The notes under the pieces were generated by a model. The model had not been told where the DNA came from. It saw only the letters and a list, made by a program, of their open reading frames with translations, and did no database searches. Below, one piece after another: positions 1 to 64,000 of a stretch of 64,000 nucleotides of DNA. Source of the stretch: Diaporthe sp. PMI_573 (lineage: Eukaryota > Ascomycota > Sordariomycetes > Diaporthales > Diaporthaceae); contig JAJTUP010000145.1 of NCBI GenBank assembly GCA_021399435.1, positions 27,927 to 91,926 of the forward strand, given 5' to 3'. Position 1 is the first letter of the stretch. Each line of letters begins with the position of its first letter. Both the position numbers and the translations under genes were made by a program.

Positions 1-115
1 TATCAACAACTCGGCTAGGAGCAGGACAAAACATGCAGCAGAGGCTGCTACTTTGGTTGTGAAGATGCAAAGCGGGATGAAGACTAGAAAGTGGCTACAA
101 TTAACATTTCCAGTG

Positions 116-992
116 TAGGGTTCCGGTCGAGGTAATTTACCGAATGGTAATTTACCTATCTGACCAAAGTTTTTGACGTCATAAACTTCTAGGAATTTTA
201 CATGTCAAAAACCTCTCATTGGCCGATGTCCATATCATCCCCACTATTTTCCAAATCGGTCTCTTCCCAACCCCAGCCATCGACAACAGTAGAGTCTTGG
301 AAGGCGTTTTCTATCTTTACTAGCTGAGCAACATCAACTGTCTCCCAGTTTTTGACAACCATCGGTTCTGCCGCATTATCTTTCACCGTCTTGAGCCTCG
401 TGAGCACCCGACTGTTCATATAGGTGAAAGTGACCTTGTCAGTGCTAAGTGGACTAAGCCGATTCCGAAGCTTACAATGAAGGTAGTTCGTAGCACTGAA
501 GGAACGCTCTGAAGGAACAGAGTTCGCCAAGGATCCTAGAACTCTCCTTGCCAACGTAGCCAACTTGACTCCCATAGACCCAAAGTATCTCCACGCGCTT
601 AGGACGTAATAGTGAGAAGGCGTATGAGGAGTATTCGGCTGTTCTCGATAGATCCGCGAGGTTGGGCCAAAGAGAGCACCTTCGCGATCACGGAATCGAC
701 AAAACTCCCCAAAGAGCTGTTGGTACTCTTCGACACTAGTGTTTTCTTCTAGGAAGCAATGTGCTCTCTCCATAGTGTCAAGCCCAAGACCCTCCCCTAT
801 TGTTGTCCGTGGGTCCAGGGCAAATGCAAAGTAGTAAATGTCTGTCGTTTGGCCTTTCATCCTTTGGACTCGCCATTGCCTCAGCTCCGAGTAGTTGAAT
901 AAGAGGATCTTGGTTAGCCTCTTCAAGGGCGTCAACAAGGCAGCAGTGGTTCGACGTTTGGGACATCCTATTCCCGGACAAAGACAGACCAA
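116..992 (-). mobile_element. hAT element, 3' half with terminal region
   Basis: This is the 3' end of a hAT DNA transposon on the minus strand. It holds the C-terminal transposase exon (216-992) and about 100 bp of terminal sequence. The terminal region contains two ggtaatttacc motifs and the 18-mer gtttttgacgtcataaac at 169-186. The exact reverse complement of that 18-mer sits at 57259-57276, beside the 5' half of another hAT copy. The outer end is probably TAGGGTTCCG at 116-125, similar to TAGGGATGCG read inward from 57285. The 5' half is absent here. Confidence 0.6.
216..992 (-). pseudogene. hAT transposase, C-terminal fragment
   Basis: The open frame (258 codons) carries the hAT C-terminal dimerisation region. 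Around residues 150-195 it reads LGSLANSVPSERSFSATNY followed by KLRNRLSPLSTDKVTFTYMN, which is the classic hAT block that follows the last catalytic acidic residue. The BED zinc finger and most of the RNase-H-like catalytic core are missing, so this cannot encode an active transposase. The end near 992 is probably a truncation point, because an unrelated plus-strand coding remnant begins just beyond it. Family identity is secure; the element name is unknown. Confidence 0.8.
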
Positions 993-1003
993 GCTCTATA
1001 TAC

Positions 1004-1416
1004 CTTGGGAACTTCATGGAAGAAACACTCGGTTACATTCGAAATCGGTGTCAGGACGGGAACTTGGAGGCAAGATTGCGCACCCTAAGGAACAGACACG
1101 GCGAGGCAGTGGATACAGAGCTTGTCAAAGACGTCGTCACTGTCGTTTGGGACTGGTTCCATACGTCATCGACAACACGCACGCAGGCTGCGAGTCCGGA
1201 CCTGTTGAGGCAGATACTTCTTCTCAGTCAGACACGAGCAGTTCAACCACGTCCATTTCGGACCTCGGCATTCTACATAAAGGTGTCAACGTTGGTCGCC
1301 CTTGGCATTTGACGGACGTTCCCCATATGTATGGTTTTGAACCAGGCGGCTTATGGCCGGAAACATCATACCAAGACTTTTTGGACATTTGGGACCTGGA
1401 GGATGTAAGCACATGA
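1004..1416 (+). pseudogene. unidentified gene remnant (C-terminal part)
   Basis: Two overlapping plus-strand frames look protein-like but must be joined across a frameshift near 1190-1215. The first (from 1016) is rich in charged helices (MEETLGYIRNRCQDG..., VDTELVKDVVTVVWDWFH). The second ends in a plausible acidic C-terminus (YQDFLDIWDLEDVST, stop at 1414-1416). The ending resembles the acidic tails of fungal transcription factors, but there is no diagnostic domain. It abuts the hAT fragment and is probably a gene cut by that element. I do not recognise the family. Confidence 0.25.
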
Positions 1417-1540
1417 AGTTACTTGTTTTCTTTGGTAATCTCTTGCTCGGAAGCATTTCTATGTGATATATTTGGGTGGATCGCTATCAATTACCCGTGT
1501 ACTTTGACTCACCAGGGAATGGTTTGCTCAATTAGGACCC

Positions 1541-1856
1541 TGTCAATCCAGTCCTGTATTGCTGCTTGATCCAACCATGCGCTTGAGGCGCCTGCGGTTC
1601 CGCGACCGCCCGCGGCCTTGAAGGCCGCAGCTCCAGACTCACGTCGTCATCAAGGTCCGCCCGCTGTGCCACTCGCCTAGCCCACCACAACGACACCGTA
1701 GCTAGATATTTAAAGGGCAGACGCCTCTTTGTACCTTCTCTTGAAATCTCTTCTCTTGTCTTTCATTTTATTCTCCTGCAATATCTGCTCAACGCCCTCG
1801 TCATTAAAAACTTATGAGCTGGGATAATTACTAAATTCTAGTTTCGTTAGCTAACA
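1541..1856. promoter_or_regulatory. promoter-like or solo-LTR-like segment
   Basis: A GC-rich block is followed by a TATA-like tatttaaagg at about 1707-1716 and then a strongly CT-rich tract (about 1730-1775), as in fungal promoters and LTRs. No convincing coding sequence follows: the first ATGs open frames of only a few codons. The block can be framed as TGTCAATCC...AGCTAACA, which would suit an LTR, but no target duplication or retroelement remains nearby. It may be an orphan promoter or a solo LTR. Confidence 0.25.
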
Positions 1857-2502
1857 ATCGAATCCTCGCCACCTCGGACTAGATGGTCGCCGAGAATATA
1901 CGCTTCTAGTATCCCAGACATCTTGGCACAGTGTTATCAGATCTGGAGAGGGGGTTCTCAATGCAAGAACGAAATGATGGGAGCTTCCACAAATGTGGTG
2001 TGGCGGGTGTGCTGGTGGCGCTGGAAACGTGCCGAATGAATGAGGAACCTCAGGGTTAGCTTATAAGTATATAATAAAGCTATGTTTTAAATTGGAAGTA
2101 ATTAGGGTTTAAATCGATTTAGTTATTAATAAAAACTGAGGTAATGCTTTCCAAACCACAGTCATTACTGTACAAAATCCTAGCCAAGTTCTTTTATTTG
2201 CATGATAGTCATTTTGATAGGCGGCAGATCCTTGAGACTTTGGATACTCTTCGCGCGAGTGGAAAAATTACAGAGACATTGCAGAGCCTGTTCATTGAAG
2301 GCAGAGCTAGAGCCCGTGGAACGATGAGGAGAGAATTGTGATCATAGGCACGTGCAGCAGTGATCGGCGCCTGGACGTCCGCCTGATCCCCTCACATAAC
2401 TTCCACGTCCCTCCAACCATCACGTCAACCATCAACAACTGCACTCCAAAGCCCGCCACAAGGAACAGCAATATCGTTGAAGAAACACAAACCATTATCA
2501 CA

Positions 2503-4335
2503 ATGACCGGTGGAAAGGGCAAGTCCTCGGGCGGCAAGAGCTATGGTGGGAAGACGTCGGCCACCGATAGCCAAAAGAAGCAGCGGAGCCACTCTGCCCG
2601 TGCCGGTCACACTGCTCTCTCCTACGTCTGGGGCGAACCGGCACCGATTGAGACTATCATCCTCGATGGCACAAGTGTCGGTATCACAGCCAATCTGGCC
2701 TCGGCTTTGAGGGACACACGGGATCCAAGCCGCACGCATCGTATCTGGGCCGACGCCTTATGCATTGACCAGGCGAACACTGATGAGAGGTGAGCGAGGC
2801 GCCCGTCCCTCAGGATCTCCCCACCCGCCCCTTCCCCGACTTGTTGTTTATTTGCAGGTCCGATAGCGGTGGCTCAGGCCTTTATAATCGGACCTACTGA
2901 CCTTCAAAGAAACCAGCAAGTCCCACTGATGGGGCAGATTTATTCGTGCGCCAGAAGCACGATCATTCATCTGGGACCTGAGACCGAGGTTGTTAAAACT
3001 CTTTTCGCGGAAGACCCAAAGAGTCAAAACCTCGACCTCATATTAAAAGATCTGGTAAAACGTCCTTGGTTCAGCAGGACCTGGGTCTTTCAAGAGCTCG
3101 TGCTGTCAGCCGACCCCTGGGTACAAATGGGCAGACGACGCATTCGTTGGCGCGAAATGTGTAAACTTCTACTCCCAGTGACACCACATTCATCTGCTCC
3201 TCAGCCCTACCACGCATCGCAGGACTCTAGAGAGCAGATCCTACGGCAGATGGAAATGATCCGTGGTCGCGGATCAAACCGTGACTTGCTGAGCATACTC
3301 AATTTAAGGGCTGGCTGCCGCGCGACTGACCCCAGGGACGTGATATTCGCCCACATGGGTATGATAACAGACGAGCAGGAGGTTTCAAAATTCCTAAAAG
3401 TCGACTACAGAGCATCCATTAGAGACATTTATGTATCCGCGGCAAGGTACGCGCTGGCTTCGTTCGGCCTCGCCGTGACAGCTAGGAGCATCAAGAGACC
3501 ACAGGGATGGGCACATCTGCCATCTTGGGCCCCCGACTGGGGTCTCCACTCTTGGCCAGGCGACTTTCCCTGCAGGATGTCCCAGGATCTGCTCGCAGGC
3601 AACGGGGACTGTCGTACCTCAGTGCTCGTAATCCCGACCACGAATCCATCTCTCCATTATGTGCGGGTCTCTGGTAGCACTTTTCCTTGGTCCGGCCCTC
3701 TTGAGCACATTCACGGCGTGGGCAAATTGCTGCCGCAGGCATCAGAAATGGATCTTCGAAAAAAGTTAATGAGAGAGCTTGCTTTGGTGGAAGAGTGTCC
3801 ACGATTGGTATCGGACGAGGAATCGGGAGGGCTGGACGGCTCTTTCTTTTCCTGTGAGTTCTGGACTCCCCCGTACCAGCAGGGAACGTCGGCAGAGAAA
3901 GCGTCGTATATTCGGGACCTCCTGAAGAAGCACTACTATCTGCGGAATAATGGGCATAGACTTGGCTTGGACTTACCAATGAGAATCGTCATATCGCGAT
4001 CCGGTTACTGCGCGTTGGTCTCTGCCAATGCGCAATTCGGAGACATCATCGCCAATTGCCCCAAGGAGCAGTACGGCTATCTTCTTGGTGAGCAAATATT
4101 TGGCTACTCTGGCGACCGCAGAACAAAATTGCTCAGCTGTCTTCTCAGGCCGTCCCAGTGGGAAGGTGGCAAAAGCGTGGAAGACACTATTGCACGAATG
4201 ACGGGCCATCCTGCAACGCAGCTCAATGTAACTCATTGTGTGCTGGTCGACATTCTTGGCGAGACGGAGATGCATACCCTGCCACTGGATCTGAAAATGG
4301 CACCCGGAGACATCAATTGGCTGATTATACACTGA
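2503..4335 (+). CDS. HET-domain protein with histone H2A.Z-like N-terminal tail
   Basis: Predicted CDS is join(2503..2789, 2910..4335), 570 residues. The ATG at 2503 has a good context (cacaATGacc). Residues 1-35 start MTGGKGKSSGGKS and end SHSARAG; this closely matches the acetylatable N-terminal tail of fungal H2A.Z and stops just before the histone fold would begin. The next residues are the HET domain: TALSYVWGEP (37-46), WADALCIDQ (82-90), an EERxxQVxLMGxIYSxA-type block (95-110) and RPWFSRTWVFQEL (147-159). The intron runs from GTGAGC at 2790 to AAG at 2909; a nearer CAG at 2857 would break the frame. HET proteins trigger heterokaryon-incompatibility cell death in ascomycetes. The long C-terminal region is unassigned. 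The gene lies 885 bp upstream of a same-strand STAND gene. HET identity is firm; the histone-tail origin is a strong inference. Confidence 0.85.
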
Positions 4336-5220
4336 ACGCATGCGAGATTCTCTGTCAGCGGGAATAGTATAAGCCCAGTCAGGAGACATTGGCTGGCTCT
4401 GCAATCTAGTCTACAAGATCTGTCAGAAGAACAACCAGGTTGCCAATTGTTCTTGATCGCATTTTTGTCTGTGTTCCTTCCTCGCGAAATACCGGTACGT
4501 GGAGCCGACCTATTGCCCAATTGTCGGCTTGCCTGCCTCTCCCATCAAATATTGTAGCTTGTAGATTTGCTTTTGGCGGTGGCTGTGTGGGTGGGGGTGC
4601 TGAACTTCTTTCAGAGAAAGTGCAACATTCTCCAGCTGTGAGCGAGGATCAACAAGCATATGCAGGCTCTCACCAAAATGAGGCTATCATGCAGGTAAGA
4701 GAGGCTAGTTTTCAGCTCGTAGACGCCATGTCAGCATTTAGTTTCTCCACATCAGGCTGGGGTATATGATGTAACGATCGGGAATCTCCAGGCGTGAATG
4801 GGTATTTAGTTCGGCGAAATGCGAGGTGTGTGATTCAAAATAATGTTACGCCTCAAGTCTTTAATTCTGCCCATATTGTACATAGTGCAGAGTGGTATGT
4901 ATTATCTACAGACAGGTTGTCGAATTTCACAGGCCAGCCGAACTGATCAGCTGTTTACAGGGGTTTGATAATGCCGCAGGCGCTTACCTGCATATTGCAC
5001 TAACAGCACCCCATGACATGTAGGGGCTCAAGGCTGAGCAGGGTAGCAACGAGATGATTCTTAAGATCGTCGCACACGGAGCCTGATTCTTGAGCGTCGA
5101 TCGTGTATGAATAAAGTCTCCGCCTGAAGTCCTTCGTCGCGACCACGAAAGCTGTCTTGTCCCTAATCAACATAATCCGAATTATCAGCCGGCACGGAGA
5201 GACAGATCTCTGGCATAAAC
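4336..5220. other. intergenic region between HET and STAND genes
   Basis: There is no convincing gene. A 109-codon plus-strand frame (4440-4769) has low-complexity glycine/serine composition and no recognisable domain. The stretch presumably holds the HET 3' end and the STAND promoter, but no strong TATA or CT tract stands out. Confidence 0.4.
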
Positions 5221-8200
5221 ATGGCGGAGCCCACCATCTCTCTGGAGGATATCTGGGCCGAGGCAGCGAAACGCTTTCAGGAAATCTGCGGCGAGTCACT
5301 TCAGAGAGGTGACGTGAAGAACTTCGATGATGTGAAGAATAAGATCGAAAATGTCAACAAGCAACCGTACGGCGCTAGTGATGAAGAAGACGACAAGTGG
5401 GATAAGGCGAAAAGCGTGGGCCTTCAATCTCTGAAATACATGAAAATGCTGCTTGGAGCCGCATCTCAGGCAGCTGTCTTTGTGAGTCTTCTTGTAGGGT
5501 GTTTTAAGGGAAACAAAGCTAATATTGCTAGATTCCTGTGCCGTCAGCTGCCGCCAACATCGCAGGCTCTGCTCTAAGCTTTGTTTTCGACGTACCTGAG
5601 AAAATCAAGGGCTACAATGACGCGGTGGATAGTGTCTTTACAGAAGTCTCTTCAGCCCTTTCACAGTTCCGGGTTTACCAGTCGATCGACAATATGAATC
5701 AACCATTGCTGATCGAGCAAATCCATCTCGTGATGGCCAGCATGGTCAAGATATGCGCGCATGTCGTGAAATATCGCCAGGGCCGGCGACGCGACCGGCT
5801 CAGGAGGCAGATTGCGGCTATCTTTGATGACAATAAGCCTCTGGACGCAGAGATGAGCGAGTTCAGGAGACTTTTACAGGCCCAGCGGGATGTTGAGGGG
5901 ACAGTGACCTTGAGCGTGGTGGTGAAGACGCAGTCTGGTGTCGCCCAGCTGCTGGAAAGCTTCGCGGTTTTCGCCAAGACGGCCGACGACACAAACCAGG
6001 GGGTGCACGCTCTCAAGGACGACAACGACCGCACCAAATCTCTCAACAATATTCGTGACACCTTGCAGATACCTTCGACTGTGCTCCTCCATACACGAAC
6101 CACGCAGACTTGCACCGACCACGCGTCCAAATGTTTGCCTGGCACCGGGTCCTGGATATGGACGGATGAGGCATTTTCCTCCTGGAAAGAAGGGAGTACA
6201 AAGGTTGAGGATCGTCAAGTGTCGAACGTCCTTGTCATCTCAGGCCCTCCCTCAAGCGGGAAGACTCTGGCCACCGCACAAATCATCAAGCACCTGGAGG
6301 AGGAGAAAGGCCGCACGTACGTTGCGCATTACTTTTTTCTGCCCGCCAGCAGGAAGGCAGACGAAGACAACAAGTATCCTGTTCACACATGCCTGCGCTA
6401 CATGGCCTTCCAGATAGCTAGGGTGGACGCGACTGTGAGAAAGGCGTTGGGAAAGGCGTGCGACTCGGCAGGTGCCTCGGTGTTGACGCGGAACACGTCT
6501 TCCAACCTTGATAGCTTGTGGTCAGAGTTCAAGATCGGAGGTTCAGGGTCGACTTACTACCTTGCTTTCGATGGGATCGAGAACCTGGATGATAAGGACC
6601 GCGATATGCTGCTGCGCTTTATCTTCAGCTCGAAATTGGCCGAAGAACCTGCCGGCCGTGTGCGAGTGCTGGTCAGCGGGACGGAGAAACTGCTAGACGG
6701 CCACTGTAAACCCAGCAGAGTGTGTCGAATCGATATGGAACGATACAATGAGAGGGATATGCGTCTGTACATCGAGGACAGACTCAACAAACAATCCTTA
6801 CTCCGGCATGCCAAGCCTGGGTCCATACAGCAGAAGGCAAGGAACAACGTACTAGCGAAATTGCCCCCAAAGGCAGCCGGAAGCTACTCTCAGCTACAAT
6901 TTGCATTGGACGAGGTGGCTCGGATGCTGAGTTCCCGGACATCCTTCGATGAGCTCGATAAAGTGTTGGATCAGGCTATGAACAGTCACGAGACAGCCAT
7001 CAAGGCCTTGCAGCGGTCCTTAACAGTTGAGGAGATTGAGGAACTGAATGAGCTACTGAAATGGGTCCATTTTGCCAACGATAGAATGACGGTCGCCGAG
7101 CTTGAATCAGCAATGGTAAGTGCATCTCATGCTCCTAAAGCTTCACCCCTGAGGATTGCTTTCACTTTACCCACTCATTTTGGAGGCCAAAGAGCTGATG
7201 CCTATTGTGAAGCTGCTGTATTCGGACAAAGAGTCCATTGGTCTCCTCGAGGACATAATCGCTAGCAAGTACTTGGCAATCCTCAAGATAGACACCTCAG
7301 CCGACGGCACGTTCGTTGAAGGCCAAGATGGAGCACTGGAGTACTTGCAAAAGGAGAAAGCGCACAAGGTTCGACACTCGAAGGACCAGCCCGTCATCAG
7401 TATGACAATCAACATCAGCAATGTGGACCAGGAGATCGTGGGCCATTTCCTGTGGGACTTGGCCCAGAAGGCAATCCGCGACCAGTTCCGATTCAACTTG
7501 GACTCAGCCTCGAATACTTCACACGCGAGGCAGATATCCATTGCCGTGGATGAGTTCGAGGCACACCATGCGCTAGTCATGCGAGCCTTCAAGTACTTGA
7601 CTGGAGAGCCCAATGAAGCAACCGACTTAATAGGGCGCTATCTCTTTTACTGGCTGCCGTACCATTTGGGCGTGCTCACGCAGCTTGACTACGAGGAGAA
7701 GGGATACCTGATGCCAGATGAGCAACTCGACATTGGGAAGAATCTTTATGAGCTCTTCAAGGACGCAGAGCTCTTCAATCGTCACAAAGCTACCGTGGAG
7801 CGTATCTGGTGGACTGCTGAAGAGATTGAGAAGGTGCACAAGTGGTTGATGAATTCGGCTGTCGTGCGGAGGGTGCCAAAGCAGTGGCGCGAAGAGGTTC
7901 AAGGCGCTCCAAGTCCTGTGAGGGGTTTCATGATGCCTTTCGTCAAAGCAGTCATCGAGAATTGGTTGAGAAGCCGTGACCGCTTGTCGGAAGAGGCGTC
8001 ATTGAATTACAGGGCTTGGATACGTGGTTTCATGGAGGTGGTGAGTTGACTACTGATGTCTTCTTTTTTCTTCCCCAGTATCCAAACGGACTGATCCTCT
8101 ACGGGTATGACTCTTTTCTCTACTGATTCATTAACATATCCTCCTGTTAGGACGACAAAACACAACAACGACCCCAGACACCTCGTACACCCCGTACAAA

Positions 8201-10160
8201 TGCAGCAAGCCCAAGTTCACCAAGCTCAACAGATAGCGAGCCTTCAATGACCGATTGGGAGCGTGTCAGTGCGTGGTGTCAGACCTTCCTGGACCTTCCA
8301 GAGTCTGAACTTGACTCTCTGTGGTGGGAACGCATTGCGCAGGGAGCACTCAATGAGAGCAGAGATTCCCCAGAGGTCGTTATGCCGCTTTTCAGGCGCG
8401 CACTAGCCCAAGAAAACCCAAGTTGGTATTGTCACTTTAGCCTGGCCGGATGTCATTATCAAATGGACCATCTGCCAGAGGCCATTTCTGAAGCCGAGCT
8501 AACACTGGAATCAACGAAATGCGAAGGTTGTAGGCCGACTCCAAGCGAGGCCGACCTAATGATGATTCATTTTCGGCTTGGGTCCTTGTACTTGGGAACC
8601 GAAAATATTCAACAGGCAACCGAGCAGTTTCTGATTGTCTCCAAGGGCTCAGATGTGTACTGGGCGGAACAAGGTCGAGTGGCTTACATGAAAGCAATCT
8701 TGAAAGCCAATGATTCAGAAGGGACAAAGAATATGCTCCGCAGCGCCTTTGTCACGGATGAGAGCGAAGCAAGCAAGGTGCGCGTCCTGAAGATGATTGC
8801 CAGAGATTATGAGCACAACTACACGATATCGAAGATCTTCGACATTACCAAGGGCGACCCTGAGCTTTTCAAGGAGCTTACGGCTATTTTCAAGAAGGCA
8901 ACAGATCCTCTGGCTTCGGGGCAAGACCAGGCCACCGACATGTCCAGAGATGACCGGTTTGCAGACCAGGAAGCCCGCGGGGTACTGCTCTATCATTGGG
9001 GAATGACAGTGGCATATAGGATGTCATCAGGGGACACCAAGTCCGTCACAAATGCGCTGACATTCTGGGAGGATTGCCGCGATCAGCTCCGGATCATCGG
9101 TGGTCCAGTGGCGTCCACGACCAGAACGAACGCTACCTCCCAGCTCGCCAAGTACTATTTCCAAAGCCTACTGACGGAACAAGGGCCCACGGAGCACTTC
9201 GATGGACTCTCAAAGCTCGCGGATGAAGATTCTAGCGCCGAGGGCGAAGACCCTGCCGGATATTTGGCCATACTTTATGCCCTCCGTGATGAAAAGGAGA
9301 AGGCGAAAAAGAGACTTTCGCGACGGATCAAGATCGCGATGGATATCCTGTCAGACGATCAGCCCCAGAACGACTATCTGGGACACCGGGCCCTTTTCAA
9401 GTGCCTGGCCTATTACCAGGATTTCGACAACGCAGCCGCTGCCTTGACGCTGATGGGAGCGCCGGACCTCATTACCAATGCTTTCCAGTTCGAGGATTAT
9501 GACTTTTCCGGTGAAGACGACGTCGGAAATGAAGATGGAGCCGGAAAAGATCTCGTTATCGAATTCCTGAAAAGTACGGGCAAAATGATCTCGCACCTGG
9601 TGAAGATGAAGGTCCCGGACTCCTCACAGCAGACTCGGCGTATCGAAGTGGCCAAGGAGGAAGTCGAGGGTCTGGTGGACACGGACTCTACAACATCCAA
9701 AGTCAATGTCATCCTAAAGGCACGCATATCAGCCCTGCAGGATTCACAGGCCTCGGTGATGCAAGAAGCGGTCTATACATATGGCTGGGGGTGCAACGGG
9801 CTTGGGCCTCCGGGCACGACGTGCGACAAACAGGCCGACTTTGACCACGAGTTTGTCCACTGCATCTACTGTGCCAGCTCTGACTTTTGCCCGGACTGTT
9901 TCAGGAAGCTGCGGCAACAGTCGACTCCGGCCATGCAGTGCAGCGCAGAGCACGTGTGGATAAAGATCCCGCGGCAGGGTAGTGACTTCTACCGAGGATC
10001 CGAGGCTAAGATCTTAAGGGTGCCAGTGGTCAGGCCCGTCGAGGGTGATAGGAATTTGTTGGAGGCGTGCTACGATGGAGGTCAAGGAATACAGGAGCTA
10101 ATGTTAGAGGCATGGAAGGCAAAATTGGCAAAGGAGTGGGACATAGCACTGGAAGAGTAA
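5221..10160 (+). CDS. Goodbye-NACHT-TPR STAND (NLR-like) protein with C-terminal zinc finger
   Basis: Predicted CDS is join(5221..5481, 5532..7115, 7186..8040, 8151..10160), about 1569 residues. Residues 1-130 begin with LEDIWAEAAKRFQE, as in the fungal STAND N-terminal Goodbye domain. The NACHT-type NTPase has Walker A GPPSSGKT at about 325-332 and Walker B YYLAFDG near 429-435. A helical winged region and then TPR-like repeats follow (about 910-1350). The C-terminus (about 1442-1490) carries CxxC pairs (FVHCIYC, DFCPDCF) and HVW, resembling a ZZ-type finger. Intron 1 (50 nt, GTGAGT..CTAG) and intron 3 (110 nt, GTGAGT..TTAG) are well formed; intron 2 ends in an unusual GAG. No stops or frameshifts occur, so the gene appears intact. 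Fungal STANDs sense ligands through their repeats, oligomerise and trigger programmed cell death or downstream effectors. Confidence 0.85.
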
Positions 10161-10679
10161 AGCTCGAGAAGCCTGCTGGACGGAACGGTTCGGTGTCTTG
10201 GTGGGATTGACTGGAAGGCAGCCTCGATGTTGTAGCAGCCCCGACGGATAGCCACAAAACTTTGCCTAACCGCCAGAGCGTTTCTTTCAATCCGGATCAT
10301 GAAGCACAGGACAGGCAGATCAAAACAAGGGCGGGCTTAGTAAATGCCAAGGGAGAGGGTGCAATTAATCGTGTTTACATTGCACTCGTCTGGAAGCCAT
10401 GAGTAGGCCGATAGACCGTAGTCTTATGCTGACCGCATCTAAACATATACAGTTGAAAGTGGATGTGACCGGGTATATTCATCCACAGGACAGCCATGAC
10501 GGCCGTCCGTCTCGAAACTCGCCACCCATTCCCAGGCGTGGACAGAGCTTGAGCAATCCCAAAGTGAAGCGAAATCCATTGCCGTCGACAATGAATGGAT
10601 TCTCCGTCATCAACTGGCTATCCCACCGTCACCACAACAATACACCTTCACAGTGACGGATCAGAGGTCAATCCCAGTG
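10161..10679. other. intergenic region, STAND/CAX convergent end
   Basis: Short frames on both strands here have no domain features. The two flanking coding regions converge, so the stretch should contain the two 3' ends. I see no gene in it. Confidence 0.5.
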
Positions 10680-12110
10680 TCATTGCCATCCCGCAAGATG
10701 GGCCATGCCCCGGACCGCGAGCGCAGCAACCTCCCTCTTGGCCTCGGTGGCATTATTGTTGTCCTCGCCACCGCCAATGCTGTTGGCCTCGTCGCTATCC
10801 GGGTAGAAGAAAGCTGCCACAGCAATGATCACGTATGCGGCGCACAGCAGAGCGCCCTCAAGATAATTGCTGCGGCCGTCGAGAACGAGGAAGTTGACGA
10901 TGAACGCCGAGACAAACATACTGATGGTCTCAAAGAGGGTGAAGTAGAGACTCATGTCTTTGTTCATAATCCAACCCAAAATGACAACCAGCGGCATCAC
11001 AAAGATGGCGATCTGAATGCTGGACCCGATGGCGACACCGATGGCCAGGTCCATCTTATTCTTAATTGCCACGGTAATGGTAGTCACGTGCTCGGCCGCG
11101 TTGCCCACGATGGGCAGGAGGATTAGACCTATAAATGCCTCCGAGATACCCGACTGCCCGGAAACTACTCCGTCGATGGCATTGACCATGAATTCGGCGC
11201 AGAGTGCGACCAGGGCTGTTGACCCCAGGAGTAGGAGCACAGCAGACGTACTGGATATCTCGGGCTCTTCGTCCTCCTCATCGTTAGCACCCTGCGTCAG
11301 AGGCCGGCTATTCACAACGATGGGTACGATGGGAGATAAGGCGCCGGGTTGACCGCGGTAGTACTGGTTCTGCGATGGCATAGACTGCGTGCGGCGCAGG
11401 CCCGGGCGAGAATCATGATGACGCTGCTGATGGTGCTGATTTTGTTCCTGTGTGCCTGAGTTGGCATTGACAGGGCTAGTGAAGACGTTCTGAGTGAGGT
11501 TCTTAGCCAGATTAGGGCGCAGAGTGCGCAGGGAGAACGGCTTCGGCCGAGTCGTAGCAGGCTGGGCTTCGAGGTCGGGGCCGACAGCAAAGTCAACACG
11601 CTTGTTGCTGGCCTCATCAATTGGGCCGGCAGCACCACCAGTTACGGCAGTGACGGGTGCGCCGGCCGCTGCTGCCGCCTCTGCGTCTTCACGGGGCTGA
11701 TCCTTATTCTTGCGACGGCTCTTGTGCTTGTGTTTCCTGGTCTTCTTCCCATCCCGTGTGTCTTGCAAAGCTTGCGCTGCTTCCTCGGTGAGTTGAAGCG
11801 TGACCGGCTCCTGGCTGGAAGACGCGGTTGGTTCACTGACAGTCCGCTCGACCGTTTCGGACGGAGACTCAGCAACAGGCGAGGTGGACGATGAAAGATT
11901 AGAGGGCTTGTCTGCATCAGCCGAAGCCGTACTTTGCTTGCGGGTCCTGCCCTTCCTGATGGCGCGCTTGATTTTCTTGGCCGTGCTGACAGAGTGGCCT
12001 GAAGAGTCTGAATCGGAACTAGACGACGAGTCCGAGTCTGAGCTGTCCGAGGATTCGAAGTACTGAGCCGCAGGGCCAGGGACCGACTCCTGCTCGATGA
12101 TATGCTGCGG
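10680..12110 (-). pseudogene. CAX-type Ca2+/H+ exchanger, C-terminal half only
   Basis: The minus-strand frame encodes the second half of a vacuolar cation/proton exchanger. A long Ser/Asp-rich hydrophilic loop (FESSDSSDSDSSSS region) comes first, then about five or six membrane segments. They include the c-2 ion-selectivity motif GNAAEHVTTITVAIKN and the stretch AIGSSIQIAIFVMPLV. Full-length fungal CAX proteins have about 11 membrane segments and a matching c-1 motif before the acidic loop; all of that is missing. There is no ATG in the right place (the frame opens with GTG near 12125). The sequence runs directly into the front of an F-box gene in another frame. The retained half has no stops, so the truncation is probably recent. 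It cannot be a functional exchanger alone. Confidence 0.8.
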
Positions 12111-12548
12111 GGTCGATTCGTGCACACGGCTTCGTATTCGAATTCAACGCGGAAAGTGCGCAGAAGTCTTGCATAAGCACCCTCGGCATCGCAGTCGACA
12201 GAGTAATAAGCTATCTCGCGTACTTTTTCGGCTAGTCTTCTGTTGGATACGATGTGGAGAAAAGAGTCACGATCGCGGGTGAAACAAGAGAGCACGATTC
12301 GGTAGAAGAGTGCGGCGCTGGCAGCTCTCTCGACGATTTTGCAGGTTAATCGCAAGTGCTAAAATGTGGATACGATGCAGGTATGTCAGATGAGATACTT
12401 TTGATGTAGTCGTATAAAGGCATGAGGAGACTGGCATGTAAGCACCAAAAGGAACAGTGTTAATTACCTTTCGGTCAGCCTGGTTGAAAAGGGCGCATAA
12501 AAAGAGACGACAGAGAACTTCGTATGGCAGGACTACCAAGGAGGGCAT
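12111..12548 (-). pseudogene. F-box protein, N-terminal fragment
   Basis: The model is complement(join(about 12111..12358, 12468..12548)). Exon 1 encodes 27 residues with an F-box start (LPYEVLCRLFLCALF). A 109-nt intron (GTAATT..TTTTAG) follows. Exon 2 begins HLRLTCKIVERAASAALF, the usual 'xLRLTCKxxERAA' continuation of fungal F-box proteins, then a first repeat-like block ending near EFEYEAVCT. At that point the sequence switches to CAX loop sequence in a different frame. The rest of the F-box protein, usually several hundred residues, is missing. F-box proteins recruit substrates to SCF ubiquitin ligases; this fragment could at most bind Skp1. Confidence 0.55.
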
Positions 12549-12604
12549 TGTGAGCTTTTAGCTGATTAGTAACGAGAGTCATCTGGCTAGACTCGACTTT
12601 AGGC

Positions 12605-13160
12605 GCACGGAAGGGCCGAAGGAAAATTAAGGTGGATGTTTGGGAGCCGCCGCATGAATCCAGCTCCCAATCGCAGAGCAAGCGACCCGCGGTTATCAAT
12701 TTCCACGGCGGCGGCTTCGTCCTGGGCCAAGGAACGGACGACGCCCGTTGGGCAGCCGCTGCCATAGCCCATCTCGGCGCCACCGTCTTCTCCATAAATT
12801 ACCGTCGTGCACCAAGCTACCCGTTCCCTACAGCCGTCGAGGACTGTGCTGACTCCATTGTCCAAATTTGCAATCGCGCGGATGAGCTCGGCATCGACAG
12901 AGATCGTGTCATTCTCAGCGGCTTCTCGAGCGGCGGAAATTTGGGTCTCGCGAGCTGGGTGATGGTTCAGGATCCGAAACGATGGGGCTATCAGCTCAGT
13001 GCACCACAGCCCACGGTTTCTGGAATAGTCCTCTTCTATCCGCTGCTGGACTGGACCATAAGCCGCCCTCACAAACGTTTATCTTGCCCTCGACCGGATC
13101 TCACTTGGCCCACACCTCAACCTGCAGCCTGTCCCCGGTCACTGCACGAGGCTGGCTAGC
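12605..13160 (+). pseudogene. alpha/beta hydrolase (HSL/GDXG-like) fragment
   Basis: The plus-strand frame encodes the front part of a hormone-sensitive-lipase-type esterase. It has the oxyanion-hole motif HGGGFVLGQG, then INYRRAPSYPFP, and the nucleophile elbow GFSSGGN. After LFYPLLDW the frame degenerates into proline-rich sequence, and the expected catalytic Asp and His regions are not found in any frame as far as about 13440. The upstream end is also odd: there is no ATG before VDVWEPP, and the F-box fragment starts on the other strand only 57 bp away. Both ends therefore look broken. Family assignment is firm; function is lost. Confidence 0.75.
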
Positions 13161-14143
13161 TGCGCCGCGGCACCTCTTGAGGCTTCTTGTCAAAAGACCG
13201 TTGGCTGGTCGGCATTGGGCCCGACCGTCTCCTCGAGAAGGTTCAAATCAGCATCATTGCTTTTTCACTCAAGTGTGGCAGCCAGGCTTACCCCCGGTCC
13301 TGAAGGTAACTTGTGGGGTGCGACCCCAGATGAGTAGGGGCTGGAGAAATCGAAGTCTGGACCAAGTACGAAATTGGCCGGGCTGCAGCGTAGACAGCCG
13401 GCTGGAGAGTCCCATCCTCACTCGTATTGGCGGTTAAAGCCGCATCTACCAAAGGTATGCCGAGAGGCTGAAACAAAATGGCAAGGTATAGCTGGTTAGG
13501 GGTGCTAATTACTGGCAGATGTATTTTACAACTGGTGGACAGCGGCCGAGACTAACAGCTCCCAGGGCCGCGGAGGGGCTTTCCACCTGGTAATTGTGGA
13601 GAAAGGATACTTATCGCGGTCACTTTTGGGACCTCCCTACGAAGGTGATAAAAAGCACTATAGGGTTCCCTGCACCCTCTTGCCGCGGCCCGCTGCGCGG
13701 TGCTATGCAGTTTATGCGCTTGGTGTTGCTCTGTCTGAAACAAAGAGATAACGTCTATCCCTGCGTGGCGAAAACCCCCCCCGTGCCGAAAGAAATGACA
13801 GGTACTTTGACTTTAAACATGTCAAAAACTCCACACACATCGACTCCTCTGAAATTTTTGCAAAGTTCATATTCTCTAGCCACTCTTGAGCAAGAAATTT
13901 ACGCTGGGGTTGTCGCCCTCGCGCCTGATCTGCAACACGTCTCCGTTTACAGCAAGAGAGAGTCTCGTCAACATGCGTCCACCATTAAGCCCTTATCACC
14001 TTCTAAAACTTATTAAAAGATCATATCCGAGCTTTAGAACCTCGGTACTACGTCAGTAATCGTTACGAGCCTTTTGGCTGTTGTGGTGTCCAAATCTTTG
14101 GGAAATCGCGATGCAGAACAGTACCTCGGATCAACGATTTTGG
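13161..14143. other. degenerate intergenic region
   Basis: Traces of the decayed hydrolase may continue to about 13440. Beyond that, frames of up to 140 codons lack any domain signature or codon regularity. I see no supported gene, RNA or repeat here. Confidence 0.4.
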
Positions 14144-15030
14144 TTAGTGCGAAACGACTTTCACACAGGGGCCTTCATGTGGCTGGTACCAAGATCTGCG
14201 GTCACGTGAATCAGGTGCTGGTTCATGTCTTCGGTTGGACCACCGGTGGACGAACTTGCGGAAGCACAACTTGCAGTACATGACGGGTCCCGTCGATGCG
14301 CCAGGAGAGGAGACTGGCTGGGTGCTCTGCGGATGAGGCACTGGCTGCGCAGTCGGTTGCTGAGATGAGGGGTGCATGGCAAGCTGGTGGCGGACTGGGG
14401 GCTGGGCTGCCGCAGGGTCGGCCTCCTCACCCACAACATCACTGGGTTCGTAGCCGAGACGCTCAGCCCTAGCGAGGGCATTGATGAGGCGCTTGGCGTC
14501 GATGGACTTGAGACGAAGCTCAAGGGCGGCGTCGAGAAACGAATCGCTGGCCTTGGAGAGCAAGCGTGAGGCCACGGCGTCGATGTCGGCAGGGGTCATG
14601 ACGTCGACAATCTCGGCCCTTGCGGAAGAAACCATGGATCTTCCGAAGTCACGGATCCCGCGCTGGACGGCCGCGTGGGTAACATGATGTATACTGGCGT
14701 TGAGCTATTTTGGAACGCGTCAGTCAGGTCAGGGGTGGGACGAGTGACAGGTGGCTGTTGACGGACAAGAGGTTGGAGCAGTGTCGTGCGGGGCGGAAAT
14801 CGAGAGCAGGGCAAGAGAGCAGGAGAATAATGAGAAAAGTGAAACGAGAGTGTGGCATGAAGATAGAGAGGGACTTTGACTCACGATAAAGGCCTGGTGG
14901 AATTCGGAGCCGAGTAGGCACTTCTCCCAATTGTCACGCACAGAGCGTCTCACCGCCTCTGGGACGGCCTGCTGGATACCATAGGTGATCTTTGTTCTAG
15001 GTGCCGTAAGACATAATGCAGTTCTCTAAC
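14144..15030 (-). pseudogene. conserved fungal protein with C2H2-like finger, truncated at both ends
   Basis: The model is complement(join(14144..14704, 14885..about 15030)), with a 180-nt intron (GTGAGT..AATAG, phase 0). The spliced product reads QQAVPEAVRRSVRDNWEKC and then HQAFI joined to LNASIHHVTHAAVQRGIRD. This looks like a conserved helical fungal protein that normally carries C2H2 fingers. A Gln/Pro-rich linker follows, and the first finger begins YCKLCFRKF, but the expected histidines are replaced by frame-drifted sequence (RWSNRRHEPAPDS). No ATG is in frame at the 5' end: a stop lies near 15030. I cannot name the family, and its function is unknown. Confidence 0.5.
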
Positions 15031-15204
15031 AATGCTGCATCGGGGGAGAGCTGAGAGGCATAGGGGCTATACCGAGACAGACTTTGCTCGAGAATTACTA
15101 TAACCTCAAGCAGATGATTAAATTCAACAATGAATCCATAGCTCCGTCCGCAGCCATTGATTCGTAGCCTTCAAGTTGTCTCAGCAACAATTCGACTGAC
15201 GGGT

Positions 15205-15310
15205 CAGAAGAATCAGAAACACCATCTGAAGCGAGGTCAACTATCGTGGTTGCGACGTCGTCGGCGACGGGGCGAAGGGGTCGTGGTTGACGAAGGGGTG
15301 GCGGAAGTCG
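15205..15310 (+). mobile_element. remnant of pogo-like transposase 3' end
   Basis: About 100 bp here (aatcagaaacaccatctgaa, gcgaggtcaactatcgtgg and following) are clearly related to the 3' coding end of the pogo-like element at about 53455-53545, with scattered substitutions. Only this 3' fragment is present. No TIR or duplication could be recognised downstream. Confidence 0.6.
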
Positions 15311-16777
15311 AGAGTAAGGACGGAAGGTGTCGAGACAGGATCATCAGTTTTGCCGATACCCAGAAGCTCCCTTTCCTGCAGATATCAGCAGGGTCTCCCA
15401 CTTTTCACAGGTCGAAACAACTATTCGGCTGGAGGAAATTCCACTGTACCTCAGATCTGAGAATGACAAGGATATTCTCCCGAGCGATGCTTTCCTTCCG
15501 TTTAGCAGCGACAACGAGGCTAACTTGCCCCAGCATCACGTCCCTGCAGCTGGTCTAAGTCGACCGCTAACACAGCGGACCCAAAATAATGCCTCCTCCA
15601 AACCTCGTTCCTCTTCGCACCCGTGCTGGCCGTCTGCCTCGTACCTCCATCATCGCTCCTTCGGTTTCTCCTCTCCTCGTCCGTGATGGCCTCCAGAACC
15701 CGCCAGTCATACGCAAGAACAACCATCATCAGGTAATAACCGAAGTCACCATAGACAGTGACACGGATTTCTTGCGGGGAAGTAGCCATGTGGCAGAGAG
15801 GGGTCCCACATTCTCTTTTCTTTGTCGGCGCGCGGAACGCGGCCGCCTTGCCGGGTTCATAGGACACAACAGACAGTGAGCCGTTCTTCAACATCATCCA
15901 CCTTGTCCAAACGCTCCATTGCTTCCATATCTCTTATATGGCGCTGGAGCGAAGCCCCTCCCGGCTCGCACGCCATCAAACTTGAAATTGCCCCTCTTGG
16001 TATTTCAAGAGTTGCCATGTCGGGCATCACGAGAGCCTGGGGTGAAGTCCTTCATCGGGCTAAGGGGGGCAGGTTGCCACATTAGGTAAATTACCAACCT
16101 CGTCAGCGGTATGCGAGAAATCACACCGCATGTCGCGGAAACTGGCATCCGGCTGGACTACTGATCAAAAAAAAAAAAAAAAAAAAAGGCCGGAGTCTGC
16201 CTCGCTGATAGCTTCAAGGGGGCATTAGAGAGGTGCCAAGGTTTACACCACAGAATTTCCTTATTGGGTAATTCGCGCCTTGACTGTAGCCTGGACATTC
16301 GGCTCATCTAACCTGGGCGAGGTTCCACCGACGATGACGACCTCACAAAGCCTAACCACAGCATGGCCACAGCATCTTGAGATAGCCTATTTCACCAGAG
16401 GCGGTGGCTCATACAACGTCGGACCAGACCGGGGATTTAGCCCGAGTCTTCAGCCAGGGTGCAGCAATCCGGGAATTGGCAGTAGCGAAGCTCCTCTGTC
16501 ACCAAACGCTAACAAAAACGCCTGCAACACTTCGCACGATTACGAGCGAGGGCTCGCCGATGAAATTGCCCCATCGGGATACCAACACATTCCTACATTG
16601 GAAGACGAATATGCACCCAGCGATGGGTAGCAGCCAAAATTGCCTGAATAGGGAATTCTGGTCTCGAGATTTGAGAACGTGTTCGTACTGCACGACAACG
16701 AGTTAGACTACTTTCAATACAAGTACCCATGAGTGAGACACCACTAGGGCCTCTAGACACTTACCATCGACTTCAGC
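15311..16777. other. region without a recognisable gene
   Basis: A plus-strand frame at 15327-15686 (119 codons, containing QVETTIRLEEIPLYLRSEND) has protein-like composition but no domain I know. Another at 16280-16630 is also unrecognised. A 21-nt poly-A run lies at 16167-16187. The 5' end of the following VWA-Hint fragment breaks at about 16778. Confidence 0.3.
16167..16187. repeat. poly-A tract (21 nt)
   Basis: There is an uninterrupted run of 21 A. It could be a simple repeat or the tail of a retrotransposed segment, but no reverse transcriptase or target duplication is seen next to it. Confidence 0.8.
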
Positions 16778-18193
16778 TAGACACCGTCTCAAGTCCATGC
16801 CGTTGCCAACCTGCAGTCTACTTTCGCCAACACTTCGACTCTCAAGTTAACATATCCCAATACTGTCACGCTACAGCCGACGATGGGGATCTCTGTGGGC
16901 CAAGAATACCCTGCCCAAGCTCCTGGCGGCAACTTTGAACTCAACATCCCACTAGGAAGTCTGCAGTACGGCCAGTCTCGGGACATCTACTTGAGGTGGA
17001 AGAGCAGCTCTACAGACAGTGACATAGAGCCGTCGTTTCTAAACGTCGCACTTCAGTACAACAAAATGACAGAAGCACAGCATGTTAACCATGCCAGCCG
17101 GGACCTCATGGACCTATCCTTCACATCGCTCTCCGACGCCGAGATAGCCAGCCAGGTCTCCCGATCCCGCATCTGCGCCTTTCTCTCCGAGCTCTTCTTC
17201 CCGATAGACGCCCTCGGGGAGCACCGCCTCAACCCCAACCTCGAGTGCCCGGCCGGCCTCGCCGAGAAGCAGCAACAGCTCCGCGACCTCATCGCCTCGC
17301 TGCCCGCAGCCCACTTCCCCGACGACCCGATGTGCGTAGCCTTCATGCAGGACCTGGCCGGCGCCGAGCCCCTAGGCCAGGTCTCCCTCGCGCTCTCCAG
17401 GGACAAGTACCTCACCCGGTACGTGCCCACCGGGAGACTCGCCTCCAGCAGCAGGTTGATGCCCGCTAGTCCCACAGCAATCTCGATGAGGGCTTATAAC
17501 TCCTCTTCCGTGCCGTGCTTCGCGGGACGGACGCCCGTGCGCCTCGCCAACAACAAATACCTCCGGATCTCGTCGCTGCGCAGGGGTCACATCGTCGCCA
17601 CGCCCGCCGGGCCCCGCAAGGTCGCCGCTGTGCTTTTGACGCCAGTGCACAAATATGACATGGTTCGTCTCGGGGATGTCCTCGTGACGCCCTGGCACCC
17701 CGTCGCCCTGCCCACTGACCTTGTGGACGGGCTGGAGGACGGGCACGGCTGGGTGTTCCCCGCGAAGGTGCAACCGGGTAAGCTGGTGAGGTACACCGGC
17801 GCGATATACAGCGTGTTGCTGGAGAGGGACGGGGATATTGACGCTCATGCTATTTACCTTGGGGGTAGGTCAGACGAGAGTCTGCTGTTCTGGGGCGTCA
17901 CGCTGGGCCATGGGATGGCTGAGGCGAGGGAGGGCAGTGACGTGAGGGCACACCGGTTTTTTGGGAGCTACCAGAAGGTTGTGAGAAGCTTGGGGTCTTT
18001 GGGAAAGCGAAGTGATGGACTAGTTATTGGCGGTGGCGTGAGGAGAAGCAAGACCACTGGCCTGGTGATCGGGTTCAAGGCGTATCGGCGTCGAGCGGCT
18101 GGCAGCCTTATGTACCCGGCTCTCGCCGTTGGTGCGAAAGGACCACGCATGCTTCGGCCAGTTCACAAGAGGCGTAGAGCCGTGGCGTACTAA
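16778..18193 (+). pseudogene. VWA-Hint protein, 5'-truncated (Vwaint and Hint parts retained)
   Basis: The coding frame is open from about 16778, but its first ATG is at 16883. The residues before that ATG (VHAVANLQSTFANTSTLKL) clearly belong to the same protein, from the end of a VWA domain. The retained part has the Vwaint region (QYGQSRDIYLRW, and the helical block around residues 65-150) and a Hint domain. The Hint domain starts PCFAGRTPVRL, has TPWHPVALP, and ends with the DVRAHRFFGSYQKVVRSL and GVRRSKTTGL blocks. Family members normally carry a full N-terminal VWA domain, which is missing here because of an upstream stop at about 16775. If translated from 16883 the product would be 436 residues. 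The role of fungal VWA-Hint proteins is poorly known. A basic C-terminal extension follows. Confidence 0.7.
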
Positions 18194-18812
18194 GGGGGGG
18201 GGGTTTATATTCTTCATTATTGTCGTCGCCCTCTTTAGCTTAGCTAGATTTGGCTTCAAAATTTACAATATCGTCGAGGCCTTTAAATCGCTTCAAGAAA
18301 ATGTTGTTCAACTCTCGGAACGCCGTAGCAATAACCGGAACTGGACTATGTCCATCCTTGTTTTCGCCTTTACCAAAGTTTTGGGTAATGGCGTCGGGCA
18401 GCGGCGCACATATCCGCAATCCATCTGGCTCTGAGCGTGCTGCCTGCGGCCGCCCAGCTGTGATGACACTGGCAGCAGAGATGTTCCGATACATAACGTG
18501 TTGAGTATAAGTAAGGGACCATGTTGCCGCCAACGCGCAGCTTTTCCTTGTCCACCTGCACTTCCTCTAAGGCCATCGCATGCTGCATATTGTGTATACC
18601 ACACTAAGACAGCGCATACTACAATGATGAACCGCTCGATTAAAGCTGCAACCCCGGGTACCTCTTTGGGACGCAATCATGGGCTGAAGGTTGAGCAACG
18701 TGATTCTGTGATCGCAAGTAAGCAACCTGGCTTGGATGACGACAGCGCCGACAGCAATGATGAAGAGCTTCCTGCCTTCGGTCGATGAGTTCATGAAGCT
18801 TGCCCACTTCTG
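18194..18812. other. region without a supported gene
   Basis: A 10-G run follows the VWA-Hint stop. A minus-strand frame (18240-18533, containing PDAITQNFGKGENKDG) has protein-like composition but cannot be assigned. Nothing else is supported. Confidence 0.3.
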
Positions 18813-19070
18813 GTGCGAGAGTATGTGTCTTCTCTCCACCACGGCACCTCTATTCCCACTGCGTTCTTTACTTATCGGGAAGCAGTTCACCGGCCGCAGA
18901 AGGCTAAGAAGCTGAAATTCCAACGATCCAGACTGAGACGGTCGCCACGCATCAAGATAAAGGTCAGGAATGGTAAGATTCGAGCACCAAAGGGCGTGAG
19001 ACGTTCGGCTCGTATCGCGGCTAGGATGAAATCTCGAGGACATTTACAGAGTGATCTGAGGACCCGATAA
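18813..19070 (+). CDS. possible small basic protein
   Basis: This 85-codon frame is very rich in Arg/Lys, with RIKIKVRNGKIRAPKGVRRS and ARIAARMKSRG. Such tails occur at the ends of nuclear proteins, so it may be the 3' exon of a longer, broken gene. It lies near the chromodomain gene, on the opposite strand. No known domain is seen, and it may be spurious. Confidence 0.2.
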   Translation: MREYVSSLHHGTSIPTAFFTYREAVHRPQKAKKLKFQRSRLRRSPRIKIKVRNGKIRAPKGVRRSARIAARMKSRGHLQSDLRTR

Positions 19071-19446
19071 TGGTTAATATTCCTGACGTTTGGAGAACAT
19101 TGTGGGCAGCTCGCGAGAATCTGAATCTGCGGCGGCAAAAAGAGGAGGATAACTTTTAGCATGATGTTTGTTCTTAAAGGAAATCATGGGCGACTCAGTG
19201 GCGTACCAAACTATCCAGTCTTGTCCGTCTGCAAGCGTTGGAAGGAGTGATTAGAGCTCGAGCACTGTCACGACATCGCCATTCTCTGAATTCCGTACTT
19301 GGAGGCAATGCATTGCGCGATATATAACCGCGACCCAGTGCAATGTGCCTTCCGCTAAGTAATACGACAACGCATCGCAATATGGGGGCCACATTACGTT
19401 GCGGTGCGTTGCTTGGAGCCTTGACCGCCATCGAGCGGATTGATAG

Positions 19447-20079
19447 TTACAAACGCCCCCTTCTCTTCCACGATCTTAATTCCTGAAGACCCCGCATGGC
19501 TTTACTGACTCGTTTCCGAGGCCGGCGTCGCGACCAGACCACATCGCGATTACGGTTGTTCTGGTGAAAGCTCATGTTTTGTTCGTAATCATTTACGAGG
19601 GTTTTGTCCAAGATGTTCGATGGTGGCTCCCAAGTGTCGTGCTTGCTGCCATAGCCCTTCCAATGGATCAGAAATTCCGTCTTTGTTCTGGACCTACGAT
19701 GGCCCACGATCATATCTACTTCGAATACGTCCTCTAATTCGACATCTTCCCTTGACTTGTGGTACAGCGGAAGGTCAGCACCTTGCACGCCATTCTGGAT
19801 TTTCTCGGCCGCGTCTGCGCTGTGGTCGGTGGTTCGGATCGGTCTGAGGGACTCGTGAATGGGTCTTTGATTGATTGAGGTATAGCAGCCGCCCATCCTG
19901 AGATCCTCTTGGATGTCTTGAGCGACAACAGAACCGCTGCGACAAACGTGATCTGCTTTCAGCTCCTCCCTAAGCTGCTTCAAAGTGTATTTGAGTTTCC
20001 CATTTTTGTCGAACAACTCTGATGTGAAATCGATTCTACTTGTAGTTTCGGCTACTGTAGGGGTTTTCTTTGTGCGCAT
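19447..20079 (-). CDS. stand-alone chromodomain protein
   Basis: The product is 210 residues, starting at an ATG at 20079. A chromodomain spans about 118-166: VFEVDMIVGHR, TEFLIHWKGY and HDTWEPPSNI match the 'YxVExIL, YLVKWKGY, TWEP' pattern, including aromatic-cage positions F119, W140 and Y143. Chromodomains bind methylated histone tails such as H3K9me3. The N-terminal 110 residues are unassigned and the last 40 are very basic (VWSRRRPRKR). No chromoshadow domain, SET domain or integrase is attached, so this is neither HP1 nor an intact gypsy integrase. It could descend from the chromodomain end of a Ty3/gypsy integrase. The frame is intact in a region where neighbours are not. Confidence 0.75.
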   Translation of the reverse strand: MRTKKTPTVAETTSRIDFTSELFDKNGKLKYTLKQLREELKADHVCRSGSVVAQDIQEDLRMGGCYTSINQRPIHESLRPIRTTDHSADAAEKIQNGVQGADLPLYHKSREDVELEDVFEVDMIVGHRRSRTKTEFLIHWKGYGSKHDTWEPPSNILDKTLVNDYEQNMSFHQNNRNRDVVWSRRRPRKRVSKAMRGLQELRSWKRRGRL

Positions 20080-20452
20080 AGTTACCTAGGTAGAGGTAGC
20101 TTCCGGACGGATGTAAAGACAATTGTATGGTAGACCAACCGTGGAAGTAGATGTTGTTGGTCGCATTTTATCGTGGCCACCTGCTAGCAGACCGGCTTAT
20201 AAAATCTCGTCAAATGACTCACGGAAACAGGGGTCCTGTCCGGCCAGATGACAAGCCGGGGCTGAATGAGTGCGCCAAGACAGTACCCGACTAAACAAGA
20301 AGGAAACTGAAAGAACTTCAAAGAAAGATCAATTATGGAGGCTAATTATCATCCACGCCGTGCCAGGGTCTGTATTATTCAGTGCTTTAGACAATGTTCC
20401 ATAACGCACATGGTAAATCAATAATACAGCTCTAATTACAGTAATCAACTTG

Positions 20453-20673
20453 TGTTGGAAGGCAGCACTTCGGGCCCGTCGGAGGTCCGGTGAAGGGCAC
20501 CGTAGTATCGGCGAAAGGCACCGCAGCACCGCTCAGGCCCATACGGCGCCCAATAGACGCACTGGAATCACAATGTAGTTAGGCATAGCAACATACTGTA
20601 GCACAAAATGTTCAGATCCTGATCTGCCCTCATGCAACCCCTTGCCCAGCATCTTCCCCAGAGACTTCCGACA
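20453..20673 (+). mobile_element. solo copia-type LTR (deleted copy)
   Basis: It starts TGTTGGAAGGCAGCAC and ends TTCCGACA. It is nearly identical to the LTR at 59624-59919 but lacks about 75 bp that the other copy has after 'catacggcgcccaa'. The flanking five bases (acttg, taagt) do not match, so the expected target duplication is not visible. Confidence 0.75.
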
Positions 20674-21148
20674 TAAGTACTTCACAAGGAAGCAGCGTAA
20701 GTGGGGCGGAAGTATCCCAGATTCGAGCTGATCGAGCCATACCTTGGTTCATCTCGGTACATATGTAAAGTACCTTGATCAAAATTACAGTACATATGGA
20801 CAGTAGATGATTCCATTCATTATTCTCGTGCATAATATGTACGTGCTGTACAGCTGTACCGTGGCGTTTGTGTCTTCAATGGTCTGGGTACTTTTTATCA
20901 AACACCATACAAAATGTACTTGTAAAATTCAAGAATACAAGACAGCGAGAAGCGTCACAAGTCCTTTGTACACTGTAAAGTATTCAAAACGTACTTTCCA
21001 ACGGATTTCGAGACTATATAATAAATCAAATATTCCAGCATTTGATCATGATGAGATACCGTATCCACTATTTATTGCGACTGAGCTCTTCGAATGCCTT
21101 TGCAATCAAGACTGCGACCTATATTTTGTAAATTACATCGAGAACAAA

Positions 21149-21552
21149 ATGTCATTCAGTCCCCCCTCACTTCGATATCCGGGATTTGAAAACGAGTTAA
21201 ACTTTTTGCGAGAGACAGCTTCACATTGGCACCGCGCTTTTCTCAGTGAAGCCGACAACAACCGAAAATTGCAGTCGAAGTTGTCTGACTTAATCCTGTA
21301 CACTCAGCGTATTGAAAGCCTGATTTACTCAATCTTATCTAGAATGGTATGTTGGTAGTAGTGCTACATAAAGTTCATGATAATCTAACAAAACATTTAC
21401 AGCCTGAGAATCCTACTCAACGTCAAGTTTTTGATGGCGATCACAGCTCCGACTTGATTGCACCAGCACGGACCAAGCAGGATACTCGAATAAGATATGA
21501 ATCGGATATGAGTGATTTCAATCATATCTCCGGCGAAAGTGATGATGAGTGA
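21149..21552 (+). CDS. small two-exon protein of unknown function
   Basis: The model is join(21149..21346, 21403..21552), 115 residues. The 56-nt intron has GTATGT and TTTACAG and keeps the frame. The first exon (MSFSPPSLRYPGFENELNFL) continues into a probable coiled coil (SEADNNRKLQSKLSDLILYT). The second exon ends in an acidic tail (SDFNHISGESDDE). The frame is open upstream to 20807, but that part is AT-rich and hydrophobic, so I prefer the ATG at 21149 (acaaaATGtca). No homologous domain is recognised; clean splicing is the main support. Confidence 0.5.
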
Positions 21553-22360
21553 CGATTGACCAAGGCGGGCGAGGAGCTCTTCTTCAAATACGGACAGAAT
21601 CTCCCCAACTTTACGAAGAAACTTGACCCTCAAATTGTAGGACACCAAGCAAAGCGCGGCGGCAATGTGGGGGGACGTCGCGGTCGCGGTTGCAAGAGGC
21701 GTAGGGTGTGGGGCGAGAGAGCCCGAAGATTACCACTACCAGGACCAAGTTCTGAGGGCCTCTCTGGATGAGGAAGATCAGGTGTCATCAGCCGAGACTG
21801 TCGACGCAGACATGCAAAGATAACGAAGCCGACCGAGGCTGGGGCAAATGATCCGTGCCAGTATGAAGCTAGAACGAGGGAGGCGGAAGCGAATATTTCA
21901 AGATTCAATTGCACTACTATGGAAAAAGGCTGTCCACTGTAAGCCAAAGTGAATACAAGCATATTTACTAGGAATACAAAAAGTTTTACCGTCATATTAA
22001 CCTCAAATTATAACATTATCAGCACTGCTCAATGATATATTGGATAAGCGTTTGCCCTTCAATTGGGTCAAGTTTGTGTTGTCTGACGCGTGATTCTTCA
22101 CGACGGGGTCGGTTGTTCATCCTGTCGGATATCGTGCTGTGAGGCACAGTGAAGATCTGTGCAGCCTGACGCGCACTTAAGTGGAACGATTATCTCGCTG
22201 CCTGTGTCCGTCTGAACTAGTCCTGTAAAGCGCAGGTTCGATGAACCAGGAATGAGAAGTGGAGAAAGGTATTTATCATGCAAGGTCTCTGAGTTGATTT
22301 CCAGGCAGCACAGCCGGCCCTTGCTTCGGGTCTCAAACTTTCAGTATCCGCGAGGGAAAT
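21553..22360. other. region without a supported gene
   Basis: A 71-codon frame at 21556-21771 is Arg/Gly-rich (GGRRGRGCKRRRVWG) and might be a remnant of a downstream exon. The rest is AT-rich from about 21890 to 22060 and shows nothing further. Confidence 0.3.
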
Positions 22361-22610
22361 TGTAGGATATCGGATCGGACGGGTGGAAGATATTGAACAG
22401 CTGGGACATTTTGGGCGAGGAAACAGAATACGGCAGGCCTGGGATAGGAGAGATGCGGTGGTTATCGACTGCCAGAGGCGTCGTTCGGAAGGGGTCGTCG
22501 GTTGAGTCTGGATCAAAGGGACTGTTCGCTGGTGTGAGTTGCGACTGCCCCTTCGGCGTTGGCTTTTGACCAGTCCCCTGCCACCAAAGTGGGATGGCTT
22601 CGTTTCTGTT
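22361..22610 (-). pseudogene. DDHD-domain phospholipase fragment
   Basis: The minus-strand translation contains SPFDPDSTDDPF, GLPYSVSSPKMSQLF and NIFHPSDPISY. The last is the signature of DDHD-domain intracellular phospholipases (PA-PLA1-like), where 'FNIFHPSDPVAYRxEPL' precedes the DDHD residues. Sequence identity stops right after ISY and a stop follows at about 22341. The lipase GxSxG region is not found upstream. This is a scrap of roughly 80 codons from a normally large conserved gene. Confidence 0.5.
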
Positions 22611-22751
22611 GAGAGCAACCAACAGCAGAAGAGACGGAAGAGAAGATATGCCTGATTGGGCAAAGCCAAGGACGAGGCCACGGAGAGGGTGGATCTTCAT
22701 GACATGTTCGTGGTCATCCTCGAAGAGCGACGCGTGCGGCTTGGGCAACAT

Positions 22752-23600
22752 GTCAATGACATGTCACATACTGTGCTCACCTCTCTCGGACGAAGCCCCG
22801 ACCCAAACCAGTGCGTTTTGCATCACGGTGATGCCAACAGAGCAACAACTTCGTACGAGCAGAATGCCAAGGTTCCCTGTCATCGACCAATAAAGCCCTT
22901 CGAGAAGCCCCTGAAACAAGGAATTAAATTCTTCTGATGGGCAAGCCCTGACAGATGGGATACAATAAAGGTTGTTGAAATTAGGTACTTTAATGTATTT
23001 TTGTTCATGATCCAAGGTGATCGCAAGGAAGGAGAATGATTGGTCTTCGCAAGGTCGAGGGAATGCGTTGAATTGAGCGCTAAACTAGCCGCGATGGTTG
23101 AAGTCGGAGAATTCATCATGCCGCAGAAAGGATTCACAGATGTGTGAGGATGATTTCAACATTGAAAAAGACAAAGAGATGTATAAAGCAATGGGAAAGG
23201 TGTCTAGTTCTACAGCCCGGGTTGAGCCCGTCATGAGGCATTTGGTGTGTCATCGTGACTGCCTCGCCCTCCGGTCAACCATGTCGATCCCAGCGCGTAT
23301 GCACAAATGGCACGATGGCCTCGCGATGGTGCCTTGATTCGGTCGTTGACCCCATGGGTGGCCAAACAGTATCATCGCGGCGCGGCGCAGTGTACAGTTG
23401 GTCCAACCCTATAGGCTGGTATCTCGGTGAAACTGCCTTGTTAGACTTGTGACACTGATTCTGCCTCACGGTAGCCTGTTTTCATCGCGTCCAAGGCGCA
23501 GAAGGAAGCCCAGAACCATCCCCGGGGATGCTGGGGTGGCCCTGCTCGTCAGTGACCGCGGACGGTCCTTTCGCGACCTCCTGACGTCTCACAAATGATG
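22752..23600. other. region without a supported gene
   Basis: Only short overlapping frames on both strands are seen, with no domain and no consistent splicing. There is no repeat structure that I can recognise. Confidence 0.4.
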
Positions 23601-23689
23601 CAGTGTGAAATATAGATGGCGGCTACAAAATCATCCCGAGTGGCTGCTTGTCGTTTGTCCAGCCGGTCAAGAACTAGGCACATCTGCCT

Positions 23690-23790
23690 GTCGAGCCGCA
23701 GGAATATCCTAGGTATGGTGCTTTTGGATGGTGACCAGTGGCTTGACAATGCTATTGCACCAGTGGCTGAATGTCGTTCGGATTATAAAA
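23690..23790 (+). pseudogene. scrap of a paralogue of the downstream gene
   Basis: The plus-strand translation here reads MVLLDGDQWLDNAIAPVAE. It aligns with AVLLDHDEWLFELIKPVCE in the gene at 23897-24529 (shared V-L-L-D-x-D-x-W-L...I-x-P-V-x-E). Only this block remains, about 100 bp upstream of the intact gene's start, which suggests a decayed tandem duplicate. Confidence 0.5.
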
Positions 23791-23896
23791 AGGCTCGACC
23801 TCCCTCCTTTTTATCAGTCTGACTGTGATATGGCAGAGCTCCTCTCTACTACCTGACTTAACCTGCTTGACCAATTATCAAACCAAAGCAATCACT

Positions 23897-24529
23897 ATGC
23901 AATCCACCAAACTCATCAATATGGACCTCGAGGACGCTGAAGACTTTCAGTGTCTCCGAGACAGACTGTACAAGTCCTTGGGGTCATCTTTCTGGCAAAA
24001 CCATGAAGTGCCCAAGCTTCTTCAGTGGGTACGCACTGTCGATGCCATTCACAACTGGCTTGAAGAAGCAAAAGAGCACTACAGCCGGTTCATACAACAA
24101 CAAAACCGAGAGACGGAGAACTTCCATCTGCCCGACAGCTATATCCACGAGAGATTCGGGGAAGTCTACAGACGTCTCGGTGCTATGGACCCCTACCTTC
24201 CAAGGACATTACGGAATGGAACACATTATGGGCGCCTCGAAGAGGTTACCAGACGGATTGCTGATGAGCTTTGGAGCGGCAACTTCTATTGGTTGGACTG
24301 TTTTTCAGGGCTGATCAATGCGGTGCTTTTGGATCATGATGAATGGCTTTTCGAACTTATCAAGCCAGTGTGTGAATCTATCCAACCCATCACAGTGGAC
24401 CAGCACAGAATCGTGGATTTTCGCTGCCGCTGCAAGCGGTGCAATCGGGTTCACAGTGGCCAGCAGGAGAGGTCTCGATGGCGATGGTTTCTACCGGTAC
24501 TCATCATACTACTCGTCACATTGGGCTGA
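23897..24529 (+). CDS. hypothetical tail-anchored protein
   Basis: The product is 210 residues from the ATG at 23897 (cactATGcaa). The frame extends upstream, but that sequence resembles a promoter and 5' UTR. The N-terminal 160 residues are helical and charged (e.g. VPKLLQWVRTVDAIHNWLEE). A cysteine cluster, FRCRCKRCNRVHS, follows near residue 180. The protein ends in a hydrophobic segment with basic/aromatic flank, RWRWFLPVLIILLVTLG, typical of a C-terminal membrane anchor. There are no stops or obvious introns. I do not recognise the family. A broken paralogue block just upstream indicates local duplication. Confidence 0.6.
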   Translation: MQSTKLINMDLEDAEDFQCLRDRLYKSLGSSFWQNHEVPKLLQWVRTVDAIHNWLEEAKEHYSRFIQQQNRETENFHLPDSYIHERFGEVYRRLGAMDPYLPRTLRNGTHYGRLEEVTRRIADELWSGNFYWLDCFSGLINAVLLDHDEWLFELIKPVCESIQPITVDQHRIVDFRCRCKRCNRVHSGQQERSRWRWFLPVLIILLVTLG

Positions 24530-25233
24530 GCCGATGCATCAATTATGTATGGTAAACACAAGTAGGAACGCATTTGTTTACCAGTTACTTCCCCTTCTGA
24601 CTAGGTCAAGGCTCATCATGAACATTGCGACGGCGACTCAAGGAGACAAGATGGAAGGAGGCAAGTGGGATTGATTCCAGGGCTGGATGGGATAGGTAGG
24701 ACTATTTCGGCCACGCTCATCACATACTGGGGGTATATCGTAGAACAGTTGCTGGCTGATATAAGACCCGAATATAGATATCAACCCGGTTGAGTCTTTC
24801 TTGTTCAGCCAAAACAGCCCCGTCGACTATGCGTAGTGGCGGCTCAGCATATATAGGATCGATATGTCGGAAGCTCTTCTCGTTGTGGTATACTTTGGTT
24901 GGTGAAATCTGTTGTATATAAGGATACATTTTAACTATAACTCAGAGAGTAAGGAAGTGTCACAACGAGCTTATAGCATATGCGCCAGCCACTGGGACCA
25001 TCAATGCAACGCATCTTGCCAAGACAGGTGGTGTTTCGAAACGTAGACTGGAAACGTTTCTCGCCAGATGCCCAGACCTGCAGAGACACATGCTAACAGC
25101 CACCAAGCACTGGAGCGTCAGCGGGTTTTGGATCAACGTGGAAGATGCCCCACGACTGTGTCGACATTTCAACCTGGGCGATGACCTGATCAGCCTGGTG
25201 CAAGGGCTTTTGGAAAACTGGGAAGGACGTCAA

Positions 25234-25257
25234 GCCGGCGCCGGCGCCGGCGCCGGG
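25234..25257. repeat. (GCCGGC)4 hexamer array
   Basis: There are four tandem copies of gccggc, the last ending g instead of c. The array is rich in CpG and would be an obvious methylation target. Confidence 0.9.
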
Positions 25258-25518
25258 ACGCTCCGCGAGCCCGTGTCCGTCGAATCCACCAGGTTTGGCC
25301 AACTCGTGCGCATAAATTTGCCTAACAGTTAGTCAAGGGACATCAAATTGTACGATGCTAAGGATTCTGACTGGCCTCTAAATCTGCCTTATGTGGCTGC
25401 GTCATGGACCCAGTCCGAGGACCGCGCTACTCCGGGACATAAGAAGGCGACTTAACGCTCCCTATCGCCAATATTGCGGAGCTTTTGGAGCAGCTGCCCT
25501 CCATAGGTACCCCGCATC

Positions 25519-25551
25519 AAACCCTAACCCTCCAAACCCTCCCCTAACCCT
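25519..25551. repeat. interstitial telomere-like repeats
   Basis: The stretch contains AAACCCTAACCCT and CCCCTAACCCT with degenerate AAACCCTC units between them. This resembles the fungal telomere repeat CCCTAA/TTAGGG on the C-rich strand. Only about five units are present and they are imperfect. Confidence 0.5.
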
Positions 25552-25743
25552 CTAGGTGCGTGGAGGGGCCCGGGGCGGAGGTACAAGAAGTTATAGTAGG
25601 ATGCACGCTTAATTGCTAACGCATATCATCTCCCAACTGCCAGCCTGCCCGCCTGCCTGCCTGTCGTGTGGGCGGACACCGTATCCATAAGGGGCCAAGC
25701 CACCACCTGCACGGCAACACGTGATCACTACGGTTCGGCTTTG

Positions 25744-25888
25744 CTTACCTCAGGCACTCAGACCCACACACTAGCCGAATAGACGCAAGCGCTAAGCGCA
25801 CGTGATTCTGTGTGTGGGAGCCATTACCCCTTTAGGGAAGGCGTCGCGCTGTTAAGCGCGCCCAGTGGGTCTGAGTGCCTGAGGTAAG
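25744..25888. mobile_element. 145-bp MITE with 24-bp perfect TIRs and 6-bp TSD
   Basis: The left arm 25744-25767 (cttacctcaggcactcagac, then ccac) is the exact reverse complement of 25865-25888. Both sides are flanked by the same hexamer, GCTTTG (25738-25743 and 25889-25894). The interior is about 97 bp and non-coding, with smaller GCGC-rich inverted repeats (gcgctaagcgc; gcgctgttaagcgcgc). This is a textbook non-autonomous miniature inverted-repeat element. The parent transposon is not in the window. Confidence 0.85.
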
Positions 25889-25991
25889 GCTTTGCCTCAT
25901 TGGCATCACAAACCAGAAATCTCTTCCTAGACCGTTTAATCCAAACAACATATCTCCGTCTTATCTTAAACAACACATATCAGATTTAAGT

Positions 25992-26660
25992 ATGAACACG
26001 CCTACGCAATTCATCTTCCAGCCCTTCAGACCTGAAGAGCTTGTCGAGGGCCTGGGGAACGCGGCTAAGGACCTGGAATAAGCAACGCCTGAGCTCGAAT
26101 CTCCCAACAACCACATCGAGCAGTCATACAAGTGGATCTGTGAAGACCAACACCGGCATTTCAAACAAGATGAAGTTAACAGGCTGCGACAGGGAATCGC
26201 GAGCCCCCAATACTGGCAGTGCGAAGCACAGCATCTTTTCAGAACGCTCTGGCAACAGCTACTTGTCGAGCACGGCTTGACTGACATGTCCACTGCAAGT
26301 TGCTGGCTGAAACTCACGCAGGCGTTGGAACACATATTGCGAAACCACGGCCTCTCTTCGGAAGACGTAAAGGAGTGTCGGTTCTCTATCGAAAATGAGA
26401 GCTACTGGCAGCATGAGGCGGAACTCCTCAGGCGCATGTCCGCGTTACAGGAAGCTCAAATAAGGGATGACTACCGGCTCAAAGGGACACGATTGCGGCA
26501 ACCACCGCCACAAAAAAGCGGAAGGACATCACGCTCCGCAGCAGCTCCAGCTGACAGGATATCAGCAAGGACAAGATCACAAACCGGAGGGAAAAGCACA
26601 AGAGCGGGCAAGCCCAGTATTAGCGCCAAATCGCGCCCTTTTCGGAAGCCACGGGTTTGA
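25992..26660 (+). pseudogene. unknown protein with one in-frame stop
   Basis: One continuous frame runs from ATG 25992 (MNTPTQFIFQPFRPEELVEG) to the stop at 26658-26660 and is broken only by TAA at 26079-26081, after KDLE. The codon would suit glutamine (CAA). The protein has two related helical blocks, PQYWQCEAQHLFRTLW and ESYWQHEAELLRRMSA, and a long basic tail (SARTRSQTGGKSTRAGK). No family is recognised. It lies just upstream of the FHA-kinase pseudogene on the same strand. Confidence 0.5.
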
Positions 26661-26845
26661 TTGGCTCTGCACGACGTATGACCCTCGACTTAGAGTCTAC
26701 TCCACCGTTCAGGTTTAAATACCTAGGTACCTAGGTTCTTCCGCCCCAACTGCCCTTTTGTGATGCCACCTTAGCACAACCCCATGTTGACACGTCGGAA
26801 CATCACCGTTACTTCATTTCTACACACGGTAGCCGCCTTTTTGAC

Positions 26846-28969
26846 ATGGATCTATCTGATTTATTGTTGATTCTCGGCTCGTTCGAGGGCTCCCCTAATT
26901 TCCTCGAGCTATCCCAGAACTCGGCGTTTCAATTTACTCCCCCCAGCGGCAGAGACTGGCGTGGAGGTCAATCCATCCAACAACTTGTTGCGCCATTCGT
27001 CTGCCTTAAGTTCAGCTCGCCACCATATGACCCCCAGGGCTGGGTCGCTGGTTCTGATGGTGACGCTGAGGCATGCGACCTGTAACTAGTCGCTAACAAC
27101 AAGGCTGGGGTTAGTCGTACGCATTTCAGGATCGATATTAATCCGAGCACGTTCCTCCCGAGAGTTACCGCGCTGTCCTCGAACCGACTCGTCATAGCAG
27201 ACGAGAAACGTACCGTTCGTCTGGAACAAAGTCACTCAATGGACATCGCCGGCGCAGTCACCATCACCGTGGGAAGACTTGGTTTTCGTGCCTGGCGTCC
27301 GACGTTGTTATCCCATATAGAGACTCAATACAGGAAAAGAGCACAAGAATTCTTTGAGGAGCAGATGCAAGCCGTACCAACATACCTCCCCAGCCTGAAA
27401 AGCCCATACAGCGCCAATGCCACCTCCAACCTCCGCTACGGGAAAAAACAACACAGTCTACATACAGAGACGGGCTGGCGAAACCAAAGGCGGCAGAGCC
27501 TCAATCCTCCAGGTGGAAGAAGCGAATTCAGGGTCCATATTCGCAGCTAAGGAGCTCTTCTTCCATTGTAATGACGGTGCCGGCAAAAGGAAGGAGCGCT
27601 GGGAGAGACTAAAGAGCGAGTACGAGATTACAGTCGAACTCAAGCATGCAAGCCACCCCCGACAAGTCGTTTTGAGATGTAGTCGCTAATAAACAATACA
27701 GCCACATGTGGTGGAGGCTATCGATATCGTCACAACAGATAACCCCCAACTGCCCCCGTGGCTCATCTTGGAGTGGCTCCCGCTCAACCTTTCCAACTTT
27801 GAGCTTGACGAAGCCAGCCACCACATAGCGTTGCTGCAAATATGCCTAGGGCTTGAATATATACATTCGAGAGGGGTTGTCCATCGGGACTTAAAGCCGG
27901 GCAATATCCTCCTCCGCATTGAACAACAAAGTCTGGCTGCGAAAATCGCTGACTTCGGGGAGGCGAAGCGCAATGCTCTAGACGTCATGACCACCTTCAC
28001 AGGAACAGGGCATTATATGGCTCCCGAGCTGTTGAAACGGCCATTGACCTACACCAGTGCCATCGACATGTGGTCTCTAGGAATGATCGCGCTTCAGCTC
28101 GTCACCGGCTGGAAACCTGCATCATCTTTGCCTTGGAACCCTAGCATGCCCCCCTCAGGGAGGAAGCACAAGCACTGGGTTCAAACAGTTGTCTTACCTC
28201 GCATTTGTTCTGCATCAGCCAAGTACAAGCCTCTTTTGGAAGGTCTGCTGCGCCAGGATCTGAAGCAAAGATGGTCCGCAGAACGGGCTTGTGCCTGGTT
28301 CCTAGACACTGACTTCAGGAGCCACGGAAGGCGCGCTAAGCGATCTGCTCCAGTACTTGAAGAAACGAGAGGCAAACGAAGGAACGCACCCAGTATATCA
28401 ACAACGCGTACAAAAACTAAGCTCCATGGGACAACCGCTATAGTTCCCCTACACAACACGTGGCAGGAAGCTAGCAGCATGCCCGACACGCTGTCTTGGG
28501 CAAACGTACCGTCCGAGACGCCAGCGCCCTCTGAATCCTTAGACAGTTGGTATTCAGCCAGGTCTCAAATCCCCGCGATTGATGATGAACTTTCTGAAGC
28601 CGTTACCGTGGTAAAAAGGCGTTCTGCCGCGTCCTTGACGCCTGCACCGGAAGACGGTGATTTGGATGCCTTTAACAGTTGGTATTCAGCCATGTCCGAG
28701 ATGCCCACATTCGATGTACAAGATGGTTTTTTTTGAAGGCAACATGGTCGGTGGCTTGGCACGCTCGGAATCTGCTCGAAGATGATACGGGATTTGATAG
28801 CAAAATATATGTTACGGTTCCGAGCATAGTGATCCACCTCAGGGGGGAGAGGCTTGCAAGGGAGCAGATCGAGGAGGAGAGGAGGAGGGAGGAGGAAGAG
28901 CTGTGGAGATTGAGGGACCATGGCAGATTTGCGCCGAGGCAGGCTACTAGGTTTGACGATATGTGGTGA
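26846..28969 (+). pseudogene. FHA-domain protein kinase, decayed
   Basis: An FHA domain spans about 26990-27230 (GWVAGSDGDAEACDL, then SRTHFRIDI and LSSNRLVI). It is interrupted by TAA at 27083-27085. A frameshift near 27390-27417 leads into the kinase N-lobe (ATGKNNTVYIQRR, then FAAKELFF). A GC-AG intron at 27648-27701 (GCAAGC..TACAG) restores ELKH-PHVVEAIDIV. The kinase C-lobe from 27702 is intact: HRDLKPGNILL, ADFGEAKR, YMAPELL. The tail has two SWYSA repeats. A T8 tract near 28727 ends the frame, but a coding-like coiled coil (REQIEEERRREEEELWRLRD) continues in another frame to 28969. The kinase would be a Ser/Thr enzyme reading phosphothreonine signals; it is now inactive. Confidence 0.75.
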
Positions 28970-30639
28970 TATGTGGTGATTTATGGTTTTTGATTGTTTG
29001 GGAGCGGGATATTAATACTAATGGAAGGCTTCATGGCCTAGGTGTGAAGTTTTCATGATTTACACTGCCACATATATAGATCAACATGATTTCATTCATC
29101 AATAGCTTAATGTGTAACAAGGTATCACTAGTGACACCAATCTGAGGCATTGCTCGGAAATGTTAGCAAAAGGCAATGGGAAGCAGCGGATGAATATGGA
29201 ATTCCACTAACCAATCACCAACGATTCCGTGGCCACTAACCTCAACCTCTACATCCTCTACATAGCGCACAAGATGGCGTTGTAGCGAATCAACAAGGAA
29301 TTGACCGACCTGGGACGGTATGTCATCTCGCCCCGCTATCCATTAGCCATCTCCTTGGTCCCAAGCTGCAAGGTGGGGTGCCTGCAGCAGTGATACAGAG
29401 AAGATCGTTGAAGAGGAGTAGATCTACACGGTTTCGGCGGCGAGGAGCGCAGTGTAATAGTAGAGTGGTACGGCAAACTTAGTCCAAAGCCGATATTCTC
29501 AAGCCTAATTGTGAGAAGAGATTTCAATATAAGGTCTGACCCAGGATCTAAGATTTTCAGCTTTGCATCCTTGAGTGCCTATTATACTACCTTTTGGAAC
29601 AAGGATTATTAACCAGAGCCTTTAAAATATCGGACCGCCTTACACTCACCACACCTTTCACAGACGACATCAACTTGGGCATCATCGTTATTGTCGTCTA
29701 GCAACTGGCAGGCATGCATACTGAATCGTCCGCCTTCTAGGGCGTAGCTCTCTACGGGGTTCCCACTACCCTCAGTCGGAACGTTTCAATGTCGGAAAAT
29801 GGTCGGCCTTCAAATTATGATAATAGCTCACACGGTAAATTGCATCTCTATGACCAACAATCTTTTGTTTCAGACTGGCGACCAAGGAATGAAGGGGCTG
29901 CTAGGTTTAGGTTGGCTGGCCAGGCTTGCGATATATACAGAAGCTTTAAGGACCGCGATGGTTGTGAAACATTGGCACTGAGGTTAACAAGAGACGCGAC
30001 ATTAGTATCATCGCCGGCAACACAATTAGAACTAATTCTGAAGTGCACTGCCAAGTGCTTATTGATTATATAATTGGATAACCACTAAAGACACAGCCGG
30101 TTCCCAGCAAAGCGCCGCTTGCATCGTCCAGTTGTTTGAGATTGATGTATCCGGTAGTGCGATGTTTGTTCTTTGCGACCTTCTGCCTCTTGGGAGGAGG
30201 CGCGGTGCGAACTTTGATTTCGTCGCTGGTTGTCCATCCCCGGCCTTGGCAAGTTGAGTCGAAGTAGAGTTGGGGCGGGCGCGTTTGATGGTGGTGACGA
30301 TTGCCTGGGGGACAGGTTTGAAAGGATAGAAAGGAGTTGGAACAAACTTGTCGCATCCGAGCCAGTGTTGAAATCTGTACCGTCATGGCTCGTGACTCAA
30401 CTGCTTGGACGTTCTGGACAATCCGAATCGCGCCAATCTGAGCTGGACATGTCGCTGTTGTGTGTGTGCAGCTTCTCTGCTTGTGAAAGAAGTCCAGTTC
30501 AAGGGCCTGGAGCAAGGATAGGAGGGGGGGTGACAGTCCGTACTGGTGTAGAGTGAGTTCCGGGCCTTCCGGACTGTCTTTAGTGCGGTCAAGCTGCTGG
30601 CAGAGTCGATTGTAGTGGATTGATAAATTGCCAAACTAC
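28970..30639. other. region without a supported gene
   Basis: A 94-codon frame at 29789-30073 and a minus-strand frame at 30066-30515 (with PPPKRQKVAKNKHRTTGY) have no recognisable domain. The latter might be the downstream part of the APSES-like remnant next to it. Confidence 0.35.
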
Positions 30640-30940
30640 CTCAGATGATCGATTTGCCTCATCAGTAGCGGAAGTGAATACGAAAGCTGAAAGTGTCGCA
30701 ATACGCTTTGCGCGGTCGTCAGGGATGCATACGTCCCACGAATACATCTGCCGTACACCACCAATTTGTCCAATTGTCCTAACTTCTTCTCCAGAGATGG
30801 CCACCTTACCGGTTTGTTGTATCCGACGGCCTTGAGGAGCTGAGTGATATTTACCAAGCCGTCGTTTAATCTGTACAAGGGCGTGATTCGGCCACCGGAT
30901 TTTGGAACGTGAAATTTCATGGTCATCACGTGAAGCTTGC
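30640..30940 (-). pseudogene. APSES/KilA-N-like DNA-binding domain remnant
   Basis: Reading the minus strand, MKFHVPKSGGRITPLYRLND continues to GLVNITQLLKAVGYNK. After a frameshift near 30810, it becomes KVAISGEEVRTIGQIGG and YSWDVCIPDDRAKRIA. This follows the APSES/KilA-N outline ('INATQLLKxAG', basic loop, 'GTWVPLExARxIA'). The match is to the pattern, not to one protein. No intact start, stop or full domain remains. Confidence 0.4.
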
Positions 30941-31194
30941 GCCAGAACTGGGCCTCCCTTTTGCTTGGGAGGTCTTTCGAGGAGGTAGTGGGCAGGACGC
31001 CAAGGCTCGCAATCCGGGGATCGAGCGGCGTGCTCGGGGGCCGGAATCGAAGGCCGCAGAAGTTGGTCCGTGTCAATATATGGCAAGTATGGATGTCGAA
31101 TGCTGCTAGTGCTACGGCATGATTGACTTGCACAATGCAGGACGAAGTGAGATGAAGATTTGGCCTAAAACTGGGTACCCGGTGCCTCCCACGG

Positions 31195-32585
31195 CAGGGT
31201 TGAAAGCCACTCCACTCAATCCACTGGCTGCTCGAGTGGAGTGGGTGGATCATAATCCACTGAATGTCTCAGGATAGTGGATCCACTGGAGGCTGTCGTG
31301 GATTAGGGTGGATTGGGTGGATTGGCAAGTGCCTCAATTCGTGATGGCGAAGCTATTCCCGAAGCCCTTGCCCACCTAAGTGCCCTGTTCCAGGCTCCAA
31401 GCGAGACTATCTCCAACTGGCTTCCATCTCGTCTTGAACACTCGCCACCTGAGTAAGCCACTGTGTTGCCCACTCTTCAAGCCCCCGATATACAAAACGC
31501 CAGACATCGTGAACGATTTTTTTCGCCTCGTCAATCCACTCGGGGCGGTCAGTCCAGTTGCGTTCAAACCATTTCCATCGGTATGCGGGATGGAGCGCCA
31601 GGCCAGTGTAGTACATGGGCGTCTCACTCAATGTCTCGTAGTACTTGTTTAATTTTTGCCAGCCCAAATTGATGTTGATCCTGAAGTGTTCAAGATCAGC
31701 GAAGTCCTTGGCGATATCCTTGAAACGTCCAAGCTACTCGAGAAGGAATTCGAAGCCTTGAATCACGTCCCAAATATTGCCATATGACCCAGTCCACCCA
31801 CGCTTCCGCTTGCGGATCTGGCCGTCGCCTTCGATCATCTTGATCGTGGTTTCGTAGTAACCAAGGATTTGCGCAAATAATTCGACCACCTCCCAGTCCT
31901 TGTCGGACAGCTGGTTCTCTGGCTGGCAAATAAAGCGCAATGTGAGCGACGTCTTAGGGCCGCCCCTCTTGGTCTTGTTCTGTTGCCCGAAGTCGATTAG
32001 ATGGTGGGCAACGAGTCGCTCGATATAGTCGCGAAGCAGTAGAGCTCATCGTATCATATACGACTGTGACAGCCATCTGGTATCGTTGTCCAAAATAACA
32101 TCCAACGGCTTTCTGGCGTTGAGTTTAGGGTCAGACGACTTGGTGAAGGCTTCTTGTTGAATGATAGCTACCACAGAATTGAAACAGGAAAAAGTACATG
32201 TATTGACGGCCTCATGACAATATGGCACTTACGGAGCAATCTTAAGTATATCTATCGAGACTTATGTCATCCCAATGAGAAAAGCCCAGGACATTGGAAT
32301 GGTACTTATTGTATGCATTCCAAAACTGCGCTGTTCAGAAGCTTCATGGTGTGTTTGACATAGGGTAGCAACATTGCCAGGCTCTGTTAGAGGCATTCTG
32401 CCAAAATATATGGGCGCCCTTAACTACCCCACTTCTAATCCACGCAAATCCACCCAATCCACCCACGACACCGTCGAGTGGATTCGGTGGATTAGCCAAT
32501 CCACTGGGATTTTGCCAGTGGAGTGGACAGTGGAATCTACGAGTGGATCCACTACGTGGATTGGGTGGAGTGGCTTTCAACCCTG
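31195..32585 (-). mobile_element. internally deleted hAT element with 30-bp TIRs
   Basis: The left end cagggttgaaagccactcca and the right end (reverse complement at 32556-32585) match at 29 of 30 positions. Between them are minus-strand transposase pieces: DPKLNARKPLDVILDNDTRW (32046-32228), a block ending GWTGSYGNIWDVIQGFEFLL (31734-31940), and NKYYETLSETPMYYTGLALH (31407-31667). They are separated by frameshifts. The BED finger and the C-terminal dimerisation domain are missing. Subterminal DNA is packed with TGGATTGGG-type repeats. No 8-bp target duplication is visible (tcccacgg, cccgctgg). The right TIR lies inside the coding region of a secreted-protein gene. Confidence 0.8.
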
Positions 32586-33084
32586 CCCGCTGGTCACTTG
32601 GCGAAGCAAGCCACATGGCGTCCATAGCACATTTGGCTCTAGGAGGGCCCGAGAGGTAGAACGTCAGCAGCACGCCAGATCCCCAGTTCTGACAAGTCCA
32701 GTACCATACCTGGTCGCACTGGCCGCGAAGATTGTCAAGGGCTCCCTTTCCACACCCGTCATGTTCTTGACCCCAGCCGTCCAGGTAGATGGCGTAGTAG
32801 CCCGCCATGACTAGGCTGCTGGAGGTAAAGCAGAGCGAGTTGCGCCCCTTGGACCAGCGCTTGTCTACAGTGGCCTGGCTGCCATTTGTGTCGACGTTGT
32901 TGATGGAATCAGTCGCCGTGGCTAATACTTCAGCCACAGAGAGTGGAGTCGCTTCTCCAGCGCAGCCGTTGATGCAGAGTGGCTCCGTCATGGTGGCGGT
33001 CACGGCCGCAGACACGGGATCAATCGCTATGCCCGTTACAGTAATGGCTGAGAAGAGGAGGACATTGGTGAATATGGATTTCAT
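32586..33084 (-). pseudogene. small secreted cysteine-rich protein, 3' end cut by hAT insertion
   Basis: Translation starts at ATG 33084. Residues 1-25 form a signal peptide (MKSIFTNVLLFSAITVTGIA). A pro-region and a dibasic VDKR site, typical of Kex2 processing, follow. The mature part is Trp/Gly-rich with spaced cysteines (DGCGKGALDNLRGQC, WYWTC, AKCAMDA). After about 166 residues the gene runs into the TIR of the hAT element (ASPSDQR, then transposon sequence); the frame stays open by chance to 32344. The missing 3' end was not found on the other side of the element. The domain type suggests an effector or antimicrobial role, but the family is not recognised. Confidence 0.6.
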
Positions 33085-33354
33085 GGTGACCTCGCTTTTG
33101 AAAAATATATAGCACGACGTAAGAATATGTTTGATGCCACGACACATTGAAAATCGGAGTTTAGATGAGTAACTGAATATATAACGCTAGATGATTGACA
33201 AAGGATAGAAAGAGAAATACGTATGAAATTAAGTGGTAAGTCCTGCTGGGATGAATGTTCCACCGCGGAAATTCCTGGCTAAGCAAGCCCTATGGACTCA
33301 AAGTATTGCATAATTAGAGATTTTCACGTAGAAAGCTGAATTTAGGTACTGGGT

Positions 33355-34209
33355 GGGCGGAAAGTGAAATACTGGGTGGGCGGACGCTCAACGCTTGGTG
33401 GGCGGACGCTGGCTGAGGACAATGCTGAGTCCACAGCTCACCGTTTAGGCGGCACTGTCAACTACGCCAGTCTGAGAAACCATCGGAGACAGCAGCAATC
33501 GTGGGGTGACGACATGGAATTTTGGGTAGGGCGCGGTGATATTCACGCAAAAGGACGCGAACAAGGGTTTTCGAGTGTGGTAGGTCCTTCTCCTCAAGCA
33601 CGGGGTTGTTATACAGCTGTTGACGGCGCCAACGAGTATCATTCACGATATTGAATGGCAGATTCGAGCAGACAAGCCAGTCAAGTATCAATAAGTCGTT
33701 CACCGGCTTCTTGAAGCGTATTATTAACTGCCCGTGGACTGCTTGTTGCGCCGGTTTCGAAAAGTCGATCATGGAGTTGAGGGTCCTCTGCGAGGGTACA
33801 GGCGTAGACTCGGCTTCATTAATCTGCACAGCATTCTAGGCGTCAGCTTATGAACCCTCATCTATTTTGTCACATACCTTAGGGTCTATAACGCCATGGC
33901 TATCCTTTAGATGCTCTCGATGGACCTGCTAGTTGCAGCCACGAATTTGGTATCCTTCGCAGGTTTCTTTGCAAGAAAACAAGACTCGCACACCCAGATC
34001 TGATCTTGGTTTTTAGGCCGAGAACAATCTCTGAGTCTGAAGCCATATCGCCACCACCATTTGCGTTCTTTTGTTGGGTTATGGTAGTTGGCAAGCCCTG
34101 GGTAAGCTGCCCAGCGTTCCTCAGTCCAAACGGAGTAATCAGGGTAGCCCACGATCTCGGTATCTTGTGGCGTGGAGGAAACGAGGGACGAGGGCGTAGG
34201 TGAGTCCAT
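33355..34209 (-). mobile_element. second hAT type: N-terminal transposase remnant
   Basis: Minus-strand coding begins at 34209. It includes a BED-like finger region (KWWWRYGFRLRDC, WVCESCFLAKK). A shift near 33915 leads to REHLKDSHGVIDPK. An apparent intron (GTATGT..CCTAG, about 33839-33878) leads to QRTLNSMIDFSKPAQQAV and LVCSNLPFNIVNDTRWRRQQ, the usual hAT region before the catalytic core. The core and C-terminus are gone. At the distal side (33355-33412), three copies of tgggtgggcgg may be subterminal binding sites. Confidence 0.65.
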
Positions 34210-34371
34210 TTTTGGCGCCCGCGAGGTCGAAAAAGAAACAATTCTTCGAGTACTAAAGTAATGTAGGTATGAATAGGTAAAGATTCTACGCGTTCCTCGC
34301 TTAGTAATATACCTGGAACGGCCCTAACCAGGGCCTCTAGCGCCTTTAGTTGATAAGGGTCGCGATAACCT

Positions 34372-34525
34372 CACATCCGAATCGGTCAGATCCGATATCG
34401 ATCGGATGGCCTCAAAATATATCGGATATCGATCGGATGGATGAGCCATCCGATCCGAATCTTAATCGGATGGCTGGCAAAAAATCTCATCGATCATCTA
34501 TCGGATCGGATAGCCGACCGATGGC
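34372..34525. repeat. ATCGGAT/ATCCGAT repeat cluster
   Basis: About 150 bp contain roughly a dozen ATCGGAT or ATCCGAT words in both orientations, many within gatatcgatcggatgg-like units. The density and palindromic nature suggest subterminal transposon sequence or a protein-binding array. No coding sequence is present. Confidence 0.7.
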
Positions 34526-34534
34526 CTGCTCTGA

Positions 34535-35002
34535 ATGTCAACCCCCGAGTACGTCATGGAACACGCACAATTTGAAATCTCTGGCAGTATCCTCATGTCA
34601 GGGCCCAATCGGGGGACAATGAGCAATGATGATTGGGCAGTCAAGACGGCGATTTTTACCTCGCACGCCCTTCGTCATCGATACACTGTTGATCCGCTCT
34701 CAGACTGGAAGGGTTATGTTGAAGACCGCCTCAAGAGATGGGTCTTGATTGAGCTGTTGAAGATGGATCCAGGAGTTCGGCCGCAACGTGTCGCTTCTAC
34801 CGTTCCTCTATCCACGTACAACATCTCTCTTTCAGACAACTTTGTACCACCACAGACATGGGACTGCGCTGATGATCAGATACCCGGATGGTATCGCGAG
34901 TGGGAAAATCAGAAATTTGGTCGAAGCATACTTAGGCTGCTTACACGTATTAATCCTGACTACGAAGCAAAGTCGTCTGTAAACCACAAAGTTGTACTGT
35001 AG
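34535..35002 (+). CDS. hypothetical protein (155 residues)
   Basis: The frame starts at ATG 34535, directly after the ATCGGAT cluster. The product is acidic to neutral with no signal peptide or membrane segment (e.g. WKGYVEDRLKRWVLIELLKM, CADDQIPGWYREWENQKFG). I do not recognise it. The uninterrupted length and amino-acid composition give modest support; it might be the last exon of a larger gene. Confidence 0.35.
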   Translation: MSTPEYVMEHAQFEISGSILMSGPNRGTMSNDDWAVKTAIFTSHALRHRYTVDPLSDWKGYVEDRLKRWVLIELLKMDPGVRPQRVASTVPLSTYNISLSDNFVPPQTWDCADDQIPGWYREWENQKFGRSILRLLTRINPDYEAKSSVNHKVVL

Positions 35003-35346
35003 TACCATGGCGTCTTGAATTATCAAGCTGATAAGCTCAATCATCTGTGAAACCCTCTCTTGAATCGATCTGCCTAGTTGCAATAGTCTCTGCCTCTAAC
35101 AGGATTATCCTGAGCTTTTGGACTTTATAGCGTCTGTCTCTAAAATGGTGCGCCTAAGTCATTTCTGGAGCCTTTTGGTCATGCTCTTTAGCCAAGCTGT
35201 AGCCACTGAAGAACGGCGGCGGGTGGCGGAGAGATCCCGGCCGGGCAGCGAGCGGGTTAGCGTCGACATCAGATAGGGTAAATGGTGAAAGGAGGACAGT
35301 GTTTCTTGTTGTCTTGCATGTCAGATTATGCCGTCGGTCCGCTTGT
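35003..35346. other. intergenic, convergent 3' ends
   Basis: This short stretch lies between the hypothetical gene and the convergently transcribed transporter. Nothing else is visible. Confidence 0.5.
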
Positions 35347-36960
35347 TCAAACCCTGAATACTTCAAGTCCCATCCTGCCAGTCATCAAAGTCCAAATCCA
35401 GAGTCCATCTACGACACAAATATCAACGAAACTAAAGACAAGACTACCACCAAAAACGAGACTATGATAGGTCCAAGCCTTATCAGCCGACAAACTCGCT
35501 GTCTGACATACAATAGCCCAAGGCAACACATAGAGCAAATTGCTCGCTAGACTTTGCCAAAGGTACCACCCTGGTCGCGTTGCCAACAAGATTGTCGCTA
35601 GCATCGTAGACACGGCATAGAAGATGTAACACCAGTCGATAGTTCGCCACATCATTGCCGTCACGCCAGCAACCTCATCCGAGCCGCTGAGGTATCGGGC
35701 GAAAGGACGGGCACCGAAATATGTAAGGAACAGACAGACAGGGACCTCGATGATGAGAGCAATGATGAGGGAGACGAGAGCTGGCCGGGTGATTTTGATG
35801 ATGTTTTGCTTCGTAGGCTTTGGACGGCGGGTTTCAACCCCGATCGCCTGTCTCCAGGCACCCCATGCATGACCGACAAAAGCGAGGGAGGTCTGTTCGA
35901 GGGCTTGTACAGGGACCATGATAAGCCCCCATCGAATCGTGTTGAAAACGCCCCATGCTGTCGCATATGTTGATCCCATTGACACGATGTTGCTGACTAG
36001 CCAGAGATAAAGTGCGTTGCGGATTGCCGACTCGCTGAAGGTCAGGATGCCGGGACGAAGCAAGATTAGAAGCGCGTTGGCACTGGCCTTTGTTGTACTC
36101 CAATCCTCTCGGTTGTCTCTGTCCTTCTGATACGGAATGGTGTTCCTCCAGAGGAAGTATGCCAGACCTAGAAATGCCGACGCCAGGCTGCAAGCGAGCT
36201 GGATCCCTGCTTGCATATTGACCGTGGGCTGATGAGAGCCAACATGGATCTTCGAGATGATCAGCAGATCTAGGATGATGTTAACGGTAAACTTGACGGA
36301 GTTTATGATCAACGGGACATCAGGTCGGTCGAGCGCCCTCGTAGCCGACGCAACAGCTGTCTCAATCGAAGAGCTGAATGCGCTGAACGCTCCGATGCGT
36401 ACGTATGTAACGCTCACATCACGGACTTCCACAGGTACGAAGCCATCAGCAAACGTCTTGGCCCCACCCACGAATGCCAGGCTCATGATCAGGCCCAAGA
36501 TGGACTGGAAGAGGATGAGGGTGTGTGTGAGTTGGAGCCGTTCTCCGAGGGTACGAGAGGCTTGGTCGCCGATGATAACCCATGCCGCTCGCGGGAGGCC
36601 TTCATTGAGGACCTCCGCGACTACGCCGATGTAGGTGTATACGTCGGTGGTTACGACAAGGGAAGAATCGATATTGGCGACCCACAGCTTCGAGAGGGTA
36701 CTGTAGAGGGCAGGGAGAATGAAGGAAGCGAGGTTGAAGATGAGGGCGCCGGTGTAGGCTTTGCGATGGAATGGTTTGTAGGATGACGGCTTGGGGAAAG
36801 TTATGTTATCCTCTCGCGCCCCGACGTTAGGAGACGCCGGGCGAGCGGTCTCTTCAATATCGATTTTGGGAAGCATCGTGTAGCCTACGCGGAGGTTTAC
36901 AATGAATAATGAGGACAAAAGGGCGTTGACTGCGCGATCGAGTAGTAGCAATCTCATCAT
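35347..36960 (-). CDS. MATE-type (MOP superfamily) membrane transporter
   Basis: An uninterrupted frame of 537 codons starts at ATG 36960; an alternative in-frame ATG lies 28 codons later ([10 protein letters not shown]). The protein has about 12 predicted hydrophobic segments (e.g. [38 protein letters not shown]). The layout of two six-helix halves and the segments [15 protein letters not shown] and [20 protein letters not shown] fit fungal MATE-like flippases that export organic cations or metabolites. A hydrophilic stretch of about 35 residues follows the first hydrophobic start. There are no introns, stops or frameshifts, so this is one of the intact host genes. No biosynthetic genes lie beside it, so the substrate cannot be guessed. 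Confidence 0.75.
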
Positions 36961-37573
36961 CTTATGAATATCGTCACTATCTTATTCACATGTACACCAT
37001 CACGGGGTGATTAGTTGATAGCGTGACAGAAGAATTTCCCATACATTTTTGCTGTACTGCACTAACCTTCAACACCCTTGCGATAGACTCCAAACCTTGG
37101 CTTCCACTAAATACCGACAAGCTCTACCCCGCACCAACGTCAGGTGCCTTACTCAGCGTCACCGCTAAATCGGTTCCCAGCAGGTTTGCGGGTCCCGTGC
37201 TCATGTATTTTCTCGGGTCCCCATGGGAGTGATGAAGCAAGCTAGTTTTTTAGACGGACGCGTCGCGATCATGCCAATTCCCGTCCAAGACCTCCTTCGT
37301 GGCGCTAAGCTTGCAAGCTTCTTCACGGAGTTGGCCAAGTTTTATGATCCAGGCCTAGCTTTGGAACAGCTAGGATAACTGGGACACCAGCCAGGTCCAC
37401 TTTAACAAGCAAATACGGAGGATCCTTTTTCGGCTCCGTATCGCTGGAATGAACTTCAGCTAAGCACTGCAAGTACCTTTACTTGTTTCGAATGTACTGA
37501 ACCGTGCTCAACCCCCTTCCAAGACGTCAGTGGTAGACGCCAAACTTGCAAGACTCTCCACGCTGTATGCCAC
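36961..37573. other. intergenic, upstream of transporter
   Basis: This would contain the transporter promoter. Small frames are not convincing. It ends at the hAT target duplication TATGCCAC. Confidence 0.5.
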
Positions 37574-37694
37574 CAAGGGTCGGAACCACTACATCCACTC
37601 CACTTTTGGACCAAGTAGAGTGGATGTACGATTTTTTAGCAATTACGTAGTAGATGTAGCACATATTCGACCGGAGTGGAATGGATGTACACAC

Positions 37695-37737
37695 GTGGAT
37701 TTATAAGTGGATTTATAAGTGGATTTATAAGTGGATT
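37695..37737. repeat. 12-bp tandem repeat (gtggatttataa)
   Basis: There are three perfect copies plus a partial fourth, inside the left subterminal region of the hAT element. These are likely transposase-binding repeats. Confidence 0.9.
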
Positions 37738-37817
37738 TTTGAGGCTATTCACAACCTCGTCGACACCTATTCAGCCTTACTTTCAGAGGTTGACATTAAC
37801 TCTTCAGCCTGCTGCTA

Positions 37818-40261
37818 CTATAATAAATCGTCAACCTCGCTGGCGCTATCCTCGCCCTCCAATAGCCATTTTGACTCAGCAAGCGCCAGCTCGTCGTCGC
37901 CTAGAGTCCCACAACCGCCATCCAGCTTACTTTCAAGGTGCGACTTAAGCAATGGATCCAGGTCCTTGATAATGCCAGCACGGTACCAAGAGCGTAAAAC
38001 ATGACAAATGGCGATAATCTCAGCATCTAGGTTTGTACGCAACCCCGAGACCATCTTGCCAGCAGCTGAAAATAACCTCTCACACTCGGCTGACATCGGC
38101 TGGATTGTCAGGAAGTCCAAGGCCATCCTGGATAATCGAGGATATCTGCTTTGCTTAGTGATCCAGTAACCAATTGGATCACGAACGTTGCCGTCGCTGA
38201 CGTCACGATCCGTCTGCCACGCTTGGTACTCGTCACCAACAATAGCTGCTGCGGAGGCTGGTGTTGAGCTTGGCAGACGGCTGTTCTTCTCGAAGGGGTT
38301 GAAAAACCGAGCTCTTTTTGCTGGAGGCTCGTCGTCGCCTCTGCTGCTGCTGGTTCTAACCTCGAGATGAGCGTAATCGGACAGCCAGACGTCGGCGACC
38401 ATCTCTTTTGCCTTTTCAACCCAACTAGGCTTATGAGCCCACGTTTCATCAAACCAGTCCCAACGATAGGCTGGATGGAGCGCCATAGCCGTATAGTAGA
38501 TGGGCGTCTCGTCCAGCCGCCGATAATATTCATCCAGCTTATCCCAAGCAAGGTTGATTCCGATGCGGAAGTGCTCTGGATCAGGAAAGTCAGCAGCAAG
38601 CTGCTTATATTCTTCCAGTATGTTAAGCAGCAACTCATAGCCAAGCACCACGTCCCAGATATTGCCATAGGAGCCAGTCCAGCCTTGCTTACGCCTGCGG
38701 GTGTGTCCATCACCCTCAAGCGTCTTCACCACGGTCTCAAAAACAGTCAGAATAGCCTCCAAATGGTAAAGAACCTCCCAGTCTTTGTCCGTTAGCTGAT
38801 TCTCGTCTCGGAGGATGCGTGGTTTTCTCGCCAACTTGGCTTGTGTCACTTGGCCAGTCTTTTTAGACCGATTTTCGTCCTCCCATTGCGCCTTATACTT
38901 GATCAGTAGGAGTTCGATAGAGGGTTTCAACCGTAGAGCCCTGCGGATCATGTAGAGTTGTGACAGCCAACGCGTGTCGTTATCGATAATTAACTTGACT
39001 GGTTTCTTCGATCGGAGTTTAAGGGTGGTGGCGCGATTAATTTCGTCCTGTTAGATATATGGAATTAGTATGAGACGAATAGGATTTAGTAAAACCGCTT
39101 ACCCTCTGGACCTCCTTGAATAAGTAAATCAGCCGATGGCTAATACGCACATCAACTACGATATTGTGTAACTTGCCAACTGGTCCTCTTTTGCGCCATC
39201 GAGCGTATTCAGCATCAGATAATTAACGCTTCTGCGCCTGATAATTGCTGCTCGAACGCGTCGGCGTTTTTGCCAAATAAGAGCGCCTTGGCTGACAAGT
39301 TAATTGTGTGGCCAATACAGCGTCCTCGGCGTAGTCGGCCATCGAACCCAAGTTCAGCACCTATGACCTCCATTGCAGTATCGTTGTTTTCAGCATTGTC
39401 GAGCGTGAAATAGCCAATCTTCTCTGGACTCACGCCAAAGGTGTGTAGGACGTCGAGAACCTCCCCACCGATCGTTGAGCCGAAGTGACGATGAGCCTCT
39501 GGAACCCCAATCATGATTTTGCATGGCCGATTCTTCTCATCTCTGAAAAAACAAGCAATACCGTAGAGGGCAAGCTTATTTCGAGACGTCCAGCCACCAA
39601 ATGAGATATGAAGCGCTCCAGGGGAGTTCCTCAGCACCTCGATAACCGTCTGCTTGTGGCGGTTATACTCTTAAATGATCTTATATCGGACAGCCCTGGC
39701 ACTCAAGTTGGCGCGTTGGATCGAAACGGAGGGACTCAAATAGTCGAAGATTTCTCAGAGGATAGGGTTCTGGGCGAAGGAAAATGACTGGTTGCTACTG
39801 ACGATTAACTCGACTAGCATACGCTGAAAGTGTTGCTTATCAAAGCGTGAGATGAAGCTATTCGCGATGTTCTGTTCCGTAGGCTTGTTGACGTCCAGTT
39901 TCAAAACAGATGCAATAGTCGGCTGGTTCGATTTCAGTGCGCCTTCGGATTTGAGCTGTGCTGTGCTCCTTTTCTCTCCCTCTGGTGCTGGTGCTTTGTG
40001 CTCACGCCATAGATGATTTGCCGCGTTCTGGAGACCTGAAGAGGTAAAACTCGCGATAATGGGACGATTTCCGAGGATACAGTACTTGCAAGTCCATTTG
40101 CGTAAGCCATGACGTTGAATATCATAGCCAAAGTCCCACAGCCAAGAGCTAGTATCACGAGCGCGTTCTGACCAATTCCAGCCTCTGAAATGGCGAAAGA
40201 GACGGTCTTCGAGCTGCTGCTGTTGGCCTGGTTGGCCTGGCTGGTTGGCTGACATCGTCAA
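37818..40261 (-). pseudogene. hAT transposase, near complete, inactivated
   Basis: Coding starts at ATG 40261 with a Gln-rich leader and a BED-type finger (WTCKYCILGNRP to HLWREH). The core follows (LHISFGGWTSRNKLALYGIA, KIGYFTLDNAENNDTAMEV, RRGRCIGHTINLSAKALLFG). A well-formed intron (GTAAGC..TAACAG, about 39048-39103) lies before DEINRATT. The C-terminal block has SYGNIWDVVLGYELL, the DPIGYW motif and LDFLTIQPMSAECERLFSAA. Three lesions remove function: TGA at about 39753, TAA at about 39675 (both fit C-to-T changes) and a one-base frameshift near 39217. Otherwise every expected hAT domain is present, so the element was recently active. Confidence 0.85.
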
Positions 40262-40846
40262 AAAAAAGTTTTTGGCAAAAACAAAGCAGGAAATCTGTAG
40301 AAAACGCGCTCAATAAGGGTAGTTTCTCGTATAATGTTATAAGATTAGCTGTAGGGGTGATCGACCTCGGCTAACTTGGGTCCAGGTACCTCGATTTAAT
40401 AGGCAACTATATACAAAAATAAGTACTATTGTCAGATTCTAACCTGTTTAGGTAGAGGTGATATATGATCTGGGTCTTGTTCAATGATGTTGTGATCTGT
40501 GTGTATATTGTGTCTCTCGCTCCTCGGCGGTCGTTCCCGCTTCGAGGGGCTGGTTTTGTCATCTAAAAAGTGGGTGCCTCAGGCAGGCCCAAAGGGCGGT
40601 CCGTGGCGGACCGCTATTTCCTTGGGTCTCACCACCGTACCGTTACATCTGACAACTATGAACCGTACAGGGTCAGGGAATATCCCCCTGTACCTAAATC
40701 CACCTAAATCCACTCCATTACATCCACTATCAGGTCCAAGTGTAGTGGATTATTACGTAATCTGAGGGCCGACAAGTGGATGTAATAGAGATGGGCCACT
40801 TATTTGTGGTCCACGTGGATTTGCAGTGTAGTGGGTCCGAGCCTTG

Positions 40847-41863
40847 TATGCCACCGCCAAACCCCAGTAGTCAAGTGGACTGACTGCATGTTTTCTCGTA
40901 ACGCGACACGCCAATTGACGCCAAAATTGTCTGCGGTGCTGTGGTGCCCTCATGTGTAGTGTCACCCTGTTCCGGCGACCTTGTTTAGGATTGTTTGCGA
41001 GGCGGTTGGTTCGGGCGCCGTTCGGCAGTTTCGGTCCCGTCGACGCTTTTTCCGAGGTCAAAACCGCTGGCAGACACCCGAGGGCTATTTGTATCACGGG
41101 GCGTCGCCTCCGACTCCGTAGGTAAGCCGATCGCAGACTGGACTGCACGGGGCCGCATACCACCTCACCTGACACTTTCAAACGAAGAAGACCAGAATAG
41201 AACGCCCAGTACGACGGAAAGGCGGGCTGTCATCTTAGAGAAGTATTCTCTCGGCCTTCAAGTTCTAAAGCTAACTTGAAAGATTTAGCACCCATTTCGG
41301 AAACTGTGGTCACAGCGTACGTATTTGGTGGAAGTGGCGGTTGGCCAATGCGCACAGTCGGTCAAGAGGTCGTCGTGAGAGGCTTCGTAGTCAGGTTGAA
41401 GCTGCCCGCCGAGAGTAGGAAATATCCGACGCGGCTTTGTTGTCACCAAACGTGTTTTACGAGCATTTTGATTAACTCACGACAGTTTGGCAGAAGTCAG
41501 AGGGCGAGTGTTGTGCTACAAAGGTGTGCCCAACTGAAATCTTTGCTACATAGTCAGTTATACCAAGATTGAAGTAGAACCAGCCTTAGAAGCATGATCA
41601 ATTGAAAGGTGTCTCCCAAACAAACTCGACTTGAATAACCCGGGCGGCATCAAGTGAGATACCAAACACTACCCTTCGTGAGGCTCCGGAGGCTCGAATA
41701 GGAAAATCCAAGGCTCCGATCAATGCCACACAACATCACATGGCACGTAGATAGAGTTGATGTTAACATGACGTCCAAACCTCGCGTAATGTTAATCAAC
41801 ATGGCCATCGTGTGATGTGTATGTGTACAATGTTGATTTCGTTGACATCACCCCTGCAGTAGC
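40847..41863. other. intergenic between two hAT elements
   Basis: Frames up to 142 codons show no domain. A partial inverted repeat (gttgatgttaacat, atgttaatcaac) lies near 41757-41802. I could not recognise the terminus of the next hAT copy. Confidence 0.4.
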
Positions 41864-43700
41864 CTAAGCCTCATCCTCCATTTCAGTTTCGTCAATTTTA
41901 AACCCCATTGCAACATCCCCAAAGCCCCCTGTAGTAAACTCCTCGGCCTCTTCGTCGCTCTCCACCACTGTATGGCCATTTAACCATGCTGTGGCCTTCA
42001 TCTTCATGGTTTCGTCGTCATCACAACTCTGCAGATTCACCAGTTCCTCCTCCTCCTGAATCGACAGCAGCAAGGGGTCAATCTGTTTAGATCAGGCCTG
42101 CGCGATACCAAAACCGAAGTACCTGACACATGCTCACAATTTCTGCATCAAGAACTATCCTATATGGCAAGACCATTCTGCCAGATACTGAGAATAGCCT
42201 CTCACACTCTGCAGACATGGCCTAGACCGTGAGAAAATCAAGAGCCATCCGAGACAGACGGGGATATCTATATCGCCTCTCATGCCAGTATGCAACGGGA
42301 TCTCGGGTCTCGACATACTCGCCGTCATTAGCACACCAAGGCTCGTACTCGTCGCCAGAAATTCGCCGATTCTGCTGCTGGGGCTGCTTTCGACTGTCGT
42401 TATGGTCAAACGGGTCGAAAACTTGCGCCTTTTTGGAGGCGGCGCTTCCTCGCCGTCATAATCATCAGCCACAACGAGATCTGAATAGTTTTGCTGCCAA
42501 ACTGCCTTCACCATGGTCTTCGCCGTCGAAATCCAAGTCGGACTCTGCTCCCATTGCTGCTCAAACCATGCCCAGCCATAAGAGGGATGGAGCGCCAAGG
42601 CCGTGTAATAGACAGGTGTTTCATCGAGTTCTTAGATGGTCAGCTTTGGCCATATAGCCACCAAGATAACTTACTATGGTAGTACTCGTCCATCTTCTGC
42701 CATGCTAAGTTGATACCAATCCTGAATTGGTCAGGATCGGGAAAGTCCTCGGCCTCGGCCTTGAACTTTTCAAGCTTGGCCATAAGCCTCTCAAACCCTA
42801 AGATGACATCCCATATGTTGCCGTAAGAGCCGACAAATCCATGCTTGCGTTTTCGAACTTGGCCATCACCCTCCAGAGTTTTCACCACTGTTTCAAACTC
42901 TGTTAGGATCTCCTCGAGCCGCTGGAGCACATCCCAGTCATTTTGAGACAGCTGTGATTCATCTCTGATGATATGAGGTACCTTAGCACCCTTCCTGACT
43001 TGCTTGGTGCGTTTGGTCCTGTTCTCATTCTCCCACTCCTGCTTGAATTTGAGGATGGTGAGCTCGAGGTGTCTTCGAAGTTTGAGCGCTCGACGGATCA
43101 TGTAGAGCTGCGAGAGCCAGCGCGTGTCGCTGTCTCGAATGACTTGGAGTGGTTTTCTAGCTCGTAACTTGGCCCTTGATGCCTTTTTAATATCATCGGC
43201 TTGGATGTCTCGGAGTAGATAGGATAAGCGTTGCGCACGATAAATGTGATGCACAATATTATGCAGCTTGCCCAAAACATCTTAGCGAAGGAACCCAAGA
43301 TTCAGGGTAGTTGACACACCAACAGGCCCTTTCTTCAACCACCTTTCCCATTCGACATCAGATACGACACTGGCACCACTGAATGGGTCGTCCAGCTCGA
43401 GAGCATCCGCACACTTGCCGAAAAGAAGGGCTTTCGCTGCAAGATTGAGGGTATGGCCAAAGCAGCGCACGCGTCGGCGCTTACCCTCAAACCCAATGAG
43501 TTCACCAAGTGAGTCCATTGTTGTATCGTTATTGGGAGCATTGTCGAGGGTTGCGTACCCTACTTTGTCTCCAATGCCAAATATATCGATGATTGTGAAT
43601 ACCTCGGCCGCAATGTTCTCGCCGGTATGCCGTTTCGATATCTCGGGTAGACCGAGGACAATTTTCAAGGGACGATTCTGCTCGTCTCTGAAGAAGCATG
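41864..43700 (-). mobile_element. third relative of the same hAT family, 5'-truncated
   Basis: Minus-strand pieces align with the element at 37574-40846: SSCFFRDEQNRPLKIVLGLP, KVGYATLDNAPNNDTTMDSL, RRRVRCFGHTLNLAAKALLF (43282-43700), RARKPLQVIRDSDTRWLSQL and FVGSYGNIWDVILGFERLMA (42640-43275), and MALHPSYGWAWFEQQWEQSP (42155-42598). An acidic C-terminus ends at 41864. Several frameshifts separate them, and the dimerisation block near 42200 is degraded. The BED finger half is absent beyond about 43700. No TIRs were recognised. Confidence 0.75.
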
Positions 43701-44020
43701 AGCTTTCAGTTCTATATCAGACGGAATCCTTCCAGGCCAAAATTAATCAATACCTTTCACCACTTCGCAGGGGCTGGGTTTAATAACACCTCAGCTAACC
43801 CCGCATTGCTGGGGTATCTATAGCATCGGCAGTGTAAGTTGTGATTAGTTCCTTCCGAGGATGTTACTAAGCAATTCCTACTTTTCCCATATCTAGTCAT
43901 ACTTTGCGCTGTTTTCTTTCTTTTCTCTCTCAGTCTCATTCTCTGACCATTCGGCTTGTAGTTGCCCCAACGACATCCTCAGTCCTCACACAAAGCTGCA
44001 GCCCGCATTTCCTATCCTAG
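43701..44020. other. promoter region of the oxygenase-like gene
   Basis: It contains a CT-rich tract (about 43885-43945: cctacttttcccatatctag, tttctttcttttctctctca), typical of fungal 5' regions, about 100 bp before the ATG at 44021. Confidence 0.45.
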
Positions 44021-45961
44021 ATGAGCGATCCGGGAGATAGATCGAGCGAGGCCGGAGTCGGCAACTTGGAGCCTCTTCGAACGGGGCTGCTTGACAGCAT
44101 CGACCAAGTTGAGGGGGCCGGCAATTTTGCGACTGGCGGGGTCATTGAAGAATGCCCAAACCCCTGCATCTCGGTGCGCGGGCACGGAACCATTTCCCTA
44201 CCACTCAGGGCAGAAGACGCGCGAGCCCTTGAGGCACTCTTTGGCGTGAGCGGAGAGGCGGCGATCAATAATGCGATTTCGGTCATTGAGGCCGAGAATA
44301 TCACGATCCAGAACCCAAACTGGTCTTGCTTTGTCGACCGACTTTCGAAGCATGCTTCTTGGGAGATGGGGGTGCCGGCCGGTGGCGACGGAAAGCCCGA
44401 TATTAGAGCCGAGCTCTCCAGGAGCCTTTTGTACAGGCGCGGAGCCATAGTCAAGGCTCAAGCAGGGTCAGTCAGGATCTAGCACGTGGCACGATTTCGT
44501 ACGTCTAACGGTCCCAAAAAGCACCGCAGAGATCGAGGGCATGTTTGGCACGCTTGTCATCTGCCTCCCTTCGCCACATAAAGGCGGCACCGCGCACTTT
44601 CGGTACGGGAAAACGACTATTAGTCTGTCCTCGGCGGATATTTCAACATTCTCCTGCTTTTACATCGCTTGGCTCCAAGACGTTCTTTACGGGGTGAGTT
44701 ACACTCTCTGATCAGGACTTGATGTTGTTAAACCCAGCGGCTCACAGACACAAAGACGGATGAAATCCAAACAGGCTACCAGTGGGTTCTCGAGTACAAC
44801 CTCATCAACAACGCCGAAGCCTCCTACGAGCCATCGGCCTCGGCGATGGATACTCAGACAGCACGTGTTGCGCACGCCCTGTCAGTATGGCATGAGCTGC
44901 CGGATGGGCCCAAATTTCTCATCTATCCTCTCCAGCATCGGTATACTCCGGAATCAGTGGATTTGGCCGACTTGCGAGGACGCGACTACCAGCGCGCTCT
45001 TTGCGTCCATAAAGGGTGTGCGAAGGACGGTAAAGTTTCTCTCTTGCTTGCCCAAGTGCAAATGAGTCGTGAAGTCGGAGATTGTGGTGCCAGTGAATCC
45101 CGGGCTCTGGTTGACATACGCAACCTCGACGGCATTCCGCTATGCCAGCCCGAACAAACTGCTGGACTGCTCTCTCACATGAATCTGCTGCGCGAAATAA
45201 GCTACGCAGAAGATCGAAGTCGGCACTCTTTCTCATGTACGCATGAATGGGAGTTGGCCGAAAATGTACAATATGAAGAGACCTTTCTGGATACGGCAAG
45301 TACCGAGAAAACCTTCCGGCACTAAGTGTTTTAACACTAACAATATTTCTTTTGCAGGTGCTGTTGATTGTTCCAAACAAGCATCTCGCCCACGCACTAA
45401 CCAGGGAATCACATTCGTCGGAGCATTTCAGCGGACTGACAGCCCATTTGCTGGACACGCTAGGCAAGAGGGTCGGAAAAGAGAGCCAAGACACCCCTAC
45501 GTCGTTAAAAGGGGCCCTTCTTCAGCTCTGCTACAACGTGCTGGGATACGAGCTCGCAGCAGACCAGAAAGATCCTCTTCTGGGACACGTCGCAGTCGTT
45601 GCTGCATCCTTCGCCAACCATTCTCTTTTTCGCAAAGCCGTAGGGCTAACTTTGGCGGCCTGGAACGACGAGTCCTGGTTTGCGCTCGGCAGACTTGCCA
45701 ACCTGCAAGGTTCTTGGGTAAACACAGACGAGTAAGGCTTGTGCGATCTCAGTGGAGCTTCCGAATCACGTCGCTAATGTGCTTGTTCCTTCTTGCAGCG
45801 TCGCCACGGCCGTCACAAAAGGAGACAGTCTCGCACGCTGTTACCGTGGCCTTACCCAACTTTACGACGGGTTTTGCGCGGGAAACCCTGGCCGCAAGGA
45901 TCCGGCCAAGATGAAGCACATAAAGCAATGGTATGGCCGCCGGCTGCTTGACGTGCCGTAA
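44021..45961 (+). CDS. 2OG-Fe(II) oxygenase-like protein with substituted active site
   Basis: The model is join(44021..44466, 44522..44693, 44738..45295, 45358..45731, 45799..45961), 570 residues. Every junction preserves frame. Intron 3 is a GC-AG intron (GCAAGT..TTGCAG); the others are GT-AG. The protein follows a large fungal family of prolyl-4-hydroxylase-like proteins: MFGTLVICLPSPHKGG, IAWLQDVLYG, TGYQWVLEYNLIN. In active members the HxD iron ligands precede this block ('KxHxDTEK'); here the sequence is VKAQAGTAE. The distal His ('SDVxHEV') is Tyr in QDVLYG, and the 2OG-binding Arg ('GYRxVLTYN') is Gln. A fold without iron binding is therefore likely. The C-terminal half is helical and unassigned. 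No stops are present. Confidence 0.7.
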
Positions 45962-47917
45962 CGCGTCTTGCACGTCCGGCCACCTCTGCCAGAAGCATGA
46001 CTGCAAGCACCGCGGCGGAAAGGGCTTCTGCAGATTCCCCTCGAGCCTGCACTACGATGACCTTGGTGTTGATCGTTATGTATACGCTATATCGAACAGA
46101 CAGTCCAACTCACAGCACGAGCGGTCTACCACGCCTTCACCGTCTGACCACGCGAACGAAAACGGAAATAGATATGATGACGCTGAACAAGAGGAGGAGG
46201 AGGACATTCCCAACCCTAACGGCGGAATTGCAGTAGGCGCGTTGTGAGACCCTCGCATCAAACGCGCGCGGCAAGAACACAGTGGAATATATGTCCAAAC
46301 AAGTCAGGCTCAGCCTGCATGTCGGATAATCTTTTTATTGGTTATCGCTTGATCAAGATTCGACCATCTGAACCGACAAACATCCTGAAGAACTCTGTAT
46401 GAAAATCAAGGTATCCTGAAAGGATATCTAAGTGCTTGTAATCTTAAAACGGGTGCTAGTTTAGCAGTTTACAGAAAGGAAAACAACGGTGGGATATTGT
46501 ACAATGGGAGAAGCATGGACCAGTCTCTTGCAATGGTGCAAATTGCTCAATGATGAGAAGAGATGACATATTGGAGGTATAATGGCTGGTTATGGTTTTG
46601 AATCAGCCTCTGCATGAAAAAGTCTAGGGTTCGACACAACAAACGTGTCGAAATACTCAAACCAGATGGCAGGAAACTGTCCATCATCACATTAAAAGGA
46701 AAAGAAAGAGGCACGTGTTGTGGGATTTCCTTGGGGGGTTTCGTTTTCGTTTAAAAAGCTTAGTGTGTATCCAGTGATACTCTTCGCCAGATGGTTTGAG
46801 GTTGTTGGTCTATAACACTTGGGCTGGATGATGAGGCAGCACAAGAGGCCTTGATTGTGGTCGAAGTTGAAAGCAGTTCTAAGACTGAATCATAACTGCT
46901 ATCAACTCATGATAATGCATAAAAGCACCGATCATCGATATCTCCTCGAGATTCACCCAGGGAAGCTTTGCAAGTAGCAGAATTGATTTTCCATCATTAA
47001 ATAATTGAACCAGGTATAACCCCAATCCTTTAATCTAATTTAAAAAAACAGATCGTGTTTTAGGTCTTAAGGATAACTTTCCTTACACCAAAGCCATTTT
47101 TAAAGAACGTTATAATCAGAGAATGCTTATAGTGTAATTTTGACGCAAACTGAGGCGACTTAGGAATTAAAAACTTTTTTTTTAAGCATTCTTCGTATAT
47201 TACTTTTCTAATCGTTACAGGGCTAAATGTACAGTACCTCATTCCTTACATATATATAGAAGTTCCGCAGTGTATACTCCTTTATTCTCTTTATGCATCT
47301 CCAGTTAGGTCAGCCAGGAAAAGCTCCAGTCGGTTTGTCAGCCGCCTTTCCATTTCTCCCAACTGGTATTACGCTTCCCCTGCGACGATCAAAGAATAGG
47401 AAACCTGATCATGCACTAATGGATGTCCAACCACGTAAACTATGTCTGTAAAATCCAAAAGCTGCCACTTAATGAGGGCCATGACATAGTCGCTTCTCAA
47501 TTCCTCCCCCTGGGCTAGCATTCCCTCAGCATCATAGAGGTCCATCATGAGAAAACCCTGTGATTATGATCAAGGTTATTTGAACCCGAGGGTGACCGGA
47601 GCTGTGGGTATGGGTTGATGCCTGGAAAGTACTTTCCCATCATGGCTGCGGCATGGGCAGGAAGGGAGCACAATCCACATGCTGTCGGAGGCCGCCTGCT
47701 CTTCTCTTCCCTGCAAGTCCTCATCGATACGTCCCTGTTTGAGCAGGACTATTTATCCTTCTGAATACTTAAGCCCCGCGCCCTCCTGGCGCACCACCTT
47801 TTTTTGCTCGTGCCCGGGTTCCTTTTCAACAAACAGCAAAGATACAGTACATAGCACACATCGCGCCGGACCCATCTTTCACACACCTTTCAACGGATCG
47901 TGTCAACACAAGACAGA
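45962..47917. other. long AT-rich region without genes
   Basis: A Glu-rich frame to about 46247 follows the oxygenase-like gene and may be 3' UTR. From about 46260 to 47600 the DNA is AT-rich, with only short frames and no recognised repeat. A CT-rich segment and the start context of the next gene occupy the last 150 bp. Confidence 0.5.
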
Positions 47918-48613
47918 ATGGCCTTGGCGAAGAATACCGGACTCCAGAGAGATGAGGAAAGCCGGAACAACGCTGAAATATTGCGCCAAAACTTCTACAA
48001 ACTCAAGCAGACAACGAGAAATCATATCGAAATGGCATACATGATAACCATGGGCCAACGGACTCTACCCAAACTGGATCCATACTGTGGTATTCTAGTG
48101 GCGCTATGGCTCCTGGGTGCCGGCATTAGCAGACAAACAGACCCCGTTGATCTGCTTATAGCATTTGTTCATGAGAAAAAGAAGTCGATCCTTGATCTCA
48201 CTCATGAATTCGACCGCAGTGAACTGAGACGCCAGGCAGCTGAATACCGCTGGACGCTGGACGATCTCAAACTCATCGCGGCGAAGTGGTTCCAAGGGAA
48301 GGATGAGGACAAACTATTACGCTTGGAGAAGGCCGCAATGCAGCAGCACGCTAGATACGCTGTCAACACGCCTCCTCACGTCTCGATTAATGGCGAACCT
48401 CACGACACTATCTCGTGGGAAATCCGGGGCTTTATCCGCCACGCGTGGGAGGAAAGCTCGGCACAAGGAAGCCCATATATGCGGCTAAAGCAATCGCTAC
48501 GCCTGCTCGGGGTGCCCGAAAAGGAAGAGTGCAGGGTGCTGAACTGGTTGTGGGCGAAGATTGGGCTTGGATGGTCTCAGATACGGCGGTATCCATGGGC
48601 GCTGGCGCACTAG
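47918..48613 (+). CDS. hypothetical protein (231 residues)
   Basis: The frame starts at ATG 47918 (gacagaATGgcc), about 100 bp after a CT-rich leader. It contains one hydrophobic stretch (YCGILVALWLLGAGI) near residues 56-70 and charged helices (HEFDRSELRRQAAEYRWTLD). It ends WSQIRRYPWALAH. The gene converges with the P450, whose stop lies 8 bp beyond its own. No family is recognised; intact frame, start context and length support a real gene. Confidence 0.5.
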   Translation: MALAKNTGLQRDEESRNNAEILRQNFYKLKQTTRNHIEMAYMITMGQRTLPKLDPYCGILVALWLLGAGISRQTDPVDLLIAFVHEKKKSILDLTHEFDRSELRRQAAEYRWTLDDLKLIAAKWFQGKDEDKLLRLEKAAMQQHARYAVNTPPHVSINGEPHDTISWEIRGFIRHAWEESSAQGSPYMRLKQSLRLLGVPEKEECRVLNWLWAKIGLGWSQIRRYPWALAH

Positions 48614-48620
48614 CCTGCTC

Positions 48621-50223
48621 TTACACCTCTTGTTGTCTTCTCCTAATTCTCATCTTTGCGTCCATCGGCGGAATGTGGTTGGTTCCAAACCACACATTGT
48701 CAGGTCTTTTCTCTTGAAACTCCAAGTCATACCTCAACAGGATATTCGCCATCAATACCTTCAACATCCCAGAAGCAAAGAAGCGCCCAGGACAGCTATT
48801 CAAGCCAGCCCCAAATGACAAGTAGTCGGCGGACGTGGTCGCCCATGCCTGCCTCGCCCCCTTCAAGGCATCACCAGTAATCTGTGCGTCCTTCCTTCTG
48901 TTGTAGAAACGAAACGGCTTGAAATCCGCTGCGTCCGATCCGTAGAGTTCCTCATCATAGTGGATCGAGTACGCAGGAATCCCAACTTGATAGCCCCGTG
49001 GCACGTGGACGCCGGAAGGCGTCGTGACGCCGTTCTTTCCCACGATGCGCAAGGGACCCAAGCTCAGGATCGTGTTCATGCGCTGGCTTTCCCGGAAGCA
49101 ACTATCCAGCTTCTCGAGTTGGGCCAGCGATCGCTTGTTCCATCCTTCTTCGTCGCTGTGGGCAGCGCGAACCTCGCTGATTTCTTGACGGAGTTCGGCA
49201 ACGTTTTTTGAACCTTGCTCGACACCGGAACCGACAATGTCGAGGACCAAGTGCACGATGGCGAAGACATTGGTGTGCAGTGCGAAGGCGTTGAGGAGCA
49301 AGATCCGCGCTGAAAGAACTTCTGGGTCCAAGAGGTACGGGTCGCCCTGGGACTCTCCGTAGGCAATGAGCCAATTCGAAAAGTCATTTTTGTCTGCTAC
49401 CTCCTTGTGTTCCCCAGTATGACGTCTGGCGTCTAATCTTTTATGAACCTCGCCGAGGGTAAGCTTGAACCACTTTCTCTCATACCAGCGGCATGGAAGG
49501 GTCACCAAAGGTGCGAGAAGACGCCGCAGCGGGTCCGGAATAAGCCAGAGCATATTCGCCGCCAAGGGTATGGCTTGTGCATACCCAAAGCCGGTGTCAA
49601 GTATCGCTTCGTTCCGGCAGTGTGATTCTCCGATGAAGATGCGATTGATTGCCTGACCAATGATGGGCCTCAGCGTGTCGTAAACGCCCACCTCCTTCCA
49701 CTCGTTGCTGCTGGAGTCGGCCTCGTCGCCGTCCCAGTGTTTCGCCAGTGCAAGGTCCAGCTCCTCCGAGAGGGCTGGAATCAGGTTGCCGATCTCCCGC
49801 GTGAGCTTGGTAGAATATGATGTGGATGGGCACTTTGTTGTGATCTCGCGTGGGATAGACAGTGCCGTAATTGCACTGGAAATGGTTGGTGGTCTGCTCG
49901 TGCATGCTCACGGCAGACAGCCATTTTCTCTGGGAGGCGGGCAGCAGGATCAACTTGTCTTGGCCTGGACCTAGGATGGGGACGCGAACGGTCTCATCTT
50001 TGTGCTGTGTGTGGTGCGGGTGAAGCGTCTTCTTCAGATCCAATGTGTTCCGGTAGAGTGCCCGAAGATAAGGAAGCCATTCGCCGGGCGAGCCATTGAG
50101 GAAACGTAATTTAGCAATCGAACGAGGAGTTGGAAAGATCACATAATTGTAGACTAGGTACATAATCAAGACGGCCGTCAGCATGAGTACCTGCGGCGGT
50201 ACTAGCCATTCTGCGCTTTGCAT
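48621..50223 (-). pseudogene. cytochrome P450, one frameshift
   Basis: The N-terminal part from ATG 50223 has a membrane anchor (VLMLTAVLIMYLVYNYVIF). It continues to QCNYGTVYPTRDHNKVPIHI, where a one-base shift near 49817 is needed to reach TKLTREIGNLIPALSEELDL. The rest is continuous to 48621: I-helix region FALHTNVFAIVHLVLD, ExxR helix CFRESQRMN, and heme loop FGAGLNSCPGRFFA. In the heme loop the usual His or Arg two positions before the cysteine is Asn. The layout is that of a microsomal fungal P450 of the type that oxidises terpenoid or other secondary metabolites. No intron consensus spans the shift, so I treat it as a lesion; a sequencing error would restore a normal gene of about 534 residues. 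Confidence 0.75.
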
Positions 50224-50265
50224 TGTGGCGTGAATTCGACTTGATTCGTTGATATCTGGCGGGAA

Positions 50266-50808
50266 ATGCAGATAGCCGACAGGCGTGAGAACAGAACTTT
50301 GGAAGTCAGGGGTAAGCGATTCGAGGACGGAGCCTCACGAGCTCAGGCTGGCATTCACAAATTCAGGCGCTCGATATCAACCAGTCATACCAAGCTAAAA
50401 TTCAGAAGCCACCTAGAAATGCTCGAGCGGCCGATTTATGTGGAAGATGTTCAAAGTAACATCGACACCCCCCTGAAGATACCAAGCCATCGCAACGTCT
50501 GGTTCGAAACATGGAACATCACCGAAAGGGTATCGTGGTCGAGTTCATGGCCCGGGCCCAGGTTCTGCTACTGGATCAGGTCCTCTACGAACCAGCCTTC
50601 GACCAGCTTCGGACCAAGGAGCGGCTGGCTTCATTATGGGAGGAATAGACCGACATTGTTCGAACGGAAAAGCGCTTTGAGTTTGATGGCATTTGTGCAT
50701 GATATGTGCCTGGCGATGTTCGAGGAGAGACTCAGTCAGATCAAAGGTCCCAATCTACCAGATAGCGAGCCATTCAGAGATTTGGGTATAAAATCTTGGA
50801 ATTCATGA
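50266..50808 (+). other. unassigned open frame, divergent from the P450
   Basis: This is a 180-codon frame starting 43 bp from the P450 start on the opposite strand. Composition is mixed and there is no domain. The end (LMAFVHDMCLAMFEERLSQI) is protein-like, so a last exon is possible. It is weakly supported. Confidence 0.2.
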
Positions 50809-51738
50809 CGCCAGGAGGCAGAGCCAGCGGAAAGACCAGATAATTCGGGTCTGGGCGCGAAATATCACTTCAATCCATTATGAACAGCCTGCATTGATAC
50901 TGTGCTATACTGTACACCCTACCTAGTGTTGAATGCAGTCCAAGACGTCGCACGAAAGCCAAGAAATATTGCTGTGATCTCCTTCCGTCCCACTCTCACA
51001 ACTTCTGGTTCAAAGGCCGATACTTCCGGCTCTACCGTGAGCAACAGAAGTTCCTAGAGGAGAACTGTACCGGCTCCCAGAGTTTCAGGGACAAAGAAAA
51101 CCTCGTCATCTCCGGCTTCGGCCGCTCCCTTGAACCGATCAAAAAGCTCCTCCGCCATGCCAAGAGAGGATATTATGAAAGTATCAGTGCGAAGACTATC
51201 ATAAACGGCCCTCTCCACCAGCCAGCCGGCGGCTTGGAGGGGCGCAGGCCTGGTCGCTTGTGGCAAGCAACCCTATCCGCCCAATGCATATAATGCGTAC
51301 TTCTGTTGATGATTCGATTTTGTAAAGTACTTTAAACTATGCGGTCAGGCTGTTGGAAGTAGGTACATGTACTGTATTTAGATGTTATTGTATAGGCCTT
51401 GCAGCCAAACAGGTAAAGATAAGTTCAATTTAGTCTTAAATCTGGTTGTAGAATATCTAAGCGTTTGGCAATCGCTGAGTAAAATTGGTAGTAGGGTGCC
51501 TTTTAGTCTAGTCTGTAATTTGGTGTTTGGTTGTTAAGATAGATAGGTGTTTGTCTAATTTCGGGCCAAAGAGAGTGTGGGAGTTTTGAGCTTATTTATA
51601 TTACACGCATTTTCTCCTTAATTATACTTCCTAAGCGCTCGGCTTCTCTGTTTTATGCTTGTGTGTTGGGTGTTGAGGGCTTAATCTTGATATGTTTTGA
51701 TTCGAGAAATTTTCTGACGGCTTGTTTGTGGCTAAATA
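50809..51738. other. AT-rich region left of the pogo element
   Basis: No gene is seen. A short minus-strand frame (51054-51266, containing TFIISSLGMAEELFDRFKG) could be a protein scrap. The last 400 bp are T-rich, up to the TA insertion site. Confidence 0.4.
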
Positions 51739-53589
51739 ACGTCCCCGGCCCGGCTTCCGCCCCCCCTCTGATTCCGCCCCCCCCCACATCCGCGTTCACG
51801 CGTGTACGCGTCTGCCCCCACCCTATATAAACTCAACCATATCTTTCCGAGAGAATTTTTTCTGGTCACCAAACTTCTTCCAAGCATCAACCTAGTCATC
51901 ATGAAGCCCTATGGGGAAGCCGAGATCCATGACGCCCTTGTTGCGTGCAGGGATGGAATGCCCGTCAAGCAGGCTTGCAGGACCTGGCATATCCCCCGTT
52001 CCACACTTCGCGATCGCCTCGCCGGCGCACAAAGTCAGCGCGTTTCTCACGAACCTTAGAGGCCTCTTTCTGATGATCAGGAGGATCGATTGGCCCTATT
52101 CCTTATCAACCAAAGCAGCTTGGGCCATGTGTTAACTTGCTGGGAAACGAGGGCTCTGGCAGCCCGAATGGCCTCGTCGGGGAAGGAGGTCGCTCCTCTC
52201 GGAAGGAAGTGGCTGAGGGCCTTCCTCCTTCGTCACCCTATCCTCCAAAGCCGTAAGTACCAGCGCGTTGAGGCTAAACGGCTAAGGGCAGCTACCAAAA
52301 AGAACGTTGGGTCGTGGTTTGACTTCATACAGTTACCTATCGTGAAGGCAATTAAGCCGGCCAACCGATGGAATGCCGACAAGGGCGGGCTGATGGAGGG
52401 CAAGTCCGAGAAGGCGCTTACAATTGGCTATTCGGAAGGAAGCCAGCTTCTTCAGAAGGACTTTAATTCAAGAGCGTGGACCTCCTTCCTTGAGTGTATC
52501 TCCGCCACGGGCAAGTTCCTCGTCCCACTCGTTATTTTTAAGGGACTCAGCATTTAGCAGCAGTGGTTTCCTATCGCCCTTGAAGATCACGAGGGCTGGC
52601 AGTTTACGGCGACGAAGAAGGGGTGGATGGAGGAACCTATCGCTATCCACTGGCTTCGGAAGGTCTTCCTTCCTCAAACAGTACCAGAGGACCCATTAGA
52701 ATGGCGCCTTCTCGTGATCGATGGGCACCATACACATACAACAGTCAAGTTTATGTGGGAATGCTTCTCGAATAAGGTGTATATTGTTTTTTTGCCCGCC
52801 CATACTTTGCATATGCTGTAACCGCTCGATGTGGCGATCTTCGGCCCTCTAAAGCTCGCATTTAAGAAGCATCTCGATCACCAGGGAGGGCACGATTCGT
52901 CAACAGTCGTGGCAAAGAAACGGTTTCTTTATTGCTATCACAAGGCTCGAATTGACACTTTAACGGAAGCAAATATACATTCTAGCTGGCAGGCGACTGG
53001 TCTCTGGCCAGTGTCTAAGCATAGGGCACTCGGAAGCCACTTTATCGCCGATAATCGCGAGAAGGAAGCAAGATTGTTGGAATCTGGCGGTACCAATAGC
53101 TCCAGCAGCCATTTCTGCACTGATAAGTGTTTTTGTCGGCCTCGAGGGACCATTTTTGCGACCCCTAAGCGATCTCAAGACCTAAGGGGTATGGTGGCTC
53201 GGTATGCCCGTCAGAAGAATTTCAGCCCCACATTACGACTCCTCTTTAGGAAAATCCTCAAAAGTTGGGACCAGATAGACGTCGATTTGACGATGTCTTC
53301 ACAAAAAGCCCGAGAGTTGGAAGCCTAGATTGAAGCCAGTAGGGTAGTCCGAAGGAAGAAGGTTCAACTTGACCCGAATGAACTTTTCGCCGATATCGAG
53401 GCCATTCGGAGGACTCAGATTGAAGCGGGGGTGGTATCAGAAGAAAGCGACGCTTCAGAAGAGTCGGAAACACCATCGGAAGCGAGGTCAACTATCGTGG
53501 TGGCGGCGTCGTCGGCGACGAGGCGAAGGGGGCGGTCGTGAGGGAAGGGGGCGGAATCAGGGGGGGGGCGGAAGCCGGGCCGGGGACGT
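51739..53589 (+). mobile_element. pogo/Fot1-like element, complete ends
   Basis: The element is flanked by TA on both sides (51737-51738, 53590-53591), as expected for Tc1/mariner-type insertion. The TIRs begin acgtccccggcccggcttcc and continue for about 41 bp with one mismatch, including a run of C and ctgattccgcccc. Length is 1851 bp. It carries one plus-strand transposase gene, now interrupted. Confidence 0.9.
51901..53541 (+). pseudogene. pogo-type transposase with four stop codons
   Basis: The frame opens at ATG 51901 and stays in one phase to TGA 53539-53541 (546 codons). It has a psq-type HTH (DALVACRDGMPVKQACRTWH, then IPRSTLRDRL), a CENP-B-like second HTH and a DDE_1 core (NADKGGLMEGKSEKALTIG, RLLVIDGHHTHTT, YIVFLPAHTLHML then PLDVAIFGPLK). 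It is interrupted only by TAG 52057, TAG 52555, TAA 52819 and TAG 53326. Each falls where glutamine would fit, so each can be explained by CAR to TAR. No frameshift occurs, which points to point mutation rather than slow decay. Confidence 0.9.
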
Positions 53590-53663
53590 TAGTTCTCCGT
53601 TACATTTAATGATCTTGACCTTGGTGTTGTACCTCGAACGCACTCTCCAGATCCTGCGCAGCC

Positions 53664-54185
53664 ATGGCAGATAACAGCCTACACAGTCCCTCAAGAAACT
53701 CTATTGGCGACAGCGGAAACCTTCTCTTCGCATGGTCATTCAACGAACATTATGCGAGTGAACGACGTAAACTATACAACGTTCTCTTTGGGGCAAAATC
53801 TTTCACCGCATGTGCCAAGACCCTAAACCTGGTCTCCAGCAGAGACTTGAGGGCCCTAGCTCTCAATGATACCCCCGAAGCGTACAGAATACAAGTCTTC
53901 GAACAACTCCGGACGAACTGGCCTCATCATTATGAGTAGCTCGTCGGAAAAGTCTCACAACTTCAACAGGTTGTCCACAAAAAACAGCTTGACCCGACTT
54001 TTCTCTATCCTCGTGTCGCTACAAAGGCCTTTATGGCAACGTTGCCTTCCGAAGCACAGAAATGCTTCAACTGCAAGAAGGTATTGGAGGAATTTTCAGA
54101 TATTATATGGAGACCATGCAGGAAACATGTTCAATGTACAGAATGCTGGCGCAGCATTGTTGTGAAGGCCCCAGCTAGTCCATAA
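53664..54185 (+). pseudogene. small RING-like zinc protein with one stop codon
   Basis: The frame from ATG 53664 to TAA 54183-54185 (173 sense codons) is broken only by TAG at 53937, after WPHHYE; the next residues (LVGKVSQLQQVVHKKQ) continue smoothly. The C-terminus has CFNCKK, then WRPCRKHVQCTECWRSIV. This C-x2-C...C-x3-H-x2-C-x2-C spacing resembles a compact RING-like finger. It lies 74 bp outside the pogo element, so it is not part of it. Family and role are unknown; ubiquitin-ligase activity is only a possibility. Confidence 0.5.
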
Positions 54186-54230
54186 TCCTTGGGGTTGTGA
54201 GTGCGGTCCAAGGTTGATCTACGGCTAGCA

Positions 54231-54553
54231 AATCGAAGCTGCAGTGTCCCTTTGATCCTGACGGGACTGGGAACCATTCACCGAAATAGTTTCTATCCAA
54301 AGCCTGCCTTGATTGAGCGATAGGGGAATCGCGAGTAATAACCGGTCGTCAAAATAGACCTTGGCAGTCTCAAACGTACCTTGGCCCCTCATGATCCGAC
54401 CTACACAGTAGATGCCCTCCCGGAGCAACTCAAACTTGTCCTTGCTACAATCACCTCCCCCTTCAGTACTGCGAGCAATCTCATGGGCCTTCTGATATCC
54501 GAATTTGTTAACACGGTTATCCCCAATCTACGGCATCAGATCGACTCGAATTC
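54231..54553 (-). pseudogene. TPR-like coding remnant
   Basis: The minus-strand frame reads GYQKAHEIARSTEGGG, then IYCVGRIMRGQGTFETAKVY and FDDRLLLAIPLSLNQGR. The GxGxFExAxxYF pattern is like TPR units of fungal NACHT/NB-ARC proteins. A TAG interrupts it near the 5' end, and a stop in frame lies further upstream. Start and flanking exons are missing. The assignment is tentative. Confidence 0.3.
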
Positions 54554-54609
54554 AGGAAGATAGGCATCGCATTTGATGCCAAACAAGCCGAATTGGCCCT
54601 CGCACACTA

Positions 54610-56050
54610 CCGGCGGCTCTCAATGTTCTACCTGTAATTGAGGAGCAGGGGCGGGGAGCCAGGGAAAGAGTGAAAGGGATCTGAATTACATTGAGCCATG
54701 ATGAATATACGAATTGGGTTAATAAGCCCATATAGCATGTCTCCGAGCGAGTTTTCAAATGGGAGCTGATTGATTGCTAAGATAATTAGGGTCTGTATTA
54801 TAGCCTCGATCCTGTATGACAATCCTGCTCAAGACTTGTTTCAAAAAAAAAGAGTAGAGATTTATTCGTCGAGGACCTATTTAATCAATTCTATTGTCTT
54901 TATCTTTATACAGTATAAGGAATTGCGCTCGGGCTAAATTAGAATTAAGATAGTTATTGAAATTTCGGTCGGATCGACAGCATGCGTTGGCCCCAAGCTG
55001 CACAGGATTAATCAAAAGTACACCTAACGTTACATTTCTTAATAATAATTTCTGTCAGATGTGACGGGTAGCCAAGAGGTGTGCGCCTGTGTAATCCAAG
55101 TATGTTGCTTTTCCTCGTGGAGTTGTGGCTGATTGAAGTTTTGATGTTGTATTATGATGTGGGTTCCCCGGAGTACACGTCCCGGGCAACACTTGCATTT
55201 CAACACTGCAACTATAGATCCCATGTTTCTCCACAAAGCCTGCACCGATCAAGACAATGAAGCTATTATTATAAACTGCAGAAACAGGTGTATACGATGT
55301 AAAAGTCGTATCACGTTTGCGATTTTTTCTGATGGAGTTGTGGTTGAGTGAAGTTGGGTGCTTACATACCTAGTATGGTATACAAACCTTCACTGTACAC
55401 GCTATATATAACCCACACATATACAAGCTTCCGTAAGCATTGTATATATACAAGGGGGTCGAAGGGCTGCATTATCGTAGATTGGTGGCCATCTCCTTGT
55501 CCAAAGGTCCTTGGGGCAGGGGGATGGCCACCAATCTCCTTTTGCTCTAAAATCAAGCACTCCTGGTTCGAACACTGCTTATCACACTCTTTTTGCTTAT
55601 TGGGGCTTGTGTTTTGTGTAGAAGCAGTGTTGGGGTGGTGGTGTAGGAAGAAACGTGGTATACGGAAGGAGCGGTGTGCGTGGGTGTTGGGTGAGGTACC
55701 AGAACTAAGGATCTTGGACACTTGTGATATAGGGTATGGAGAACCTACGGTATGCGGTTTCAGGCTCCGCGGTGAGGACAGGCACTAATTACAGAGTAGG
55801 AAGCTCTGACAAGAATAGTCAACATAACGGCAATTCCTAGGTCTCTATCCCGGGCCATAATATTTCAACAAAACATTACTAAGTGGCCTCTGGTGGCCAT
55901 CAAGTCGTTTCTGGCTTTTTTGGTTGGCTCGAACCCTCCATACCGGAAACCACTCCGCCTCAGACCAAAACGCCAAGACTTAACGACTAGCCCACGACGT
56001 GACAGCAGCCCACCAGCAGGACTAACTATCTGCACTCCCACGATCTTTCA
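54610..56050. other. AT-rich region with a hairpin, no supported gene
   Basis: From about 54840 to 55060 the DNA is very AT-rich. Frames such as 55348-55788 have no domain. A hairpin-forming inverted repeat lies at 55479-55537. The last 150 bp may hold decayed sequence beyond the 3' truncation of the next hAT copy. Confidence 0.4.
55479..55537. repeat. hairpin inverted repeat
   Basis: The arms agattggtggccatc (55479-55493) and gatggccaccaatct (55523-55537) are perfect 15-bp inverted repeats around a 29-nt loop. The loop itself contains a shorter complementary pair. The function is unknown. Confidence 0.7.
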
Positions 56051-57043
56051 TCAAGGGGCGTCTTTGTTGTCAAACACAGACTTAACAGCAGCAAGTTGTG
56101 TTCCCCAGCGTGTGATTGCAGCAGTAATGAACGCCTTGCGCTGCCCGTAGCATTCCTGCTGATGAATGCGAAGCCTTGACAACTGCAATTTGGCTTTCTT
56201 AAAGAAGGCAATGAGAAAAGTAGCCTTCCCAAGAATTGGCATCCACCGCTTCGACTCCACAATGTCCTTGATAAGCAATTGAAGTCCGTGAGAATCGCAC
56301 AAGATATAAAGGCAGTGGCTGAACTCTGGCAGCGCCTTCATTTCTCGATGAAGCTTTCTCATTGTGCTACATGTATCTGTACAGATAGCATTCAGCCGCG
56401 AGAAATCGTGTCCGAATATTTCAAGAAGAGATGGCTTGATAAGGCTCAAGGTCGTCAATGCCGTGTGATCATGATCTTTGGTATCGATTGTCGTCCAGTA
56501 AAATGCAACTGAACTAGGAATCTCAATGGATATATTGATAATTCGGTTGCTTGAGATATCATCGGAGGCATCGAATATGACGTTGAGATGCGGGGCCTCG
56601 TCCAGAAGAGCCTTGACACGTTGCTGATGGTCCAGGTAGACAGGGTCGAGGAATGAGGCAATTCGATTGCGATCTGGAGGTTTATATGCCGAATTTAGCA
56701 TTTGGAATAGTTTCAGTGTCTCAGGCTCTTCATAGAGGGAATAGGGTTTGCCGGAGGTAAAGACTGCGACGGCGGCTTGACGGTCCAATGCATCCTTAGA
56801 TGCTTTGCTAACACTATCCAACTTAGTGTTGATGAGCGGTTGTCGGCTGGGAATGACTTCATGAAGCTGTCGATATGCGGTGCATTGCGTGTGAAGGTGT
56901 CGAAGTTGTTTGGAGGTGTGCTTCGCCATAGTCTTTGAGCAGAGCTTGCAGACTACACGGTTCAGAGTAAAGCCCTCTTCCGAAGCCGGCCGGAAATATT
57001 CGTCAATGCCATGAAGTTTAGGACGACCTCCCCGATTGGTCAT
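56051..57043 (-). pseudogene. hAT transposase, N-terminal half
   Basis: The open frame of 330 codons starts at ATG 57043 (MTNRGGRPKLHGIDEYFRPA). A BED-type finger follows (VVCKLCSKTMAKHTSKQLRH, LHTQC). Then come a linker and the first part of the catalytic core (LNVIFDASDDISSNRIINIS, AICTDTCSTMRKLHREMKAL, CDSHGLQLLIKDIV). It ends after TRWGTQLAAVKSVFDNKDAP, well before the hAT dimerisation domain. The retained part has no stop or frameshift, so truncation is the only visible lesion. Confidence 0.8.
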
Positions 57044-57199
57044 ATTGACTCAGTAATGACCATAAATAGTTGTTGTCGGTGAAGAAATCTCAACAGCAAC
57101 ATCGGGGGGTGATAAAGCCTCCTCAGGGGTCGCAACAACTCATGGTCGTCCCCCACCCCAACCCCTTTTGGGATACTCACTAAACCCAGTTAGGAAGGA

Positions 57200-57276
57200 G
57201 GTTTATGACGGTAAATTACTTGTCAGTTGGGGTTTATGACGTCAATTGGTAACTTGGGGTTTATGACGTCAAAAAC
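57200..57276. repeat. hAT subterminal repeats (gtttatgacg x3)
   Basis: Three direct copies of GTTTATGACG(T/G) occur about 30 bp apart, two of them preceded by GG. They are likely transposase-binding sites of this hAT family. Confidence 0.75.
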
Positions 57277-57371
57277 GCATCCCTAGTGTAGAGCGCACCT
57301 TACCAGTACTCGAGGGAAGTTTCGGGCGATCTTTTTCCCAAAACGCACCTCGATGGGAACCCGAGGCCGCC

Positions 57372-58062
57372 ATGCAAGATTCTATACCATGTTTTGTGTG
57401 TGCTGCGCTATTCCCTACTCCTGAGGAGCTCTATATGCATCTCAGATCTTATCAGGTAAGAATAAAAGGCATTTACTAGGAGTAAGCTAACATACGCTTT
57501 AGTCTGAAATTACGGCATTGATTGTTAAACTACACGAGCTTCTTACGCACCATGGCCGAGACCCTAAGTTTGTTTGCCAGACCCCAGGCAATAGCAACGA
57601 CGCCGAACAGCATTACGAGAGATTCGGCCGCGGCCGCAATTGTAATCAAGATGCAAGATTTCCAGCTTGGGCGCCAAAAAGACACAAGTACTCGGAGCGG
57701 ACCATCGGAAGAGAGACAGCCTACGATCAACGATTCGCATGCCCACACGAAGACTGCAAGGGGCTACAAATCACATTCAGAAGACAACAGGATCTTATAC
57801 GGCATTATACCATCCGTATGCCTCTTTCTATACTAACACTTTCATTGATATATGGCTCTGACAACTACTCTTAGATTGTGAATGCAATGAATTCTGTCAG
57901 TATTGTTCCACCACCTTCACTCAAGCAAGCAAATATATAACGCACAAATGCTTGAGGAAAGGGGAGGGTAATCAGAAGAAATACATTAAGATGCGGATCA
58001 AAGAATTGCGCAAAGACGCCAAAAGAGAGTTGCGTCTGAGGAACACAGGCACCAGCGGTTAG
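57372..58062 (+). CDS. small multi-finger C2H2-type protein
   Basis: The model is join(57372..57455, 57503..57815, 57875..58062), 194 residues. The start context is strong (gccgccATGcaa). Intron 1 (GTAAGA..TTTAG, 47 nt) and intron 2 (GTATGC..CTTAG, 59 nt) both contain CTAAC-like branch sites and keep frame. Zinc-binding segments are CFVCAALFPTPEELYMHL (13-30), CPHEDCKGLQITF with DLIRHYTIH (about 105-130), and CQYCSTTFTQASKYITHKC. The C-terminus is basic (RIKELRKDAKRELRLRN). It is a candidate nucleic-acid-binding protein. It begins 87 bp beyond the hAT end and is intact. Confidence 0.65.
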
Positions 58063-58577
58063 GGCCAATGTCTCGAATTAAGGCCAACGAGTCGGAAGCT
58101 TGCATAGGGTGCAGGGGCGCGGGACGCTCCACACCAGTCATAAAGGGACAAGGCATGCAGCCAGCCACAGAGGCCGCGGGGCAACACCAAGAAGACTGTC
58201 TGCGGGGAGACTGAGTACACTGGGCAGCCACATTAGATAGACTAACCACCCACACAAAGCTAAGATAGCCAAATGGGCCGACGTTACCTACTGTGACCTT
58301 GCCACAGGGCGGCCCGTGGCTCGTTTAAGTCCTACTGACAGTGTCTGACCGCGACTGGGCCGTCTCCGTGTCCGCGCCGAATGAGAAGGACCCCCCACAT
58401 CAGTGCCAGCGTTTCCATTGTTCCCCATGAATCCCGCACCGAAGCTGAGCGTAAGGCTCTTCTGGCCTTCCACGAGGAGCTGGACGGGTTCAGCGATCTT
58501 CCTCAGTTGGTCGAGAGAGCAAAGGCCGAGATGGGCATCACGGCGTACAGCAGAGCCTTTGCCAAGGATATACTCCG

Positions 58578-58678
58578 CTGGTAGATCTACTGGTAGATGG
58601 CAAGGTGGAAAGTGAGAAATGGGAGTTCCACTGGTAGATCTACTGCAGATGGCAAAGGTGGGAAGAGGAAAATGGGAG
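58578..58678. repeat. two ~48-bp tandem units
   Basis: The unit ctggtagatctact...atggcaa(a)ggtgg...aaatgggag occurs at 58578-58625 and, with small changes, at 58631-58678. This is a local duplication. Confidence 0.75.
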
Positions 58679-58787
58679 ACGAGAATAGATTGAAAGTAGG
58701 AAAGGGAGTTGGAGCCGCATGGTATTTTCAGCAGGTTGCATGTGGAGCTATGACATCATATTCCTCACAGCCCTTTTGACGCGACAT

Positions 58788-58832
58788 CTGAGATCTGAGA
58801 TCTGCGGTCTGAGATCTGCGGTCTGAGATCTG
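58788..58832. repeat. ctgagatctg(cggt) short tandem repeats
   Basis: About four copies of tgagatctg alternate with cggtc. This is a simple minisatellite with no coding role. Confidence 0.8.
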
Positions 58833-59094
58833 AAATAAGCTTTGCCAGAGAAGTCCACACAACCAATTCCTCGCAAAAGTTTCTACACGTAGCAATTAGA
58901 AGCCCCTGCCCTCTGTCTGGGAAACTAGAATCTGCAATGATCTGATCTGACACACTGCCTCCTCCATGTGTGCGATTCCACAAGGCCACCCACTCTCAAG
59001 ACCCAGCCTGGAGGTTTGGGAAATGGATCAAGCTTTCGAGCTCGATATGATCAACGGTACGATAACAACTTCGTTCTGAATGTTCTGAATGTGT

Positions 59095-59664
59095 GTAGGC
59101 TGTTTGGTAGCCTTTCTAGAGGGCGAAAGCAGGTCAACTATCGGGTTTATCATAATGCTGGCAGGCGCCGCTATCAGCTGGTCCTCAAAGCTGACAACTC
59201 CTGTACCGCAATCAACGTGCGAATCAGAGTACTACGCGGCCTACCTTGTAGCCACAGAGCTGGCTTGGCTGCGTGAGTTTCTTACGGAGTTGAACGAGGA
59301 GGAGTGGGTCAAGGAACCCATCATCGTCTATAGTGACAATCAGGCCATGATCGCCGTCGCCAACAAGTGCGAGGTATCTAAAAGGACAAAGCACATTATG
59401 GCCAAATATCACTATACCCGGGACGAGGTCAAGAAGGGCAACCTGGCTTTTGAATACATCCCGTCGCAGGATAACGTAGCCGACCTTCTAACGAAATCAC
59501 TGGACCGGGCTACGATGGATCGGCTGCTGATCAGAGCGGGAGTGGAATGGGATGACGCCGACGAGCGCTCCAGCCTGCCCAAGAAGCCATCGCCACTTGG
59601 GAGCGACGTGGCTTCGGAGGGAGTGTTGGAAGGCAGCACTTCGGGCCCGTCGGAGGCCCGGTGA
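59095..59664 (+). pseudogene. Ty1/copia RNase H fragment
   Basis: The translation gives the copia RNase H region: RSTIGFIIMLAGAAISWSSK, STCESEYYAAYLVATELAWL, REFLTEL, then VYSDNQAMIAVANKCEVSKR, TKHIMAKYHYTRDEVKKG and IPSQDNVADLLTKSLDRATM. Gag, protease, integrase and reverse transcriptase are absent; sequence before about 59095 is unrelated. The frame runs 14 codons into the LTR before the stop at 59662-59664. Confidence 0.85.
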
Positions 59665-59919
59665 AGGGCACCGTAGTATCGGCGAAAGGCACCGCAGCAC
59701 CGCTCAGGCCCATACGGCGCCCAAGTCAGGGCTGAGCCTCGCTCAGGCCAGCGTGCATCGAGATCCATGAGGGATGGGCAGGTCAGGTTATAAGATGGGT
59801 GGCTAGACGCACTAGAATCACAATGTAGGTATCAATCGCAACATAGCACAGAATGTTCAGATCCTGATCTGCCCTCATGCAACCCCTTGCCCAGCATCTT
59901 CCCCAGTGACCTCTCGACA
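59624..59919 (+). mobile_element. copia LTR (3' copy)
   Basis: It begins TGTTGGAAGGCAGCAC and ends CTCTCGACA, 296 bp. It follows directly on the RNase H fragment, so it is a 3' LTR. A shorter sister copy lies at 20453-20673. No 5' LTR is in the window. Confidence 0.8.
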
Positions 59920-60179
59920 TGTAATATAACCCATATGATATGGACTTTCTCATATTGTGACAATATGATATGAAGAATTTGATATTGTGACAATATAATA
60001 TGATGATGTCCATATTGGCAATATATTATTTATATTGGGTTGTCAGTCCTGGGGCGAAATTGCCTTTTGACAGTAGCGGGCAGGCCTTACCCTATACCAG
60101 CAATAGGGATACTGGGCACTTTATTGGCTAGCATTCACCTCAACACACGTCTTTATTGACAATCAGACCTAACACGCGA
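59920..60179. repeat. AT-rich, near-palindromic atattg/caatat repeats
   Basis: Between about 59925 and 60040 the words gatatgg, catattgtgacaatatg and ccatattgg recur. catattgtgacaatatg is nearly its own reverse complement. Confidence 0.6.
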
Positions 60180-60345
60180 CCACGCGTGATGCACCCCACG
60201 GTGCATCACTGGTGAATTTCCCGTGAATTCACCGTGAATCCATTCGTTCACGGTGAATTCACGGTGTATTCACTGTTAATTCACCGTGTATTTATATAGT
60301 TAGGGAATCCTCCGTGAATTCTCTGTGAATTCAGGAGGGCATCGT
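60180..60345. repeat. cluster of TGAATTCAC palindromes with hairpin
   Basis: A perfect 10-bp-arm hairpin gtgatgcacc-ccac-ggtgcatcac lies at about 60187-60210. It is followed by roughly nine copies of GTGAATTCAC-like units, alternating with CCGTG. This looks like a transposon terminus or a binding array; no coding sequence is present. Confidence 0.7.
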
Positions 60346-60449
60346 TTTACAATATTATTTTCCCATCAGTTCCTTTTTGCTTCTGAAGTCCTTGTGGCGG
60401 TTCTAGAGCGACCTGACTGGCTGTATATCCCTGCGTTCGACCCCTTGGG

Positions 60450-60790
60450 AGTCCCGAGGTGCCACACAATCAGCTGTTGTGGTGTAGAACTTCTCGTTTG
60501 CGGCAATAGTTGCATTATCCCGGCGCCCTAGCGACAAGGGAGGCTAATGCACGGGAACAACACTGGTGAAACCGCTCAATGTTGTGTGGCGTTCAGCTAC
60601 GGACAGGGCCTAGCGATAACATTGGCAGGCTAATGCACGGAATGACAATACCGGTAGGTGAATCACTTGCTTGGTGGCGTTGAGTCCCCGGAGAAGCCCT
60701 CTGCTGACTAACATTGACCGTATCCTACGACCTTGGTGTGGAATTCAGCCCCCGAACGGGCCTCTTGGTGGCGTTTGGTGTCGAACGCGC
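60450..60790. repeat. degenerate ~86-bp tandem repeat
   Basis: aggctaatgcacgg occurs at 60541 and 60627, each preceded by a (g/c)cctagcga block about 13-18 bp upstream. The words t(t)ggtggcgtt recur near 60590, 60673 and 60765. Spacing is about 85-95 bp. The units are diverged. Confidence 0.5.
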
Positions 60791-62932
60791 CCATGGCCCT
60801 TACTTGTACAGTATGATCACACGGTATCTTGCAGCTGTAATGTTAGGACACGGCGTTTGCTACGTCTGGGTAGCTTTAGGGCTAGTGTGATTGAGACGCG
60901 TTGCATTCCTAACACCCGGGGAATCCGGGCGGCGTTTGCCGTAGAAGTTCCAATTGGTGGGGAGGTTTGCCGAATGACAAGGTCAGCCTTAGTACTGGTT
61001 TCCTGGCATCGTTCGCCCGCAAGACATATCTCCTGCACGCCCTACGAAAGCTTATGGCTTGTCTGCGTAAACCTCCTTGCACTGTCGGCCGAACATGCAG
61101 TCGATATTCATCTGTTCCGAATCCACGAATTTAGGAAGCGCTATAACTCGAGTTTCATTGCAACTCTTGACTCCGCGGCCATAGGTTTCGATGCGCTCAA
61201 GGTAGACCGTCTTGGCTCGTGAATCAATACTGAGAGTGTCGACAGCCAGTTATCTCAACCCCTTTCGACGGAGCACAATTTTCTACCCTTCACTTGTACA
61301 AGGCCTCAAGCATGGCCTAAAAAGATCGTGTGCACACAGTATAAATGTGGGGTGATATTGCTTCCTCATTTTCGAACTAGTGCACTCGGGGATGCAAAAA
61401 TGCGATCCGCGGTGGCTACGTAGGGCCCAAAGCCACAATAGCCAGTGTGGAAAGAGCTTTGCTTTCCAAAGCACATGCAGCTTCCAGTTAACGTTGGAGA
61501 GTGTTTGCCCCATGCTGGAAGGGCGGCGGAAAAGCAATGCTCTAGCAAATACCGTAGATGCCTAGTTTATCGCCTCTTACTGACCGGCCAACTTAACGCC
61601 GTGACACCTGCTCTCTTCTCTCGAATACTGGTGCCCTATCGCCCGGCCTGCTCGCGTCGACGATAGGGCCCCAGAAACCAGGGTTAACTCAACTGGACCC
61701 TTGAATCGTTTTTAAACGTACCCGGTTCTCCGCTTAGAATGATTCCAGCGAGTGGAGCATCCGCCCGTGCACGCCGTTTTTCGACCTCCGGGACCCGGCG
61801 GTTTGGTTCCCTTAGCCTTGGCTACAAGGCGCTCTCCAGGATTGAGCGATTTGGATGCGACGGCAGCCAAAGGAGGTTAGGGCAATATTGCTTCTCCATG
61901 CGGAGGAAATGAGGCTGAGCTATCATTTTGGAGGGCGACCAGGAGGCACGACCTCATGACCAATTGGAGCTACAACCGGGAAAGCCACTCGGTGCCCCCC
62001 AGTTTTAAGAATGTAGCTGGCCGAATAGGGCCGCTGTCGCTTGCAAGCACAGTGATGCCCCCCCGCCGGTTGGTATGTCACGCTCCCGCACCCCACACCA
62101 AAATTTAGTGGCAGACCTAGGCAATCAGCATATCCTCGGAACAACACCTCATCGTCATCGCCACCACCGCCTACGCCTAAAGTGAAGCTATCACGATAGG
62201 GGGGCATCACTTGACAAGCGCTGAACTGCAGCGATTACAATTCTATTTGCGCCTTGACCTATCGCCGCTAAATAAGTAGCTGCAGGCCGAATTCAACTGC
62301 GGCCTGTAAGATTGTCCTTATAAGTCACTCCAATCCAGACCTAGTGAGCATTTTTGGTTCCTACACGGCCAAGCTACGATTTAGCGCTGTCATCGAAGGG
62401 CTGTTACTATAAATACTATAGCTTTAAGTATACTCTCACTAATCCTATCGAATAGCGTACAGCTAGACAAACAATTACAGTGACTGTATTGACCAACCGA
62501 CCGACCAGTGGACGTCCAATATATCATTCGTGATAAATACACCGATTGGTCATGACAGGCGCTCCACTGAAAGGCTTACATCATTGTCCGCACGCCGGGC
62601 AACAGCTCTTTATCTAATTCTCTTTTATCAATGATTGGCAGAGGGTCGGGAGGACGAGGGAGGGCAGAGTTGCACGAAAACGCCGCCACCACTCAACAAA
62701 TGTCTTCTACAACCAATCACTGACGGCGTCTCCTCAATTAGAACCTCTGGTTGCTACCTTATGAGACCGCGTCACAACTGAGATCTTGCAACTGGTGGAT
62801 ATAAAAGATGTGTCTTTCCCTATATTTCGTCAGCAATTTCTTACCATTCTCGACTTCCCTAACACTCCAGCTGTCGAACAACCGCGAATGACCATACATT
62901 GTACACGTAACTATCTCAGCCATCAATACGCC
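60791..62932. other. region without a recognisable gene
   Basis: Frames of up to 183 codons (60671-61222) are open, but their composition is irregular and no domain or splice pattern emerges. I see no RNA gene or clear element. Confidence 0.4.
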
Positions 62933-63232
62933 ATGTCTGCTGGCGCACAGAGACCTTCTCATCTACCTCCATGTCCTGGCCCGCCACCAAATCGACCACT
63001 ACCGTCTCTGCCAAAATAAGGCTTCAAGAATGCGGGAGGATTGCGGGCGTGCGAGTATGGGTTCGTGGACGAGGGGAACGCCAAACGGAAATGTGATGTC
63101 AAGCTGGAAGGAATGGTCAAGCATGCGACTGAAGGCGACGAGGATGACGATGGGGAGGCGACGCGTAAGGCATTGCCCAGTTGCGAGGGTTGTTCCCCGT
63201 CAGGTTCGGCGAGGATGATGTCTGTGTCCTGA
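62933..63232 (+). other. weak coding-like segment
   Basis: A Pro-rich segment starting ATG 62933 (SAGAQRPSHLPPCPGPPPNR) ends at TAA 63017. A second frame (63041-63232, YGFVDEGNAKRKCDVKLEG) follows. They may be parts of one disrupted gene. No domain is recognised. Confidence 0.2.
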
Positions 63233-64000
63233 TCAGCCCGGTCTCATCCCCTATCATCATCATTGGCTGTTGATACGTCCTCCGCCAGATCCAAACATGC
63301 GTCTTGGATTAAAAGCTAAGAGGTAAAAGGTCTAGATCAAGGAGGACTTTGGACCAAAATATAATTGGATATACATCCGTGAGCATTGAAAGCACAAAAT
63401 GCTACTCTTTGTTGAACATAAATCTTGCTCCACACAAGCATCGTCCAATAGAACCGACAAAGTATGGCCAATCAGGTCCGACTTGTTGCTCCGCCACTAC
63501 CCTCCAGTCGGAAATACATGACGAGTCCCGGCTAGACTAGCTGTGGCCTCTTTTAATCATGGGATAAAGTAAAGTCAGCACAGGTCATCCTTGGCTCCCT
63601 ATCCAATAATTGGAAAAGACCCTGTCGCTTAGCGCTACCCTTAGCGCTCTTCCTTCCACGGCGCTTATGAGGCAGGGGAAGGGCCACTCCATCCCAACAC
63701 GGTCTCTCAATGTCTCGAACCTGGACATGTATCTACGCTTGCTAGGCAGCTTGGGGCGCAGAAGCAAAGAGGTATTGGCACCTCATAACCTGTTCCCGGT
63801 CGCTACGTGAGGCTACTGCCGATTCAACCGCCAATGCATGGACGGTTGCCGCACTTTGGTGAAAAAGCAACAGTGCCAAACTTTCTCGAGGAAACGGTCG
63901 AGCCCAATGCCGACTCCGCTAACGGTCTTTTGACAGGAAGCATCAAGGAATGCCACGGCCCTTGCTCCGTTGCCCAAGAACGCGAGACAACGCGGCGAGG
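63233..64000. other. right edge, no supported gene
   Basis: Only short frames are present. No repeat or element end can be recognised before the window stops. Confidence 0.4.

Follow-up and report, generated by a model that had tools for sequence, protein, structure and literature searches.

A chimeric gene in the ascomycete Diaporthe sp. PMI_573 joins the start of a histone H2A.Z coding sequence, in frame, to a gene of the HET type. It lies in the 64,000-nucleotide window analysed here (positions 27927–91926 of contig C52; assembly of 83.7 Mb in 217 contigs). Nucleotides 2503–2608 share ∼90% identity with the H2A.Z genes of the same genome, and 2609–4335 form a HET gene with 75% identity to its C2 paralogue, whose sequence is that of NCBI protein P0012. 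The junction (2608/2609) falls within codon 36, and splicing out the predicted intron (2790–2909) leaves 570 open codons, encoding a 570-residue protein. Both parent genes are identifiable in the DNA and the joint is in frame, so that the fusion of an H2A.Z tail with a HET domain claimed in the preliminary description is real at the DNA level and its joint precise. We consider it likely that an H2A.Z tail, probably taken from a spare copy of the histone gene, was joined in frame to a HET gene. The start of that copy would thereby have taken the place of the HET protein's own conserved start.

Table 1. Components of the H2A.Z/HET chimeric gene (window coordinates)
Feature	Position	Strand	Basis
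Leader, partial homology to main H2A.Z 5' leader	2385–2502	+	Local alignment, BLASTN
H2A.Z-derived coding DNA, 35 codons plus base 1 of codon 36	2503–2608	+	
HET exon 1, starting at the TALSYVWG motif	2609–2789	+	DNA match to C2 paralogue; Pfam PF06985 positions 2–64
Predicted intron, GT...AG, ACTGAC ahead of acceptor	2790–2909	+	Counterpart in C2 paralogue
HET exon 2 including stop codon	2910–4335	+	Open frame; Pfam PF06985 positions 63–146

Residues 1–35 and the start context are common to the fusion and H2A.Z, which identifies this part as an H2A.Z N-terminal tail. Unlike H2A.Z itself, the fusion has no histone fold after the tail, and a Pfam search of its product returns HET alone. The donor was probably not the ordinary gene, since the fusion carries Arg28, as does a second, multi-copy (duplicated) H2A.Z lineage, whereas the other H2A.Z-type tails retrieved have Gln at this site (39 of 39). 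The leader and three sites of the tail agree better with the main H2A.Z than with the duplicated lineage. Another 12 copies or fragments of H2A.Z, a plausible source of parts, are present in the genome, whose repeats bear no visible trace of repeat-induced mutation.

The second H2A.Z gene is present in four near-identical copies on C7, C156, C78 and C81 (L010–L013); these lie on short contigs or at, or close to, the end of a contig. The C78 copy has an intact, NCBI-annotated product of 143 residues, and the frame is disturbed in those on C7 and C156. Two ‘histone H2A.Z' proteins, P0129 and P0143, are listed by NCBI for the strain. Pieces of H2A.Z also occur elsewhere: a several-kb repeat (L035–L038, on C168, C211, C159 and C184; pairs up to 97–98% identity) contains ∼116 bases of exon 2 (90–94% identity) in all four copies examined, and at L033:4341–4874 (C153) a BED-finger-like frame, just below the Pfam cut-off, passes out of frame into an exon 2–exon 3 fragment. 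Another open frame occurs in nearly identical form at 23789–24529 of the window and at L033:396–1088, a few kb from this C153 fragment.

The two exons of the HET part match the PF06985 profile with 47.4 and 34.5 bits (curated cut-off 22.5). Comparison with the C2 paralogue gave a dS of 0.76 and a dN of 0.20, a ratio of 0.26 that averages over a period including the time before the joint. The H2A.Z tail is not simply added to this protein but stands in place of ∼50 native residues. The native segment ahead of ALSYVWG is kept, wholly or partly, in all six of the close relatives whose exon 1 could be read; two strands are confidently predicted within it, three of its positions are conserved in 55 of 55 rows, and the motif lies at a median position of 54 across 56 alignment rows. 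In three of the relatives collected, P0032, P0035 and P0092, the motif is at 15–20, hence the segment is not universal among gene models; it is a trait of close HET relatives, outside the Pfam definition. Because the replaced segment is conserved, the fusion product may be non-working.

This loss, with its two predicted strands, also speaks for the leading alternative, to which we give somewhat less than an even chance: the same DNA joint would be a relic, silent or functionless, its frame open merely through youth. Of the four tail changes found in the fusion alone, three change an amino acid, as such a relic might show. When neutral drift was simulated (400 runs at each distance, indels not counted), no stop arose in the HET frame in 225 runs at 0.01 substitutions per site, in 113 at 0.02 and in 74 at 0.03. 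However, only 28 of 400 runs were still open at 0.05 and 4 at 0.08. Also against a relic, the fusion departs from 11 of 175 columns in which the other 11 sequences do not vary, and the unfused C2 paralogue likewise breaks 11 of 175. Ten other relatives, mostly closer to each other, break 0 to 12 of 152–176 such columns, nine of them 9 or fewer. The constraint data are thus compatible with a young relic or with a maintained gene.

A misread gene, with a different start or exon leading into the HET exon and the tail left untranslated, is improbable. The upstream frame is indeed open as far as 2311, but the interval 2311–2502 contains a single other ATG, at 2324, and it is out of frame. Furthermore, a native N-terminus was recognisable neither in window positions 1–2502, where the best E was 0.10, nor in the 9.9 kb preceding the window.

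The preliminary description had extended the capture to the 5' leader and the promoter. Local alignment of 2385–2494 with positions −182 to −55 of H2A.Z scored 74 (maximum of 200 block shuffles, 68), and BLASTN matched 2418–2476 at 77% identity (E 3e-4). When the 60 nt beside the ATG were removed the score was 49, a value matched by 12 of 100 shuffles; excluding at least 90 nt gave scores that 88 to 91 of 100 shuffles attained, that is, nothing above chance. Homology to H2A.Z therefore extends at most ∼118 nt upstream of the ATG; the more distant portion of it is weak and not significant alone. A partly homologous leader is retained from that proposal, its far portion is not, and promoter capture is not borne out. 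We accordingly regard it as unlikely that a full H2A.Z-type promoter drives the HET gene and that the product is nuclear; the leader homology and the basic tail would fit this idea, but beyond the leader no homology exceeds chance. A passage of a structural study of H2A–H2B import assigns NLS-like tail sequences a minor role (PMC6453568).

We see very little prospect that the fusion in its strongest form holds, namely a working HET cell-death protein whose N-terminal strand pair is swapped for an acetylatable H2A.Z tail, its activity or place set by histone-type modification or chaperones, with scattered H2A.Z pieces as raw material for such chimeras. An assembly mis-join is scarcely credible: the fusion is known from a single assembly, but a difference of ∼10% separates its tail from each of the other H2A.Z copies identified in the genome, so that it is not a misplaced piece of any of these.

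The favoured reading, an H2A.Z tail joined in frame to a HET gene, concerns a chimera that is apparently private to this genome: word-based protein searches gave no second histone-tail/HET fusion, and the best 120 of 199 rows include no annotated protein for the locus. Around it, an NLR-type gene (NPHP3_N; Goodbye just below the cut-off) lies on the same strand ∼0.9 kb downstream (5221–10160). A repeat at 929–1513, with 98–99% identity to copies on C147 and C70, breaks off at 1513, where four other copies run on alike.

The fusion is a clear case of a histone gene, probably a duplicated one, contributing to a new gene, in a genome whose repeats lack signs of repeat-induced mutation. HET domains are described as very common in fungi, in a part of the literature that states how they kill to be unknown (passage of PMC10890737); the natural swap of the segment preceding the TIR-like core offers a ready-made test of that segment's role. 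Like HET-domain proteins (PF06985), the fusion matches both profile halves and keeps all 24 nearly invariant core residues (62-row alignment), but it carries a histone tail where they have a conserved segment before ALSYVWG. It also resembles domain-reassorted fungal NLR and incompatibility genes, for which exchange of N-terminal parts between genes is argued in a section of PMC4986451. It differs from them in having gained a histone tail rather than an effector domain, and in that the tail cuts into the HET segment.
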